Source: Mucidula mucida (taxonomy: Eukaryota; Basidiomycota; Agaricomycetes; Agaricales; Physalacriaceae). From it: 64,000 bases of DNA. The notes beneath the pieces were generated by a model, which did no database searches, was not told the origin of the DNA, and was given only the letters and a program-made list of their open reading frames with translations. The stretch covers positions 682,001 through 746,000 of the forward strand of contig JADNYV010000004.1 in NCBI GenBank assembly GCA_015501055.1, written 5' to 3'. Both the position numbers and the translations under genes were made by a program. Below are positions 1 to 64,000 of the stretch, piece by piece (positions within the stretch are counted from its first letter, which is position 1; the number at the start of each line of letters is the position of its first letter).

Positions 1-424
1 ATTTCCAGGGGCACATCCGTCAGTTTGACATGCACGGATGAGGAAAATGCAAAGGTCCGGCGGATGACACCTGCCCCTGCGGTGCCCGAGCACATTGCGA
101 GCAGTGAGGCGGCCTCTTGAACGATCATTCTGTCGATTCTGGGTCGGAGATTTCTTCTATCTCGCAGAGGGAGACTAGCGCAGTGAGCCAGCGTATCGCG
201 TGTGTCCGCTCAAAAGGATCGGATACCCAGTCATTGGCATGGTTCAGCGCCTGCGAATGGACTGAGGCTCTCCGGCGCTTTGATCCGCGTACTGGGGGAT
301 TGTAGATGTCGCGTAGATAGCGGAGAAACGTCAGTAGCTCGTCGGATGATCGTGATGAGATTTTTTTGATAGCAGGGAGGTATGAAGTAGGTGGTTGTGG
401 ATAAGAGAGAGTCGAAAAGGTCAT
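1..424 (-). CDS. Partial lysine methyltransferase-like protein (N-terminal part)
   Basis: The gene runs off the left edge; only its N-terminal half is present. Translation from the ATG at 424 gives a segment with VRGSKRR and SDPFERTHAIRWLTALVS, then, in the next frame, EAASLLAMCSGTAGAG and VKLTDVPLE. I recognise these as the pre-catalytic region of fungal proteins in the lysine methyltransferase family (Methyltransf_16, METTL21/FAM86-like), which sits ahead of the SAM-binding core. The core itself lies outside the window. The two parts are in different frames, with a TGA at 125-127; they join if one base is gained or lost near 125-140. No GT-AG intron of normal size explains the change, so this is a frameshift or a sequence error. 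The family call is from remembered conservation and is moderate. Confidence 0.5.
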
Positions 425-1098
425 TGATAGACCGTCTAAAGGGCAATGGTTGGGGTTTGAACGTGAAGCAAGCGTTGCGTATGACTTGCCTATAGTGGTC
501 TAATTCTAAGAGCGTTCTTTTGCGCCGGGCCTCTGCGGCCCGGATGCAGCGTAGTAAAACCTCAAGTTAGTGTTCAATCCATCTAATCGCGTGTTTTGAC
601 GCGTCAATGCAGCGAGCGAGAACTGGAGGGTCACCATACTACGCTTCGCTATGACTCTTGGGAACTTATGGACGTGTGAAGACATGAAAAAGGATTGATA
701 GACTTTTTAGGTAGCGCTGGCTGAGTTGCTATTTCCTAATTGAGCTGGAAACGGTGACCATTGGTACAGATGCACGGACGAATAGAGGCAGAGGCAGCAT
801 CGATAAGTCGCAATCATAGTAAAGAACGCTGTATCGTATCAAAACTTACATACGGGTGTGTCTGGCAAGGTCACACAGTGATCTCTAGATAATAAACTCT
901 GCCCCATTGAGAGTTTGGGAAGGGCGTACGGTGTTACGAGATTGCAGCCAACTCAGGCTTGCAGACCAACCACAGGCCATTCGCCTATGTCGAACGCAAA
1001 CTTCCGAAATCAAATGTGCGCAATGTGACGACTAAAGGGAGCGCTAGTGGATTATAAGATTGAAAAGATCAGCGGAAAGACTCACTTTCAGACTCACC
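425..1098. other. Intergenic region, no gene seen
   Basis: A 674-bp gap between two divergent genes. Only short open frames without conserved features are present, so it presumably holds both promoters. No repeat or RNA gene was recognised. Confidence 0.5.
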
Positions 1099-1649
1099 AT
1101 GAGCGAACTATCAAACCTCGTCCTTGCCCTCATCAACGATATCAACACCAAAAACTACGATGATCTTTTGGCAATGCTCTCCCCAGAGTTCGTTCATGGA
1201 TTCCTACCTGCTTCCCTCGGAAAGCTCAATATGGGAGCGGAGAACCGCAATCGCGAACAGTTCATCGCTTTTCTAAAGGCAATGGAGCAGTCCGTAGCCG
1301 CCTTCGGAGTAAGTCATCCTTAATTGCCGTGACATCCAGTTTCTCAGAGAGAGATAGCTTCAACCGCCGTTGGAACTATTCGAGTCGAGAGACGCGACAG
1401 GAAGAGACACGGTCATAGCTCATGTGAGTCTAGTTCCTATGTTCTTCGACGGATGATCTGAGCCTCCAATAGCTCGTGACGGACGGGAAGTCCGTCTCTG
1501 GCAAGCCGTTTTTGAATGAGTACATCATGATCATCAAGTTTGACGGCGCGGAGGGTAGTCGAAAGATTTGGAAGATATCCGAATTTGTGGACTCGAAATA
1601 TTCGTACGATCGCCTCATGGCTGAGATGGGTACACAGTCTCAGCCATAA
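1099..1649 (+). CDS. NTF2-like/SnoaL-like small protein
   Basis: Three exons (1099-1308, 1358-1423, 1473-1649) give an intact 150-residue protein. Both introns are 49 nt with GT-AG ends. The start is the ATG at 1099 in good context; the frame is open upstream but has no other ATG. The product has the size and pattern of a single-domain NTF2-like/SnoaL-like protein: an N-terminal helix with NDINTKNYDDLLAMLSPEFV, then beta strands around FLNEYIMIIKF and a C-terminal KIWKISEFVDSKY. Such folds serve as small-molecule enzymes or binding modules in fungi, and the substrate cannot be told from sequence. No neighbour suggests a pathway. Confidence 0.72.
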
Positions 1650-2077
1650 GCTGATAGCGACTGGGGCGAGGAGAGAATTCAATGACCTTGGTATACTGTA
1701 CGGGTTGAAATATCAATGAAGGACTCGCCGCCACAAACCAGTGGTACATTTATCGATCCTGGAATGGAGGTATACAGAATTAGTTGATCTCTCGGAGTCG
1801 TCGTTGGCTTGCAAGTCGTTGGTTTTAATGAGAGAGGCACGCCCTGTTCGGCATCTGCCGATCGTGCGTAAATCCCTGCATAAATTGTTCGTCAGTTATC
1901 ATTCTGTTGCTTTCTCATAGCCTACTTAGTCTATACAACATCATTGTCGTTCCGGACATACTGAGTGGAGGGCGAGGAGCAGATGCTTGCCGCTAAAAAG
2001 CGTAAGCATATCAGACAAAGCAGCAGCCGAGCAGCCGCCCGCCGCCGTGAGCTGCCGTGCCGCCGTTATTTCGTTGA
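1650..2077. other. Intergenic region, no gene seen
   Basis: Sequence between the NTF2-like gene and the hAT transposon. A GC-rich stretch at about 2020-2067, rich in GCC and CAG triplets, lies just outside the element. No open frame with recognisable features was found. Confidence 0.5.
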
Positions 2078-2085
2078 TCGTCATC
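2078..2085. repeat. Target site duplication, left copy (hAT)
   Basis: Octamer TCGTCATC abutting the left terminal inverted repeat, identical to the octamer at 6110-6117. Confidence 0.92.
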
Positions 2086-2106
2086 TAGTGCTGCCGCGAG
2101 TCGAGT
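2086..2106 (+). repeat. Left terminal inverted repeat of hAT element
   Basis: Begins TAGTGCTGCCG; pairs with 6089-6109 on the other strand with one mismatch at position 12. It is followed by subterminal CGAGT motifs. Confidence 0.9.
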
Positions 2107-2373
2107 CGAGCTCAGATCGAGCGAGAAGACCCGGGTGAGCTGGCTTGTTTGGAACGAGTGGACAACGAGTTCAGATCAAGCTGCCTCAAGCCCAAGACCC
2201 AAAATGGCAAGTCGGCACAACGGCATGTACTGAGAGCTTGTCGTCTTCACCAAGTCTTCAACATCTCGTTCGTGGACTCAGAATAGCATTCGATAAAGTA
2301 CTATACACATAAGTGAATATGAGAAGTATTATACGAAGTATGAACAATCTATATTAGGTAAGTAGAGGTAACA

Positions 2374-5300
2374 CTAGACAGCAGAATTAATCAGTTTCCA
2401 AAGGTCATTGATTTGACCATGGCTTATAAGGTGTTCTATGGTAGATGGAGGAATATTAATCACCTCCAACTCCTCTGAGGTACAAACAAGGTCACCAAAG
2501 AATGATAAACGGTCTGCACGGAACGAAAATTTAAGTATCTGGAGAACTTCCATTAGAATAGGTGAAATAGCAGCACGTCGGAGACCATCCGTCTCTTTAC
2601 TTGACGAAAAGACACGTTCGCAAGGGACAGCTGATGCCTGAGCAGGTAAAACATCCATTGCAAGTCGGAACAACAACGGGAGTTTGGCACGTCGCTCCTA
2701 GACAAAAGTGTTAGCTCTGAAATCGGAGATGTCAAGGGCTACTTACTCCCCAGTGCGCGACAATGTCAAAATCCTCGAGCGCAATGGCCGCGGCCTCTTC
2801 CTCCTCCTCCGTGGCGTTTGGCGGGGCCTCCCCAAGGATACCTTCCTCCTCATACTTGGCCAGTTCATGATCAACGGCATTCTTGTCATCCATCTCAAGT
2901 TGCTGCTGCACCGCAGGAGAGTCGGGTAGTGGCGGTGTTTGAGCCATGACATTTGGGTTGCTCTGACGCTGGCCCATTGCACGGAATCGAGCTAAACCTG
3001 ACTTCTGCTTCCGGCTAGCAGAGGGGATGGAAGATACACTGACAGTTCTACGAACTGGTGTCGTAGGTGCCGATGCCATGCGGGCTGCACGATCGGATCG
3101 TCGAAATTTGAGCATCTATAAGAACCTCGTTAATCTCGAATTTTACCAGAAGAGATGGTACGCACTGCTTCACGGACTTGAGTTCGAGCAGCTGAATAAT
3201 CGCCGAAGGACCAGTTGTCTCGGATCCACTTGAACTTCATAGTCGGATTTAGGACTAGAAACAATTAATACGATGTTGTCAACACAGATATAGACTCACC
3301 AATCGCGAGATTGTAGATCTTCGCCTTGCGGGAGTATGCCAGATACTCTTCGAGCTTGTTGATCGAAGCTTCAATGGCATGTCGGAGCTTGGGAATTTCC
3401 TTTGTGAGGCGACGAAGCTTTGTGAGCAGCTCCTCATACAGAGGAATAACGATGGACAGTGTCGGTGTCTGCTCGGCAGAGACGAGCTCTTGAACCTGAT
3501 GGGCATATGACAGAAATTCACGAATGTCGCGTAGAACAGTCAGCTCCATCTCCGAGAGCGCATACATCGCAAGATCATCGCTATTGGCCATCATGCGTTG
3601 AACGGGCTAGCAAGGAGGTGAGTCGAAGTCATAGCCCATCCAAATTTGACTTACAAGATCAAGTTCGATAACCCGGTCAATCATCAAGAATGTCGATGAC
3701 CATCGCGTGTCGACATCCTTCAATAGTTGCAAGAGATCAATCGCAACAGGAGGATTACCCCAACCACCAGAGAGATTGCCCTCAACAATAGTGGCACGAA
3801 GTTCCTTTCGCCGCCCATCGGAGGCCCGGAGCTTCTCAACCACTTTGCGCGCAGATGCAACAGTATCACTCTCCAAAGCAGCACAATAGATCGTATCGTT
3901 GACGAGTTCAATTGACTTGACAATCTCGTCGTTATAATTCTCGAGAGGCAGATCCGGATCGTTCCAAGGAAGCACCGTACAATGTTTAAGACCGTGCTTC
4001 ACGGCGATGTTAACGACGTGGGGGAAACAACTAAAATTCAAGTCAGTTGCAAGTAACATGAAGAAGACTATGCTTACCGAATACGATTACCCTCGACACT
4101 GAAAGGGATATCAAGCTTTCCAAGTTCCTTCGCCATGTCGTCCATCATCGTATTATTATTGCTGGCGTTATCGAGGGTGATGAGACCGATCTACGCAACA
4201 ATTCAACATCACATCACAAAGACATCGACAATCACTGACCTTGTTGAGAGTTCCGATCTCCTTCATCACGTCAAGGAAAACCTTCGCAAGGTTCACACCT
4301 GTATGGCTCTCGTCCAGGCCTCGGAATGCCACCAAATCGGTACGAAGAACTAAACGACCACTGGCATCACACATGATATAGTGCGCCGTGATTGCCATAT
4401 AGGATTGGAGGTTTTTACGCGACCATATATCGGACGTAAATGACACGCGTCCCATGGCGTTCTGAATGCGGTCGATAATCGCCTTATACTCCTTCTCGAA
4501 GGCCTCAAAGATCATGTCCGTGAGCTTTGTGCGATGCGGGAGGTCCTTCTTGGTTATATGTTCCTGTCCGAGAAATAGTAAGAGGTCGCGAAGTTCGGGC
4601 GAATCGACAACATCGAGAGACTGAAGACAGCATTAGCAAATAGAAAGCATCGGCAAGATAAATCTTTGACCTGATCGTCGACAGCAATCCACCTGATCAA
4701 GCGTTTGTAGAAACCCTTGATAGAGAACTTCTCCTGCTCGCTAGGTGGATCCTGTGCGATATCCTCCGGCCTAAGGACAGTTTGCCACCCTTTCAGCTTA
4801 AGATTCCACACCGACGTCCGCCAAAGATCACCGTGTTCCTTCTCCATATGCTTTCGGATCGTCTTGGATTGTCCATCAACGTTAGCCCATGTCGTCCAGT
4901 CCCTGGTAATAAAAATCAGTTGCTGAATTGAGAGAAGAATAGATAACCTACTTGCACAGTTTACAGCCCAGGTGACTAAACTCTTTCCGGGAGGGATAGG
5001 TTTTTGAGCATGGCTCAGCCTCCGGCAGCGATACGGGATCCGGAGATGTAAGACCACGAACGAAATACCAGACATCGGTAGCTGCATCGGCACAAATGTT
5101 GGCCTTGGGCTTGCGAGCGATCGACTCGAAGTGCGTGCCAGAAGAGAATGCACGAGGAATGGAATGTTCATCCTCAGTGATTGGCCCGACACCCGGTACG
5201 GCTGGTCCGCCAGATTCATTAGCGGATGGATGAGATTGCGACGGCGTGTCAGCTCCTGCAGGCTGCGAGTGTGTTGTTCTTGGACGACCTGCGCCAGCAT

Positions 5301-5797
5301 TGACGCGAGTACGTTTCGGCGCGTGAGGATTAGCAGTGGCAGTCGATGATGCAGAGGTGGCTGTTTGACGAGGGTGTTTTTGACGCGAAGAAGTGTTGGT
5401 GCCAGCATTGGTGATGTCGTTCAATTGGGCTGACGTCCCTGGGCCTGAGGATGGAAATGGAATGGAGGATGGCCCAGGGTGCTGCTGAGCGGGAAATGGT
5501 CCATATGCGTGGGGTCCTTGAGGCGGCGCCTGCGACGGCATGTAGACGTTGTAGTACCAGGCGGAGTATTGCTCCAGACTAGTAAATCCGGGAGGTAATT
5601 GCAATGGTGGCCCGAGAGGCCGCTCGACTGGACCACATATACATGAATGCAGCTCATGGCGGCAACCCGGGCAAACACCTTGCATCCAGCTAAGCAAGGA
5701 TGGGATAGTTCAGCGCAATTCAAGGCACCTGGCCACCTATTTGTACTCCGGCGCAGCGATCACGGGCACCGACACGACGCGACGCGCTTGAAGCCAT
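2374..5797 (-). CDS. hAT-family transposase
   Basis: Nine exons can be joined with consistent phase and GT-AG introns of about 50 nt: to 4952, 4902-4671, 4620-4240, 4190-4078, 4030-3655, 3606-3300, 3254-3166, 3115-2747 and 2697-2374, roughly 980 residues. The N-terminal third is Pro/Ser-rich. Next comes a BED-like region with GCKLCK and an HMEKEH His pair. The catalytic core carries FTSDIWSRKNLQSYMAITAHY and ITLDNASNN. The C-terminal hAT dimerisation domain reads ASAVPCERVFSSSKETDGLR. The first exon is uncertain. An ATG at 5797, about 40 bp below a TATA-like sequence (5838-5846), may join through an extra intron; otherwise translation starts at an in-frame ATG near 5685. No stop or frameshift interrupts the modelled coding sequence, so the enzyme could be functional. 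Confidence 0.9.
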
Positions 5798-6088
5798 TGT
5801 CAACAATCGGTCGTATGGCACAGCCACGGCGAGCGCCTATATAAAGTGCCGCTGCGTCTGCGTCGTTACCAACCAACGGTCACCCCACTATTGAAATGCG
5901 TAAAAGAGTCGATTTTTACAGCAGTGAAGCGTGAACAAAGATGAACATGATGATAGATAGATTGAAAGATATTAAAGTCCCGCACTGATGTGCATCACGC
6001 AGGCTGACAGAGCGAGTTGATGGACTCGCTTCCTCAGTTACCATATCAAGTAACGAGCGAGTCGACTCGAGTTCAGGGTCCGAGTTGA

Positions 6089-6109
6089 ACTCGACTCACG
6101 GCAGCACTA
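6089..6109 (-). repeat. Right terminal inverted repeat of hAT element
   Basis: Read from 6109 inward it begins TAGTGCTGCCG and matches the left repeat except at position 12. Further CGAGT/ACTCG motifs lie just inside. Confidence 0.9.
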
Positions 6110-6117
6110 TCGTCATC
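6110..6117. repeat. Target site duplication, right copy (hAT)
   Basis: Octamer TCGTCATC abutting the right terminal inverted repeat, identical to 2078-2085. Confidence 0.92.
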
Positions 6118-6488
6118 CCATTTTGCCGTTTACCATCAACTCAGATAAACAACTCCGGTGGAGTTGCAATGCGATGTATTATGGTAGGCAGCCTTCCTGA
6201 AGTAGACCTGGGATAGATGTCGGACTATATGCTTAGGACGGCTTTCTCAATCGTGGACCACTCGACGTCTCGAGCAATGTCGTTCACAGTGGAGCCATAC
6301 ACTGTACAGTGCGCGTAAGCATCGCCGGGTATTGAGGTAACTAATCAGCAGCCCGAACGAATGATTGGAAGACTATGATGAAGCCTCGCGGCTCAGTGCC
6401 TAAGGACATCGACACGGACGTTGTGACTAAAGAGTATATTTGGCCATGTACCTAACGAGCGCGTTATCTACCATACAGTCGCGTTTCA
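6118..6488. other. Intergenic region upstream of FAD monooxygenase
   Basis: A 371-bp gap between the hAT insertion and the monooxygenase start. No gene was seen; it probably contains that gene's promoter. Confidence 0.5.
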
Positions 6489-8074
6489 ATGGCTCCTTCG
6501 AAAGTTTTAATTGTATGTTTTCTTTTTTTTGTCGATCCGAACTTGTGTTTATCAGCTACAATCGCGTAGGTTGGTGCTGGGCTCACAGGCCTTGTCCTCG
6601 CGCTTTCGTTATTACAAAATGGCATTCCCATTCGCATTATCGACAAACTCTCCAGTAACAAGGTAATAAGGCTCAAAGGCTCCATTATCCAAATCCGTGA
6701 CTACTCTTCTCGAACCTCAATTCCACATCTTAGTTCTGAGAGCCCAGGACTTTGGAAGTCTACCAACGACTATGGCTACTCCCTGAGCTCTTGGCCATTA
6801 GCATGGAAATGCCATCCGCTAAAGCGCATATCCCGAACGGTCAGAACCTTGCGTTCGAGATGGCTTCAGTTCTGGAGGACTTTCGTGGTTGTCTGAACGT
6901 ATGCCGCCACGTCTCACCATTGCTTCAGTGCGTGATTGACGTGTTTTGTTTAGAACAATCCCATCGTCTTGAGCCAATATCACCACGAAGAGTTTCTCAG
7001 GAACCGCATTACGAAGAACTACGGCTGCCAGGTCGAATCAGGAACGGAGCTGGTGTCGTTCGAGCCAGATGAACGCGGTGTCGTTGCGCGCCTGAAGAAA
7101 CATCACGCTCATAGTTCCAATGCAGAGGAGATTGTCTGGACCCCGTATCTTGTAGGCGCAGATGGCGGTCATAGTGTCGTTCGCAAGATAGCTGGCCTAC
7201 AAGACATGAAGAGCGAAGGGCCAATGCTAGAGACCTTCCAATTGGGTCGCGTCTTCGTTGCGGGCGGTATGTTGCAACGACACCAGTCACAGACGTTGGC
7301 CAATCTTTGTGAACAGATGCATGCCATGTTCATAGCCCTGTGGGCGGGCAAGGCCTGAATACTAGTGTTCAGGACGCTTGAGCTTTCAATCAATTCTCAT
7401 CAACCCTCATATTGATGGACCCCAGTTCAACCTAGGATGGAAACTTGCACTCGTCCTCAAGGGCCTACCATCACAGAGTCTACTGGGAACATACTGTTTT
7501 GAGCGCGTCCTTGTCGTTGCGGCCATGCTTCAGAAAACTAATCGCCTTACTGGGAAGATCACAGAAAACATCAAGACTGCTTCACCTGTTAGCTTTGTGA
7601 GCGATATCACATACAGAGGAAGCCGCATCATCGTTGATGACTACGCCTCTGCCGGAGAATTCGTCGATTTCTACGGGTCCGGTGTAGATGGAAGTGCACG
7701 TGCTGGTGATAGAGCGCCCGACGCACCTGGTCTACTGACCGAGTCTGGGGAAGTGACGACTCTATTCGACTCTGGCGTCTTTGCCTCGAATGCGCATACT
7801 GTGATAACGTTTGCCAAAGAGCCTCCTCAGAAGCTGTTGCCTGTGCCAAATCCCGGACTGGTCAGGGTTGCCATTATAGTTCCACAAGGTTCAGCTTCTG
7901 GTTTCATTCCTGGGGGGTCGCGTCCTTGTCGATTCAGAAGGCTTCATAGAGAAACATTACAGAGTGAAGGAACGAGACTTGAAGTTCTTAGTGGTGCGAC
8001 CAGATGGTGTGATTGGCGCGCTCACAAAGGGTATTGACGGACTGAAGACATACTTTCGGAAGATATTTGTATAA
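6489..8074 (+). CDS. FAD-dependent aromatic monooxygenase (probably disrupted)
   Basis: Exons 6489-6512, 6570-6696, 6741-6898, 6954-7266, 7317-7378 and 7426-8074 assemble a flavin monooxygenase of the PHBH/phenol hydroxylase type. The dinucleotide-binding motif VGAGLTGLVLALSLL is split by intron 1. QPRTLEVYQRL, YLVGADGGHSVVRKIAGL and HSPVGGQGLNTSVQDA follow, the last being the second FAD motif. The C-terminal thioredoxin-like domain has RAGDRAPDAPGLL. Such enzymes hydroxylate aromatic substrates using NAD(P)H and oxygen. Two defects are visible. The intron at 7379-7425 lacks a GT donor (GACGCT followed by TGAGCT). A run of six G at 7912-7917 shifts the frame; five would restore PGGRVLVDSEGF and the expected C terminus. 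It is convergent with RMI1, 62 bp apart. Either a young pseudogene or a gene with sequence errors. Confidence 0.78.
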
Positions 8075-8136
8075 CACTTGTAACGACAACTATATGGGGT
8101 ATTTAATATACGTATGGACGAGATATACAAACGAGA

Positions 8137-9562
8137 TCAGTCCGATAGCTCGATAATGTCTACATCTTCTACAGCTGCTGGGTTTGCTACTCTTCTCCTC
8201 ACATGGCGCGTCGGTACGGGCATATTCTCTTTATCTTCATCGTCCGATATATCGATTACATCCATGTCATCTGGAGGTGGCACAGCGTCGTCTATGGTGG
8301 ATGAAGAGGGGCGAGAAACCATGCTCTTCGTTTGAGTCTGGTCTACTGCGGCCCATAGCTCCTCGTTAGCAAAGTCATCGTCGTCTCCAAACTCAGAGGA
8401 CGCGTCTTGAGCCCGTGCAGGAGCTACAGGTTTATCTTCATCGTCGTCACTGTCAATGATTATGGTACGAGAGGAAGAACCGATGGGGGAAAGTGAAATG
8501 CTCGCTGCGAGTTGACTGTCGACTTGCGTTGGACCATCAAAGAAGGAAGACGTGTGATTAACCAGAGTGGCAGCAGAGGCTAAGGAATCTGGAACGCGTC
8601 GCCGCCGTGGTTGGTCCTCGTCGTCCATGTGATCGTGTAAAGTCGGAGACAGCGGCCGAGGAGGTGATATCTCGCGTAACGGAGATCGGGGACCGGGTGC
8701 TGGACGAGGTTGTGGTGGGTGCTGCATGTCGACTTGGGGTATATCAAGCCTGTATTGTGATGTCAGAGGCGAATGACGCGTAAATGTGGCCATACCCAAG
8801 ACGCAGGTGCAAGCTTCGCGTGAAGTTTCCCCGCTGATTGGCCTCGCGGTCCTCGGTCATATGTTCTTTGAGTGTAACGCATCGTGGTTCAAGGAAAGCT
8901 ATTCCTCGGCGGACTTTACAGTCTTTGAGCAGAAGCTGCTAGCAGTGTCAGAACGGTTATGTGGCCGGCAAGTCACACACCTTGTATCCCAGTGGTGTTG
9001 TCCCCAGTCGAAGCTGTGGTAAACTGCGGTACTCCATAGCCTTGAGGGTTATTGCGCCATCGGTGAGTTCCATGCTGAGCATGCTCCTGGGATAGTTCGG
9101 TATGGGCCCTTCTCCTTCAACATCGACATCGCCCTCGCCTTCTTCCTCTTCACCAGCAGCCAGCCTCTCCTCCCTTGTTAATCGCACCTTGTTCAGGTTA
9201 TATGCACTGATCCCGATATCTGTAATGGATATAATCTCGACCAGAACTGGCGGCCCCGATATCCGTGTTTGCTTTTGGTCCGTATCTGCGACATGAGTTG
9301 GTAGGCCTGTGCCATGCAGCATGGAATCTTGCAAGTTAGACGAGAGCAGCTGAGACTCTACTTCTTGAATGATTGTGGCCATCTGAGTGGCTGGATTGAG
9401 CGCCTTGTCCTCTACGACCCAGTCGTAGCATGCTTGCAGCCATTCCTTTGGAGATCATCGGTAAATGAGTGGCTCCGTGACGTGCAGCGCGCTTACCGGG
9501 TCAATGCGCGGCCGCGGATAGTTTTGCGAGAGAAAGTCGGTCACCGCCGTGGGCACGTCCAT
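8137..9562 (-). CDS. RMI1: RecQ-mediated genome instability protein 1
   Basis: Four exons (9562-9497, 9445-8981, 8935-8796, 8749-8137) give an intact 427-residue protein. RMI1 is the OB-fold partner of Top3 and the RecQ helicase in dissolving double Holliday junctions in the nucleus. The signature regions are present in order: the N-terminal helical part with EWLQACYDWV (residues 23-32), then the OB fold with PRSMLSMELTDGAITLKAME, LPQLRLGTTPLGYK and VRRGIAFLEPRCVTL. The C-terminal third is low-complexity, acidic and proline-rich with DSDDDED and IDISDDEDKEN stretches, possibly SUMO-interacting; this is not part of the family core. Intron phases all match. The 3' end abuts the monooxygenase gene. 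Confidence 0.92.
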
Positions 9563-9865
9563 GGCGGCAGGATGAAGGAAACGAGTTCGCGTTCAGCTTC
9601 AAAGACCTCACGATCACATGTGCTTGCTTTGTTCCCAATTTGATATTCCTTCCCTGTTCCTTCCCAACCATCACATACAGGTTCGACGAATGACAGCCAG
9701 CTTGGACGAATGACGAAGTAAATGGAAACAGATATATTTTACAGTAGCAAGACGACTATGGCGTATACTATGGCTTCTCCTAGGCAGTGTAACTCTTCCT
9801 CGTGAAACGGATTGGCAGCACTAGCGGCACTTTAGGCGAAACCGAAGCCTGGCTGGTCATGAGCA
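9563..9865. other. Intergenic region, no gene seen
   Basis: About 300 bp between the RMI1 start and the 3' end of the next minus-strand gene; it presumably holds the RMI1 promoter. Nothing else was recognised. Confidence 0.5.
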
Positions 9866-10430
9866 TCACTCTACGCAGCTCTGAAGTTCACATACCAAAT
9901 TAACTTTGCGCGGATTTTGATTCTCTTTGCTATCATTGTCTGGAGCGCGGTCATCCACCTCGTCTTCCTCCGATTCGGGTCTGAATGTTCTGGATTTCAT
10001 GACGCGCTCCACCTTGACTTCGGAATCTCTCTTCCTCTTCTTTCCTCGCGTGGTGACCTGAGAGCACATAAGTTTATCATGACAGCATCCTGACCGCTAC
10101 TTACAGACTCAACGGCGACGACATCCTTGGCCTGTATCTTGTCCTTTGGTATCTTCTTTTTGTGCGTTTTCCTATCTTCGTGTATCTTCCAGTTATGCGG
10201 AGTGTATAGAGACACTTTGTTCAATGCGATCTCCTTCGCACACAGTTTGCACAAGACAGTGTGTGGTTTGACCCACCCGATGTGCGGATGGTTGCTTAAT
10301 TCGTCCCGTCGATTGATTTCTGCGGACGTCAACTCCCTCTCCAACGTCGTGTCATCAGGCGTCGGATGTGATGGAGGAGTGGTGGGCTTCGGCGCCGAAG
10401 AGGTGGAAGTGGATTGTCTGGTTTGACGCA
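9866..10430 (-). CDS. Small basic protein with Cys/His zinc-finger-like motif
   Basis: Start at the ATG at 10430 (MRQTRQSTSTSS), about 50 bp below a TATA-like GTATAAAG (10477-10484). Exon 1 ends at a GTAAGT donor near 10104; exon 2 begins after CTCTCAG near 10057 and reads VTTRGKKRKRDSEVKVERVMK to a stop at 9866, unless a last intron starts at GTATGT. The central motif has C-x2-C (VLCKLCAKEI), then a tryptophan and two histidines (NWKIHEDRKTHKKK), a C2H2-like spacing that could bind zinc. The C-terminal part is highly charged. I do not recognise a named family. The gene at 10690-11417 has the same C-x2-C...W-x2-H...H layout and shares a promoter motif, so the two are probably paralogues. Confidence 0.6.
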
Positions 10431-10523
10431 TGGTGCTGAACTGGTGTGTAGGACGACGCGTAAATGTGCACGTACCTTTATACCCCTCTATGGCGCCAGT
10501 TCCCGCACAATGGATTGTGGACG

Positions 10524-10539
10524 GCCCATTGTGCCACTC
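10524..10539 (-). promoter_or_regulatory. Shared 16-bp upstream element, copy 1
   Basis: On the minus strand GAGTGGCACAATGGGC, about 95-110 bp upstream of the ATG at 10430 and about 40 bp upstream of its TATA-like box. The identical 16-mer occurs at 11522-11537 in the same orientation and similar position before the neighbouring paralogue. Confidence 0.45.
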
Positions 10540-10689
10540 AATAGGCATGTGGGCATGAATGGTTTGTGGACGATCAACGATCGGCTGTGCCACTGACAAC
10601 TGAGCTACAGCCATGATGATTGTTTACATTACGATGTGGACGAAAGAAGGTGCGCTTCATACTACATAATGATTAAATGTGGCAATTGA

Positions 10690-11417
10690 TCACTGCAGTA
10701 CGCCAGACTCCTCGGACATTCCCGTTTTACGTCGGAATCGTGTTGGATATTGTAAGGTCGACTCCTCTAAATCATCTTTCCGAACAGGAACGACCTGTGG
10801 ACACGTCTGCAAAGAGCCGCGAAGAAACGCAGAGACATACCAAATCGCCAAGCACCGCCTCGACTTTACGTCGAAAGCGCGTTGGGTATAGTAAGACCTT
10901 CTCCTCTAGGAGATCTTCCCCGTCTTTCCCAGTATGAATAGCCTTTCGGTACACTGGTAAGGGAGACGCGTCTAGTATTGTTGAAGCAGACCAGGGACAT
11001 ACCGAATTTCTCACTATTTTGCTTTGTGGTTCGTCGTTCTCTTTAGTCCAATGCAACTTTCTCAGCTCAAAGTCTGAGTGCACTGCCGCTGGTGTCGACG
11101 CCTCCCCGGATTTTGCTCTTTTCTCTGCCTACGGTGCGTCAGAAATCCTATCTTTCAAATAGCACGCGAGCTCTTACCTTTAGAGCGGCAGTGCGCGCTC
11201 GGGCTTTCTCCCCGTGCTGCCATGTCTGCATATGGGCCTGCCATTCCTGTGGGTCGAACGCCCTAGCCTCATCCCACTTGACGAAGACTTGACAGGCCTT
11301 GCAGAACGCCGAGCCGGCACTGACGCGACATATATGATGGCGTTTCTGGAGAAGGAACCGACGCGTCTTTGTCTCCTTGTTGTATGGTTTAGAACGAGAC
11401 TTGCGGGATTTTGCCAT
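10690..11417 (-). CDS. Small protein with Cys/His motif and internal repeat
   Basis: The ATG at 11417 opens a frame rich in Arg/Lys. Exons 11417-11178, 11128-10841 and 10806-10690 keep phase and give 214 residues; the second intron is only 34 nt, so that part of the model is tentative. The N-terminal region has FCKACQVFVKWDEA followed by EWQAHMQTWQH, the same C-x2-C...W-x2-H...H pattern as the gene at 9866-10430. The C-terminal part carries two diverged copies of a segment: LLEEKVLLYPTRFRRK and LEESTLQYPTRFRRK, matching a direct DNA repeat of about 63 bp (10725-10787 and 10862-10926). Function unknown; zinc or nucleic-acid binding is only an inference from residue spacing. Confidence 0.55.
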
Positions 11418-11521
11418 GATGACCGTTGACGAGGTCCAATCCTCTGCTCGTTGCCCTCTTTATATGAGCCATACCGCGCTGTGGATCTGTTCCCCGTGGT
11501 ACGGTGGACAAAGTTTGTCAA

Positions 11522-11537
11522 GCCCATTGTGCCACTC
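11522..11537 (-). promoter_or_regulatory. Shared 16-bp upstream element, copy 2
   Basis: Identical to 10524-10539, 105-120 bp upstream of the ATG at 11417 and ahead of a TATA-like CATATAAAG (about 11456-11465). It may be a co-regulatory site or simply conserved sequence of a duplicated promoter. Confidence 0.45.
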
Positions 11538-11707
11538 GACCAGATTTGGGATACAATGGCGCCCGCTCAAGCAGTTTTTCCTCGTAGAAATCCAAAGTTA
11601 CAGCGTTTATAAAGTATGACACATATATCGGAACATATTTGCTCTACATAAATGATACAATGCTTGAAGGTCGCAATCATTATTGCGCCACAATAACTTG
11701 TTGGTGG

Positions 11708-11967
11708 TCAAGGACGAGGGTGCCAAAAGCGGTTCCCACAATCATTACAGTACAGTGATACACGCCGTTTCTCCGGACCCGGCTGATTGGGATGAGGACA
11801 GCTGAGGTGGAGCACATGAATTTACTGTGCGCCACTTAATCATCAAAGACTTACGGGGAACTATTCCGCCTCTGGGTGGTGTTCGAAGGATGTTGGATGG
11901 GCTGAGACTCCGGTCTCTGGTTGTGTGCAAAGAAGTACCGTAAGCCTTCGCGGCTGTAAGATGGCAT
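11708..11967 (-). CDS. Possible 68-residue protein with Cys motif
   Basis: Two exons (11967-11855 and 11801-11708) with a 53-nt GT-AG intron give MPSYSREGLRYFF... and a C-terminal YCNDCGNRFWHP containing C-x2-C, with another Cys just after the splice. A TATAAAAG sequence lies about 70 bp upstream (12033-12042). It shares small size, orientation and Cys/His character with the two upstream genes, but no clear sequence similarity. It is supported only by consistent splicing, promoter and position, so it may be spurious. Confidence 0.4.
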
Positions 11968-12042
11968 ATCGATGTAGTGTGAGCTGTAGAATGGTGTGGA
12001 TGTCGGTGATGACTATCTCATAGCTCGTCAGGGCTTTTATAC

Positions 12043-12592
12043 TCGTGAACGGTTACAATACGTACACAGGTGCTTGTTCTCGTCGTTGGGGTGGTTACAA
12101 TAAGGTGAGAAAGGACGAGGTCCGAAGACATAATAGTGGTTGTGAGAAAAGACCAGTGGCCTTTGTTGACTGTATTTGGCAGGAGGTTCATTGTTCTCGA
12201 ATGAGGAATGATTGCTGTGTTGGTGGGACCCATTTACACACGAAGAATGCAGACCGCGGAACGTATGTACTGTTTATGAACGCACGAATTAAACGTACGT
12301 GCTGAGGGTAGATGAGCCCAGGATCGACGCCACTTCAGGTTGAAGCATTAGCTTGGATTTCTCTGAAAGTCCAAGGCGAGATTCGGCCTACACGCACGCA
12401 ACACGATGACTCTTTCGCTCACTCCACTGCGGTAATCCTCGGGAGACATCGTAGTGTATTTGAAGAACGGAGGGCCGCTCCGGTAAAGCCGAAATATTTT
12501 CGATTGATCGGGATTTCGTCTCTCGCGATCCATGAGTAGACCATGACTGGGGTCCGATGTTTATAACTCGACGACTCCCTCACTTTCGACTG
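12043..12592. other. Intergenic region between divergent genes
   Basis: About 550 bp with only short unsupported frames. It contains a TATA-like box for the minus-strand gene and presumably the carnitine acetyltransferase promoter. Confidence 0.45.
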
Positions 12593-14830
12593 ATGTCGAC
12601 CTCGACGACGCCGGCGGTGCTGCCGCGTCTTCCTATCCCGCCGCTGCGCAAGACGCTCGACAGGTATCTCGCTTCCCTCGAGCCGTTCTTGCTCGAGGAT
12701 GCTGTTCGCAACGGCACATCCTACGAGTCTGCCTATGCGCTGCGGGCACAGTGGGCAGACGAATTTGCCTCTGGCATAGGAAAGATCTGCCAGGATAGAC
12801 TGCTTGGTCTGTTCACTATTCCTGTACCCGTGTCGAGAACTAAAAAGTTGCAAAGCGCTGGATAGAGCGTCTCCGAATAATTGGCTGGAAGACAACATTT
12901 GGACCAAGAAAGCCTACTTGGAGTGGAGGGCACCGCTGCTGATTAATTCCAACTGGTGGCTCGCGTTCGAGGACGACGCGCGTATTCCAGTGAAGGAGGC
13001 CGATCGCCCGAATGACGGCTATTCCCAGTCGGGTTGCTCGAGATGGCAGGTCCGTAGAGCCGCGTGGATCCTGCATAGAGTCTTGGAGTTCAAGGAGAAA
13101 CTAGAGAGGTACGAGATCTCTCGTATCCAGTGGAACGGGTGGCCTGATCCATTCTAGTCAAGAAATACACCCGGATACGACGCGAACAGGTATGTCTCTC
13201 CAGAGCATCTACGCTGTCAACTTACATCGTGAGCAGGTATATGGCTTCGTGAAAGCACGTCCAAAATGTTTAACGTATCTCGGATACCCAAACCCGACTG
13301 TGATATCCTGTCAATACCCTCTCCTTCTCATTCAGCCTCCTCCTCCGTCGTAGTGATGGTTCACGGCTGGTTCTACACGCTACATGTGTCAGGTCTTCCT
13401 GCTGACAGTATTGCTCGAGGACTGGAAGGCATAATTCGCGATGCCGACTCTCGTATCCGTTCTGGTGCGAAAGCAACACCAGTTGGCGTTCTGTCCTCAG
13501 ACAACCGCGATAATTGGGCATCAAACCTATCCCATCTTGTCTCGCTCTCCCCCCAGAACCAGAAGACGCTAGACTTCATCTCCCAATCCATTCTCGTGCT
13601 CAGTCTCGATGCGCAGCCCAACACGCTTACAGTTGATGGCCAACTCCACACAACTCGGTCGACGTCAGCCAACGTAGGAAACCGATGGTATGACAAGGCC
13701 TTTACTCTCATCGTCGACTCCGCTGCGCGCGCCGGTGCCATGGGTGAACATTCTCCATGTGACGCGCTCGTACCCAGTATTGTTGCGGAATATGGTCTCG
13801 TCGAGGGCATAGATTCATCTCAATTCTCTGATACCCAGCACACTCCTGGAGACTATCGCCGCCTCGAATGGGAGACGGACACGTTCATCGAAAAGCAATG
13901 TACCCTTGCTCAGACCCGTGCCAATGCCATTATCGCCAACTCGGATGACAGTGTCTTGTGGTTCTCAGATTACGGCGCCGACTGGATCAAAGGCGTCGGT
14001 CAGGAATACTTTCCATAACTTCGCTCCTTTTCTTATCAGGTTCAACAGCGAAACAAAGCGCCGACGCATACATTCAAATGGCGCTACAGGTCGCCTGGTA
14101 CAAGACACGCGGGGAGTTCACAGCGACGTACGAAACCGCGCTCACGCGTATGTTCAACAAGGGCCGGACAGAAACAATTCGGACGCTGAGTACAGACAGT
14201 CGCGCCTTCGTTCGAGCAATGGTTGATTCCGACATTTCGGTTCGTGAACTCTGCTTGTTACCCCGTCCGCGCCTCTGATATCTTGCCCGCTATAAGCCTG
14301 AAACAAAATTCAATCTCCTTCGACGCGCTATCCAGACGCATTCGTTGTTGACACGCGAAGCGGCGACCGGACGCGGGATAGATCGCCATCTTTTGGGTCT
14401 GCGTCTGGTGCTCGAACCTGGTGAACACGCGGACCTGTTCGATGATGAATTGTTCGAGCGGAGCTCTCGATGGAAGCTAAGCACCAGCGGGTTGAGCGCA
14501 GGACTCTTGTTCCGCGGTACCGGGTGACTACCAAATCTGTCGTCATTGCGAGCTGTTTCTCATGTGGCCAATAGATTCGGGGCGGGGTATGAGGATGGAT
14601 ATGGGATCAATTGTATGTTACAAGGCCTGATATGTATGATGAATACTGACACACTGTTCTTAGATCTTGCAGGACCCAACTGTATCAAATTTGGAGTTGA
14701 GTCCAAGTTCTCCAGCCCTCTCACATCAACAAAGGCCTTTCAGGACACACTTGTAGCAGTCCTGAAAGACATGTATGCCATATGCTGCTTACCTGAGACA
14801 GATCAAACTTATATTCAGTCCTATCTTTGA
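12593..14830 (+). CDS. Carnitine O-acetyltransferase
   Basis: Eight exons (12593-12806, 12856-13108, 13158-13189, 13237-13998, 14040-14239, 14297-14523, 14575-14612, 14664-14830) give an intact 630-residue choline/carnitine acyltransferase. The enzyme moves acetyl groups between CoA and carnitine, linking peroxisomal, cytosolic and mitochondrial pools. Family landmarks run in order: LPRLPIPPLRKTLDRYLASL at the N terminus, APLLINSNWWLAFEDD, MFNVSRIPKP, NRWYDKAFTLIVD, then GAMGEHSPCDALVPSIV with the catalytic histidine. ETALTRMFNKGRTETIRTLS, RRAIQTHSLLTREAATGRGI and FGAGYEDGYGIN close the protein. No mitochondrial leader or SKL-type C terminus is evident (ends QSYL), so the outer/cytosolic YAT1-like type is most likely. 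The last two exons are noticeably AT-richer than the rest. Convergent with the helicase, 166 bp apart. Confidence 0.93.
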
Positions 14831-14996
14831 AAATAAGAAACAAGTCTAGAACTTCAATCATAGGAGCTAGCTACCGGTGTGAGGAAAATCTCTCACCTAT
14901 ACCACTGGTAATTCATGAACTCTTGACTTGTACAAATACAAGAATTTATGAAATACCAGAGATTTAAATGAGAAATTCAGATAAAAGGAGAAAAAC

Positions 14997-17765
14997 TTAA
15001 ACTCTTCCTTCAACAACATCTGCAAGTGAAACCCAGCCTGCCTCTCCTAGATTCTCTGCTAATCCTCCTACCAGAGACTCCTTTCCTGCTTCTTCAAGAA
15101 AAGACTTGCTTGTAAATACAAACATCTGCCTTTTGCATCGTGTGAGCATTACATTTGTACGTCTCAGACTTTTGAGAAAGCCTATACTGCGAGAGCGTAC
15201 AACAGAGATAATAATGGTATCCTCTTCATTTCCTATAAAAATATTTTAGATAAATAAAAATAATAAAATGAAAATTCAGACCTTGAAAAGAATCCACATT
15301 AAAACATGTATTTTCCCACTGTAGTTCCTGCTCCCTAAGCTTGTTCTCAATTAGGTTTCGCTGTCCATCATAAGGTGTGATAATTTTGTAGCTAGTATTT
15401 TGATTCTGTAGATGTTCCGCTAGAGTGATGATAGCAGCTGCTTCTGCAATATTCTAAGACAATGATCAAAAACCATTTTTAAAATGAGAAATAGAAACCT
15501 TACCTCAAAGGACTCTGCCTGTGTTTTTCTTTCCTTTCCCTCTTTTACATTAATCAGATACAGAGCTTGAATATCCTCAGTAACAGGATGTTTATCCCAT
15601 GACTTGAGTTGACCACTATAGATGGATCTGGAAATAAAATCTCCAAGCTGTGGAGGCATGCGGTCTAAGCAGGGAAATCAGACATGAGAGGCCAGAAGAG
15701 TGAAATCTCCTACACTGTGTATTGAGAAGAAGCCAGCTCTTCTGCAGATGTTGAATCTCAAAAATACTTTTGAGCTCTTCCACATCATCAGCACCGAACG
15801 GAGGCACTACGAGAGTATGTTAAATCAGGTCCTCATGGTTGAACTAAAAGCATACACTGCTTTGGATCCCCGATAAAGCACATTTTCTTGAGAGTTTCCT
15901 TGAAGGTAATGAAAACGTTGATATATTCTGCCACCTTGATCTGAGATGCCTCGTCGACGATGAGTCTCCGAATGGGCACTCCTCGGGTAAGGTAGAAAGC
16001 TTCCTACTCGAGAGCATAGAGAGAGTACTCAAGTAGACCTTCACACCGGTGATGCGGTGTGAGGGAAGCTGGCGGAACTCCTCCGAAGTGATGATATACG
16101 ATGTGAGGTCAGTGTACAGATGGTCGTGCCTGGATGCGGAACACATTAGAGTCTCTTGGTGATCAAACAGAACAACGACCTACCAACCGTCTTTGAAATC
16201 ATTCGAGACGAGTAACCGCCAGGCGGTGAAACCGACTTTCAGGAGCTTCTCGGCAATGTTCTTGACTGCGACGTTGGACTGTGCGATTAGCCAAATACCA
16301 GAGTGGCCAAGGTCAAGCGCAGTCTGGACGTAGGCGGCGATGACGGAGGTCTTTCCCGTACCCGGAGGTCCCTGGACAATAGTGACCGGGTTCACGGACA
16401 GCATGTGGTCGAGTGCAGCTTGCTGTGAGCGATTCAAGTGTTGGCGCGCGGGATGGCTCTCTTGTTTGACAGGATCGAAGGGAGGGTGGGAAGGGAACCA
16501 ATCCGCCGGCCACGATGGCTGGTCATTCAGCGGCATGAGAATATTGCAGACCCACAAGTTCGCTCGGAAGACGTCGAAATTACCTTCGAGAACGTTGAGG
16601 AGTATCTCTTTGGTTCGCAACTCGGCGTTCGTGGGTCCTGCACGGCTTGTGGAAACGATAGACGTCAAGGTCTTGTTGTCATTCAAGATGCGGGAGTCGC
16701 CAAAAACGATGGCTCCGTGCTTTCCCATCGTGGAGCCGGAGACAGCAGAACGAACAATCGTATCTCCCGAAGCGGTTTTTTGTACGACACGGATTTCCTA
16801 GAAGCGGAATGCAGGCGTCAGAGAGTGTATAACATCAAGACAGTATGCAAACCTGGTCACGACGAAAGCGATTCGAATAGGCCTTCATCTCGACATCAAG
16901 AGCCTTTGCGCCTTCCACCTTCGATGAAATGTATTGATGCTGGACATTTGTGGGCTGGAGAGCTCCAACTTGACGCGTGGTCTCGACCATTGTTTTGATC
17001 GTGTCGAGCAGCTAGTCAAACCCACCGTAAGCAAGAGCAATCGCTTCAGTACTGATTTACATAACGTACCTCGGGAGTGAGTCCTTGAGTGTGAATGCGT
17101 TTGACAGGGCTGAAAGTGGCCTCCGCATTCTGGTAGAGTGCCACAAATTGAGCAGCCCACGCGCGCTGCCTCAAGTCGGAGTACGTCTTCTCGACGGGGA
17201 TCTTGTCGGGGCGATGGATGTTTTTGAAAATGTTCTGAATATTTTTTGGCGCGAGACTAACACTGTCGCCCACACACGCCTTGATACACTCGAGGGGATC
17301 GGGAATCCGTCCTGGATCGCGTGGGTCACGGAAGGCAGAGTCGATATTGACGCCGCGCGCGATATGTAGTCCCAGAGTGTCGAGCAGTGACATGGCGACA
17401 TCGCGCATATTGAAGGCGAACACCTCTCCAGCCTCCCGACAGAATATGAACTTCTCCAAGAGCTTCACAACCTTGACCCTTTTAGCCATCCTGGCCTCCT
17501 GCTTCTCGTCCGATTCGTCCCGATCGCGACGGGTAAACACAGAGAATATGAGGCATCGCTCACGATCCGCGCAGGACACGATTTCCAAGTGACCTTTGGG
17601 ATTGTATCCGACGGATATGCCAATCGGGTTGGCCGACCTGATAAACGCCTTGATTTTGGCCTCTGTGATATCAGCCTCACTAACGATAAGAAGTTTAACG
17701 TCAGGGCACTGAGCTGGAGAAAGACCAGGAATGAGCGTTTGTGGAACCCCAGACTGGACACTCAT
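14997..17765 (-). CDS. SF1 (UPF1-like) helicase, copy 1, one apparent frameshift
   Basis: Eight exons (17765-17070, 17011-16853, 16797-16184, 16129-15856, 15806-15714, 15664-15504, 15453-15282, 15232-14997) encode about 801 residues. The helicase core has Walker A GPPGTGKTSVIAAY, WLIAQSNVAVKNIAEKL, Walker B VDEASQIKVAEY, FIGDPKQ, QYRMPPQLGDFI, ITPYDGQRNLI, NVDSFQGNEEDTIIISVVR and NVMLTRCK: the UPF1/SEN1/SMUBP2 branch. The first 230 residues form a separate domain I cannot assign. Exon 4 is one base short for correct phase. LSMLSSRKL and YLTRGVPIRRLIVDEAS lie in different frames around 16005, so one base is missing. A paralogue at 26056-28745 shares intron positions, including 93-nt and 172-nt exons. 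The 3' third (14997 to about 15700) is AT-richer than the 5' part. Confidence 0.88.
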
Positions 17766-18028
17766 GATGGAGCAGGTCGTGGTTGTGGGCAAGTTCGCCG
17801 CTCACAGGCAGGTCGATCAACTACGATCAACTTCGATCGCGTTTACCAGTTTCAAATTATTCGAATTGTTTCCGTCTAGTCCGAGAGAAGGAGAGTAAGC
17901 GACGTATGGTAAACAGAGATGCAAAGAATGCAGACATGACTAGAACCAGTGAAAGGCAAAACATATTGTGGTATCAAGAATATATGATATGAGAAACGTT
18001 GGGGTCATAGGTAAGTACACGAAAACGA

Positions 18029-21000
18029 TCAAGGTTTAGGCGAAGTCGGCCGCGAAGTATTGGGAGCATCGATGGCGCGAGCCAAAGGTGAACCTCGGCC
18101 AACAGGAGAGCTACTGTTTGAAGCGTGCAGTTTTGGAGACGAAAGAACGTTAGGAGGGAGAAGCTCCTGCGGCGAAGGCGTTCCTCCAGGAGGGAATCGC
18201 GGGTCGAATGTTCCTGCGCCTTGAGGCAGATTCAAGGTCATCGGCGAGCCCATCGGATTCATCATGGGAGAGCCCATACCACCCATTCCCATCATCGGCA
18301 TGCCCATCATCGACATACGAGGATCAAACCCATTCATGCCCCCCATCATGGGATTCATGGGCTGCTGCGATGGATTCCCTCCCTCACCTCCAACCTGAGA
18401 GCCCGCGACGGAAAAGTTCATCATCGCTTGCTGGTACGCTTGAGCAGCCTGCTGAGCGGCGAACATGTGCTGAGGATTGAAGCCGCCCATCATGCCAGGA
18501 AATCCCGACATCATAGGATTCATCCCGTTCCCAGTCATCATCGGGTTCATGCCTTGGCCAGTCATCATCGGGTTCATTCCTTGACCAGTCATCATCGGAT
18601 TCATGCCCATCATGCCCATCATCATTGGGTTCATCATGGGGTTGTAGCCGCCGTACATGGACCCTCCCGCCTGCATCTGCTCCATTTGTTGTCGCTGTTG
18701 GTCGTCGAAGCGTCTCTGTCTCTCCTCGGCAAGCCTCTTTTCGCGCTCGCGTTCCGTCAACGCAGCGCCGACACCACCTTCACGTTTCCTGTCCCTCTCA
18801 TGCGCAGAAATGGCGCCCAACAATCCAGTCTGAGGCGGTGGAGGTTTGTGGGGTACGTTGATCAAAGAAGCGCCCGTTTCTCGCGCAACTTCTTCCTGTC
18901 TCTTGGCTGAACGATCGGACTTGTCCTGCATTCCAGCAGATAGCAAGCCTTGAGGAGTGAACGCTTTTGTCATGGTCTGCGAAGGCGGTTCGAGCTGAAC
19001 AAAGGTATCGCGCTCGGGAGGAACACCAGTTTGATGGCCTGGGTCAAGGACTTGACTCCACATGTTATTGCGCGCATTGTTCTGTTGAGGATGTTCCGCT
19101 TGTGTCCTGATCGGCATACCATCGTTAGTATATTGGGTGAATCTGGCATCCGAGCGAACATCAGAATTGACACGTTGCCTCTGGGCGTATGGGGGTTGGG
19201 GAGGGGCGGGCTCGTCATATTCTATTGTTGCAAGTAATTAGTAAGAATTCGATTGCATGAAATGTGAAACGCACCTTGACGTCCAGGAATTTGAGGCAAC
19301 GTTCTGGCTGGCCGCAGATTAGAGAACTGTTGCGACTCGTAATCGCCATGACCTTGCATAGAGTGGCCTTGCATGGATCTCGGATGGGGAGGACCATGGC
19401 TGTCGGTAGACGCAGGTGGCTTGATGCTCGTTGGGGGCGCACTTGGATCACGATCCGAGTCAGCATCGTCCTCCTCTTCTTCGTCTTCGTCTTCTTCCTC
19501 CTCGTCACTGCTCTCGTTCCAACCCGCGTCCTTCTTTTTGCGTCCATTGGCACGACCTGGTCGATGCACGGCAGCGTGGTGTGCAGCCTCCTTAGCCTCC
19601 GCTCGTGCCTTGCGCTCGGCGGCCTGTTTCGATGGGGCAAAGGAGGACTTGTATTGGTTGGAGACGTCTGACGATGGTGGAGGCGGCGGCGTCAACGCGG
19701 CATGCTTCGGCGCTAGAGGTTTCGGCGCCGGCTGCGGCGGTAATTCGTGGTCTTCGACCTGAAGGTAAGACAGCGCTGCTAAAGCGTCAAGTTCGTCGTC
19801 GTCAACAGCACCGCGTGTCTGCAAATCCATCGAATCTTCTTGGTCGCTGAGCTCTTCAGTGACGGGACCAACACTGTAAGGGGCTTGAGACGAAGTTTTA
19901 TGAGACGACGGCGCACGTGCCCCTGACGGTTTACGTCCCAGACCCTGCCTCAAGGAGATCGGGCTCGCTCGATCTGACGCCGAAGGTACAGGACTGTTCG
20001 CAGCTAAAGAATCTCGGTCGGCAGCCTTTGACATGAACGCCATGGGCGTACCCTGCCGAAGAGGTGCAGATCTTTGCGATTTCACGGAAGGACTAGATGC
20101 GCCAGAATAACGTTTATTCGTTGTTCTCACGTCGTCGGACTCATCCTCTTCTTCCGACTCGTCATCGCGCACTATTGGAGGAGACCTGAGCGCTCGTCGA
20201 GAGGCTGGTGCAGGTTGATCATTATTTTCAAACTGCATGAAATAAAGCGCTCCAGCCTCGTTACCAAGATCTTCATCCGGAGGTGCAGGTTCTGCAGCTG
20301 GTATTGTGGCGAGTTTCGGTGTCTGGGAGACGGGTGATTTAGGTGTCATCCTTGGAGAAGCTGATTGCATTCGAGGGGATTTCGGCGGTGCGGTCGGTGA
20401 ATCCAATCCCTTGGTAGAATACGGCGATGTCAGCACGCTGCCGTTATGCGTTGCGACTGAGAATGGTGATGTGAGGACTGATGCTGGGGAATTGGAACGC
20501 CGTGAATCCGTTTGGGAGGGTGTAGGCTCCATGCGAGGGGACGAAGGACGAGGGGACGAAGGAGGTAAAGAAGAGTTCCCAGACACGAACGAAGGCGGTG
20601 ATTGGACGCGCCTCGGAGATGGCGAGTGACTAGCTTCTTGATTCTGTGAGGTACTTGCTTTATCGACGACCTCAACAGGCTGGCTGTTCGAACCACTCTG
20701 AGGGCTCGGAAGCGATGGGATGTCCTTGTCACGGGAAGCACTGGCAGGACTTTGACTAGCAGGACTTTGAGTCAATTGGCCTGATCGGTCGGGCAGGAAT
20801 GAGGAGCTGGAGGGTTCCTCAGCGACAGGCGAATGGTTCATATGCAGCGATTGACGATGGGTACCCAAAACACTTTGCGCATCAATAGACATCGCGCGTC
20901 CGTGTGTATAGACAGAACTTCTCTCTGTGATCGGCGTGAGGAGGTGGCGTTCATGGGTTTGCGGCTGTATGTTGTCGAAACTGAGCGGCGGTAGCTGCGG

Positions 21001-22904
21001 TCCAGGTCCGCCGGACCCCACAGCAGGCGCTGCTCCGTTCGAAGCGGTCGGTTGCACCCCTCGCATTCTATCAAATAGTATGTTGAGAAGGCGAGAACGT
21101 ATCGTAGATGTTCCATCTTCCCGTGGATCCAGCGTTTCAGCAAGTTCCCTGTCAAGGAACAATAACTACGAAAGTCTCAGCGAAGAGGATGACTTGGACT
21201 TGAAAGAAAACATACATCTTTGTCAGGACCAACAGGATAAGCGAACATCAATGATGTAGGCTCTCGTGGGTCCCAAGTCCAGGCTTGAGGACGTCCATAT
21301 AACTGGAACGCGTCGTGGTAAGCTGCACAACGTTCAGTGACCATTTGTTGAATCCAAGGCAATCGACGCACCAACAACCCATTTCAACATTTCAGCAGCC
21401 TGGCTCAGACCACCCTCAAGCTCTGGCATGATGAGGATCCATCCTTCACGGCCTCGCATGCCAGCGGCTATATCTTCTGTCCCTATACGACCTTCAACCT
21501 TGATTAAAGTGCTCCTGCTGATCAGCTCAGGTCGTTCTGGATAGACTGCAAACGCCTGTGTGACATCAGTCATTGTGAGGAGAGCCTTCTTGCGATCCTT
21601 CGGCTTCTGTGAGAGATACATCGACACGTTGGCCTTGGAAGGTCCAACGCGTGTCGGACTAACATCGCGCGCGAACAGAGCGGACATGCGTTTCTTTTTA
21701 GTCCCAAGGGTCGGTGTAGCACCAATACTACTGTTCGGGGTCATGGGCGTTTCAGGCTCATAGGTAGCACTGACAACCATCCAGACGCGTTTCCAGTCTG
21801 TCTGGCCTGCTATTCGTATACGAGCCCAACCCTCCATTCGACCGCGGATGAGGGTGGAGGGAATGTCGCGAGCTACAAAATAAACAATGAGGTCGACCAT
21901 GGTATTGCAGGGAAAGATACTCACCACTAAGAGTTATCCTTATTAGATGAGCGGTATATATTTCCTCGAGACGGGATTTTTCCCAAGCACATAGACGCAA
22001 AGCAGCGGCCCATGAGATAAGTGACTCTGTAGATGGACATGAGAAGAGCAGTAGGTTTGAACCAGCGGTGTTGAGTGTGAGAACGTTGGCGTAGCGTTGC
22101 GCCGGTGTGGTTGGTGTTGCTGGAACAGTTATCGATCCAAGGACCGCGACGAACTACGACAGCATGAGATGGATGACAAAATATATTGAAAGTACTTACT
22201 GCGTCGGTAACGTTTACATATGTTGGAGGAACTTCTCTGTTCTGGCTGCTGGCCTCCTGGATTTGCTTCATGTCCCAGATACTGAGCGTAGTACCGCCGA
22301 GCTGTGCCCAGACCTCGTTCCATCCCTCCTCCTTGGTTGGCTTCTGACCGTCGCCGTTGCGTTCAATCTTACGCACGAGCGGTCCAGATAGATAAACTTT
22401 GTGCGCATGTGCAACTGTCAGCCCTACGACTGAGCGGATTTCGGGATGTAGTTGTGGAGGCTGAGCGGGTGCTGATGGACCTGAAGTGCTTCTCGCAAGT
22501 GTGGTGCCGTTGGTGGATGGCGGCGCCGGCGCTCGCGTTATGGGTGGGCTGTCGGCGCCATTGAGAGTATTTGACTGTGTCCGCGAAAGCAATGAAGGCG
22601 TCCGCTGAACATTAGCAGACTCTGGCTGTTGTTGTTGTTGCTGCTGCTTGCGGTTGAATGAAAAGAATGACGATGCACGACCGTGACGGTCACCAGTGGA
22701 TGGTCGCTGGGGCTGTTCTGTGGCGGCCATCGAGTCTGACGGTGAGCTGGTCGTCGGTGGTTGCTGTGGGGATGAAGTAAAGTGGTGACGCGGTTGCTTC
22801 TGGCGCAGCTGCTGGAGGCGGGTGGGACTAATGAAAGAGGAATTGCGGGAATCCCAAGCCGGGGTGGTGGTGGTCGATGATGAAGAGGCGAGCTGGGTCG
22901 TCAT
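18029..22904 (-). CDS. PH-domain protein, CAF120/SKG3-like, 1541 residues
   Basis: Six exons (22904-22200, 22153-21925, 21872-21372, 21322-21216, 21165-19275, 19221-18029) are open and in phase. The N-terminal 150 residues are Ser/Pro/Gln-rich. A PH domain spans about residues 165-300 (HKVYLSGPLVRKIERN, TTLSIWDMKQIQEA, LLFSCPSTESLISWAAALRL). A second conserved block has GWARIRIAGQTDWKRVWMVV and YPERPELISRSTLIKVEGRI. This resembles yeast Caf120/Skg3, linked to the CCR4-NOT complex and bud-neck polarity; I infer orthology at family level only. The middle 600 residues are Ser/Pro-rich and disordered with acidic runs. The C terminus is Met/Gly/Pro-rich with tandem NPMMTGQGM repeats and a charged coiled-coil stretch (LTEREREKRLAEERQRRF). 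Confidence 0.82.
18531..18611. repeat. 27-bp tandem repeat encoding MNPMMTGQG
   Basis: Three head-to-tail copies starting at 18531, 18558 and 18585 (CCAGTCATCATCGGGTTCAT...) with two or three substitutions between copies. It lies in frame in the last exon of the PH-domain gene and is flanked by further degenerate NPMM units. The unit length is a multiple of three, so copy-number change would keep the frame. Confidence 0.85.
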
Positions 22905-23821
22905 TCAAGCGGCACTCAGGCGCGATGATCAAGTCCCAATCCAGATCCAAAAAAGCTGCTGCGAAAGAGTACAACACAGCCTCGTCCTCCACGTGTAGTT
23001 ACTCACCGCTCGGTTCCTTCCAATTTCCTTTCTTTCTGCTAGCCTTGTGTTTCGGATTAGAATCTACTGTCACTTTCGGAATAAGCGCTCGTCCTAATCT
23101 GCCGCCGGTCACTTAGTATCAGATTGATTCAGTGCCTTTATCAAGTCTTTCTGGATGCAATAGCGGATTGCCCTTGCTCTGTCGATGCTCTCTCACTCTA
23201 TCAGTCCGCCACCGACGCTATGTACTGAAACACTTTCGCAGCGCTTATTTTGATCAAGGTTCAATAGTTCGTATCGGCCTTAAGGGTTGATTCTTGCAGG
23301 GGAGCAAAACGTCCAAGGCAGTGGAGGGCAGTGGCTCCTTAAGTCTCTCCAACACTACGGGACAATGGAGCAAAAAGAGGGAAACATAGCAAAGGTAACA
23401 CAGAAACATGCCCTACTCTTGTTTAATCTGTGCTTATAACGCCCACTTTGACGAGTGTTTTCCTCTGACTCCGACTTGGCTTCCAAGTCAATTGCCCCCC
23501 GCCAAACAACTTTATCTGAGCTCCCTCGAATCACGTCGAAGAATCTCGAGCCTCGTGTCCTTCTTCCGTTTGTCTCTTCGATCACAATGTGTGGACTTTG
23601 TTGGAACAATAGCCATCTCGCGACTTTGTTGACCTCGATCTATTGACGCTTTGACTGTGTGTCTCACTATAAAAGGCCGTCGCGCCATCAAGGCGGGACT
23701 TTTCTCGCTACTCTTCACTTAACATCACCTCACTTGAACGTACTCTCTACACTTCTCGACGCTTCATCGATTTCATATCACAAACCACCTCCCCCACCGA
23801 TCGTGAACGTCAACCATAACC
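22905..23821. other. Intergenic region between divergent genes
   Basis: 917 bp without a supported gene. It contains the promoter of the PH-domain gene on the left and, at about 23666-23676, a TATAAAAGG box serving the small plus-strand gene at 23822. Confidence 0.5.
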
Positions 23822-24067
23822 ATGACAGATCCCGTCAATCGCAGCGCTCGCGGCAAGGAAATCAGCAGGCCCAAGCCGCTTCGTTACGGCCAGTCAAGCG
23901 CTGATTCTAATCTCTTCGTGATTGCTAATACTTCCCATTCCACAGGATCCCATCACAAGGGATCAAGCAACAGCCAGAATGCACCCCAGCCTCCTCCCAG
24001 CGAAGGACGAAAGCGCAAGGACAGCATGGCCGCAAAGGCCCTCAAGTCGCTTCATCTGAAGAAATAG
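23822..24067 (+). CDS. Small basic Ser/Lys-rich protein, 81 residues
   Basis: A single open frame from an ATG in good context (AACCATGAC) to TAG at 24065-24067. A clear TATAAAAGG lies about 150 bp upstream, followed by a CA/CT-rich leader typical of strongly expressed fungal genes. The product is hydrophilic, rich in Ser, Lys and Gln (GKEISRPKPLRYGQ; C-terminal KRKDSMAAKALKSLHLKK), with no signal peptide or membrane segment. A splice-acceptor-like tract ending CATTCCACAG at 23942 hints at an intron, but removing one from GTCAAG would break the frame of the basic C terminus, so I keep it unspliced. Family not recognised. Confidence 0.5.
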   Translation: MTDPVNRSARGKEISRPKPLRYGQSSADSNLFVIANTSHSTGSHHKGSSNSQNAPQPPPSEGRKRKDSMAAKALKSLHLKK

Positions 24068-24480
24068 ACCTTCAACGCCACACCATTTCCGTTTCCTTTT
24101 CATTCCACCATAACATCGCCATTTGCATGCCATCTCCACTCATTCTCATTCCCGCTGTCTTGGCTGTCGCTCCCTTGTTGTCTTTCTCACGGTTTTGTAT
24201 ACTTGCTATGATCGCCACTCCTACACCACCTGTACACCACTTTGCGGCTCATTAAATAGACGTTCTGCACAATTCAACTCCAAAGTCTTTACGCTACTTC
24301 CGCGGCAAGACACTGGTACATGACACGGAAAGAACTAGTGTCCAACGCCGCTGGGAGCTACTTTTCTGAACGCCACACTGGAAACCACACTACCGCTTAC
24401 GCCTCCAAAGCTAAAGCTACGATGTTTTATCCGTGAACTATTGGTCCATTAGAAAAGTCTTTTTCATAGAAACTGGAAAA
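24068..24480. other. Intergenic region between convergent genes
   Basis: Presumed 3' untranslated sequence of the small gene and of EFM4; T-rich and C-rich stretches, no further gene seen. Confidence 0.5.
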
Positions 24481-25253
24481 TTACTGATAAACAAAGCCAG
24501 TGTCTGGCGTGACAAAACTTGCTTTCAATTCATCTTCGGTAAAATTGCATGCTGGCGAAGATGAGTTACGAGAAGGAGTATAATGGCATGAACCGCGGAC
24601 ATACAGGTTATGAGAAAGAATCCGCCGTCTTTGAGGAGTCGTGCAGCGCGTTGAGGATACTGATATGCGGGTGATCGTCCTTGATCATCTTTCTCGCCCA
24701 ACGCAATCGCATCATAAGTTCCTTTGTCCAAAAGAAGATCCCAGCACGCCAGCAGAGACGATTGATCCATATGAGGAAGCAATGCTGGTTCTTCATTCAA
24801 AAAATCGCATGTACTGAAATGAATGCCGTCTGCTCTCCTTGTGGAAGCGATACTCGTGGCGAGCTTCACTGCATCTGCACTGTAATCGATCCCAGACAGT
24901 CTTTCCGCGTTATAACCAGCGTCTACAAGAGCGAATAGAAGGGTACCATTGCCACTTCCCACTTCTAATATTGTTGAAGGTTCACTGGGTGGCATATGTT
25001 CCACCGCCCAGTCGACCATTTTCTCGACACTTTCCTCACCAAACCTGTACCATATCAGTAAAGGGCTGAGAGTCCTAGTCAGAGGGGCTGACCATACTTC
25101 TCCTTCATCGCCAGTGTCGTCGAAATTTTCGAGCTCGAGTTGATACACATCGTCCCAGCTATATGTTCCTTTGATTTCAATGCGATTCCACTATGGCATG
25201 CTAACTGACTGTTGTTTGGTGCCGAGTTTAGAAGATTCGGGTTCGATGCTCAT
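24481..25253 (-). CDS. EFM4: EEF1A lysine methyltransferase EFM4/METTL10-like
   Basis: Four exons (25253-25210, 25158-25093, 25044-24605, 24551-24481) give an intact 206-residue class I SAM-dependent methyltransferase. The order of motifs is that of EFM4/METTL10, which methylates translation elongation factor 1A: KLGTKQHWDDVYQLELENF, then GDEGEVWFGEESVEKMVDW, motif I ILEVGSGNGTLLFALV, LSGIDYSADAVKLA (acidic motif II), CDFLNEEP, WDLLLDKGTYDAIAL (post-I) and GGFFLITSCNFTEDEL near the C terminus. Length matches the family. All introns are 47-54 nt with matching phase. It lies upstream of nothing operon-like; PAM18 follows on the same strand with its own promoter. Confidence 0.92.
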
Positions 25254-25442
25254 CGTGGTTTTGGTAGAGTGAAAATGATTAGTCAGCAAAGCGTTGGAGA
25301 GCTAGTTCGATGCGAGTAGTGCGAGTCAATTAAGAGGTAATGGTACATGTCCCCACGACGTAAATAAAGTACACTGCAAGGTAATCAGCAAGCGAACATT
25401 CATTACGACTGTGAAACGCACCGATAGCAAAATTAGATAGTG

Positions 25443-25798
25443 TCAACGTCGCCCGTCCGTCTTTTCGATCAAATCCTTTGCCTCATTGATTTTACTGGCA
25501 AGATATGGTGAGCCGCCTCTGTCTGGGTGATTGGCCAGCATGATATGACGGTGAGCATCTTTTAGCTTGTTGCGCAGCAAAGGGCCGTCTCTGTAAAAGA
25601 TGGGAAAATGCATGTCAAAGGAGGAACAAGGACGTACTTGAGGCCAAGGATGGCAATGGCTTCCTTTCGATCCATTTTGGCTTTGAACCCGCCCTTGACC
25701 CATTGTTCGGCTGCGCCTGCCCCAGCACGACGAAGAATCGCCCTTCCAGCGAGGGCGACGGTGATGGCGCCAATACCGAATGCTAGAGGTGTCGTCAT
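25443..25798 (-). CDS. PAM18: Mitochondrial import motor subunit TIM14/PAM18
   Basis: Two exons (25798-25638 and 25590-25443) encode 102 residues. An N-terminal hydrophobic segment ([18 protein letters not shown]) acts as the inner-membrane anchor. [17 protein letters not shown] follows, then a J domain with [19 protein letters not shown], including the HPD that stimulates mtHsp70, and a C-terminal [15 protein letters not shown]. Size and layout are those of fungal PAM18, which sits at the matrix face of the TIM23 translocase. It is divergent from the helicase gene at 26056, sharing about 257 bp of intergenic DNA. Confidence 0.95.
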
Positions 25799-26055
25799 GG
25801 TCGGTGGCAATGGCAGAGCTCAAAAAAGGAAGGGAACCCGACTGCGATCACGTGCGTTTTACGCCATTTTCTCCGAACCGTCAAGGCGCTTGCCTTTCAA
25901 GTACACAAAGTTTAGCTCTTCTGGCGCTTGCCTCGTGCCGCTCTTCTATTGATACCCTCGGCGCTTATCACTATTAAACTGCGCGTAGCCACGCTATAAA
26001 GGGCCATGGACGGTCAACAACCACGCTCTCTTCTCCCCCCATCGACGACATCGAT

Positions 26056-28745
26056 ATGCCTCGCCACTTCTCTGTCTCACAGAACATTTTCACTACCACT
26101 CACTGTGACGTCCCCGTCGCGGTGTACGACGTCAAGGCTTTGAAGCCCGCGTTGGTCCTTGACTTTCTTGAGTCTATCCAGACAGAGGGCCGTATGGGCA
26201 TCGCTGCCGTCTATGGCCGACAGGGCACTCTTCTGCAGCTCTTCATCTCCACGAGTACACGAGTCATCGTTCTCGTCAATCTCAAAGATCCGATGCTCGA
26301 GGCCAAACAGTCACGCCGGGCCCGCTCCGGCTGGCAGACGTTTAAACAGAAAGTGCTTCTCAGCGCTTATCCAAAGTATGCTCTCCGTATGGACAAACTA
26401 GCGCTCGCACTTCATCACGACCACGGCATCCGCATAACGCGTGGCATTGATCTTCTCTCCCTCCACCCGAATCGCGACTCCGTCGAGGCTTTCCTTCACG
26501 CCTTTGGTGGCAAAGCCTTTCACAACCACATTGATCCCGACAACGCTCGCAACCTTCATCAAGAACTAAAGGAGCTACATCATAGGTCTCCAGAGGAGAA
26601 AGGTCGTGTCATGGCGTTAGAAGCCTGGATGGTTTGCCATGCCGCAACGATGGATCACGTCGTAGCCGATGCACCCACCATCTCCACCGATGCGCTATCC
26701 GACGCGGTGAGTTTATCTTTGGGTCTTCGCTGATGACCCTTACTCTGCTTATAGGAACTGGACGTTCTATCAGTCACCTTTCGTAACCAACTTCTCCTGG
26801 ATAAGTTAAAGCCTCTCCAGACGAAGAATGAAGTGGCACCTTTGGCCACTCGAAAAGGTGGCGAAGTTAAACTGATGTCGGAGCGTTACAAGACCAGGAT
26901 CGTAAGATCCCAAAATCAGGTAGGCTTTCTCGTCCAACTCGATACCAAAGAAACTCATTACATTGCAGTCCGTCGAGATCCTGGCTGAGCAAGACGGTGA
27001 GACGGTTGCTTTTCGTGGTCGCGTCACACGAGTACGAGGACGGGAAGCAACCGTCTCCTGCCGTATGGCCTCGAACAAGACACAGACACAACAAGTCGTC
27101 AGTGTGACTACGTTTGGTCGAGACGATCCAACGCAGGCTGTAAAACTTCGCTCCAAGATTATCCTAAAGTGTCTTGACAAATCCGTCACAATTTTATCCA
27201 ATCCCTTCGTGAAAGCCATTTTCATGGATTATACAGACGTATCCTGGCATGACCCTCTTTCGTATTCTTCGCTTGAGATCCCAGAGAACGTATTGGAGCG
27301 TCCTTTGAATAAATCTCAGATAGATGCCGTCAAGGTCATCTTGTCAAACAGAGACGAGGATCGCATTGCGGTAATCCATGGGCCGCCTGGAACTGGGAAG
27401 ACCACCGTTATCTCTGCTGCTGTTCTCATCGTGACTCAAGGTGATCCTCAACGCACGTTGTGGCTCGTGGCGCAGTCGAATGTTGCAGTGAAGAATATCG
27501 CAGAGAAATTGACAACCGTTAACTTCACAGATTACAAGATCCTTGTTGCGAAGGACTTTCATTACGATTGGTACGATCAGGTTCTACTTGAGCTCTTCAT
27601 TCTTACCTACTACCTTACAGGCATGAACATTTGTATGAAGCCATTGAGAAGAACATGATCCGTTCCGACGACTTTGCGGAGGACACTGTTGGAATGTCGC
27701 GAGTGATACTCGATTCACGCGTCATGTTGTGCACTCTCAGCATGCTTTCAAATGCAAAACTCGCTCCGATAACGCGTCTGGTACCTGTGGAGACCATCAT
27801 TGTCGACGAAGCCAGTCAGATAGAGATCGGAGACTATCTTCCGCCTATTCATCTATTCCATACGACCCTCAAGAAGCTGGTCTTCATCGGTGACGACAAG
27901 CAATGTACGTTCATCGAGCGCTTAGTACACTCCCTATCTTACGCGGTTTACAGTGGCGCCCCATGGCCAAGACGATATCAAGCATCTCAAGAGTATATTT
28001 GAAAAGCCACACCTTCGTGAAAGGGCTGTATTCCTGGATACTCAATGTAAGTTAGGCAGAGTTGTTTGATGCTCCACAGAAATCCTCACGAGCAGTATAG
28101 ATCGCATGCCCATCCCAATAGGCAAATTCATCTCGAAGCACGTCTATAGCGGAAAGCTGAAGAGCATACATTCCATCAAGGGCATGTCTAGTTGTCGATT
28201 TGTCAATGCTGAGGGGACCGAACAGCAACAAGGGACTAGTTGGATTGTGAGTGATGCGATTGTTGTATCAAGGACAAGGTCTCACGGAATACAGAACTTG
28301 CGCGAAGCGCAAGCAATTTGTAAACTGGCCAAGACTTTACAAAGCCGGCGTGAATTGTTCAAGGTCATAACGCCTTACGACGCGCAGCGAGCGTTACTGC
28401 AAAAACTGCTCAAGATAGAGGGACTCGAGTGGGAGAATAAATGCTTCAACGTCGACTCGTTCCAAGGTAATGTCGTGTATCTGTTGTTACCTCTATCTAA
28501 GTCTTTGTTCAGGGAATGAAGAGGACTTCATCATAATCTCTGTTGTCCGGACAGCGCGACTGGGTTTCCTCAGGGAAAGTCGGCGTGCGAACGTCATGTT
28601 GACACGGTGCAAGAAAGGGATGTACATATGTACGAACAGAGACTTTGTCAATGGCGTTGCGTTGAAGTCATTGGTCGGGGGGTTGGCGAAGAGAGTGAAT
28701 CCCAATTCGTGGATGGAGTTCGAGGACCTCTTGAATGGAGCGTGA
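26056..28745 (+). CDS. SF1 (UPF1-like) helicase, copy 2
   Basis: Eight exons (26056-26706, 26755-26919, 26969-27570, 27621-27904, 27954-28046, 28101-28246, 28295-28466, 28513-28745) give an intact 781-residue protein. Core motifs are Walker A HGPPGTGKTTVISAAV, LWLVAQSNVAVKNIAEKL, Walker B IIVDEASQIEIGDYLPPI, FIGDDKQ, QYRMPIPIGKFI, VITPYDAQRALL, NVDSFQGNEEDFIIISVVR and NVMLTRCKKGMYI. This is the UPF1/SEN1 branch, whose members unwind RNA or DNA 5' to 3'. The N-terminal 220 residues are not a CH or zinc domain. Their strand-helix pattern with ALVLDFLESI and ITRGIDLLSL loosely recalls an RNase D-like fold without obvious DEDD residues; this is inference. The 14997-17765 gene is its paralogue. 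Confidence 0.9.
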
Positions 28746-28915
28746 CTGTATAGCCTCGAATTTTGGACCTTTTTTGTATCTCTCTTATGCCCTCTAGCTT
28801 ATTGATAGATAGCCTAGACTAGAGTATCCAATACCTATTGCAATTTCGAACGTCGGTGCCGTTTTGGGATGAGATTTTCCTTTTTGGGGAGACCCCAGAT
28901 CTGCCTCCCACCATC

Positions 28916-29810
28916 ATGTCCTCCAACGAAGCATCCTCGTCGAAAGCTCCGCCACCGGCAGCGGACGACGTCGAGAAGCTGCTGAGTCGTGAGGCCACCG
29001 CTTTCCAGCGCGAAGTTGAGGTTGAGCGCATCCTCAAGGCATTCAAACTTAAGTGAGCCTGCATGTCTCCTTGTTGCCGAGGCAGCACTAACCGCCACTC
29101 TGCAGTCCATATGACATTCTAGACTTAGATGAAACTGCTACTGCTGACGATATCAAGAAAAAGTATCGCCAGCTTTCTCTTTGTGCGTCTGCTGTATTAC
29201 TTGCATGACAATGCCATATCGCTCATACCGGCCCAGTCATACATCCGGACAAGACATCACACGCCCGTGCGCCCGAGGCTTTTGACATTGTCAAGAAGGT
29301 ATGGCCTCTGTTTGTATTTCCCGTTGCTCATATCTCAACCAGCACCATTCCAGGCCGAATCCGAAGTAACCGACAAGGCTAAACGCGAGGAACTCGATGC
29401 TATCATCAAGCAAGCCCGCACGCTTGTTCTTAAACGATTGACTCCGCCTCTTCCTGCTTCGACACCGGATAACGATCCCGCCCTCAGAGGTCTTGTGCCA
29501 CCGTTCAAGGTACAGGTGCGCGCCCAGTCTAGGGAGCTCCTCATCGAAGAGGAGGTCAGAAGGCGCAAGGCCATCAAGATGAACTTGGCCAACGAAGGCT
29601 TGGAAGCTCGAAAGAAGGACGAGGAAATTGCCTCCAAGAAGAGAAAGGTCGAGGAGGACAAACATTGGGAAGGTCAGTTCCGCATCATCCTATTGTGCTG
29701 TTCAGGTCTGAAGGGTTCTCGTAGAGGGGAGGGAACAGCGAGTAGACAGTTGGCGCGACTTTGCAAAGGGCAAGAAAAAGAAAAAGGCCAAGATCGCGAT
29801 CCTTGGATAA
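28916..29810 (+). CDS. DNAJC8-like J-domain protein
   Basis: Five exons (28916-29052, 29106-29182, 29237-29298, 29354-29672, 29725-29810) give an intact 226-residue protein. An N-terminal acidic/helical lead is followed by a J domain at residues 46-110: NPYDILDLDETATADDIKKK, YRQLSLFIHPDKTSH with HPD, and APEAFDIVKKA. The C-terminal half is a long charged coiled coil (LLIEEEVRRRKAIKMNLANEG, KKDEEIASKKRKVEEDKHWE) ending WRDFAKGKKKKKAKIAILG. This is the DNAJC8/SPF31 layout, a nuclear spliceosome-associated J protein. It is convergent with the phosphatase at 29854, only 43 bp apart. Confidence 0.9.
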
Positions 29811-29853
29811 TATACCCACATTGTTTAGAGGCGAATAACGATATACTAATAAT

Positions 29854-31198
29854 TTATCGCAGGTGGAAATTTCCAACAACTCGTCGCACGTCTTCAGACA
29901 AAACGTCCTGTCTATCTGCATATAGGGCGCTGACAACCTCACGCTCCTGCCACTCCTGCTCTTCTGGCTTTTCCGCCTTTCCAATCGGTTCTAAGGTGTA
30001 ATGAACAGACAATGCTGATAGCACACCGCCATATGCTCGTGAAATCCCTAAAAGACAATGAGCGATTGCTTTAGCAACGACATTGTTGGAATGTTTACCG
30101 GTGTCAATGATGATAATCTTCCCGCCACATCGTGAAGTGATATTCTCAAAGTCTGGCGTATGCCCCATAATCATTCGCCGTGTTCCTGTTTTCTCTAAGA
30201 CTTCTTCGACGTCTTTACACACCTTCTCTTCGGTATCCTGAGCCCAACCACGATACCAAAGAGGTCCGTTTGAGCTGTATAGTTCTGCTTCTTCCTTTGT
30301 CGTATCTGAAAATATTTTGTTTATGACCCACTAATTGAGCGAGTTACACACCTTCAGGAAGACCAACGTAGGGACCTGGTGGATGAGGTCGGGGCTGTTT
30401 TCTCGTCTGGAGCTTCCGCAAAAGTGAGTCTGAGAGGTCATTGATCTTGCTCGGAAACGGCGAGAGTCCAGAATATGAAGGTGATAGTCCTCCGTGAACG
30501 AATGATATGGCGGAATGGGAAAGTGGACCGCTAAGGGAAGAAGACGATGGGTATGGCGTATTGGGTGGACCAAGCGACGGGTGCAAGGGTAAGCGAGACG
30601 CTGTGGTATAATTTGTGGCCCAAGAACGGCCAATGCGTCCAGTTGTTATCATCTTTTGCCGCGCCTCGACGGAACCGAAAGTCTGTATCTCGCTGGAGTA
30701 TACGTATCGCCAGTCCCCAATGACGTTCATCCATTCGTGGTTTCCGAGATGGGAAAGCACGATGCCGCCCTTGGCTTGCGCCTGTTCCCGCAACGTGTCC
30801 ATATATGTGAAGAGCTTAATGGTATCATCTCCTCTGCAACCAAGAGACGACGTCAAAAACAGACTGAGAGCAAGAACTGGTGATTGCTACCTATCGATGA
30901 TATCGCCTGTCTGCACAAAGTAGTCCACGTCGCCAGACCAAGCGCCCTTGTCGTCAATCACGCCAGAGAATTGTAGCACTTTGCGAGCATTGGGGAAATC
31001 GCCATGCAGGTCGCCGACAGCGACGATATGTCGTGTATAGGGCTTGGGGTCGTCGTACGCGTCTTTCACGGGTATAAATGGGACCTGCCCGAGTTGCGAT
31101 TGTTGTGTCAAAGAGAATGCTTTTGCCACGATGTTATAGCGAAGGGCACAGTACGCGCCCACCGCGACGAGTAAGAATGTCAAAAGTCGTTGAGTCAT
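29854..31198 (-). CDS. Membrane-anchored calcineurin-like metallophosphatase
   Basis: Three exons (31198-30891, 30833-30352, 30305-29854) encode 413 residues. The N terminus has a signal-anchor (LLTFLLVAVGAYCALRY). Metal-binding motifs of the PPP/MPE fold follow in order: VGDLHGD, QTGDIIDRGDD, LSHLGNHEWMN, FVHGGLSPSY and MIMGHTPDF. This pattern matches Shewanella-like phosphatases (SLP) found in fungi and plants, which dephosphorylate phosphotyrosine or phosphoserine; the substrate here is unknown. A Ser/Pro-rich insert lies between GNHE and the second His motif. The promoter is short: the left end of the 1,035-bp transposon at 31304 sits only 106 bp upstream of the ATG, so expression may be affected. 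Confidence 0.87.
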
Positions 31199-31303
31199 TG
31201 TATGCCGCCAAATCGACCGCCAGCACTTGAAGTAAAATAGCAGGCCGGCAGATGATGGTGGTTAGGTCGTAACCCAGAAACGGCAATCTACGCCGCCGGT
31301 CTC

Positions 31304-31329
31304 GGAATAAGCTGTTTGGGAACCCCGGT
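31304..31329 (+). repeat. Left terminal inverted repeat of the 1,035-bp element
   Basis: 26 bp starting GGAATAAGCTG; pairs with 32313-32338 with a single A/G difference at position 4. Confidence 0.85.
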
Positions 31330-31613
31330 AGCCCTACCGGCCCGATGGTCCGATTCTAGCATTGTCGATGAATTACAGGCTCTACACCACCAATTTGGTT
31401 TGAGATCAACCGAAGACTCGGCGAATGAGGTCGTAGATACCTAATATAGTCATGTCAAATTCTGATCGTTTTGAGATTTCCTTGATGTTCCCCTTCTACC
31501 ATCACCGCTGTGTCTTGTGAACGTTCTTTTGACCTTCAAAGCATGTCTCGCAACATCCAGGAAAAAATACCAGATCCACGCCAAATACCTTGACTCTTCT
31601 CACCACCGATCTC

Positions 31614-32104
31614 ATGACCGACACTGCCCCACCAACGCCTACACCCTCTGAGTCGGGCACGGAAGACGAACCAGCAGCCCATACTGAGTTCAGATGCGAC
31701 ATCGCTGACATGCGACAGGATATCAAAGATCTGGAGACACAGTATCGTCGGGTTGCTCGAAGCGTTAACCAGGTGCGTGGTTTTTTTTCTCTGACATCAA
31801 GTTCTCTCTCACTGGCCTGTATAGCTCGCCTGCGACGTGGCTCCTCTAGCTGCAAGCTCGAAGGATATTTCCTTGCAAACTACAGAGTACTCATTCCCGG
31901 TTTGTCCTCGCCCACCCGCAATCCTAACTGATGTAACGGCGTGTAATCACTATAATCCAGTCCTCGCATTGCCCAGTAACCCTCCCCATTGCACATGCAG
32001 TCACTTACAGCCATCAAAACACTCTTCATGCCAAATTTGGCTTGCTTGGAACTGTCCTCTGTGAGATACAGCAATCAGATAGTAGGAGCAGTCGCCATAG
32101 GTAG
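31614..32104 (+). CDS. Putative coiled-coil protein carried inside the TIR element
   Basis: Three exons (31614-31772, 31825-31899, 31961-32104) keep phase and give 125 residues. The N terminus is Thr/Pro/Glu-rich (APPTPTPSESGTEDEPA). A helical segment follows (CDIADMRQDIKDLETQYRRVARSVNQ region) with heptad-like spacing, then LACDVAPLAASSKDISLQ and a less certain last exon. No transposase motif or known family is recognised. Intron sizes and GT-AG signals match those of host genes, which suggests captured host sequence rather than transposon-born code. It could be a real small gene into which inverted repeats were not inserted but which was picked up whole. Expression is unknown. Confidence 0.55.
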
Positions 32105-32312
32105 ATGATGGGCGATAGACCCATCACATGTGGTAGCAGTAAAGAGGAGATGAGTGTGGCGTGGTTTTTGGGTCTACTTCTTACGTGTTCCAGGGTCTAA
32201 CTCAGTTTTTTGTGCAACATGCATAGTTGCTTATGACTAAAAGATCAGTATTGCCTCAAGAAGGCTTATCGACGCCACACAACGTGAGGGTTCGTGTCAC
32301 GCAATGTGACGA

Positions 32313-32338
32313 ACCGGGGTTCCCAAACAGCTTACTCC
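32313..32338 (-). repeat. Right terminal inverted repeat of the 1,035-bp element
   Basis: Reverse complement begins GGAGTAAGCTG; matches the left repeat in 25 of 26 positions. The flanking 9-mer GCCGGTCTC at 32339-32347 repeats 31295-31303. Confidence 0.85.
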
Positions 32339-32347
32339 GCCGGTCTC

Positions 32348-33261
32348 TGTACGTGTTTGTCGACCGTTACTCTGACAGTATTTTTTATCCTGATTTGACC
32401 GGTTACAATGCTTGTAATTCAAGGTATCAAACAAAAATCCAGTTCGTGTTCAGCGTTGTATGCACCTGAAATCCGGTGTTCATTGAGTTCCCCCTGTCTC
32501 ATGCACTGGAATTCCGACATTCTATTCAGCACCAGAGTTCTTGGGATACTCTGGGAGCTTGGAAGGTCTCAAATACTATTCACAGCTTTGATATCGCCTT
32601 GTAATACCCCTTTCATGTCTCACTCGAAGTATTCCGTTATAAAAGGCGAAGAACATACACCAACCCATATATCAGAGCCGCACTGAAAGGGAACGACGAT
32701 GTAAGTATCTACATTCACGGGCAGATAAACGAATTACTCTCGGGCCATATTAGCAGCAGCCATGACAGAGAATGTTTTCGTCAAGGGCGTTATAGGCTGC
32801 CTGTCTGGATTGGCGTTACTAGTCAATACGCCTGCCACGCCGTTTGTGGGACTCCGAGTAGAGCCCAATTCCAGGCAGTCGCAAGGCAGTGTCAAGGAGC
32901 AGGTCAGCGCGTCGTTACTTGGAAGACATAGTATCCTCATGAGCCAATAGACATTCCCAAGAAATTAACAGGAGTCCATCTCGGCGTAGGGACGCGTACG
33001 CGTGTTCTCGAGGTGTCGCAGGAGTAGACACAGGTATCCAGTTAGGATGGATTCAAAGTATACCAAAAATCTCCAGAGAGTACAGCTTCTTGTAGTATCG
33101 AGAAAAATGAGCCCAGATATGGTCACAGTATCAGCGATGGTGATGGTGTGAAGAAGAGATCACCGGTCCAGATCAAATCACGACTAGTCACTTTACCTCT
33201 TACTGCCACCATGAATCTCGTCCAACCTTAGAAGCTCTCTCAACGCGTCAGATTGGCGTAA
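32348..33261. other. Intergenic region, no gene seen
   Basis: 914 bp between the TIR element and RAD2. Short frames only; T-rich and relatively low-complexity in places. The last part should contain the RAD2 promoter. Confidence 0.45.
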
Positions 33262-36200
33262 ATGGGTGTCAAATCGCTATGGGAGCTGCTAGCTCCCGTC
33301 GGTCGTCCGGTCATGTTCGTCGAATCTACTTGGTCCATTTGTTCGGTAACTCATATGCCATAGGCTGGAAACTATGGAAGGCAAGGCTGTGGCCATTGAT
33401 TCTAGCATTTGGATATACCAGTTTCAGGCCACAATGCGCAATAAGGATGGCCAGGTGCTGTCTAATGCCCACGTTCTGGGATTTCTGCGCCGTATCTGCA
33501 AGCTTATGTTCTATGGCATGAAGCCTGTCTTCGTCTTTGACGGTGGTGCACCAGACTTGAAGAAAAAGACGCTGGTCAGCGAAACGGAACATCCTGGCTT
33601 GCGCTTGACTGACCTACTAAGTAAAACAGATGCAACGAAAGGAGAAGAAGAGCGGTGCTGCCGAGAGCCATGCAAAGTTGGCGCAGAAGTTACTTGCTGC
33701 TCAGATGAGACGGGAAGCACTTAAACACGTCAAGTCAGTCATGCGCGCCGTAATTTCGTGATATCTAAACTAATATCTATCTAGAGCCAGCAAGGGCAAG
33801 GCGTACGAGGAACCTGTCGTACTGGACGAGAATACTGTATATCTGGAGGACATAGATTCTTCTATCCCAAAGTCTACAGCGAAGAGACCCGCACCCTCCG
33901 CCTCACCCTCCAAGAAAGGCAAATTCTATGACCATGATCCGTATCGACTCCCTGACGTCGACGTCGGGCAACGTATTGCTCAAGCAACGCGTTCCACAGC
34001 TCCCGATCCGCGCCTAGCTACAGAAGACGAGCTTCGGGCATTCATTGAGGACATGCGTCCCGAAGACTTTGATGTCACTTCCGCCGCCTTTCAAGAACTG
34101 CCTACTGAGGTCCAATATGAAATAATTGGCGACCTGCGCCTGAAGTCGCGCCAGACCTCGTACAGCCGTCTGCAACAAATGCTGAAAACTGCTCCTACGC
34201 CTCTAGACTTTTCAAAGCAGCAAATTAAGAATCTCCAGCAGAGGAATTCTTTGACACAACAATTATTGGCGACGACAGACAGCATCGGAAAGGCGCACAT
34301 ATCTATTCCGGTGCGGATCGCGAGTGAAAGAAACAAAGAGTAGTTCTTATAAAGAACGAGGGTGAAGGAGGTGGTTGGATTCTCGGTATCCGAGACGATG
34401 GGACCAAAGAGAAGCCAATTGTAATCGATCATGAGGTTGAGGAGCAGGAAAGGGCTGCCACCCTTGAAGATGACGACGACGACGACGAAGAGATGGAAGA
34501 AGTCGCGATGTAAGTTTATTTTCAATTCGTTCTTTCAGTCACCCTGATCGTATAGACCAGTGACTGCTACGTATGATCCCGATTTGCGAAATCTACAGCG
34601 GGAGAACGCACTGGGCGCTATAGAACAACGCTCAAATGCAGTCAAGAAGACTTCTTCTCGTCCCCTGTTCTTACAAGATGCTTTAGATTCTGATCAGGAC
34701 GACCATGATTCGGAGGACGAGAGAATTGCCATAGCTATCCAGCGCTCGCTCGATGACCGACCAAAGTCGCCCTCACCTTCCATCGCCATGTACGGCGTGG
34801 ATGATCACAACGACTTCGACGACAACAGGTTCGCATCCACATCCAAAGTAACAGGTTCTGCACCGCAAAGGTCATTCACCTCGCAACGGACTGCATCTCC
34901 CGACCGATACCCTTCTACTCCCTTGGGAACAGCCTTATCTTTTGCTAATACCACACCGTCCAGGCAGCATATATCCACACCGGCTCGCTCGTTTTCAAAT
35001 CTGAACGCCGGCTCGTTCATGTTTGGTGCTCCAACCTTTCTGGCGGCGCCTCCTGCGACCCCGTCAAAGCCTCCGGCACATGGACCGTCTCCTGTGGCGC
35101 CGCCATCGTCCTTAGCCCTTCATCCTGATGCAATTTCCCAAGAATCGGTTGCGCATGAGGCGACGCCACGTAGAACGATGAACGTTGATGTTATAGAACC
35201 TGACCAAGCCGCTCCCTTAGCGCGTGCGCAGAGTAGCACGCATGTCCTGCGGGAACAGGTATCGCTTCAAGATTCAAAAGAGGATGTCTATTCCGTCGCG
35301 TCTTTGCATTCACCGAGCAGGGAGGAAATACTAAGCCCGAAAGTACCCTCACTGTCGCCGCCAGGTGTTCAGGATGGAATTGTCGCGGGACCCGGTAGTC
35401 CTGAGCCTGTGTCCTTCCCACCTCCGGATGTCGACATCTTGCCAATATCGAATACCCCACCGCCCATTCCGAAAACACCAACGTCACGCTCCGTCTCACC
35501 TGAAGCTTTTGTTTCTTACAAGCAACCGGTCTCAGAACCTTTATTCATAGATGATCTCGATGTTGAAGAACCTGCATCTACCTCCATCCCACTAGACCCT
35601 TTCATTGTCTCGGAAGCACCCGTGCGTTCTTCGTCAGTGTCCTTAAGTCGCCCTGCTTCGCCTGGGCCGGCCGCGGACACGGAAGAGGTTGAAGACTGGG
35701 ACGCGGCGCAGGAGATGGACCCGGTCGCCGAAGAGGGCGAATTTGCCCAGTTCATTTCTGACGTGAAGGGGCGGGACATCAACGAGGTTCGAAGAGAGAT
35801 TGACGACGAAATTGTGTCCCTCAACCAGCTTCGACGAGCCGCAATGCGCGACTCTGAGGATATCACTCAGCAGATGATTCACCAAATCATGGTAAGCGCT
35901 CCGCGGGGCGCCCTAACTCTTAGGTGATGGTCTAACGGTATTTCTCAGACGATGTTACGGCTATTTGGTATACCATATATCACGGCACCCTTGGAAGCGG
36001 AGGCGCAGTGCGCCGAGCTCGTGATGCTTGGGCTGGTTGATGGGATCATTACAGACGATTCTGACGTGTTTCTTTTCGGCGGAGAGCGCGTCTTCAAGAA
36101 TATGTTTAACCAGTCCAAGACGGTCGAGTGTTTTCTGACGACGGACCTGACTCGTGAGTTAGGTCTGGATCGAGGCACCCTTGTGAGGCTTGCATATCTG

Positions 36201-37330
36201 CTTGGAAGTGACTATGTCGACGGTCTGTCTGGAGTGGGTCCGGTCGTCGCTATGGAGCTTCTCAAGGAGTTTCCAGGCGATGACGGGCTGCACAAATTCC
36301 GAGACTGGTGGTCCAAGGTGCAAATGGGTAAAGACCGCGAGGACGATAACAAGTCAACGTTCCGGCAACGCTTCGTAAGTGTCTATACACCCCTGGTTGC
36401 CACAAGCTGAACTAGTTGTCCGTCGATAGAAGAAAAAGTTCAAAGATTTGTATCTCTCAAATGATTGGCCGAACCCCTAGTTGTGCGTGCCTTTTGACGT
36501 CTTTCGGAAAACGCGTGTAGCTGATTCTATTGCGTGTCATAGAGGGATGCGTACTACCACCCTACAGTCGATGAATCGGACGAACCATTCAAGTGGGGAC
36601 TACCTGACCTCGACGGTCTTCGCGGGTCTGTCACAATACTGAATTGTGAGAACATTCTCTCAATCTGACAACCCCATGTAGATTTCTACTTGATGAGCTG
36701 GGCTGGGGACAAAGCAAGGTCGACGATCTCCTCGTGCCAATCATCCAGAAAGCCGGCAAGCGTGCTCAGGTACGCGATCTACCTTTCTCCGTCTTGTACC
36801 TCCGTTGATCGTTAAAATTAAACACGACAGGGCGAGACAGCGAACAGACAAGGGAACCTGAATGATTTCTTTGACGTTTCCGCGGGAAGCGGGACGGTCG
36901 CGCCACGCCGAAGACAAGCGTATGCAAGCAAGCGGCTGCAGCAGGTAGTATCTGAGTATCGGAAGAAGAGGAAGGCCGCTCTGATGAGCAGGAGGATTCG
37001 ATGAATGAGGCTTCGGAGGAAGAGGGCAGCGGATCATTGAAGCCTGCGACGAAGAAATTGAAGCCAGTCGTGCAGAAGAAAGCGAAGGAGACGAGTGAGA
37101 CGCGTGGCCGAGGACGTGGGAGAGGACGTGTTGTTCGTGGACGCGGACGCGGCCGGGGGCGTAAACAGTCATCCAGACAGAAGGAGAGTTCGCCTTCAGA
37201 GGATGGACCGTCGGAGGGAGAAGACTTTGGAGAGAAGCCTATCGTTGTTGATGTGCCTTTGGCGGTGCAGCTTCGTCCCAGACCTAAACCTAAGCCGACT
37301 TACAAGGGGGCTCGCCTCACACCGACATGA
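33262..37330 (+). CDS. RAD2: XPG/RAD2-type nucleotide excision repair endonuclease
   Basis: About eleven exons (33262-33314, 33364-33574, 33630-33733, 33785-34509, 34556-35891, 35949-36374, 36430-36482, 36543-36625, 36682-36769, 36831-36944, 36992-37330). The product is the structure-specific nuclease that cuts 3' of lesions in nucleotide excision repair. XPG-N: MGVKSLWELLAPVGRPV, GKAVAIDSSIWIYQFQATMR, PVFVFDGGAP. A long acidic spacer follows. XPG-I: LFGIPYITAPLEAEAQCAEL, TDDSDVFLFGGERVFKNMF, then LLGSDYVDGLSGVGPVVAME. The C-terminal tail has RGRGRGRGRVVRGRGRGRGR. Two single-base losses interrupt the frame: at 34342 (RNKEY|VLIKN region) and in the C run 36474-36477 (NPLV). A 47-nt GTAGTA-AG intron at 36945-36991 is needed to reach the RG tail, or a third shift exists. 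In an essential-type repair gene these look like sequence errors. Confidence 0.88.
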
Positions 37331-37389
37331 TGTTCAAAGCTGTATGTATAACGTAACTCGCTTTCCAGATTATTGTGGTGAAATGGAAG

Positions 37390-37396
37390 AAAAAGA
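37390..37396 (-). terminator. Pol III T-run terminator after tRNA-iMet
   Basis: CTTTTTC on the minus strand, about 10 nt beyond the mature tRNA 3' end, the usual Pol III stop signal. Confidence 0.75.
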
Positions 37397-37404
37397 GAGT
37401 GTAT

Positions 37405-37476
37405 TAGCAGCAACTTGTTTCGATCAAGTGACCTCGGGGTTATGGGCCCCGCGCGCTACCACTGCGCCATGCTGCT
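37405..37476 (-). tRNA. tRNA-iMet: Initiator tRNA-Met (CAT)
   Basis: A 72-nt intronless tRNA read from 37476. It has a perfect 7-bp acceptor stem AGCAGCA/TGCTGCT with A73, and an anticodon stem with three G-C pairs around loop CCCATAA (anticodon CAT at 37444-37442). The T loop reads ATCGAAA. The A1-U72 pair, the GGG/CCC anticodon stem and A54 mark a eukaryotic initiator rather than an elongator. The internal A box (TGGCGCAGTGGTAGCGCG) and B box (GGTCACTTGATCGAAACA) are intact. A run of five T on the minus strand (37391-37395) follows as Pol III terminator. Confidence 0.95.
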
Positions 37477-37581
37477 ACTGACTTACACCAGCAGCCTATC
37501 TTCTCAAGGATCAATGTGATTATTGAAGACGAAGAAGAGCGTAATATCTCCCACTGCAGTTATCTTTGCTATTTACACGAA

Positions 37582-38131
37582 TTACTCTTCGCTTTCATCC
37601 TCCAACCTAGCCTGGCGGAAAGATTAACAAACAACGTTCGGGTGACAGCGGGTGTGGCAGACCTTGTTTGCGTCCAGTCCACCGAGCTCGGTGACCAGAC
37701 CGGAGAATGGGTACTGCCTGTGCACGACGGGTGATTCCGGAGTAAGAACGTGTTTTACGAGGAAGCCAAAGCCGACAAAGCCCATGGCGACAAAGGTGAA
37801 TCGTCGGAGGGCAATATGGGGAGCAATGGGTGGGATATCGGGACCCCACATGGAATAGAGCTCGTCATATTCGTGCACCTAAACAGAATGAGAAAAAGTT
37901 GGGTCATATTGGATGATGATTCTGTACAGGATCGCCTATGTTTCGACGGAGCAGCGGGTCCTGCCAGCCGTACGGAGAAAGATACTGCCTGGAGACATTT
38001 GGGACCTTTGGGTAGGATTCCTCTGTGTCCTCTGGGATTTCGGCGGTCTCGCTGGCATAGCGCCTGGAGGCTGGGAGCGGGCGTACGGCGACGGCGGCTG
38101 CACGGACGGCGCGCCTGGCGATGAAGGACAT
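37582..38131 (-). CDS. NDUFB8: Complex I subunit NDUFB8 (ASHI)
   Basis: Three exons (38131-37928, 37878-37663, 37611-37582) give 149 residues. The Arg/Ala-rich N terminus (MSFIARRAVRAAAVAVRPLP) is a mitochondrial presequence. The mature part has YGWQDPLLRRNIGDPVHEYD and ELYSMWGPDIPPIAPHIAL. One transmembrane segment (FTFVAMGFVGFGFLV) precedes TPESPVVHRQYPFSGLVTEL and GGLDANKARLEDESEE. This is the fungal NDUFB8 pattern, an accessory subunit of the membrane arm of NADH:ubiquinone oxidoreductase. The last exon is just 30 nt. It is divergent from the methyltransferase at 38297 with a 165-bp shared promoter region. Confidence 0.9.
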
Positions 38132-38296
38132 GGTGGTGGTTCGAGGGGTAAGAAGGTAGCACGTGGTATGGAAGGTGGACCCTGTTCTGAACTGAGCGGC
38201 CATCATGCTCATCATGGGTTGAACGAACCGAACCTGTATCTCGCGACCCGTTTCCATTTCATAACTGGTCAACTTGGTGGTTCGTATTATACCCCC

Positions 38297-40348
38297 ATGG
38301 CTGCTGCTGCTGCTGCTTCCGCCGCCGCCGCCGTCACCGCCGCGGCGCCCGCCGTCAAGGACGTCGAGGCTCTCCTGCTCAAGGAGCGGAAGCATAGGCG
38401 CAGGCCCGGCGATGTCCCTTACCCTGTCGGCCATTCCATGCAGCTCTCCAACTAGTACGGCGCGTCATTTTCTAGTCTAATCTCTGCTTACCGTTGTCTG
38501 CAGCGATATCTGGGACCATATGTTCTACTCGAGTTGCTGCCGACGGAGCCTCTCTATGCACCAGTTCGAAACGCCGCCAGTGCTTGTACTCGATCTAGGC
38601 TGCGGAGGCGGTTATTGGGCGCTAGAAGCTGCAAAGGAATGGACAGTCAGTCCGCCCCTCACTCTTTACTGAAATCGCCTTGACCCTTCTTGTACAGTCA
38701 AGCACCATCATTGGCTTTGACCTGCGCGACATCCAGCCGCGGCTGTTCGAAGTTGCAACTCACAAAGATTTGGCGAGACGAGTCAAATGGATGCACGGTA
38801 ATCTGTATGCTCCTTTACTGCCCAATACTCTTCCCGTTGTAACCGGCTTTCCAAGTCTCGATGGCCTTCCATTCCCCCCGACCATTTCGATTTCGTGCGG
38901 ATTGCCCGTATCGGACTTGGAGTCCCTGAAGATGAGGTACGATCACTATCATGCACCTTTTTTGCCGTACTAATGCACGTCGTGTCTAGTGGCAATATGT
39001 CCTGGAGGTTAGCAATGTTCGTAATCTGCTGTCCAATTTGACAACAAGAATAACAGGAAGTCGCCCGAGTCATGAAGCCAGGCGCTCCTCTTGAGGTTCG
39101 TCTTCCTCCGTTGTATACATTCGTACTATTCTCACATTATCCGTCGTCAAGATCCTCGAAGAAGACTTAATATTCCCCTGTTCAGAACCCATCCGACAGA
39201 AACCACTGCCACGCAGCCGTCCCTCATTAACTGTCGACCTTCCAATGTCAGCAGACTCCATACGGACTAGTCTATATTCTGGTCGCCCTTCTACGACGCT
39301 CATGTCCGAGTCCTGGCATATTAGTTTCGACGACGGTCCGGAATTGGGCATAAAACCCAAAGCCGGTCTTCCTACTCTTCAGGAATCCCCACCCTCGTCA
39401 TTCACTCATTCGGTATACCCTTCACAGTACACACTACACTCCCCGTCCGCCTACACCGCGTCCACTTATGGCACGATATCTACGCACATCAGTCCGGTAT
39501 CGTCAGATGACCACCATCACCAAGTCGAGCCGGAATCGCCTCCTCAGGACCACACGAAATTGAAGATTGCATGGGAAGCGATGCTTTCGAGACGGTTTCT
39601 ATCCTCGCAGCTATTATCCGTTCTTCCATTCTATCTTTCCTCTTGTTTCACGGATGTTCAGTCACATCCTACACTCGAGATCCCTCTCCCTCCAAATTCC
39701 GCCAACGCTTACTTGACGCACTCCACTATCGGCAACGGACATTACCAAGATTTCCATCAATTTGATGTCGACTCCCAATTTGTCATGAAAACGGCGAGTG
39801 CTCGACGTTCCAACGACACTGACAATGCATCGCTGCGGCACTCCATTTTGCCTCGAAACGCCGCGCCTTATTGGGCTACCATGCATCTCGCCAAAGTCGT
39901 GGAGACGATTGTCGGGTGTAAGGAATCCATTTGGGCCGAATACCAGCTTCTGAACGCGCCAGACCTTCCCCCTGTCGTCCGCACGGTCCGACCAAAAGAT
40001 ATCCGCGCATACTCCCAACAGTCTTCTGTTCGGGAAGATTTTGACAGTGCATGGTCAAATTGGCACAAGTGAGCACACAATATTCTCATTCAATTACCTC
40101 TGATCGGCTGCTCATGCTCTTCTCATTCCAGCGACATGATGGATCGTATCAACATGCGCAACACTGTCTCGGCTCAGCTAGCGTGGCCTGAGCCAGCGGG
40201 AGAGCGACCCGACTGGCGTATCTGGCGTGATAACGTTGATATAAAACCGGCGGACGAGTCTCCTCCTCCTCAAGACCCCACCAATCCTAGGACTGGTCTG
40301 AACATTTGTCGAGCGATGAAAGGATTTGTTGCCTGGAAGCCGCGATAA
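38297..40348 (+). CDS. Class I SAM-dependent methyltransferase, 559 residues
   Basis: Eight exons (38297-38454, 38504-38645, 38698-38804, 38856-38936, 38990-39007, 39057-39095, 39152-40068, 40132-40348). The N terminus starts with an Ala run. Motif I is PPVLVLDLGCGGGYWALEAA, followed by IIGFDLRDIQPRLF, then LLDGLPFP and DHFDFVRIARIGLGVPEDEW and EVARVMKPGAPLEILEED. This is the standard Rossmann methyltransferase order, found in a fungal-specific group with long Ser-rich inserts (residues about 200-330); the substrate is unknown. The C run 38874-38879 has six bases where seven are needed to connect LPFP to DHFDF, a one-base loss. Two exons are very short (18 and 39 nt). Confidence 0.8.
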
Positions 40349-41250
40349 AGCGTGCCCTTGAGCAATAACGCCCCTTTAAGTATTCCCTCATCTATTTCCT
40401 CTCGATTTCAACTAGCTATACATACAAGCGGACGGAATGCAGGAACAAGGTTGTACACACTGTTTATGTTCATCCACTGCTGTAATACTCTGATATACCA
40501 GACGCTCGCGTAGACATGTAACACTACTAGCATCATTTATTCCCGGAATTCTGTATACATCTACATGGTCTTGCTATTTCTCGTCGCGTTCTATATATAC
40601 TCTTCAGGTTGGTGTTCGGTATACTTGCTATTTGCCTTCCCGCTAATGGATTACTAGGAATCAGGAAATTGTCTTTCGTTTTTGGACTTGCCACATCAGG
40701 AATCAAGGTCTCTCATAACTGCTTCTTGAGTGTGTCCGCGACCTCTCCAGTCACAGCTCCTTTACATCGAGCAATGCAACGCAACGTATAGGACGTCGGT
40801 GAATATGAAAGAAACATTCCCAGTGTCGACTTCTAATCACATATCACTATTAAAACATGCCATCGGTGAGTGCTCTATTCTGAGTGTGGCGTAATTGTGA
40901 CCCCATGGGGAATAGCTATCGGTGCATCGCGATAGATAGGACGGATGGTCTGCACCTGTCACTTATGATAATCACTTTATCAGAGTCACAGGTCGATTCC
41001 TTACGTCGAGAAAAAACATCGTTCAAATGTTTCAGCGACACATATATCAAGTCGAGCGCTCAAACGCTTCTGTTGCAGACAACCCTCATGTGGAATTGCC
41101 GTTAGGCATATGCGACAGCAATCTGCATTGTTAGCGGACGGTATCTTGCACCGGGGCGTACTGTTCGTGATACAGCAGTACTCAAACAACAATAATCGCA
41201 TAGTCCAAATGATGATTCAAGACGACACGAGAACAACTCTACTCCACAAT
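40349..41250. other. Intergenic region between convergent genes
   Basis: 902 bp of AT-richer sequence with only short frames. No gene, repeat or RNA recognised. Confidence 0.5.
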
Positions 41251-41582
41251 TCAACCTATCGTGAAGCATCCGTGCGAGGAACCTATCTCGAATGAATCAG
41301 CAATCCAGGCGAGTCCCGAAACGCTTGACAGTACTTACGACAATCATCGCAGCATACAAACTGCGCCTTCCCGCCTGGGCAGTAGCCAGCCGAGCCAGCG
41401 TTGGAGTAATACGTGCAAGTGACCTTGGGATCACCCTTGGTGTAGCAATAGCACTTCTCCTTCTTCTCCAGTGCGGATCTCATCTCGCGGACAGCGCTCT
41501 GCTCTATGGCGGGCGTGGCGTATGTGCTCAACGCACTCAAGAGGACGAGGAGGAGTGCGGCGAAGGGGGCTTGGAAATGCAT
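41251..41582 (-). CDS. Small secreted cysteine-rich protein
   Basis: Two exons (41582-41339 and 41282-41251, 56-nt intron) give 91 residues. The ATG at 41582 starts a signal peptide (MHFQAPFAALLLVLLSAL, likely cleaved near TYATPA). The mature chain of about 65 residues contains eight cysteines: CYC, TC, YC, CC, DC and HGC. That is an even number compatible with four disulfides. The pattern KGDPKVTCTYYSNAGSAGYC then QFVCCDDC is not one I can assign; it is not a hydrophobin (spacing differs) and not a cerato-platanin. Small secreted Cys-rich proteins in basidiomycetes are often effector-like or defence-related, but no function is claimed here. Confidence 0.68.
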
Positions 41583-42221
41583 CTGGGAGGCGCTCGTCAA
41601 CGTGACGAACGACGGGGAACATGCAGACGCGACTTGCCTCGTGAGGTAAGGAGATGAAAAATGGGCTGAGAGAAGCTAGCTTTGAGATCAGGCTGAAGTG
41701 CAGAAAGAGCAATGAAAGTTTTGTCTATTCCTCGCACTGTGTGCATGTTTCTATGGGACTTGAACGCGAAGCCATGGGTTGTTCGGGGGTGGCATTTAAT
41801 ATCCCTTGCGCGTTTGGCGGACTCATGATGTAAAGTCGGGTCAACATAGCCTTTGCGCGTTCCATGCACTCGTGGGGCGTAGTGACGCTCCTGCGAGTGC
41901 GAACGCGGGTGCTCACTACAAGTTTTCACAAAGTGTCACACGCGTTCAAGAACAGGACTCTTATGGCCGCTGGCAACCTGTCGCTGAGCGAACCTCTTGA
42001 AATGTTGATTGTAAAACTACTCGACTATGCGTATCAAACGCATTTTTGCCCGTCGTAGTAGCGTACTAACCGTACTGTATGTATACCATCCTATCGAATA
42101 CATGTCCAATAAAAAAAAAGCCACAGGCGAAGATGGAGTAGATACCCATCGCTCGTTGAGGTGTATAAAAGTCGTAGCCACAGAACCCGCACTGTAAAAT
42201 ACCGCGTTTACAGGGTGCCGC
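41583..42221. other. Intergenic region, no gene seen
   Basis: 639 bp upstream of the secreted protein gene and downstream of the F-box gene. Short frames only; a polyA/T run at 42111-42120. Confidence 0.45.
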
Positions 42222-43942
42222 TCAAGAGCACGGTCCCACACGATGATTCCCTTCCTCACTAACCTTCCACTTCAATACATTCCTACCAGCCATCCTTGCG
42301 CCCACGACGCCGTCCTCGTCTGTCTTCACCCAAACCCTCGATGGGAAACGGCATTCATACTCCCAATCATCCGGTATGCCGTTGAACGATAGTATGTCCA
42401 GCGCGGGGCAAGTCCTAAAGAACATCACAGCACATGCCTGCTGGACAGGCTCCATGCCGTCGTTCACAGGATAATCCAACCGACGGCCAGCTCGCGTGAA
42501 GTCCGATATTTCGATGACGAACTGCTTCAAGTGAGGAAGATACATCGCAAGGCTATTTGCCAGTTGCACCTACCAGGGTCATGTTTAGTATAGTATATAG
42601 GAGAAGGAGACGAAGATACCATATCACGCTCTCGATAAGGCGTCACCTGCACTTCCAGCGAACGAATGTTGGGGAAGGAAAGGGACAACCGCTGAATGTG
42701 TTCGCCTCTTTGAAAGAGGCGCTCAAATAGACCGCTTCAACATTCTCAAATATGTGGACCTCGTCCTCTACAGTTTCCCACTCGTGGTTTAGAATCACCG
42801 TTTTGGTCGAAGACGGGAGCGCTTTGAGGGAATACATGTAATACGAAAGCTCCTCCAACTGGGTACACAGCGGGGGTAGTCGATGAAACCAAAGTTACTA
42901 GCATCTTCCGGGTTCTGCTCAAGTTCCGTATCATCGTACGACACTCTAAGGAACTTCACAGTGGGAAAGCACCGAGCCAATAATCGCGTAACGACGCCGC
43001 CGGTCAATTCCGAGTGTATCGCCAGATTCGTGACCACTGGACAGATTGGGAAGGCCTCGACGTCGGCTAGCTCAGGCGAAGACGATGAAATTGACAGATA
43101 GCGAAGGGAGTGCACGCTAGTATTGATCAAGAGACGGAGGGGAACGTGCTTCGTTGCAGTCTCCTCACGTCCTGTCTCCCAATCGATGGTGCGCGGACTT
43201 TAAATGGTGAGTTCGCTGAGGTTCCACCGAAGGTCCGCGTCGGGAACCGCCTCCACACTCAAGGAGGGAACAATGTCCAACCCGAAGTTATAATTAGGAT
43301 GGCGAGTAAGGCTCTTCCCCAGATGGCCGATGGTGAGCGAGTACAGATGAGGCCATTGCCCTATCATGACCCTCAGGACGCTGTGCAAAGCTTGCCCGCA
43401 TGTGATGAAATACGTCCCGGGTCAGATTCACAAATATCACAGCTTGGATAAGGCAGAAACAACTTGATGTTTGAAAGACCACGCATAGATTTGATAACGG
43501 GGTCGGATAGACATATTTGAGCGTCTCTCCGCCTCACGTTGAACCCGGATACCATCGCATCAAATGCTGAGATATTGAAGGAACGCAGGCGAGCGCACAG
43601 ATCTGGACGAGTCACTAAAAGCTGTTCGAGTTGCACACCTCATTCTTGTTTTGGATCGCTGGCGTTGTTATCTAGAGCCTTGACTCGATGAACCTGTAAG
43701 GCCGAGATAGGATGCGCATATATGAGGTCGGTACATATTTCATGAAGTTCCCGGCATAACGACGCGAGAGGAACGACAAGCGGTAATGGGAGGAAGGAAA
43801 AAATATGATGACGGAGTTCCCGAGGAAGGAGCATGAAGGGCGATCTCCCTCTTTGAACTTTATTTGCTGTATTTGAGGGTGCCGGAGCAAGTGTGGGATC
43901 CAAATCTATAGGTGGCGGCAGCTCACTCATCCACTTCTCCAT
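42222..43942 (-). CDS. F-box protein with leucine-rich C-terminal region
   Basis: Translation from the ATG at 43942 (MEKWMSELPPPIDLDPTL) gives an F-box at about residues 40-70: FMLLPRELRHHIFSFLPLPL and VVPLASLCRELHEIC. Further exons encode LLVTRPDLCARLRSFNI, WPHLYSLTIGHLGKSL, SVHSLRYLSISSSSPE and LPHLKQFVIEISDFTRAGRR, a leucine-rich pattern typical of Agaricomycete F-box families that recruit targets to SCF ubiquitin ligases. The gene appears damaged. A TAA at 43200-43202 interrupts an otherwise continuous exon, and the G run 42872-42876 is one base short for joining FGFIDYP to LCTQLEELSYY. Several exon joins are best guesses. Sequence error or decay are both possible; such families contain many pseudogenes. 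Confidence 0.62.
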
Positions 43943-44096
43943 GAACCCCACAGGATCCCCAGTATCAAATGATGGCAGAACAAACTGGAGACTGATGCCC
44001 CTCAGGCACAAGAGAATAATTGTGGCCAAGTGCTTGACAGTAACATCGGTCGGGGAGTAATGCTTGAGGGCACGGCTTTGACCGTGGATTCTGTCA

Positions 44097-45064
44097 TTAT
44101 AGCGTACCTGCAAGGACACTGAGACATCGATCCATGTACACAGTTATGAAACTGGCTTCGAGTCCATGCTCGTCACTGAACGCAGTCCAAAATGAATGAT
44201 GCAGAGGCTCCGTGAATTCAGGATATTCATCGCGATTGATATCGTTTGACCTCGGCAGCGGTAGCTCCCACATTGTCGAGGGATTAGGGAAGGACGTCTC
44301 TCGCAAGAGTGGAGAGCCAGAATAGAAGTTTGGATCCAATATGAGAAGCATGTTGAGCAAAAGATAATTTGCGATGGTGATATCGACGTAACTCGTGAGC
44401 CCACTAAGTTTCAAAAAGGTTTCAGGCACTGGAAAGTCGTAAGTCTCTTGCAGCAGTGCAATGGATACTTTTGAACTCACCATTGGGAGGAAGGTTATAG
44501 TGAAATCCCATATCGCTAAAACGGACTTGCGGTTGCTGAGCAAGATAGGCAAGAGAAGGCAGATAACGACTGGTGTCTGGATACTCTGCAAGAGCGTTGA
44601 TGACGAGCGCTATAGCAGCCCGATCAGCCTGCGGGGAAAGAGCGCGGTACCAGGAAGCCTTGGAGCAGTGTGCGTTCGGTTCAATGGAGGGACTGGGGCC
44701 ATTTAAACCCTCAAGTCTGTCCAAAAATGCGTCTGGAAATAAATCGTCGTCGACCACCCCAGCTTCCCGCCAGGTTTCTACCGAGGCGTTTGGTTTCGGG
44801 AAGGTAGCGCGAATACGTTCACCACGTTCCGCTATGCAGGACGCCAACTCGTAGGCTAAGCTAGCCAAGTCATGCTGACGTTGTGACTGTCTCGAGGTAT
44901 GTCTTATAAAAAAGTCAAGTTTGTCTCTGTGGGGATTGGAAAACGCGAGGAGGAAGTGGTCCGCAATAACTGTAGAACGATGTCAGCTGTCAATATGGAC
45001 AAGTGAAGGCAAAGTTACCATGCCAGCGAATACTCTGAGACCGATGTGGCGTGAATGAAGACAT
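44097..45064 (-). CDS. Conserved-looking protein of unknown function, 288 residues
   Basis: Three exons (45064-45019, 44969-44481, 44428-44097) are in phase and open. The ATG at 45064 begins MSSFTPHRSQSIRWH; the next exon has VIADHFLLAFSNPHRDKLDF and a mostly helical body (LAYELASCIAERGERIRATF, AIALVINALAEYPDT). The last exon is rich in Leu (ITIANYLLLNMLLILDPNFY). No signal peptide or clear transmembrane segment is certain. No family is recognised. It lies 155 bp upstream of the F-box gene on the same strand; I treat the two as separate because the phases do not join. Confidence 0.55.
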
Positions 45065-45287
45065 GATTGACCCCTAAAAGTCCCGACGTGTCTTGGTATG
45101 TTTATCTTATCTAATCGGTTCGCGTTGGCTCAATTACCATGACACTTAAGTCGAAAGGCATTCATAGCAATCTGAAGGAGAGTGTAATTTAGTAAAGGAG
45201 TGTGCTATTACAGGGATATAGGGTAGGGAACTTATCATAAGATGAGCCACCAGGGCATGTCATTAGTAGCTGAGATGGATTAGGGAA

Positions 45288-46652
45288 TCATTTCTTCAAC
45301 AGCTTCTCGTGCAATTCCGCGCCCTTCAATCGCGCACGCAAATACTCCAATCGCGCTTCATATCGTGCCGCAACGTCCAGGCGCCGTCTCCGAATATCCA
45401 TCACATCCGAATCCATCTCTTCCGACCCCAGACCCACCATATCCGACGATCGCTCCCCCTCGCGTAGGATGCTAAGCGGCAAGTGTCCCGCACTACGCGA
45501 AAGACTAGTACGACTGCTCAACGCTGGTCTAACGGACAGCATGGACGTCCCCTGGGATGACAAAGACGAAAGCGATCCCTTACGCTTAAGTGGCGTTGTT
45601 TGAAAGTGCGAGGAAGGCGATGTTCGGATGGAGGTACTGCGAGAAAGAGTCTTTGACTTTATGGAGCTGGTGGATCGCACGGAAAGTGCATCATTCGATG
45701 TATGGCGGTAATGTTTCGGCATCCGAGCATCGGGCAGGAGCATAGCCGATTTAGAGGTGGGATTTTGCCAGTCGGGGTCTGTCAAAAGGAAGGTGGTGGT
45801 GGTAGTATGCCCGGGGGTTGGAGTTCGATACCTTGTTTTGATGGACGCGAAGCCGTGCTCTGTTCGAGTTCATCAAATGCTGTCAGCACACGTCTGCCCT
45901 CCTCCTCGAGATCATTGATGAACTGAATGAGCTCTTTGGACGTGCTGAGCCCGCCATCTTCAAATATATCGGCTCCCGTCTCCGGGGTGAATTGTCGAGG
46001 GGGTGTGAGGTTACGGTACGAGAAAGTCGACCGTGTTGGACTAAGTGGTGGGGAGAAGGTGTCAGAGTTGATACTAGCTTTGTGCGAGGACACAGATCTG
46101 GCATCGTGTGTAGTACCAGAAGAGGTCGTGTGAATGGATGTAAGGCTCTGCTTCCGAGTAAGCTTTCTTGGGGCGAATGCACGCTTGAGCGAACTTGTAG
46201 ATGCGCTCGCGCTGACGAAATTGTCTTTGGGAGCTTTACGACTAGTCGCGCGTTTAAGAAAGCTGGTCACGCCCGAAGTGATGGATGTTTTCGGGGGATG
46301 TGGCGACGGGGACGACGTCCTCGGGATTTGAGGTGGAGGCGTAAGTGTCTGGAATACAACTTTACGCGATGATGAAGATGCCGCAGATGGCGCTATATAA
46401 AACGTTCATCAGAGACGAGGATGTAAGCTGTCAGTTGACATACCGCGGCTGCGTCCAAGGATAGTAACTGTGGGTGCGTCTATGTGCTGACCTGCATACC
46501 GTTCAAAGACGTCTTGACGAAGTAGCCGATACTCTTCGTCACTGAAGAATAATTAAAAACCAGAATAGCGGACAGTTGGGGAAGATGACAGACTTGAGAA
46601 GTCCCTCAGAGTTAGCGGTAGCAAGTTCGTTGAGTCTCTGAGCAAGAGCCAT
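45288..46652 (-). CDS. Ser-rich protein of unknown function, 402 residues
   Basis: Four exons (46652-46594, 46541-46444, 46392-45832, 45778-45288) keep phase. The N terminus has a conserved-looking helical motif (LAQRLNELATANSEGLLNDE then EYRLLRQDVFERYAG) that resembles short SHOCT/DUF-like helices seen at the start of fungal scaffold proteins. The centre is Ser/Thr/Pro-rich with basic patches (SFLKRATSRKAPKD, RAFAPRKLTRKQSLTS), and the C terminus is a charged coiled coil (RRRRLDVAARYEARLEYLRA). The third intron has a strong pyrimidine tract. It is probably a cytosolic or cortical scaffold; that is inference from composition. Confidence 0.6.
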
Positions 46653-46881
46653 GAAGGAAGGAGGAGAAACACGTTGTAGTAGTCAGGGATACGAAGAGGA
46701 GGGCTTTGGACCATTAGGAGATCTGAGCGATCACCTTGTACTTGACAGACAGATCATAATAGATCGACCGACCAGCCGACCAGGCCTTCTTTCTCCGAGT
46801 AAGCGGTAAAAGGCAAAAAGTCGTGTTGGTGGTTAGTCTCCAAAAAAGGCAACTTCTCACGGCCTCTCTGGTACGACTACC

Positions 46882-48492
46882 ATGTCGCCCTCTAAATCAA
46901 TGAACAGCAAGCTCAATCCTCGCACTACCGAATTCGAATTCCTTGGACCGCCTGGCGCGCTTTTCGTTACCCTCATCGTACCCACTGTCACCTATTTACT
47001 TTATTTTGGCTGCTCAGAGGAAACGGGTGGATGCCCACCGCCACTCGCGAATCTCCCAGACCGCGCCGCGCTTGCCCTATCCAGCTTGGACTGGTGGAAG
47101 AGCCTCTGGGATACACAGGCGTCTCTTATTTACCTCGGATGGTACGCGTTTTGCGTCCTTGCTTGGGCTATCCTACCCGGAGATCTCGTGGAAGGCGGCA
47201 CCTTGCGCACGGGTGGCAAGAAAAAGTACAAGATCAATGGTACGTATCGTTGGCAGTTGCAGTGTTCGTGTTCTCACCCAGTCTAGCATTCTCGACTTTC
47301 CTCCTTGCCATGGGCATCACCGCGGGCATTATCCAGAAATACGGCCCTGAGGCGTTCAGCATCATATACGAGAAATGGGTCGGATTCATTACTGCCTCCG
47401 TTCTCATGTCCCTCATTCAAGCCATTGCCGTTTACGCCATGTCATTCCAGGAAGGCAAGCTGTTGGCTCTCGGTGGCAACTCGGGCAACTTCATTTATGA
47501 CGTCCGTTATAATTGCGCGTTATCCTCTTTCCTTCCTCATTGTAAAATCATTTCAGTTCTTCATCGGCCGTGAATTGAATCCATCTATTGGATCATTCGA
47601 TATCAAGTCATTCAACGAACTTCGTCCTGGTCTCATTCTATGGGTCATCATCGACATCAGTATGGTCTGCGAGCAAGCCACTCGCCGCGGCGGCTTAACC
47701 AATGTCACCGACTCCATGTGGCTCGTCCTCGCCTTCCAATCATTCTACGTGATAGATGGGCTTTACAATGAGGTCCGTTCAAGTCGTGCATGACGCGTGT
47801 CTCACAGTGATGGACTCCTCACAGCCTGCCATATTGACTACGATGGATATCACCACTGATGGCTTCGGCTTCATGCTGGCGGTCGGGGACTTGGCTTGGG
47901 TTCCTCTCACATATTCTTTGCAAGCCAGATACCTCGTCTTCAACCAGCTAGAGTTGGGTCCCTTCCTGACAGCTGTTATCTTTGCCGTCAATTTGGCTGG
48001 TTACTACATTTTCCGCAGCGCGAATGGCGAGAAGAACGACTTCCGCAATGGCAAGAACCCAAAGAGTGAGTTACATTGAGAACTATTCGACGCACACTGA
48101 CTATGTATAGACCTCGAATATTTCACTACCGCATCTGGGTCAAAGCTTCTCACCTCAGGTTGGTGGGGCCGTTCGAGACACCCTAACTACTTGTAAGTCC
48201 TTTGACCCGTTTCTTGCGTGCGATATTAATTGTGCTAGTGGTGACCTACTCATGGCATTCGCGTGGTCTCTTCCCACGGGCTTCGAAACTCCCATCACCT
48301 ACTTCTACATTGGTTACTTCACTGTCCTCCTGATGCATCGCCAAAACCGCGATGATGAGAACTGCAAGAAGAAGTGAGCCCCTGGCATTGTATTTTTCGG
48401 AACATCGCTGATGACGTACGTTTAGATACGGGGCGGACTGGGAACAGTACAAGAAAATGGTTCCATATAAAATCATACCATACGTCTACTGA
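46882..48492 (+). CDS. ERG24: Delta(14)-sterol reductase, copy 1 (intact)
   Basis: Seven exons (46882-47239, 47287-47501, 47557-47772, 47825-48065, 48111-48192, 48239-48373, 48426-48492) give an intact 437-residue ERG4/ERG24-family enzyme. It reduces the C14-C15 double bond in ergosterol synthesis in the ER membrane. Markers: [60 protein letters not shown] and [48 protein letters not shown] and [20 protein letters not shown] follow, and the C terminus is [20 protein letters not shown]. Multiple membrane segments are evident. A second copy starts 84 bp downstream with identical exon lengths, so a tandem duplication is clear. Confidence 0.94.
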
Positions 48493-48576
48493 TTTCTGTT
48501 CCTGATGTACTCATATAGGCCTATATTTATGGCAACATTTCCTCCTACTTTATAACATCCCTCTGGTAAGACAGCT

Positions 48577-50204
48577 ATGTCATCAACGTCCAGGGCGATG
48601 AGCAAGGAGCTCAATCCGCGCACGACCAAGTTCGAATTTTTTGGCCCACTTGGAGCTCTTTTCATTTCGATCGCTATGCCCTCGACCCCGTACTTGCTGT
48701 ACTTCAGTTGCTCAGAAGCCTTTGGCGGGTGTCCATCGTCTCTTGCAGCGTTCCCGAACCGTGCTTTGTTTTCAGTGTCTACTTTAGAATGGTGGAAGAA
48801 TCTCTGGGACACTCAAGCTTCTCTCATTTACCTCGGATGGTACGCGTTTTGTGTTACAGCGTGGGCCATTCTACCCGGGGAACAAGTGGAGGGTGGGGTG
48901 CTACGCACTGGCAAGAGGAAGAAGTACAAGTTAAACGGTACGTCGTTTTCAAAGCCATAATAAATGTGTTGATGCCTCTTAGCGTTCTCGACATTACTCC
49001 TTGCCCTAGGAATTACTGCTGGTGTAATAACCAAGTACGGTCCCGAGACGTTCACTATCATGTATCATAAATGGGTTGGTTTCGTCACCGCTGCGATTTC
49101 AATGTCGATCTTCCAGGCCGCTATGGTGTACATTATATCCTTCCAAAAGGACAAGTTGTTGGCACTCGGGGGTAACACTGGAAATGTTATATACGACGTG
49201 AATCCTTGTCTTTTTGCGCTTCAACTCATTCAGTCTCGACTAACCACTCCGCGCGTTGTAGTTCTTCATTGGTCGCGAATTGAATCCTTCGATTGGATCT
49301 TTTGATATTAAGTCATTCAATGAGCTACGGCCCGGCTTGATCCTGTGGACGCTCATCGATATTAGCATGGTTTGCGAGCAAGCAACACGTCGGGGCGGTT
49401 TGGTCAATGTCACCGACTCGATGTGGCTTGTTCTCATTTTCCAGTCTTTCTACGTCATAGACTCGCTCTATCATGAGGTCCGTTCGTGTTCAATACTTGT
49501 CTTCGAGCCTTAACTCGACCAAATAGTCTGCCGTGCTAACTACGATGGACATCACCACGGACGGCTTCGGTTTCATGCTAGCTGCCGGTGACCTTGCCTG
49601 GGTTCCGTTCACGTACTCCCTCCAGGCCAGATACCTAGTGTTCAACCAGGTCGAGTTGGGAGCTTTGTTTACGGCTGGTATCTTCGCAGTCAACGCGTTG
49701 GGCTACTACATCTTCCGGAACGCCAACGGCGAGAAGAATGATTTCCGGAACGGCAAGAATCCGAAGAGTGGTCGATTTCCTATCAATGTTTGACGTAGTT
49801 CTGACTGTCAAGCAGATCTACAATACTTTACTACGGAGTCTGGGTCAAAGCTTCTCACGTCGGGCTGGTGGGGTCGCTCGAGGCATCCGAACTACTTGTG
49901 AGTCCATTTCGCACGGTCTCATACAAGGCTCGACTTGACAAATGCGATAGCGGCGATCTGCTTATGGCCTTAGCTTGGTCTCTGCCCCCGGATTCGACAC
50001 CCCATCACGTACTTTTATGTCGGTACCTTCACAGTGATGTTGATGCACCGCCAACACCGCGATGACGGAAACTGCAAGAAAAAGTGAGCCCGTTTCTCCT
50101 CGGTTTGCTCTAGTTGCTGACGAAGACCTCTGCTCAGATACGGAGCTGACTGGGAGAAATACAAGAAGATGGTTCCGTATAAGATCATACCATATGTCTA
50201 TTAG
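48577..50204 (+). CDS. ERG24: Delta(14)-sterol reductase, copy 2 (frame breaks in exon 6)
   Basis: Seven exons (48577-48937, 48983-49197, 49262-49477, 49527-49767, 49816-49897, 49951-50083, 50138-50204). Exon lengths equal those of copy 1 except the first (361 versus 358) and exon 6 (133 versus 135). The core is well conserved: [55 protein letters not shown] and a C-terminal [14 protein letters not shown]. Two positions in exon 6 are one base short within C runs (49985-49989 and 50000-50003). Adding one C at each would match copy 1 (LPPGFDTPITYFY). As written, the C terminus is out of frame. Strong constraint elsewhere suggests either a very recent pseudogene or base-calling errors. Confidence 0.85.
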
Positions 50205-50259
50205 GCGCTATATGGAAGACTTTATCTGTGTTGGCAGTTCTCTCTCGTTGACAGATACA

Positions 50260-50583
50260 ATGAGTGCACAACCCAGTCCGCGTACGCGAGTTCAAGGGTC
50301 CGTTGGGTGCCCTGTTCCTCCCGATAATGGCGCCCGCCACAGTATATGCGCTATACTACAGCTGTTCTGAGGAAGCAAGCGCGGTCCTCCGCCGCCTTCT
50401 ACAATCGCGTTACCGCCCTCGTATGATATGGATCCGCGGAGATCCCTTCGACACTCCCATTACGAATTTCTTATTTAGCCTTGAGTACTTACTCGCTAAC
50501 AAGGTCTGCTACACAGAAATGGAGATGATGGGAAGAAATACAAGAAACTAGTGTCATGGAAGATCGTATCATACTTTTACTGA
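50260..50583 (+). pseudogene. Delta(14)-sterol reductase relic, copy 3
   Basis: Only the two ends of the gene remain. The 5' part reads REFKGPLGALFLPIMAPATV and YALYYSCSEEA, matching the N terminus of copies 1 and 2 with a frame change near the start. Then a short FDTPIT remnant of exon 6 appears, and the last segment KKYKKLVSWKIVSYFY plus TGA at 50581-50583 matches the normal C terminus. About 1.3 kb of the middle is missing. It lies 55 bp after copy 2 in the same orientation, so the array was once three genes long. Confidence 0.82.
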
Positions 50584-50722
50584 GTAAAGATGTACAATCT
50601 AACGTTGTGCAGCGCACAATCTAGATAAGGAGTCCAAAGTCCGCTGGTATGATTAAAATGTGTACAGTCATGAAAATGCATCAGGTATATGTCCTCTCCC
50701 CAAACCCCCAAAGTGAAACGAG

Positions 50723-52001
50723 TTACTCCTCATCGGAATCGGTGTCGGGCTCCCATCCAGCCTTCAATAAGTCACTTTCCCAAGGCGATGTCACCGATAG
50801 CGGGGCCGGAGGAACATCAACTTTACATGCCTTCAGGACAAAGTCGTGCATGAGGACATTGATTCTAATAACCTCACTGTCAGAGTGTGGATCTTAGAAA
50901 TATCAAAAACTGCACGTACTCTCCAGCATTTGTAACACATCCAAAGTGCGACGCTCCAGGGATCGAACTGAGGCTCACGTTGAGGGCGGCCTCCTTCATG
51001 TTCTTGTGGAATCTTTCCATATACTCCATTGGATACGCGACGTCGTTGCCACACTGTATCAATTTGACAGGGCACCCGATCTTGGCGAGCTCGGCCTGCG
51101 TAAGCGCCTTCCGCTCGTTGAAGATGAGGATGGTGGCCCGGTTGTAGTTGTCGAAATTTTTAGGACCCCAGTTCTTCAGCGCGAGAGGGTATGTCCGCGC
51201 GAGTAGTCTATAAATGAAATTGAGCCATGAGGTTTCGGATGGAGCAGGAGAACGTGCAACGTACGCGTGGGCCAAGCTAGCCATGTTGTTAGAATAGCTG
51301 AATTGAAGTGCGCCGTACACGGCGTCTTGGAGGGCCGACTCGTCAGGTGGGTTGGACTTGAAGCCCTCCTGCCAGCATTCAAAGATTTCGCGGCGCCCCT
51401 CTGCTATGTCGGGAAGCTTGACAGTTTGGTTAGGGAGGTTGAGAAGACGCGTCGAAAAAAAAAATGTTAACATACCTCCTCTAAGCCTAGGGGAGATATA
51501 AGGAATAGGGATGCGACGAGCTTAGGGCGTGCCATTGCGAGGCCCAATGCTGCAATGGTACCTAAGCACTGCGCCACAATATGACATGCCGGGAGTTTGA
51601 GTGCTTCCTGTAGGTATAGGTGAGCTTGGGCGAGTGTGCTTCGAGGAATGGACGAACGATAATTTTGGCAATTTCTTCGCCAGCCTCTTTGCCGCTGTAG
51701 TGTGCTGGTATGTCATCACCAGTCGTATACCCATGACCGCGTAGATCTACAGCGACGCAGTTGAAGCGTCGTATTTGAGGGTCACCGAATTGCACTAGAG
51801 AGCGTGTATTAGCGCGTCGAAATGAGCCTGCGGCTAATGACACGTACATTGGAAACTTTCCTGCGCGAAATAGACAGCATGGAGGAACAGAATTGTCGGA
51901 AGGTTTTTGTCGATAGCTTTCGCGTTCGGCGAAGTGGGGGTAGAGATGGTGTAGAAAAAGTTGACCTTTCCGGCGCTAGTCTTTACTTTGACAGAAGGCA
52001 T
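50723..52001 (-). CDS. Alpha/beta hydrolase with Cys at nucleophile position
   Basis: About six exons from the ATG at 52001 to TAA at 50723-50725, all in phase. Fold landmarks are TILFLHAVYFAQESF, FNCVAVDLRGHGYTTGDD, the nucleophile elbow CHIVAQCLGTIAALGLAM, LFLISPLGLEE, GCPVKLIQCGNDVAYPMEY (acid) and SIPGASHFGC (histidine). The family usually has G-x-S-x-G; here the sequence is A-Q-C-L-G, placing Cys where Ser is expected, as in dienelactone hydrolase. Substrate unknown. The C terminus is acidic (EPDTDSDEE), without a membrane anchor. The 3' end lies 139 bp from the ERG24 relic, convergent. Confidence 0.82.
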
Positions 52002-52714
52002 TGTTGTGGCGCGGGTCGAGGACGAGTAAAGTTAGTTGCCCCAAAAACGCATTTTATAACATTTCATACTAGGGGTGCTGAGGAACCTAGCTACAGTTGG
52101 TTATTGATATTCGTGGGAACTCGGAGACAGACTTAGAGGAGCTCGTTGTTAGATCCTATATTTGAGCTGTCAGAAACCCCAGAATTGTGATTTTGGGGGG
52201 CCAGAGCTCGAGAAGACATTGTAGGATCAACACAGAGAGACGTAATCCCGGAGGCACAGAAGCAATGGCGAGCGGTGGAGTTGAGGTTGATCGAGCTACA
52301 GTTTGCTTTATGAATGAGTTGATCGAGCTGCAGTAGGCTGCAGATAGTATGGTCACATTGTGCTTTAGTTGGACGTGTTTTCTACAGGAGGCATTTAGAC
52401 ATGAATAGGACAATTGAAAACTGACGCGCTGTGTATACTTCCGTTATGTATCTCGATCTTGCTCGAAAAAATCTCCTGCATTTAGTGTTCAATAATTAAA
52501 GGCACTCACTGTCGTGCTCTTTTTTCTTTTTTCAAATAAAATGCGGGCTTCAGCTCATTGGACCCAGCGCGGTTCCGTGGTGGGACCGAAGGAGCAGAGT
52601 CAAAGCAGGTGGTAATGATATCATGCAGCGTTGAAAGCCAGATATGGCAGTCGCCTAGATCATCATCTTGCTTCCATCCCCGCCGCTACCTTCACGAATT
52701 CACCGACCACTGCG
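52002..52714. other. Intergenic region between divergent genes
   Basis: 713 bp with no supported gene. A GA/CT-rich stretch and a T-rich tract near 52510-52540 precede the PA2G4-like gene. Confidence 0.5.
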
Positions 52715-54272
52715 ATGTCCGACGAAGAAAAGCAGGCCGCTCCCGCGGTAGAAGCTGCGAAACCGCCATCGACAGCGGAAGCCGACGTCACGAAATACAA
52801 GGTAATGCGACCAACGCGAAAATAAAAAAAAATCTATAAAACATCTATCGCAGACCGCGGCGGACATTGTGCACAATGTTATCAAGAAGCTCATCGAGCT
52901 GTCTGTCGAGGGTGCCAAGATTCTCGATCTCTGTATCGAGGGCGACAAGCTCCTCGAACAGGGCACTGCTGCTGTCTACAACAAGGCCGTCAAAGGCGCA
53001 AAAGTAGCAAAAGGTGCGCCTCTCAGTTTGCGGCACCATCCATCTCAGAAATCGCCTAATTTTCCCTCATTTTCTACTCGACAGGAATCGCTTTTCCTAC
53101 TTGTATCTCCATCAATAACGCCGTCGCCCACTTTTCACCTCTTGCGTGAGTCTGAATGACCCATCTGGGCACCGAATGCGCCACTTACGTGTCGTTCTTG
53201 CCATCGTGCGTGGATTTTAGCTCAGATCCCCAGTCTGAGCAGGTACTTGCCAAGGACGACGTGGTCAAGATTCACCTCGGTGCCCACATCGATGGATTTG
53301 CCGCCATCAGTGCCGAGACCATCGTCGTTGGCGCCTCACCTGAGAATCCGGTCACTGGGCGCAAGGCGGATGTCATCAAAGCTGCCTGGCATGCCGCTGA
53401 ACTCGCCATGCGCACTGTCAAAGTCGGAAATAAGAACTGGGCCGTCACGGAGGCAGTTGCGCGCGCAGCAGCTGTCTGGGACTGCAAGCCCGTGGAAGGC
53501 AGGTCACTCTCATGTTACCTGTCATTCCGTCAATATCAATGGGCTTCTAGGCATGCTGTCGTGTGAGCAGAAAAAGGACGTGATTGATGGGACAAAGCGC
53601 ATCATTCTGAACCCTAGTGAGCAGCAGAAGCGGGACTTTGAAGCTGCCACCTTTGCGGAGGGTGACGTTTGGGGCATCGATGTCCTGATATCCACTACTG
53701 AAGATGGCAAGGTGGGCATCGCCTTGTAAGCGTTCGCTAACACTTAAGCTAATTATCCTTTCCCTCTAGGCCCGCATCGAAGAATCGAGGACGACACTGT
53801 ATCAGCGCGACTCAACCGTCACGTACCAGCTCAAAATGAAGACCTCCCGTGCCGTCTTTTCGGAAGTGCAGAAGAAGGCGGGTGCTTTCCCCTTCAACGT
53901 CCGAGTCCTTGAAGACGAGAAGCGCGCGCGCATGGGCTTACAAGAGGCTGTACAACACAGTTTAGTCAAACCTTACGAAGTGATGTGAGTCCTGCCGCGT
54001 ATCATCGATCTATCCGTCTCAAACCCGAGACCGCCAGCTACACGCCTGCAAACACCTTTGTTGCTGCATTTCACTTCACGATGGCTCTTCTGCCCGCTGG
54101 ACCATCCCTGATCACCCACCCGCCTGTGTGGTATAAGCCCGAGCTCGTCAAGACCGACAAAGAACTCGAAGACGAGGAGCTCAAGGCCATCCTTGCACGG
54201 AACCTCCGCGAGACGAAAAAGAGCAAGAAAAAGAAGGCCAAGGCGGAGGAGGGCGATCCCAAAGAGGAGTGA
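52715..54272 (+). CDS. PA2G4/EBP1-like aminopeptidase-fold protein
   Basis: Seven exons (52715-52801, 52854-53013, 53085-53145, 53221-53498, 53551-53711, 53770-53984, 54038-54272) give 398 residues. This is the non-peptidase branch of the methionine aminopeptidase 2 fold (PA2G4/EBP1, fission yeast 42-kDa curved DNA-binding protein), involved in ribosome biogenesis and growth control. Landmarks: KTAADIVHNVIKKLIELSVEG, GIAFPTCISINNAVAHFSPL, DDVVKIHLGAHIDGFAAISA, VEGMLSCEQKKDVIDGTKRI, FPFNVRVLEDEKRARMGLQE and a Lys-rich C terminus (ETKKSKKKKAKAEE). Intron 4 must start with GC (G|GCAGGT) to keep the conserved VEGMLSC; this is a GC-AG intron. Convergent with PCC1. Confidence 0.92.
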
Positions 54273-54416
54273 ATATTGTTGAAATAGTTAAATCTGGCTT
54301 GAAGAAGAACAAAACCGTTGTTGTTGTAGTTTCCTCCTCCCCATCTTGACAGTTGTAACACAATGTAGCACAATTTGCATATACTCTTGCATACGAATTA
54401 AAGTTATGCTATCCAG

Positions 54417-54800
54417 TTATTGATCAGGCTTTTGTTCAGCGTCCTCCCCAAAGGCTTCTAATGTCCGCACGACGAGATCGACGTTTTCAAGGAATCCGTT
54501 CACGGTAAGGCGGGCGAGCCTTATTGTTCGCGTTAAAAACTCACTAAGTGAATCAATGAGCAGATATTGGCAGCGATCGCGACGGACATACGCGGTTAGA
54601 ACGTTGTCCTCGACGCTCAACGTGCGTTTCACAGCGTGAGGCTGAAGCTCCGAATCCACCTCAATCGTCTGCTTTGCAATCATTGCATGCTTGTGCGATG
54701 CAAACGGGATCTCTAGTGTTCTAAGTATTATTGAGTGAGCACCTTGCATCGCGTCGAAAAGGCCCGCTCACATTGCATGCCAATCTTCAGTTGAAGTCAT
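54417..54800 (-). CDS. PCC1: KEOPS/EKC complex subunit PCC1
   Basis: Three exons (54800-54772, 54720-54592, 54543-54417) encode a 94-residue protein. The family signature is complete: TLEIPFASHKHAMIAKQTIE, VDSELQPHAVKRTLSVEDNV, then TRTIRLARLTVNGFLENVDL and VVRTLEAFGED. PCC1 dimerises within KEOPS, which makes the t6A modification at position 37 of ANN-decoding tRNAs and affects telomeres and transcription. The length matches fungal orthologues. The first exon is just 29 nt (MTSTEDWHA). Confidence 0.93.
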
Positions 54801-55190
54801 GAGAGCAAGTTGAAGTTGATCATGTGCCGCGCATTGTTTCAACCATATTGCCGAAAACTCAGAAAAAGATATCGCTCGGTTTGCCAAGAGTAATCATTCT
54901 CGAGATACAATCCACGAAGATGGTACAGTTACTACATGACCTGAAAGAAACACAGATAGGATTGTCGTCCACCAAGGACGTTAAGGGATAAAGGTTAGAT
55001 AAGTACCGGAAAGGGTTGTAAGTAGATGAACCAGCTCGGCAACCCGCAGTCTCGAGATATCACACTGCTCCCTCTCCAAGACCTTACATTACCACTCAGA
55101 TAAACCAAGAAAAAAAACATCACATCCGTGACTAGGGAATAAAGATAATAAAGGTAGCATCAAGACATTAAGCCTTTGAGCCGGGTATCG
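54801..55190. other. Intergenic region, no gene seen
   Basis: 390 bp between PCC1 and the 3' end of the Ser-rich protein gene. An A-run at 55107-55114; nothing else recognised. Confidence 0.5.
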
Positions 55191-56013
55191 TTACAGGAAG
55201 AGCATGGTTGCCAGGGTAGCACCAATGAGGGCGACCGGAACAGTGAGCGCGCCTGCTCCGCTGTCACTGCCAGTGCCGACGGCACCGACCGGGGTAAGGT
55301 CACCGTCAACGTCGCTGGAACTGGAGGACGAAGAAGCAGAACTGCTTGAGCGAGTAGATGTAGAAACATCGGTAGTAAGAACAAGCCTAAATCATTAGCC
55401 AACTTGTCAAGCGTGAGGGAAGCGCACTTACGCGGTCGTGGAGCTGCCGCTGGAGACAGAGCTCGACTTGGTGGCTGCTGCAGCAGCGGATAGAGAGGCG
55501 GCAACATCGTCGCTGAAGCAGCTGTAGTCTCCGCTATCAGTGACGGTTATCTAGGAAAATATGTTAGCGCATGCCACACATGCCAACGACATCAAGAACG
55601 CACAGGGGAACTCCACGATTCGTCGTTATTGGCGTCGAGCAGGGAGATTTGGATCTGCTTCCCAGGCTGAACATTGACCTTGGTGGAGGCAGAGGTCGCC
55701 CAAACTTCTCCTACGTCGATACTAGTCAAGCGTCAGTATAACACGACAATGACTTCGGTTGCCGTCTTACAGAGGGTCGTCGCAAGGGTGTTCGGGGTCG
55801 ACAATGACGGCGTCAATGGGCCAAACGGCCGACGAGACCCAAGCATAGCTCAAATCTTGGCACTGGAAGCAACATTGAGTACACGAAAAAGTTAGGGGAA
55901 CAACGAGCAGCACGTACAGCGCCGATTTCGGTGGGGTAGTAGGAGTCGAAAGCGGCGACACGGCTGATGGAGGGGGCGAGAACGAGCGCGAGAGTAACGA
56001 ATGTGGAGAACAT
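55191..56013 (-). CDS. Secreted Ser-rich protein with GPI-anchor-type C terminus
   Basis: Five exons (56013-55918, 55862-55771, 55721-55604, 55550-55432, 55386-55191) give 206 residues. A signal peptide (MFSTFVTLALVLAPSISRV) is followed by a short globular part with FDSYYPTEIGACQDLSYAWV, VDPEHPCDDPLIDVGEVWAT and an ISLLDANNDESW strand region. A Ser/Thr/Ala-rich stalk (SSSSASSSSSSDVD) leads to a hydrophobic C-terminal tail (ALTVPVALIGATLATMLFL), as in GPI-anchored cell-surface proteins. The layout resembles the Ser-Thr-rich membrane-anchored proteins common in Agaricomycetes. A role in the wall is inferred. A TATA-like GTATAAAAAGG lies upstream (56041-56054). Confidence 0.78.
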
Positions 56014-56352
56014 CTTTCGAGGATTGAAGGGAGGGGAGGGAGCCGTATAAAAAGGACAAGCAGATGGAGGAAGGGATAAAGAAGCAAAACAAGTGAAGCG
56101 GGGATATTGGCCGACGTCCAAATAAATGTCAATAACAAGTCAGTAACAAGCCCTGCAATCACCCCTTTGCGGAAAACACGCCTTGGCGATTCATTGATGA
56201 AACAACAGCATACATACATACAGGAGATCCAGATGTCGTTATTGCTTAGGCTAGAGCTTCGCATTCTTACCCTTGATCGTGGCCAGCATCGACCGCTTTG
56301 AGATCCTACAAACACGGTAAGTTCAGAGTTGGTTACCCATCTCCAGGAAGGC
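56014..56352. other. Intergenic region, no gene seen
   Basis: 339 bp holding the promoter of the Ser-rich gene and the 3' flank of citrate synthase. Confidence 0.5.
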
Positions 56353-58753
56353 TTACCCGGAATGTTCGATGTGAGAGGGCGTTTCTCTCAAACCTGTTAC
56401 CGGCAACCGTTCGTCAATCGGAACATATGCGCGCTTTCCAGCACCGACGTAGATCTGCTGAGTCGTTAGTTACATGTCCCGCAAGACCTGATCACATGGC
56501 CCACCTGTCGGGGCCGCCAAATCTTTACCCCTCCTTCCTGGAGCATCATCTGAAGCACCCGACCATCAGTTGCCAGCGGGCAGCAAATACCACCATCCTC
56601 ACCTGCCGCCAATGCGCTAACCATCCCACTACTCGTGGTACGGCAAAAAGAACCGGGAAGAAATCAAGTGGGAAGCCTGATTATCATGTTAGCCACGCTC
56701 TTTTTGCCAGGGAAATGCCAATGCACCCATCGCGCGGTAAATCAATCCGCTGGGGGAACGCGTCAATCATCCCCACAACACGCCGGAATGACCACATACC
56801 TCCTGTAAAACGCGATGAGTACGCGTGTCCGACAAGTTGAGATTATACGTACCAAAAGTCAACATTGGGGGCCAATTTCCGTTTGATAAAGTACTCATCC
56901 TTCATCGCGGCCTCGTGTAGGGCCATCGCTGTCTCCAGTAGTTCATCTTTTCCCGTTCTGATACACCACCGATGAGCATGGTGCGGGCGTAATGAAATCC
57001 GATTTTCTCACATTTTGAAAACTTCATCGGCCGTCTTGCGCACGATGAAAGAACGTGGATCAGACTAGACATATGAAAATATATCCCCAATGTTATCCAA
57101 TAGGATGGACATACAGTTTTATAAACCCTAAAACGTTGTTTAGGCCAAGTAAACTCCGAGAGAAAAGCAGAATGGCCGCTTACCTATGGCCGAATCCAGA
57201 CAGTACTTTTTCCCTCTTCTTCACGGCTTCAATAAATGCAGGCACATTATCGGGACTGGGTTTTACTCTGAGATAAAGCACGATTGTTGACGAACTAAAA
57301 AGTACCTTCCGATGGAGATGAGCATTCGAATGACGGCTTCGTTAGCACCGCCTGAAGAATGATGAGATGTCTTAGATATTCAAAGAACAACAAATAATCC
57401 TCATACCGTGCAGAGGGCCATAGAGGGAAGCACAGCCAGCACTAAATCGTAAGTGAAAAGGAAATAATGCTTTCGTGAGTTACAAGCTTACGCGATAGCT
57501 GAATAAGGATCAACTAAGGAACTGCCAGTCTGGAGAACCGTTGTCGCCGACGCGTTGAGTTCGTGATCAGCATGCAGTAGGAATAGCGTGTCCAAAGCCT
57601 TTTCCAGGACAGGGTTCGGAACGTATTTCTCTTCGCCGATGTGATCCATTTGGTAAAGAAACCTAAAGTAGGTGTAAGCACCGATCAAAACGTACTTGGA
57701 GTACTAACGATCCAGTGTAACTCATCCCGGTGGGTGGAGTAACAAACTCGCGACCTTGGCGGACACGGTAGGCCATACTGCAGACGATTTAGACACGCGA
57801 TATCAACGGTGACATGAGCGACTTACGCAGCGAGCGTAGTAGCTTTCCCGATGAGGCGGTAGATCTGCCTATCCATGACGGCCAATGATTCCTTGGAACC
57901 CCGCGTGAAGAGGTTCTGACCTGTGGAACCTATAAGCGAACACGACCGTTCAGCGAATTAGCAATGACAAACCTTGTAATGATGGATTTGCTTCATTGTA
58001 ATACGAGCCGAGGTATGCCAGCGCACTGGTCATCATGGCCATTGGATGCGCATCGTACCTATGTGCGGCATCAGATTTAGTTGGGATGGATGGATGTGGG
58101 TTCATAAATACCGGAAGGAACGGAAGAAATCTTCAGCATCTGAGTGAACTACACCATGATGAATCACTTCGTATTCGAAAGTGTTGAGCTGGTCCTTGCT
58201 GGGGAGAGCACCGTAGATGAGAAGGTAGGCTGCGGAGCTATTTAAGCTTGTACTGAAGAGAATCATAGCATGATGACGCTCACCAGTTTCCAGATGCGAC
58301 GAGTGGACCGCCAACTCCTCAATTGGATATCCTCTGTCAAACGAATAAGTACGTCAATCAAGTGGGTCGGTGTACGAACACACCTGTAACGGAGAACTAG
58401 GCATAGACTGAGCGTCGTCGAAGCATGGTAAGAAGAAAAGACAAACCACCGGCGTCGCCGTCTATATAAGTTATTTGGCTGCGCATAACCGCAGTATTCA
58501 AGAATCCCTTATCTGCGACTCGCAAGCCCTTCTCTGTCTCGTCCTCCTCCCTGTCGCCCGACGCAGGCGGGGCCGTTATCGCCTTGAAGTCGGTCGCAGA
58601 GACACTATTGTTGACAATTCTGGTTCCGTCCGGGGTCAGTCACGTCGTGTAAGATATTGGGAGCACGTACGGGACATTATACGACCTGCCAGTGCGGTTG
58701 TCGCGCACTGTTAGGCTGCTGGTAGGCTCTGCGCTGGGTGTCGGCTTTCCCAT
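56353..58753 (-). CDS. Citrate synthase
   Basis: A many-exon gene from the ATG at 58753 ([20 protein letters not shown]) to TAA at 56353-56355. Citrate synthase condenses acetyl-CoA and oxaloacetate. Landmarks in order are [93 protein letters not shown] with catalytic His, [30 protein letters not shown] and a C-terminal [10 protein letters not shown]. The N terminus lacks a mitochondrial presequence and the C terminus (IEHSG) lacks a PTS1, so this is the cytosolic/bacterial-like type; localisation is inferred. Two 13-nt microexons are required: 58398-58386 (VLRY) and one at about 57129-57117 (GVYKT). No frame break was seen. Confidence 0.92.
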
Positions 58754-59380
58754 GGTGAAGGTGAGATGATGGTGGCAGAATGACACGCCTATACAATAAA
58801 TTACTCGACGCGCCGGAGCAGGGATATCACATGTCACTCATTCGGGCCCAAGAATCCCCAAGAATAAACGAGACTCGAGTACACTGTGGGGATTGCTGAG
58901 CTCTGTAACATCGTACCTTCTCAAGCGAGCATTGGACAGGTCTTGACTAGTTTGACTGGCTCTTTTTCCAAGTATCCGCTGATTGATTCTTCCGGATCCC
59001 GTAACACAACATTGAAATTGCCCTTGAGATAACGATACAAATGTCTATCCTACGACCCACCGATATTGCTTGGGGATTTCTTTGCGGGCGCAAGGGTATT
59101 TAGTATTATCAATAAGTAACTCTGAGTTTCTTGATACGCGGTTGATTCTGACCTGATCTTGACCTTCTCAGTGAGTTATGGACGTCCCCGAAGTTGTCAA
59201 GTTTACCAACGTCTGTTTACGATAAGTTACAACAACCCAAGATCTCGTACTTGGAACCGGGATCGGGCCGTGTATCCGAGTGTACTTGCCAAACATGGAC
59301 AAAGATGAGGTCAACTCAACTCAAGCTCTCACTACAACTAAAATCCCGCTCTCCCGCTCATTGTCCCGCCGTTTTCCGCC
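58754..59380. other. Intergenic region between divergent genes
   Basis: 627 bp between citrate synthase and the PP2A gene; it should carry both promoters. Short frames only. Confidence 0.5.
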
Positions 59381-60592
<1,212 letters not shown>

Positions 60593-60904
60593 TACCGCAT
60601 GTACTATTCAAATATAATCAACAGAATAGTAACGGGCTCAATGCTGCCAGCATCTCTCTCCCTCATGGATCAGTCTTTACTTGTGGTAACTCCGCTCGCT
60701 GGCCCGCCCATACAGTGATAGCTATGTTTCTTTACTTTGTTTCCTTCACGTACGTCTACGCGCACATTCAACTCTCCATGGACATACTTTATAAGAATTC
60801 TTCTCTTTCCTCATCAAACCTCAATCTTCAAACACAAGGTGGAATTCAAACTGGTATTACATTGAAAGTCATCATAAAAATACACGGTTCCAATACTTGG
60901 AGAA
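60593..60904. other. Intergenic region between convergent genes
   Basis: 312 bp, T-rich, presumed 3' untranslated regions of PP2A and the minus-strand gene; no gene seen. Confidence 0.45.
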
Positions 60905-61670
60905 TCAGACTTCTCCGCGATCTGCTTTGACCTGGAGGGAGTGAGAACAAGATCAGATTGAAAAGGCAGACATACATTTGCTTCGCTGTCCGTTGGTGCT
61001 TCCTTCTTGTAAACTTGAGTGGTCTCTTGACGAACAGTCTTCTTGACAAGTTCCTGAGGACCGCCATTGTCCTCAACTCCAGAAGCAGATCCAAGAGGCC
61101 CATCTACAGTGTCTTTGCTGTACATGGCCGAGGTGGGAGCGACACGGTCCTCAGGCGAGTGACGCTTTTGAATATAGTCAACGGTGCGACCTTGCATTTC
61201 AAGTGGGGTGCCTTCCGCGCGATCCGCCTGGGGGGCAAAACTTCAGCAACGGCACGCGTGGGAACGGGTGGCAAATGCAATTACTTTGACAGAAGCCTCG
61301 GAGGCAGAGGCAAGATGCTCGTTCCAGCCCGGAGCGTGGGAATGGGGGTGGACGTCTTGTGTTGCACGCTAGTCAGGTTGCGCATCTTCTCAGTCTCGAG
61401 GACCTGTCACTGCGGTGAGCGTGAATGCTGCGCCACGATGTAAAGAGCATACCACTGGGTCGTTGTCGTGCATGGTGCTGGCAGGCGCGAGTCAGAAAAC
61501 GTGATTTCATAGCAGTCAATCAAATGAACCTGGAATACAGTCTGGTATGGTCACAGAACCGTCAAGATATCTAGATGAGCTTCGTACCTTGTGCTGGTGC
61601 ATCGCGTGGACGCGACCACTCTGGCACGCGGCACATTACGGAGGACAGTCTTGGTGGCGTTTGAGAGCAT
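60905..61670 (-). CDS. Uncharacterised mitochondrial-type protein
   Basis: The ATG at 61670 starts an Arg/Ser/Thr-rich presequence (MLSNATKTVLRNVPRARVVA). Later exons read STMHDNDPVVLETEKMRNLT, SVQHKTSTPIP, then HAPGWNEHLASASEASVKAD, TVDYIQKRHSPEDRVAPTSA and KDTVDGPLGSASG. The end is EANVKADRGEV with TGA at 60905-60907. This arrangement recalls a basidiomycete/ascomycete protein with the HAPGWNEHLAS...SEA...VKADR signature; I do not know its function. A frame change between STPIP and HAPGW needs one more C in the run opposite 61338-61340, again a one-base loss. Mitochondrial targeting is inferred from the presequence. Confidence 0.68.
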
Positions 61671-61844
61671 GGTATTGGTAAGGAATCAAGGAGGGAAGCC
61701 GATATCCTGAGACTTTTGGTCAGTCACTGGAATCGTCACCGGTTGGAGGCCATGATGTCAGAGCGAAGATCATTGTCGTAGAGTCGGCAAACTCCGCTCA
61801 AACCAATCAAGTCTGTAACAGGTATAGTCTATATGGGTAACAGT

Positions 61845-63126
<1,282 letters not shown>

Positions 63127-63542
63127 GGTGGAAATTGAAATGTTGGATGCCTACACGCTCTCTTTGTAGTACTGGCTGCGTAATCAAGGACATCGAGGTA
63201 TTGACCGCTCCTCCGGGAATTGCCATCGCCAAGTAATACAGAAAGAACTGATTGGTAACTCCGGAGGGAATGAGTAAGGAAATCCTTCCACAGAGTCGCG
63301 CTCAGACGAAGCATGTTAAGGTCCAAGCGGTCAGGTTCGCAGCGAGTAGACAACCGCAAAGATAATTCAATCTTCAGTTGTTCTTGGTTCATGCTAGCGA
63401 CGGCAGTTTTATGACATCGTCCTTTAATCTAGTCCATCTAATCTGGCAGTAACAGGTAGGATGAAGCGAACGGGATTTAGTTGAGAGTTGAGTTGACGAG
63501 GTGGTGACTTGTGAGCGTGACAGTCAGCTTTACGCGCTCATC

Positions 63543-64000
63543 ATGGACCAACAAGCTGTTTATGCTACGGACGAGGTACGCAGCGAATTCGTCGCTGATA
63601 ACCTCTTCTCATCGTGCCTAAATAGCATGGAAGACCGTTTATTATTTTAAGGGAGCAGGCAAGGAAAACGAGATCGCATGGTATCGAAGCCATCAAGGTG
63701 TGTAATCTACGCAAAATTCACGATTGTCGCTCATTGGCGCATAGACACATATACTGGCCGCTCGAACAGTTGCCAACATCGTTAAGACTTCGCTCGGTCC
63801 TAGAGGTTAGACTTTTCGTGACCCGCAAGACTTAACCCTCATATTTCTCTCCAGGCTTGGACAAGATCCTCATATCACCAGACGGCGAAATAACAGTCAC
63901 CAATGACGGCGCAACGATTCTCGGTCAAATGGAAGTCGAGCACCAGATCGCAAAGCTGCTGGTTCAGTTGTCCAAAAGCCAGGATGAGGAAATTGGAGAT
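63543..64000 (+). CDS. CCT5: Chaperonin TCP-1 subunit epsilon, N-terminal part
   Basis: Partial at the right edge. Exons 63543-63575, 63626-63697, 63745-63805 and 63855 onwards are in phase. The product reads [80 protein letters not shown] and KSQDEEIGD. The GPRGLDK and NDGATIL motifs are the ATP-binding elements of group II chaperonins, and the N terminus ([10 protein letters not shown]) is typical of CCT5/epsilon. The full protein of about 550 residues folds actin and tubulin as part of the TRiC ring. Divergent from the OYE gene. Confidence 0.94.

What the first reader, a model, noticed from the sequence alone, without database searches (positions are those of the whole stretch)
31295..32347. 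1-kb TIR element with a 9-bp duplication carries an open spliced gene
Two 26-bp inverted repeats (one mismatch) and the flanking 9-mer GCCGGTCTC define a transposon of 1,035 bp. It has no transposase; it contains a three-exon frame with host-like introns. This fits a Pack-MULE-like gene-capturing element, uncommonly described in basidiomycetes. It lies 106 bp upstream of the phosphatase start codon.
Basis: partly seen in the sequence, partly recalled or inferred. Interest (0 to 1): 0.75.

Follow-up and report, generated by a model that had tools for sequence, protein, structure and literature searches.

The report
Fungal jumping-gene relic with borrowed fragment
Next to a phosphatase gene in a mushroom genome sits a real but non-autonomous jumping DNA element from a small family; its middle contains a stretch that matches the start of a predicted gene in a related mushroom, but the gene it was said to carry is probably only a fragment.

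Summary
The transposon is real: 1,035 bp (31304-32338), 26-27 bp inverted ends (one mismatch), exact 9-bp duplication. The ends recur. Nine sites have both outer ends, and all nine are flanked by 9-10 bp duplications with at most one mismatch. Of 10 sites tested, three sister insertions gave unoccupied sites in the same assembly. This is a non-autonomous, Mutator-type (MULE-like) family; the other 13 measured copies are 344-557 bp. No autonomous partner was found.

The gene claim is only partly supported. Frames of 125 aa arise in 340 of 500 shuffles, though a stricter splice rule is less permissive (11 of 60). Codon usage is host-like in exons 1-2. A padded protein search found one relative, a 331-aa predicted protein of Hymenopellis radicata. 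Its first 49 residues match the element's DNA at 48 positions, but across a 16-bp indel that shifts the frame. It lies on a different contig from the H. radicata phosphatase.

No other copy was found in this assembly. A near-identical second contig lacks exons 1-2. Best reading: a Pack-MULE-like element with a gene-start fragment, not an intact gene. Whether the H. radicata gene is the parent, or a model begun inside a sister element, is undecided.

The parts
31295..31303 (.). left target-site duplication GCCGGTCTC
   Evidence: exact 9/9 match to the right copy
31304..31329 (+). left terminal inverted repeat
   Evidence: the 17-bp core is exact at 6 places in the assembly, this one included
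31387..31917 (+). interior stretch absent from the second contig C533 (about 20 bp stand there instead); no other match found in the assembly
   Evidence: alignment; only match is itself
31614..31772 (+). exon 1 of the proposed frame; host-like codon score; matches residues 1-29 and, after a 16-bp frame break, 30-49 of H. radicata P0121
31701..31716 (+). 16 bp with no counterpart in the H. radicata gene model; two copies of ATGCGACA lie 16 bp apart here
31825..31899 (+). exon 2 of the proposed frame (no match in P0121)
31961..32104 (+). exon 3 of the proposed frame; no coding signal; present on both contigs with two amino-acid-changing differences
32272..32338 (-). right end: the outer 26 bp pair with the left end; about 62-75 bp are shared (80-90%) with sister elements
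32339..32347 (.). right target-site duplication GCCGGTCTC

Best explanation
31304-32338 is a non-autonomous cut-and-paste DNA transposon of a MULE-like family. Shown: shared ends, 9-10 bp duplications, unoccupied sites for three sister copies. Inferred: a Mutator-type transposase encoded elsewhere recognised the ends and inserted the element with a 9-bp staggered cut. Its interior differs from its sisters. It carries about 160 bp that correspond to the first exon of a predicted gene in the relative H. radicata, so it most likely picked up a gene 5' fragment, as Pack-MULEs do (inferred). The fragment is not a working gene as drawn. On the second contig, 531 bp including exons 1-2 are missing and about 20 bp stand in their place, as expected from interrupted repair of a break inside the element (inferred). 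The element sits 106 bp upstream of a phosphatase on both contigs and could at most act as promoter-proximal DNA.
For: Ends and duplication. Family: 14 copies with both end regions at 10 sites; 9 sites have both outer ends and all 9 have 9-10 bp duplications, 5 exact and 4 with one mismatch (at C814/C205 the right end was set 10 bp further out by eye). Unoccupied sites at 3 of 10 sites tested: C271 for the C974 insertion (both flanks); C757 for C147 (18 bp of the left flank only); C303 and C826 for C506/C70, which is nested in another repeat (45 and 27 bp of the left flank). Different interiors behind the same ends. Codon score: 1 of 281 shuffle ORFs reaches it; exon 1 scores 0.134 bits/codon, and 7 of 157 wrong-frame stretches reach that. 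H. radicata P0121: E 8e-9, 48 of 49 residues over two frames. P0121 is listed on a 106,323-bp contig and the phosphatase hit P0001 on a 742,878-bp one.
Against: No copy of the interior was found elsewhere in the assembly, so no parent gene here. None of the 15 MULE transposase hits shows these ends (one match at 6 substitutions of 20 in L067, taken as chance), though only about 1.5 kb to each side was read. The H. radicata gene model may begin inside a sister element, in which case nothing was captured. In the proposed frame alone only residues 1-29 of P0121 agree (BLASTP: 17 of 18); the next 20 lie in another frame. P0121 has no Pfam family, and window exon 2 does not match it. The codon test compares a hand-picked frame with the longest frames of shuffles; the element's own longest frames score 0.036 and -0.108.
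Confidence: 0.6

Rival explanations
1. Plain MULE-type MITE or deletion derivative with unrelated interior. The H. radicata protein is a gene model that starts inside a sister element and is spliced by the predictor onto a downstream gene, so there was no gene capture.
For: Frame broken by a 16-bp indel between the two species. The match ends about where exon 1 ends, with no match for exon 2. Frames of this length are common in shuffles. No parental gene found in this assembly.
Against: Host-like codon usage in exon 1. The sequence is nearly identical between species, which needs either recent movement or constraint (rough model).
Confidence: 0.3
2. A functional captured gene: the three-exon frame is expressed and makes a 125-aa protein.
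For: Open frame with GT-AG introns. Codon score 0.077 bits/codon, close to the window's long ORFs (mean 0.080, on which the model was trained). Under a stricter splice rule the element's best frame (another one, 158 aa) is reached by only 3 of 60 shuffles.
Against: Length common in shuffles. Exon 3 score 0.009. Exons 1-2 absent on C533. Both differences in exon 3 change the amino acid. Frame not kept in H. radicata. The 125-aa query found no relative among 15 candidates (limited to proteins of similar length).
Confidence: 0.08
3. The inverted repeats and the 9-mers are coincidental and there is no transposon.
For: None found.
Against: Same ends at many places with their own duplications and, for three, unoccupied sites.
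Confidence: 0.01

Closest known systems
Pack-MULEs (plants; gene fragments inside Mutator-like elements; definition recalled, rice case seen in a passage of PMC8647823)
   Same: MULE-like ends, 9-bp duplication, no transposase, interior unlike its sisters and partly matching a gene start
   Different: no parental gene found in the same assembly; one locus only with this interior (complete on one contig); evidence for the source gene comes from another species' gene model
MULE-type MITEs (definition recalled)
   Same: sister copies of 344-557 bp with inverted arms of 37-53 bp in the seven stretches examined and 9-10 bp duplications
   Different: the window copy is 1,035 bp with unrelated interior
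Histone H3 transduplication by a hAT element in Pseudocercospora fijiensis (PMC6710886, passages read)
   Same: a DNA transposon in a fungus carrying host coding sequence
   Different: hAT with 8-bp duplication, hundreds of copies, parent gene known

Membership tests
Mutator/MULE superfamily (features recalled) | 9-11 bp target-site duplication | tested here: met
   9 of 9 sites with both outer ends: 9 bp at eight, 10 bp at one; the tenth site, C138, has a damaged right end and no clear duplication
Mutator/MULE superfamily (features recalled) | terminal inverted repeats shared by the family | tested here: met
Mutator/MULE superfamily (features recalled) | mobilised by a MULE transposase whose element has the same ends | tested here: inconclusive
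   15 PF10551 hits in the assembly, 13 over the cut-off; no matching ends in the 15 fetched stretches, which reach about 1.5 kb each side only
Merlin (recalled as 8-9 bp duplication) | IS1016/DDE_Tnp_IS1595 transposase in the genome | tested here: not met
   PF12762: 0 matches at E 0.001
Pack-MULE | non-autonomous MULE with a gene fragment inside | tested here: inconclusive
   one H. radicata gene model matches 48 of 49 residues over two frames
Pack-MULE | parental gene elsewhere in the same genome | tested here: not met
   no second copy by DNA or protein; the parent could be lost, diverged or unassembled
MITE | short (below about 800 bp), non-coding, multi-copy and homogeneous | tested here: not met
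   size met by the 13 other copies measured, not by the window copy, whose interior is unique in the assembly search

The most novel reading that the evidence does not exclude
A basidiomycete Pack-MULE-like element has moved a gene start (promoter-proximal sequence plus first exon) around Hymenopellis-like mushrooms. In H. radicata that exon is now joined to a downstream gene (P0121), making a chimeric gene, while in this species it sits upstream of a phosphatase and is being lost on one haplotype.
Probability: 0.15. Interest if true: 0.6.

Novelty: new member of a known kind. Interest (0 to 1): 0.38.

Why it matters
It documents a MULE-type family with exchanged interiors and unoccupied sites in a mushroom genome, with one member carrying a sequence that looks like a gene start. 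It also shows how a plausible three-exon frame inside a transposon can be of a length that shuffled sequence often gives, and it names a cross-species locus on which gene capture could be tested. The listings I saw describe no Pack-MULE in a basidiomycete (15 of 51 papers listed; 6 of 6; 3 of 3; 1 of 1; none found). Only titles and abstract starts of an open-access library were seen there, so this is weak evidence of absence.

Tried and rejected
Autonomous partner: 22-bp end with up to 3 mismatches and an 18-bp degenerate end with up to 1. The only inverted pair further apart than the MITEs in those lists, C358:29777-33176, is an inverted duplication at a contig end that runs past the supposed repeat on both sides, not an element. 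C377 has one end and no partner with fewer than 6 substitutions of 18 in 3 kb. Merlin transposase: none. Six-frame peptides of the window, C814 and C177 copies against the 15 MULE loci: best E 0.034, taken as chance. Rfam: none. P0121 in Pfam: none; in NCBIfam (E 0.09, far under its cut-off) and solved structures (E 0.26 and 0.3) only chance-level matches. P0121 against the plasmid collection: none (not an informative collection for a fungus). Templated filler in C533: only two 9-bp local matches, not conclusive. The 125-aa search admits only proteins of about 69-219 aa, so its negative result was narrow; one search was made to look at longer ones.

No RNA data were available. Shuffle tests preserve dinucleotides only. 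The codon model is trained on 21 long ORFs of the window that were not curated. Genome DNA searches skip very common words, and one search scored 40 of 51 candidates, so a missing match there is not proof of absence.

Full report
What is there. The window lies at G000:C382:682001-746000 in a 59.9-Mb assembly of 1,047 contigs. A 1,035-bp element at 31304-32338 has a 26-27 bp inverted repeat with one mismatch and an exact flanking 9-mer, GCCGGTCTC. It begins 106 bp upstream of the start codon of a minus-strand calcineurin-like phosphatase. The closest phosphatase in the protein collection is from Hymenopellis radicata, 83% over a rough joined model. The source is therefore probably a relative in the mushroom family Physalacriaceae (lineage; the placement is inference).

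It is a family. The 17-bp core of the end with up to 2 mismatches gives 42 places against 6 for the reversed control. The 22-bp family end with up to 3 mismatches gives 32 against 0. I measured 14 copies with both end regions at 10 sites; copies on two contigs with the same flanks count as one site. One site (C138) has a damaged right end and no clear duplication. The other nine sites all carry duplications: exact 9 bp at four (window/C533, C92, C90, C177), exact 10 bp at one (C506/C70), and 8 of 9 at four (C974, C926/C154, C147, C814/C205). For C814/C205 I set the right end 10 bp further out than the script first did, by eye. C611 has a right end and interior only, yet is flanked by an exact CTGAACATG on both sides. 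C141 and several other places have one end only. The 13 other measured copies are 344-557 bp. Inverted arms are 37-53 bp in the seven stretches examined.

It moves. A query of joined flanks from 10 sites (40 of 51 candidates scored) found unoccupied sites for three. C271 matches both flanks of the C974 insertion with one copy of the target (alignment of 220 bases with 5 bases of gaps). C757 matches the right flank of C147 and only 18 bp of the left. C303 and C826 carry the uninterrupted repeat into which the C506/C70 copy is inserted, with 45 and 27 bp of the left flank. These may be the other haplotype or related repeats. No empty site was seen for the window insertion. Both its contigs are filled.

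Superfamily. Duplications of 9-10 bp and long inverted ends point to MULE-like elements (recalled criteria). The assembly has 15 MULE-domain hits, 13 over the cut-off. None of the 15 fetched stretches shows these ends: one match at 6 substitutions of 20, in L067, is taken as chance. The stretches are short. Merlin, another superfamily recalled with 8-9 bp duplications, has no transposase here. The autonomous partner is not identified.

Interiors. Eleven of the compared copies (C92, C90, C506, C70, C177, C611, C147, C926, C154, C974, C138) share interior sequence in varying measure. The window/C533 pair shares only about 62-75 bp at an end with the rest. The C814/C205 pair shares up to 84 bp at an end, besides one weak 127-bp match of C814 to C611 at 72%. 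The window interior 31380-31925 has no match in the assembly but itself (common words are skipped), and the proposed protein has none outside this locus and C533.

The second contig. C533 matches the window over 5 kb on the left at 99.9% and 4.9 kb on the right at 98.7%, including the element and its duplication. It lacks 31387-31917, which holds exons 1 and 2, and has about 20 bp in its place. I read this as a deletion on C533 because no source for a 531-bp insertion was found in the assembly; this is inference. I take C533 as allelic because other insertions also appear on pairs of contigs with the same flanks; a recent duplication is not excluded.

Is there a gene? The frame exists. Frames of at least 125 aa arise in 340 of 500 plus-strand shuffles and 54 of 60 with both strands, so its length says little. 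One control leans the other way: with a stricter splice rule 11 of 60 shuffles reach 125 aa, and the element's best frame under that rule (158 aa, another frame) is reached by 3 of 60. The proposed frame's second donor fails that rule. Codon usage does say something: the score of 0.077 bits/codon is reached by 1 of 281 shuffle ORFs (of 300 shuffles, those with best frames under 100 codons were dropped) and is close to the window's long ORFs (0.080, the training set). But this compares a hand-picked frame with the longest frames of shuffles, and the element's own longest frames score 0.036 and -0.108. The signal sits in exon 1 (0.134) and exon 2 (0.084), not exon 3 (0.009). As a stricter control, 7 of 157 wrong-frame stop-free stretches of host ORFs reach the exon 1 value, and 29 of 98 true-frame pieces do.

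A relative. The ordinary search found nothing (15 candidates). A padded search that admits longer proteins found one match among 30 candidates: P0121, H. radicata hypothetical protein BDZ89DRAFT_1138528, 331 aa, E 8e-9. BLASTP with the proposed protein aligns 18 residues, 17 identical. Translating the window instead shows that residues 1-29 match the exon 1 frame at 28 of 29, and residues 30-49 match another frame at 20 of 20, starting 16 bp further on, where two copies of ATGCGACA lie 16 bp apart. So the DNA is probably nearly the same in both species but the frame is not. If the species differed by 8% at such sites, at most one change in 49 would have a probability of about 0.001, at 3% about 0.16 (a rough model); the true divergence is not known. 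The rest of P0121 is not in the window or in 75 fetched loci. P0121 and the phosphatase hit P0001 are each listed with one contig, of 106,323 and 742,878 bp, so in H. radicata the sequence apparently does not lie beside the phosphatase.

Reading. A non-autonomous MULE-like element carrying a gene-start fragment accounts for the ends, the duplications, the odd interior, the codon signal and the H. radicata match. The main doubt is whether the H. radicata gene model itself starts inside a sister element. Either way the 'open spliced gene' is unlikely to be a working gene: its frame is not kept between species, its last exon shows no coding signal, and one contig lacks most of it.

Literature. 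Pack-MULEs are known from plants (recalled; rice mentioned in PMC8647823). For fungi I saw passages on MULE-linked gene expansion in Rhizophagus irregularis (PMC8647823) and on histone capture by a hAT element (PMC6710886). Other papers were seen only as search listings. Searches returned nothing.

Noticed in passing
L020:4872 onward (C506:17071) and C303, C826 and others: A second repeat family beginning GGAATAGTCCGTTTGCGATATACAGC, with an inverted copy of part of its end a few hundred bases away in many of the listed places; it has the same first six bases as the family studied, and the C506/C70 element is nested in it.
   Followed up: partly
L013:1912-1981 (C926): A perfect 35-bp tandem duplication inside the element on one contig; it probably accounts for most of the length difference to its C154 partner (389 vs 344 bp).
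   Followed up: no
L054, L059, L060, L062, L065 right parts: MULE transposase loci of one group break off in pairwise alignment right after similar ends (GGGTGCGATTGCCCATAAT in three, GGGTGCGACTGCCTACAAC in two), probably the end of an autonomous MULE family unrelated to the one studied.
   Followed up: partly
L014:4544-5040 (C611): A copy without the outer left end is still flanked by an exact 9-mer CTGAACATG on both sides, as if it had been inserted with an internal sequence serving as its left end.
   Followed up: no
L074 and L075 (C358:29740-33203): Inverted duplication at a contig end flanking unidentified reading frames; four translated pieces had no Pfam match.
   Followed up: partly
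window 31701-31716: A 16-bp unit bounded by ATGCGACA repeats is present here and absent from the H. radicata gene model, shifting the frame.
   Followed up: yes
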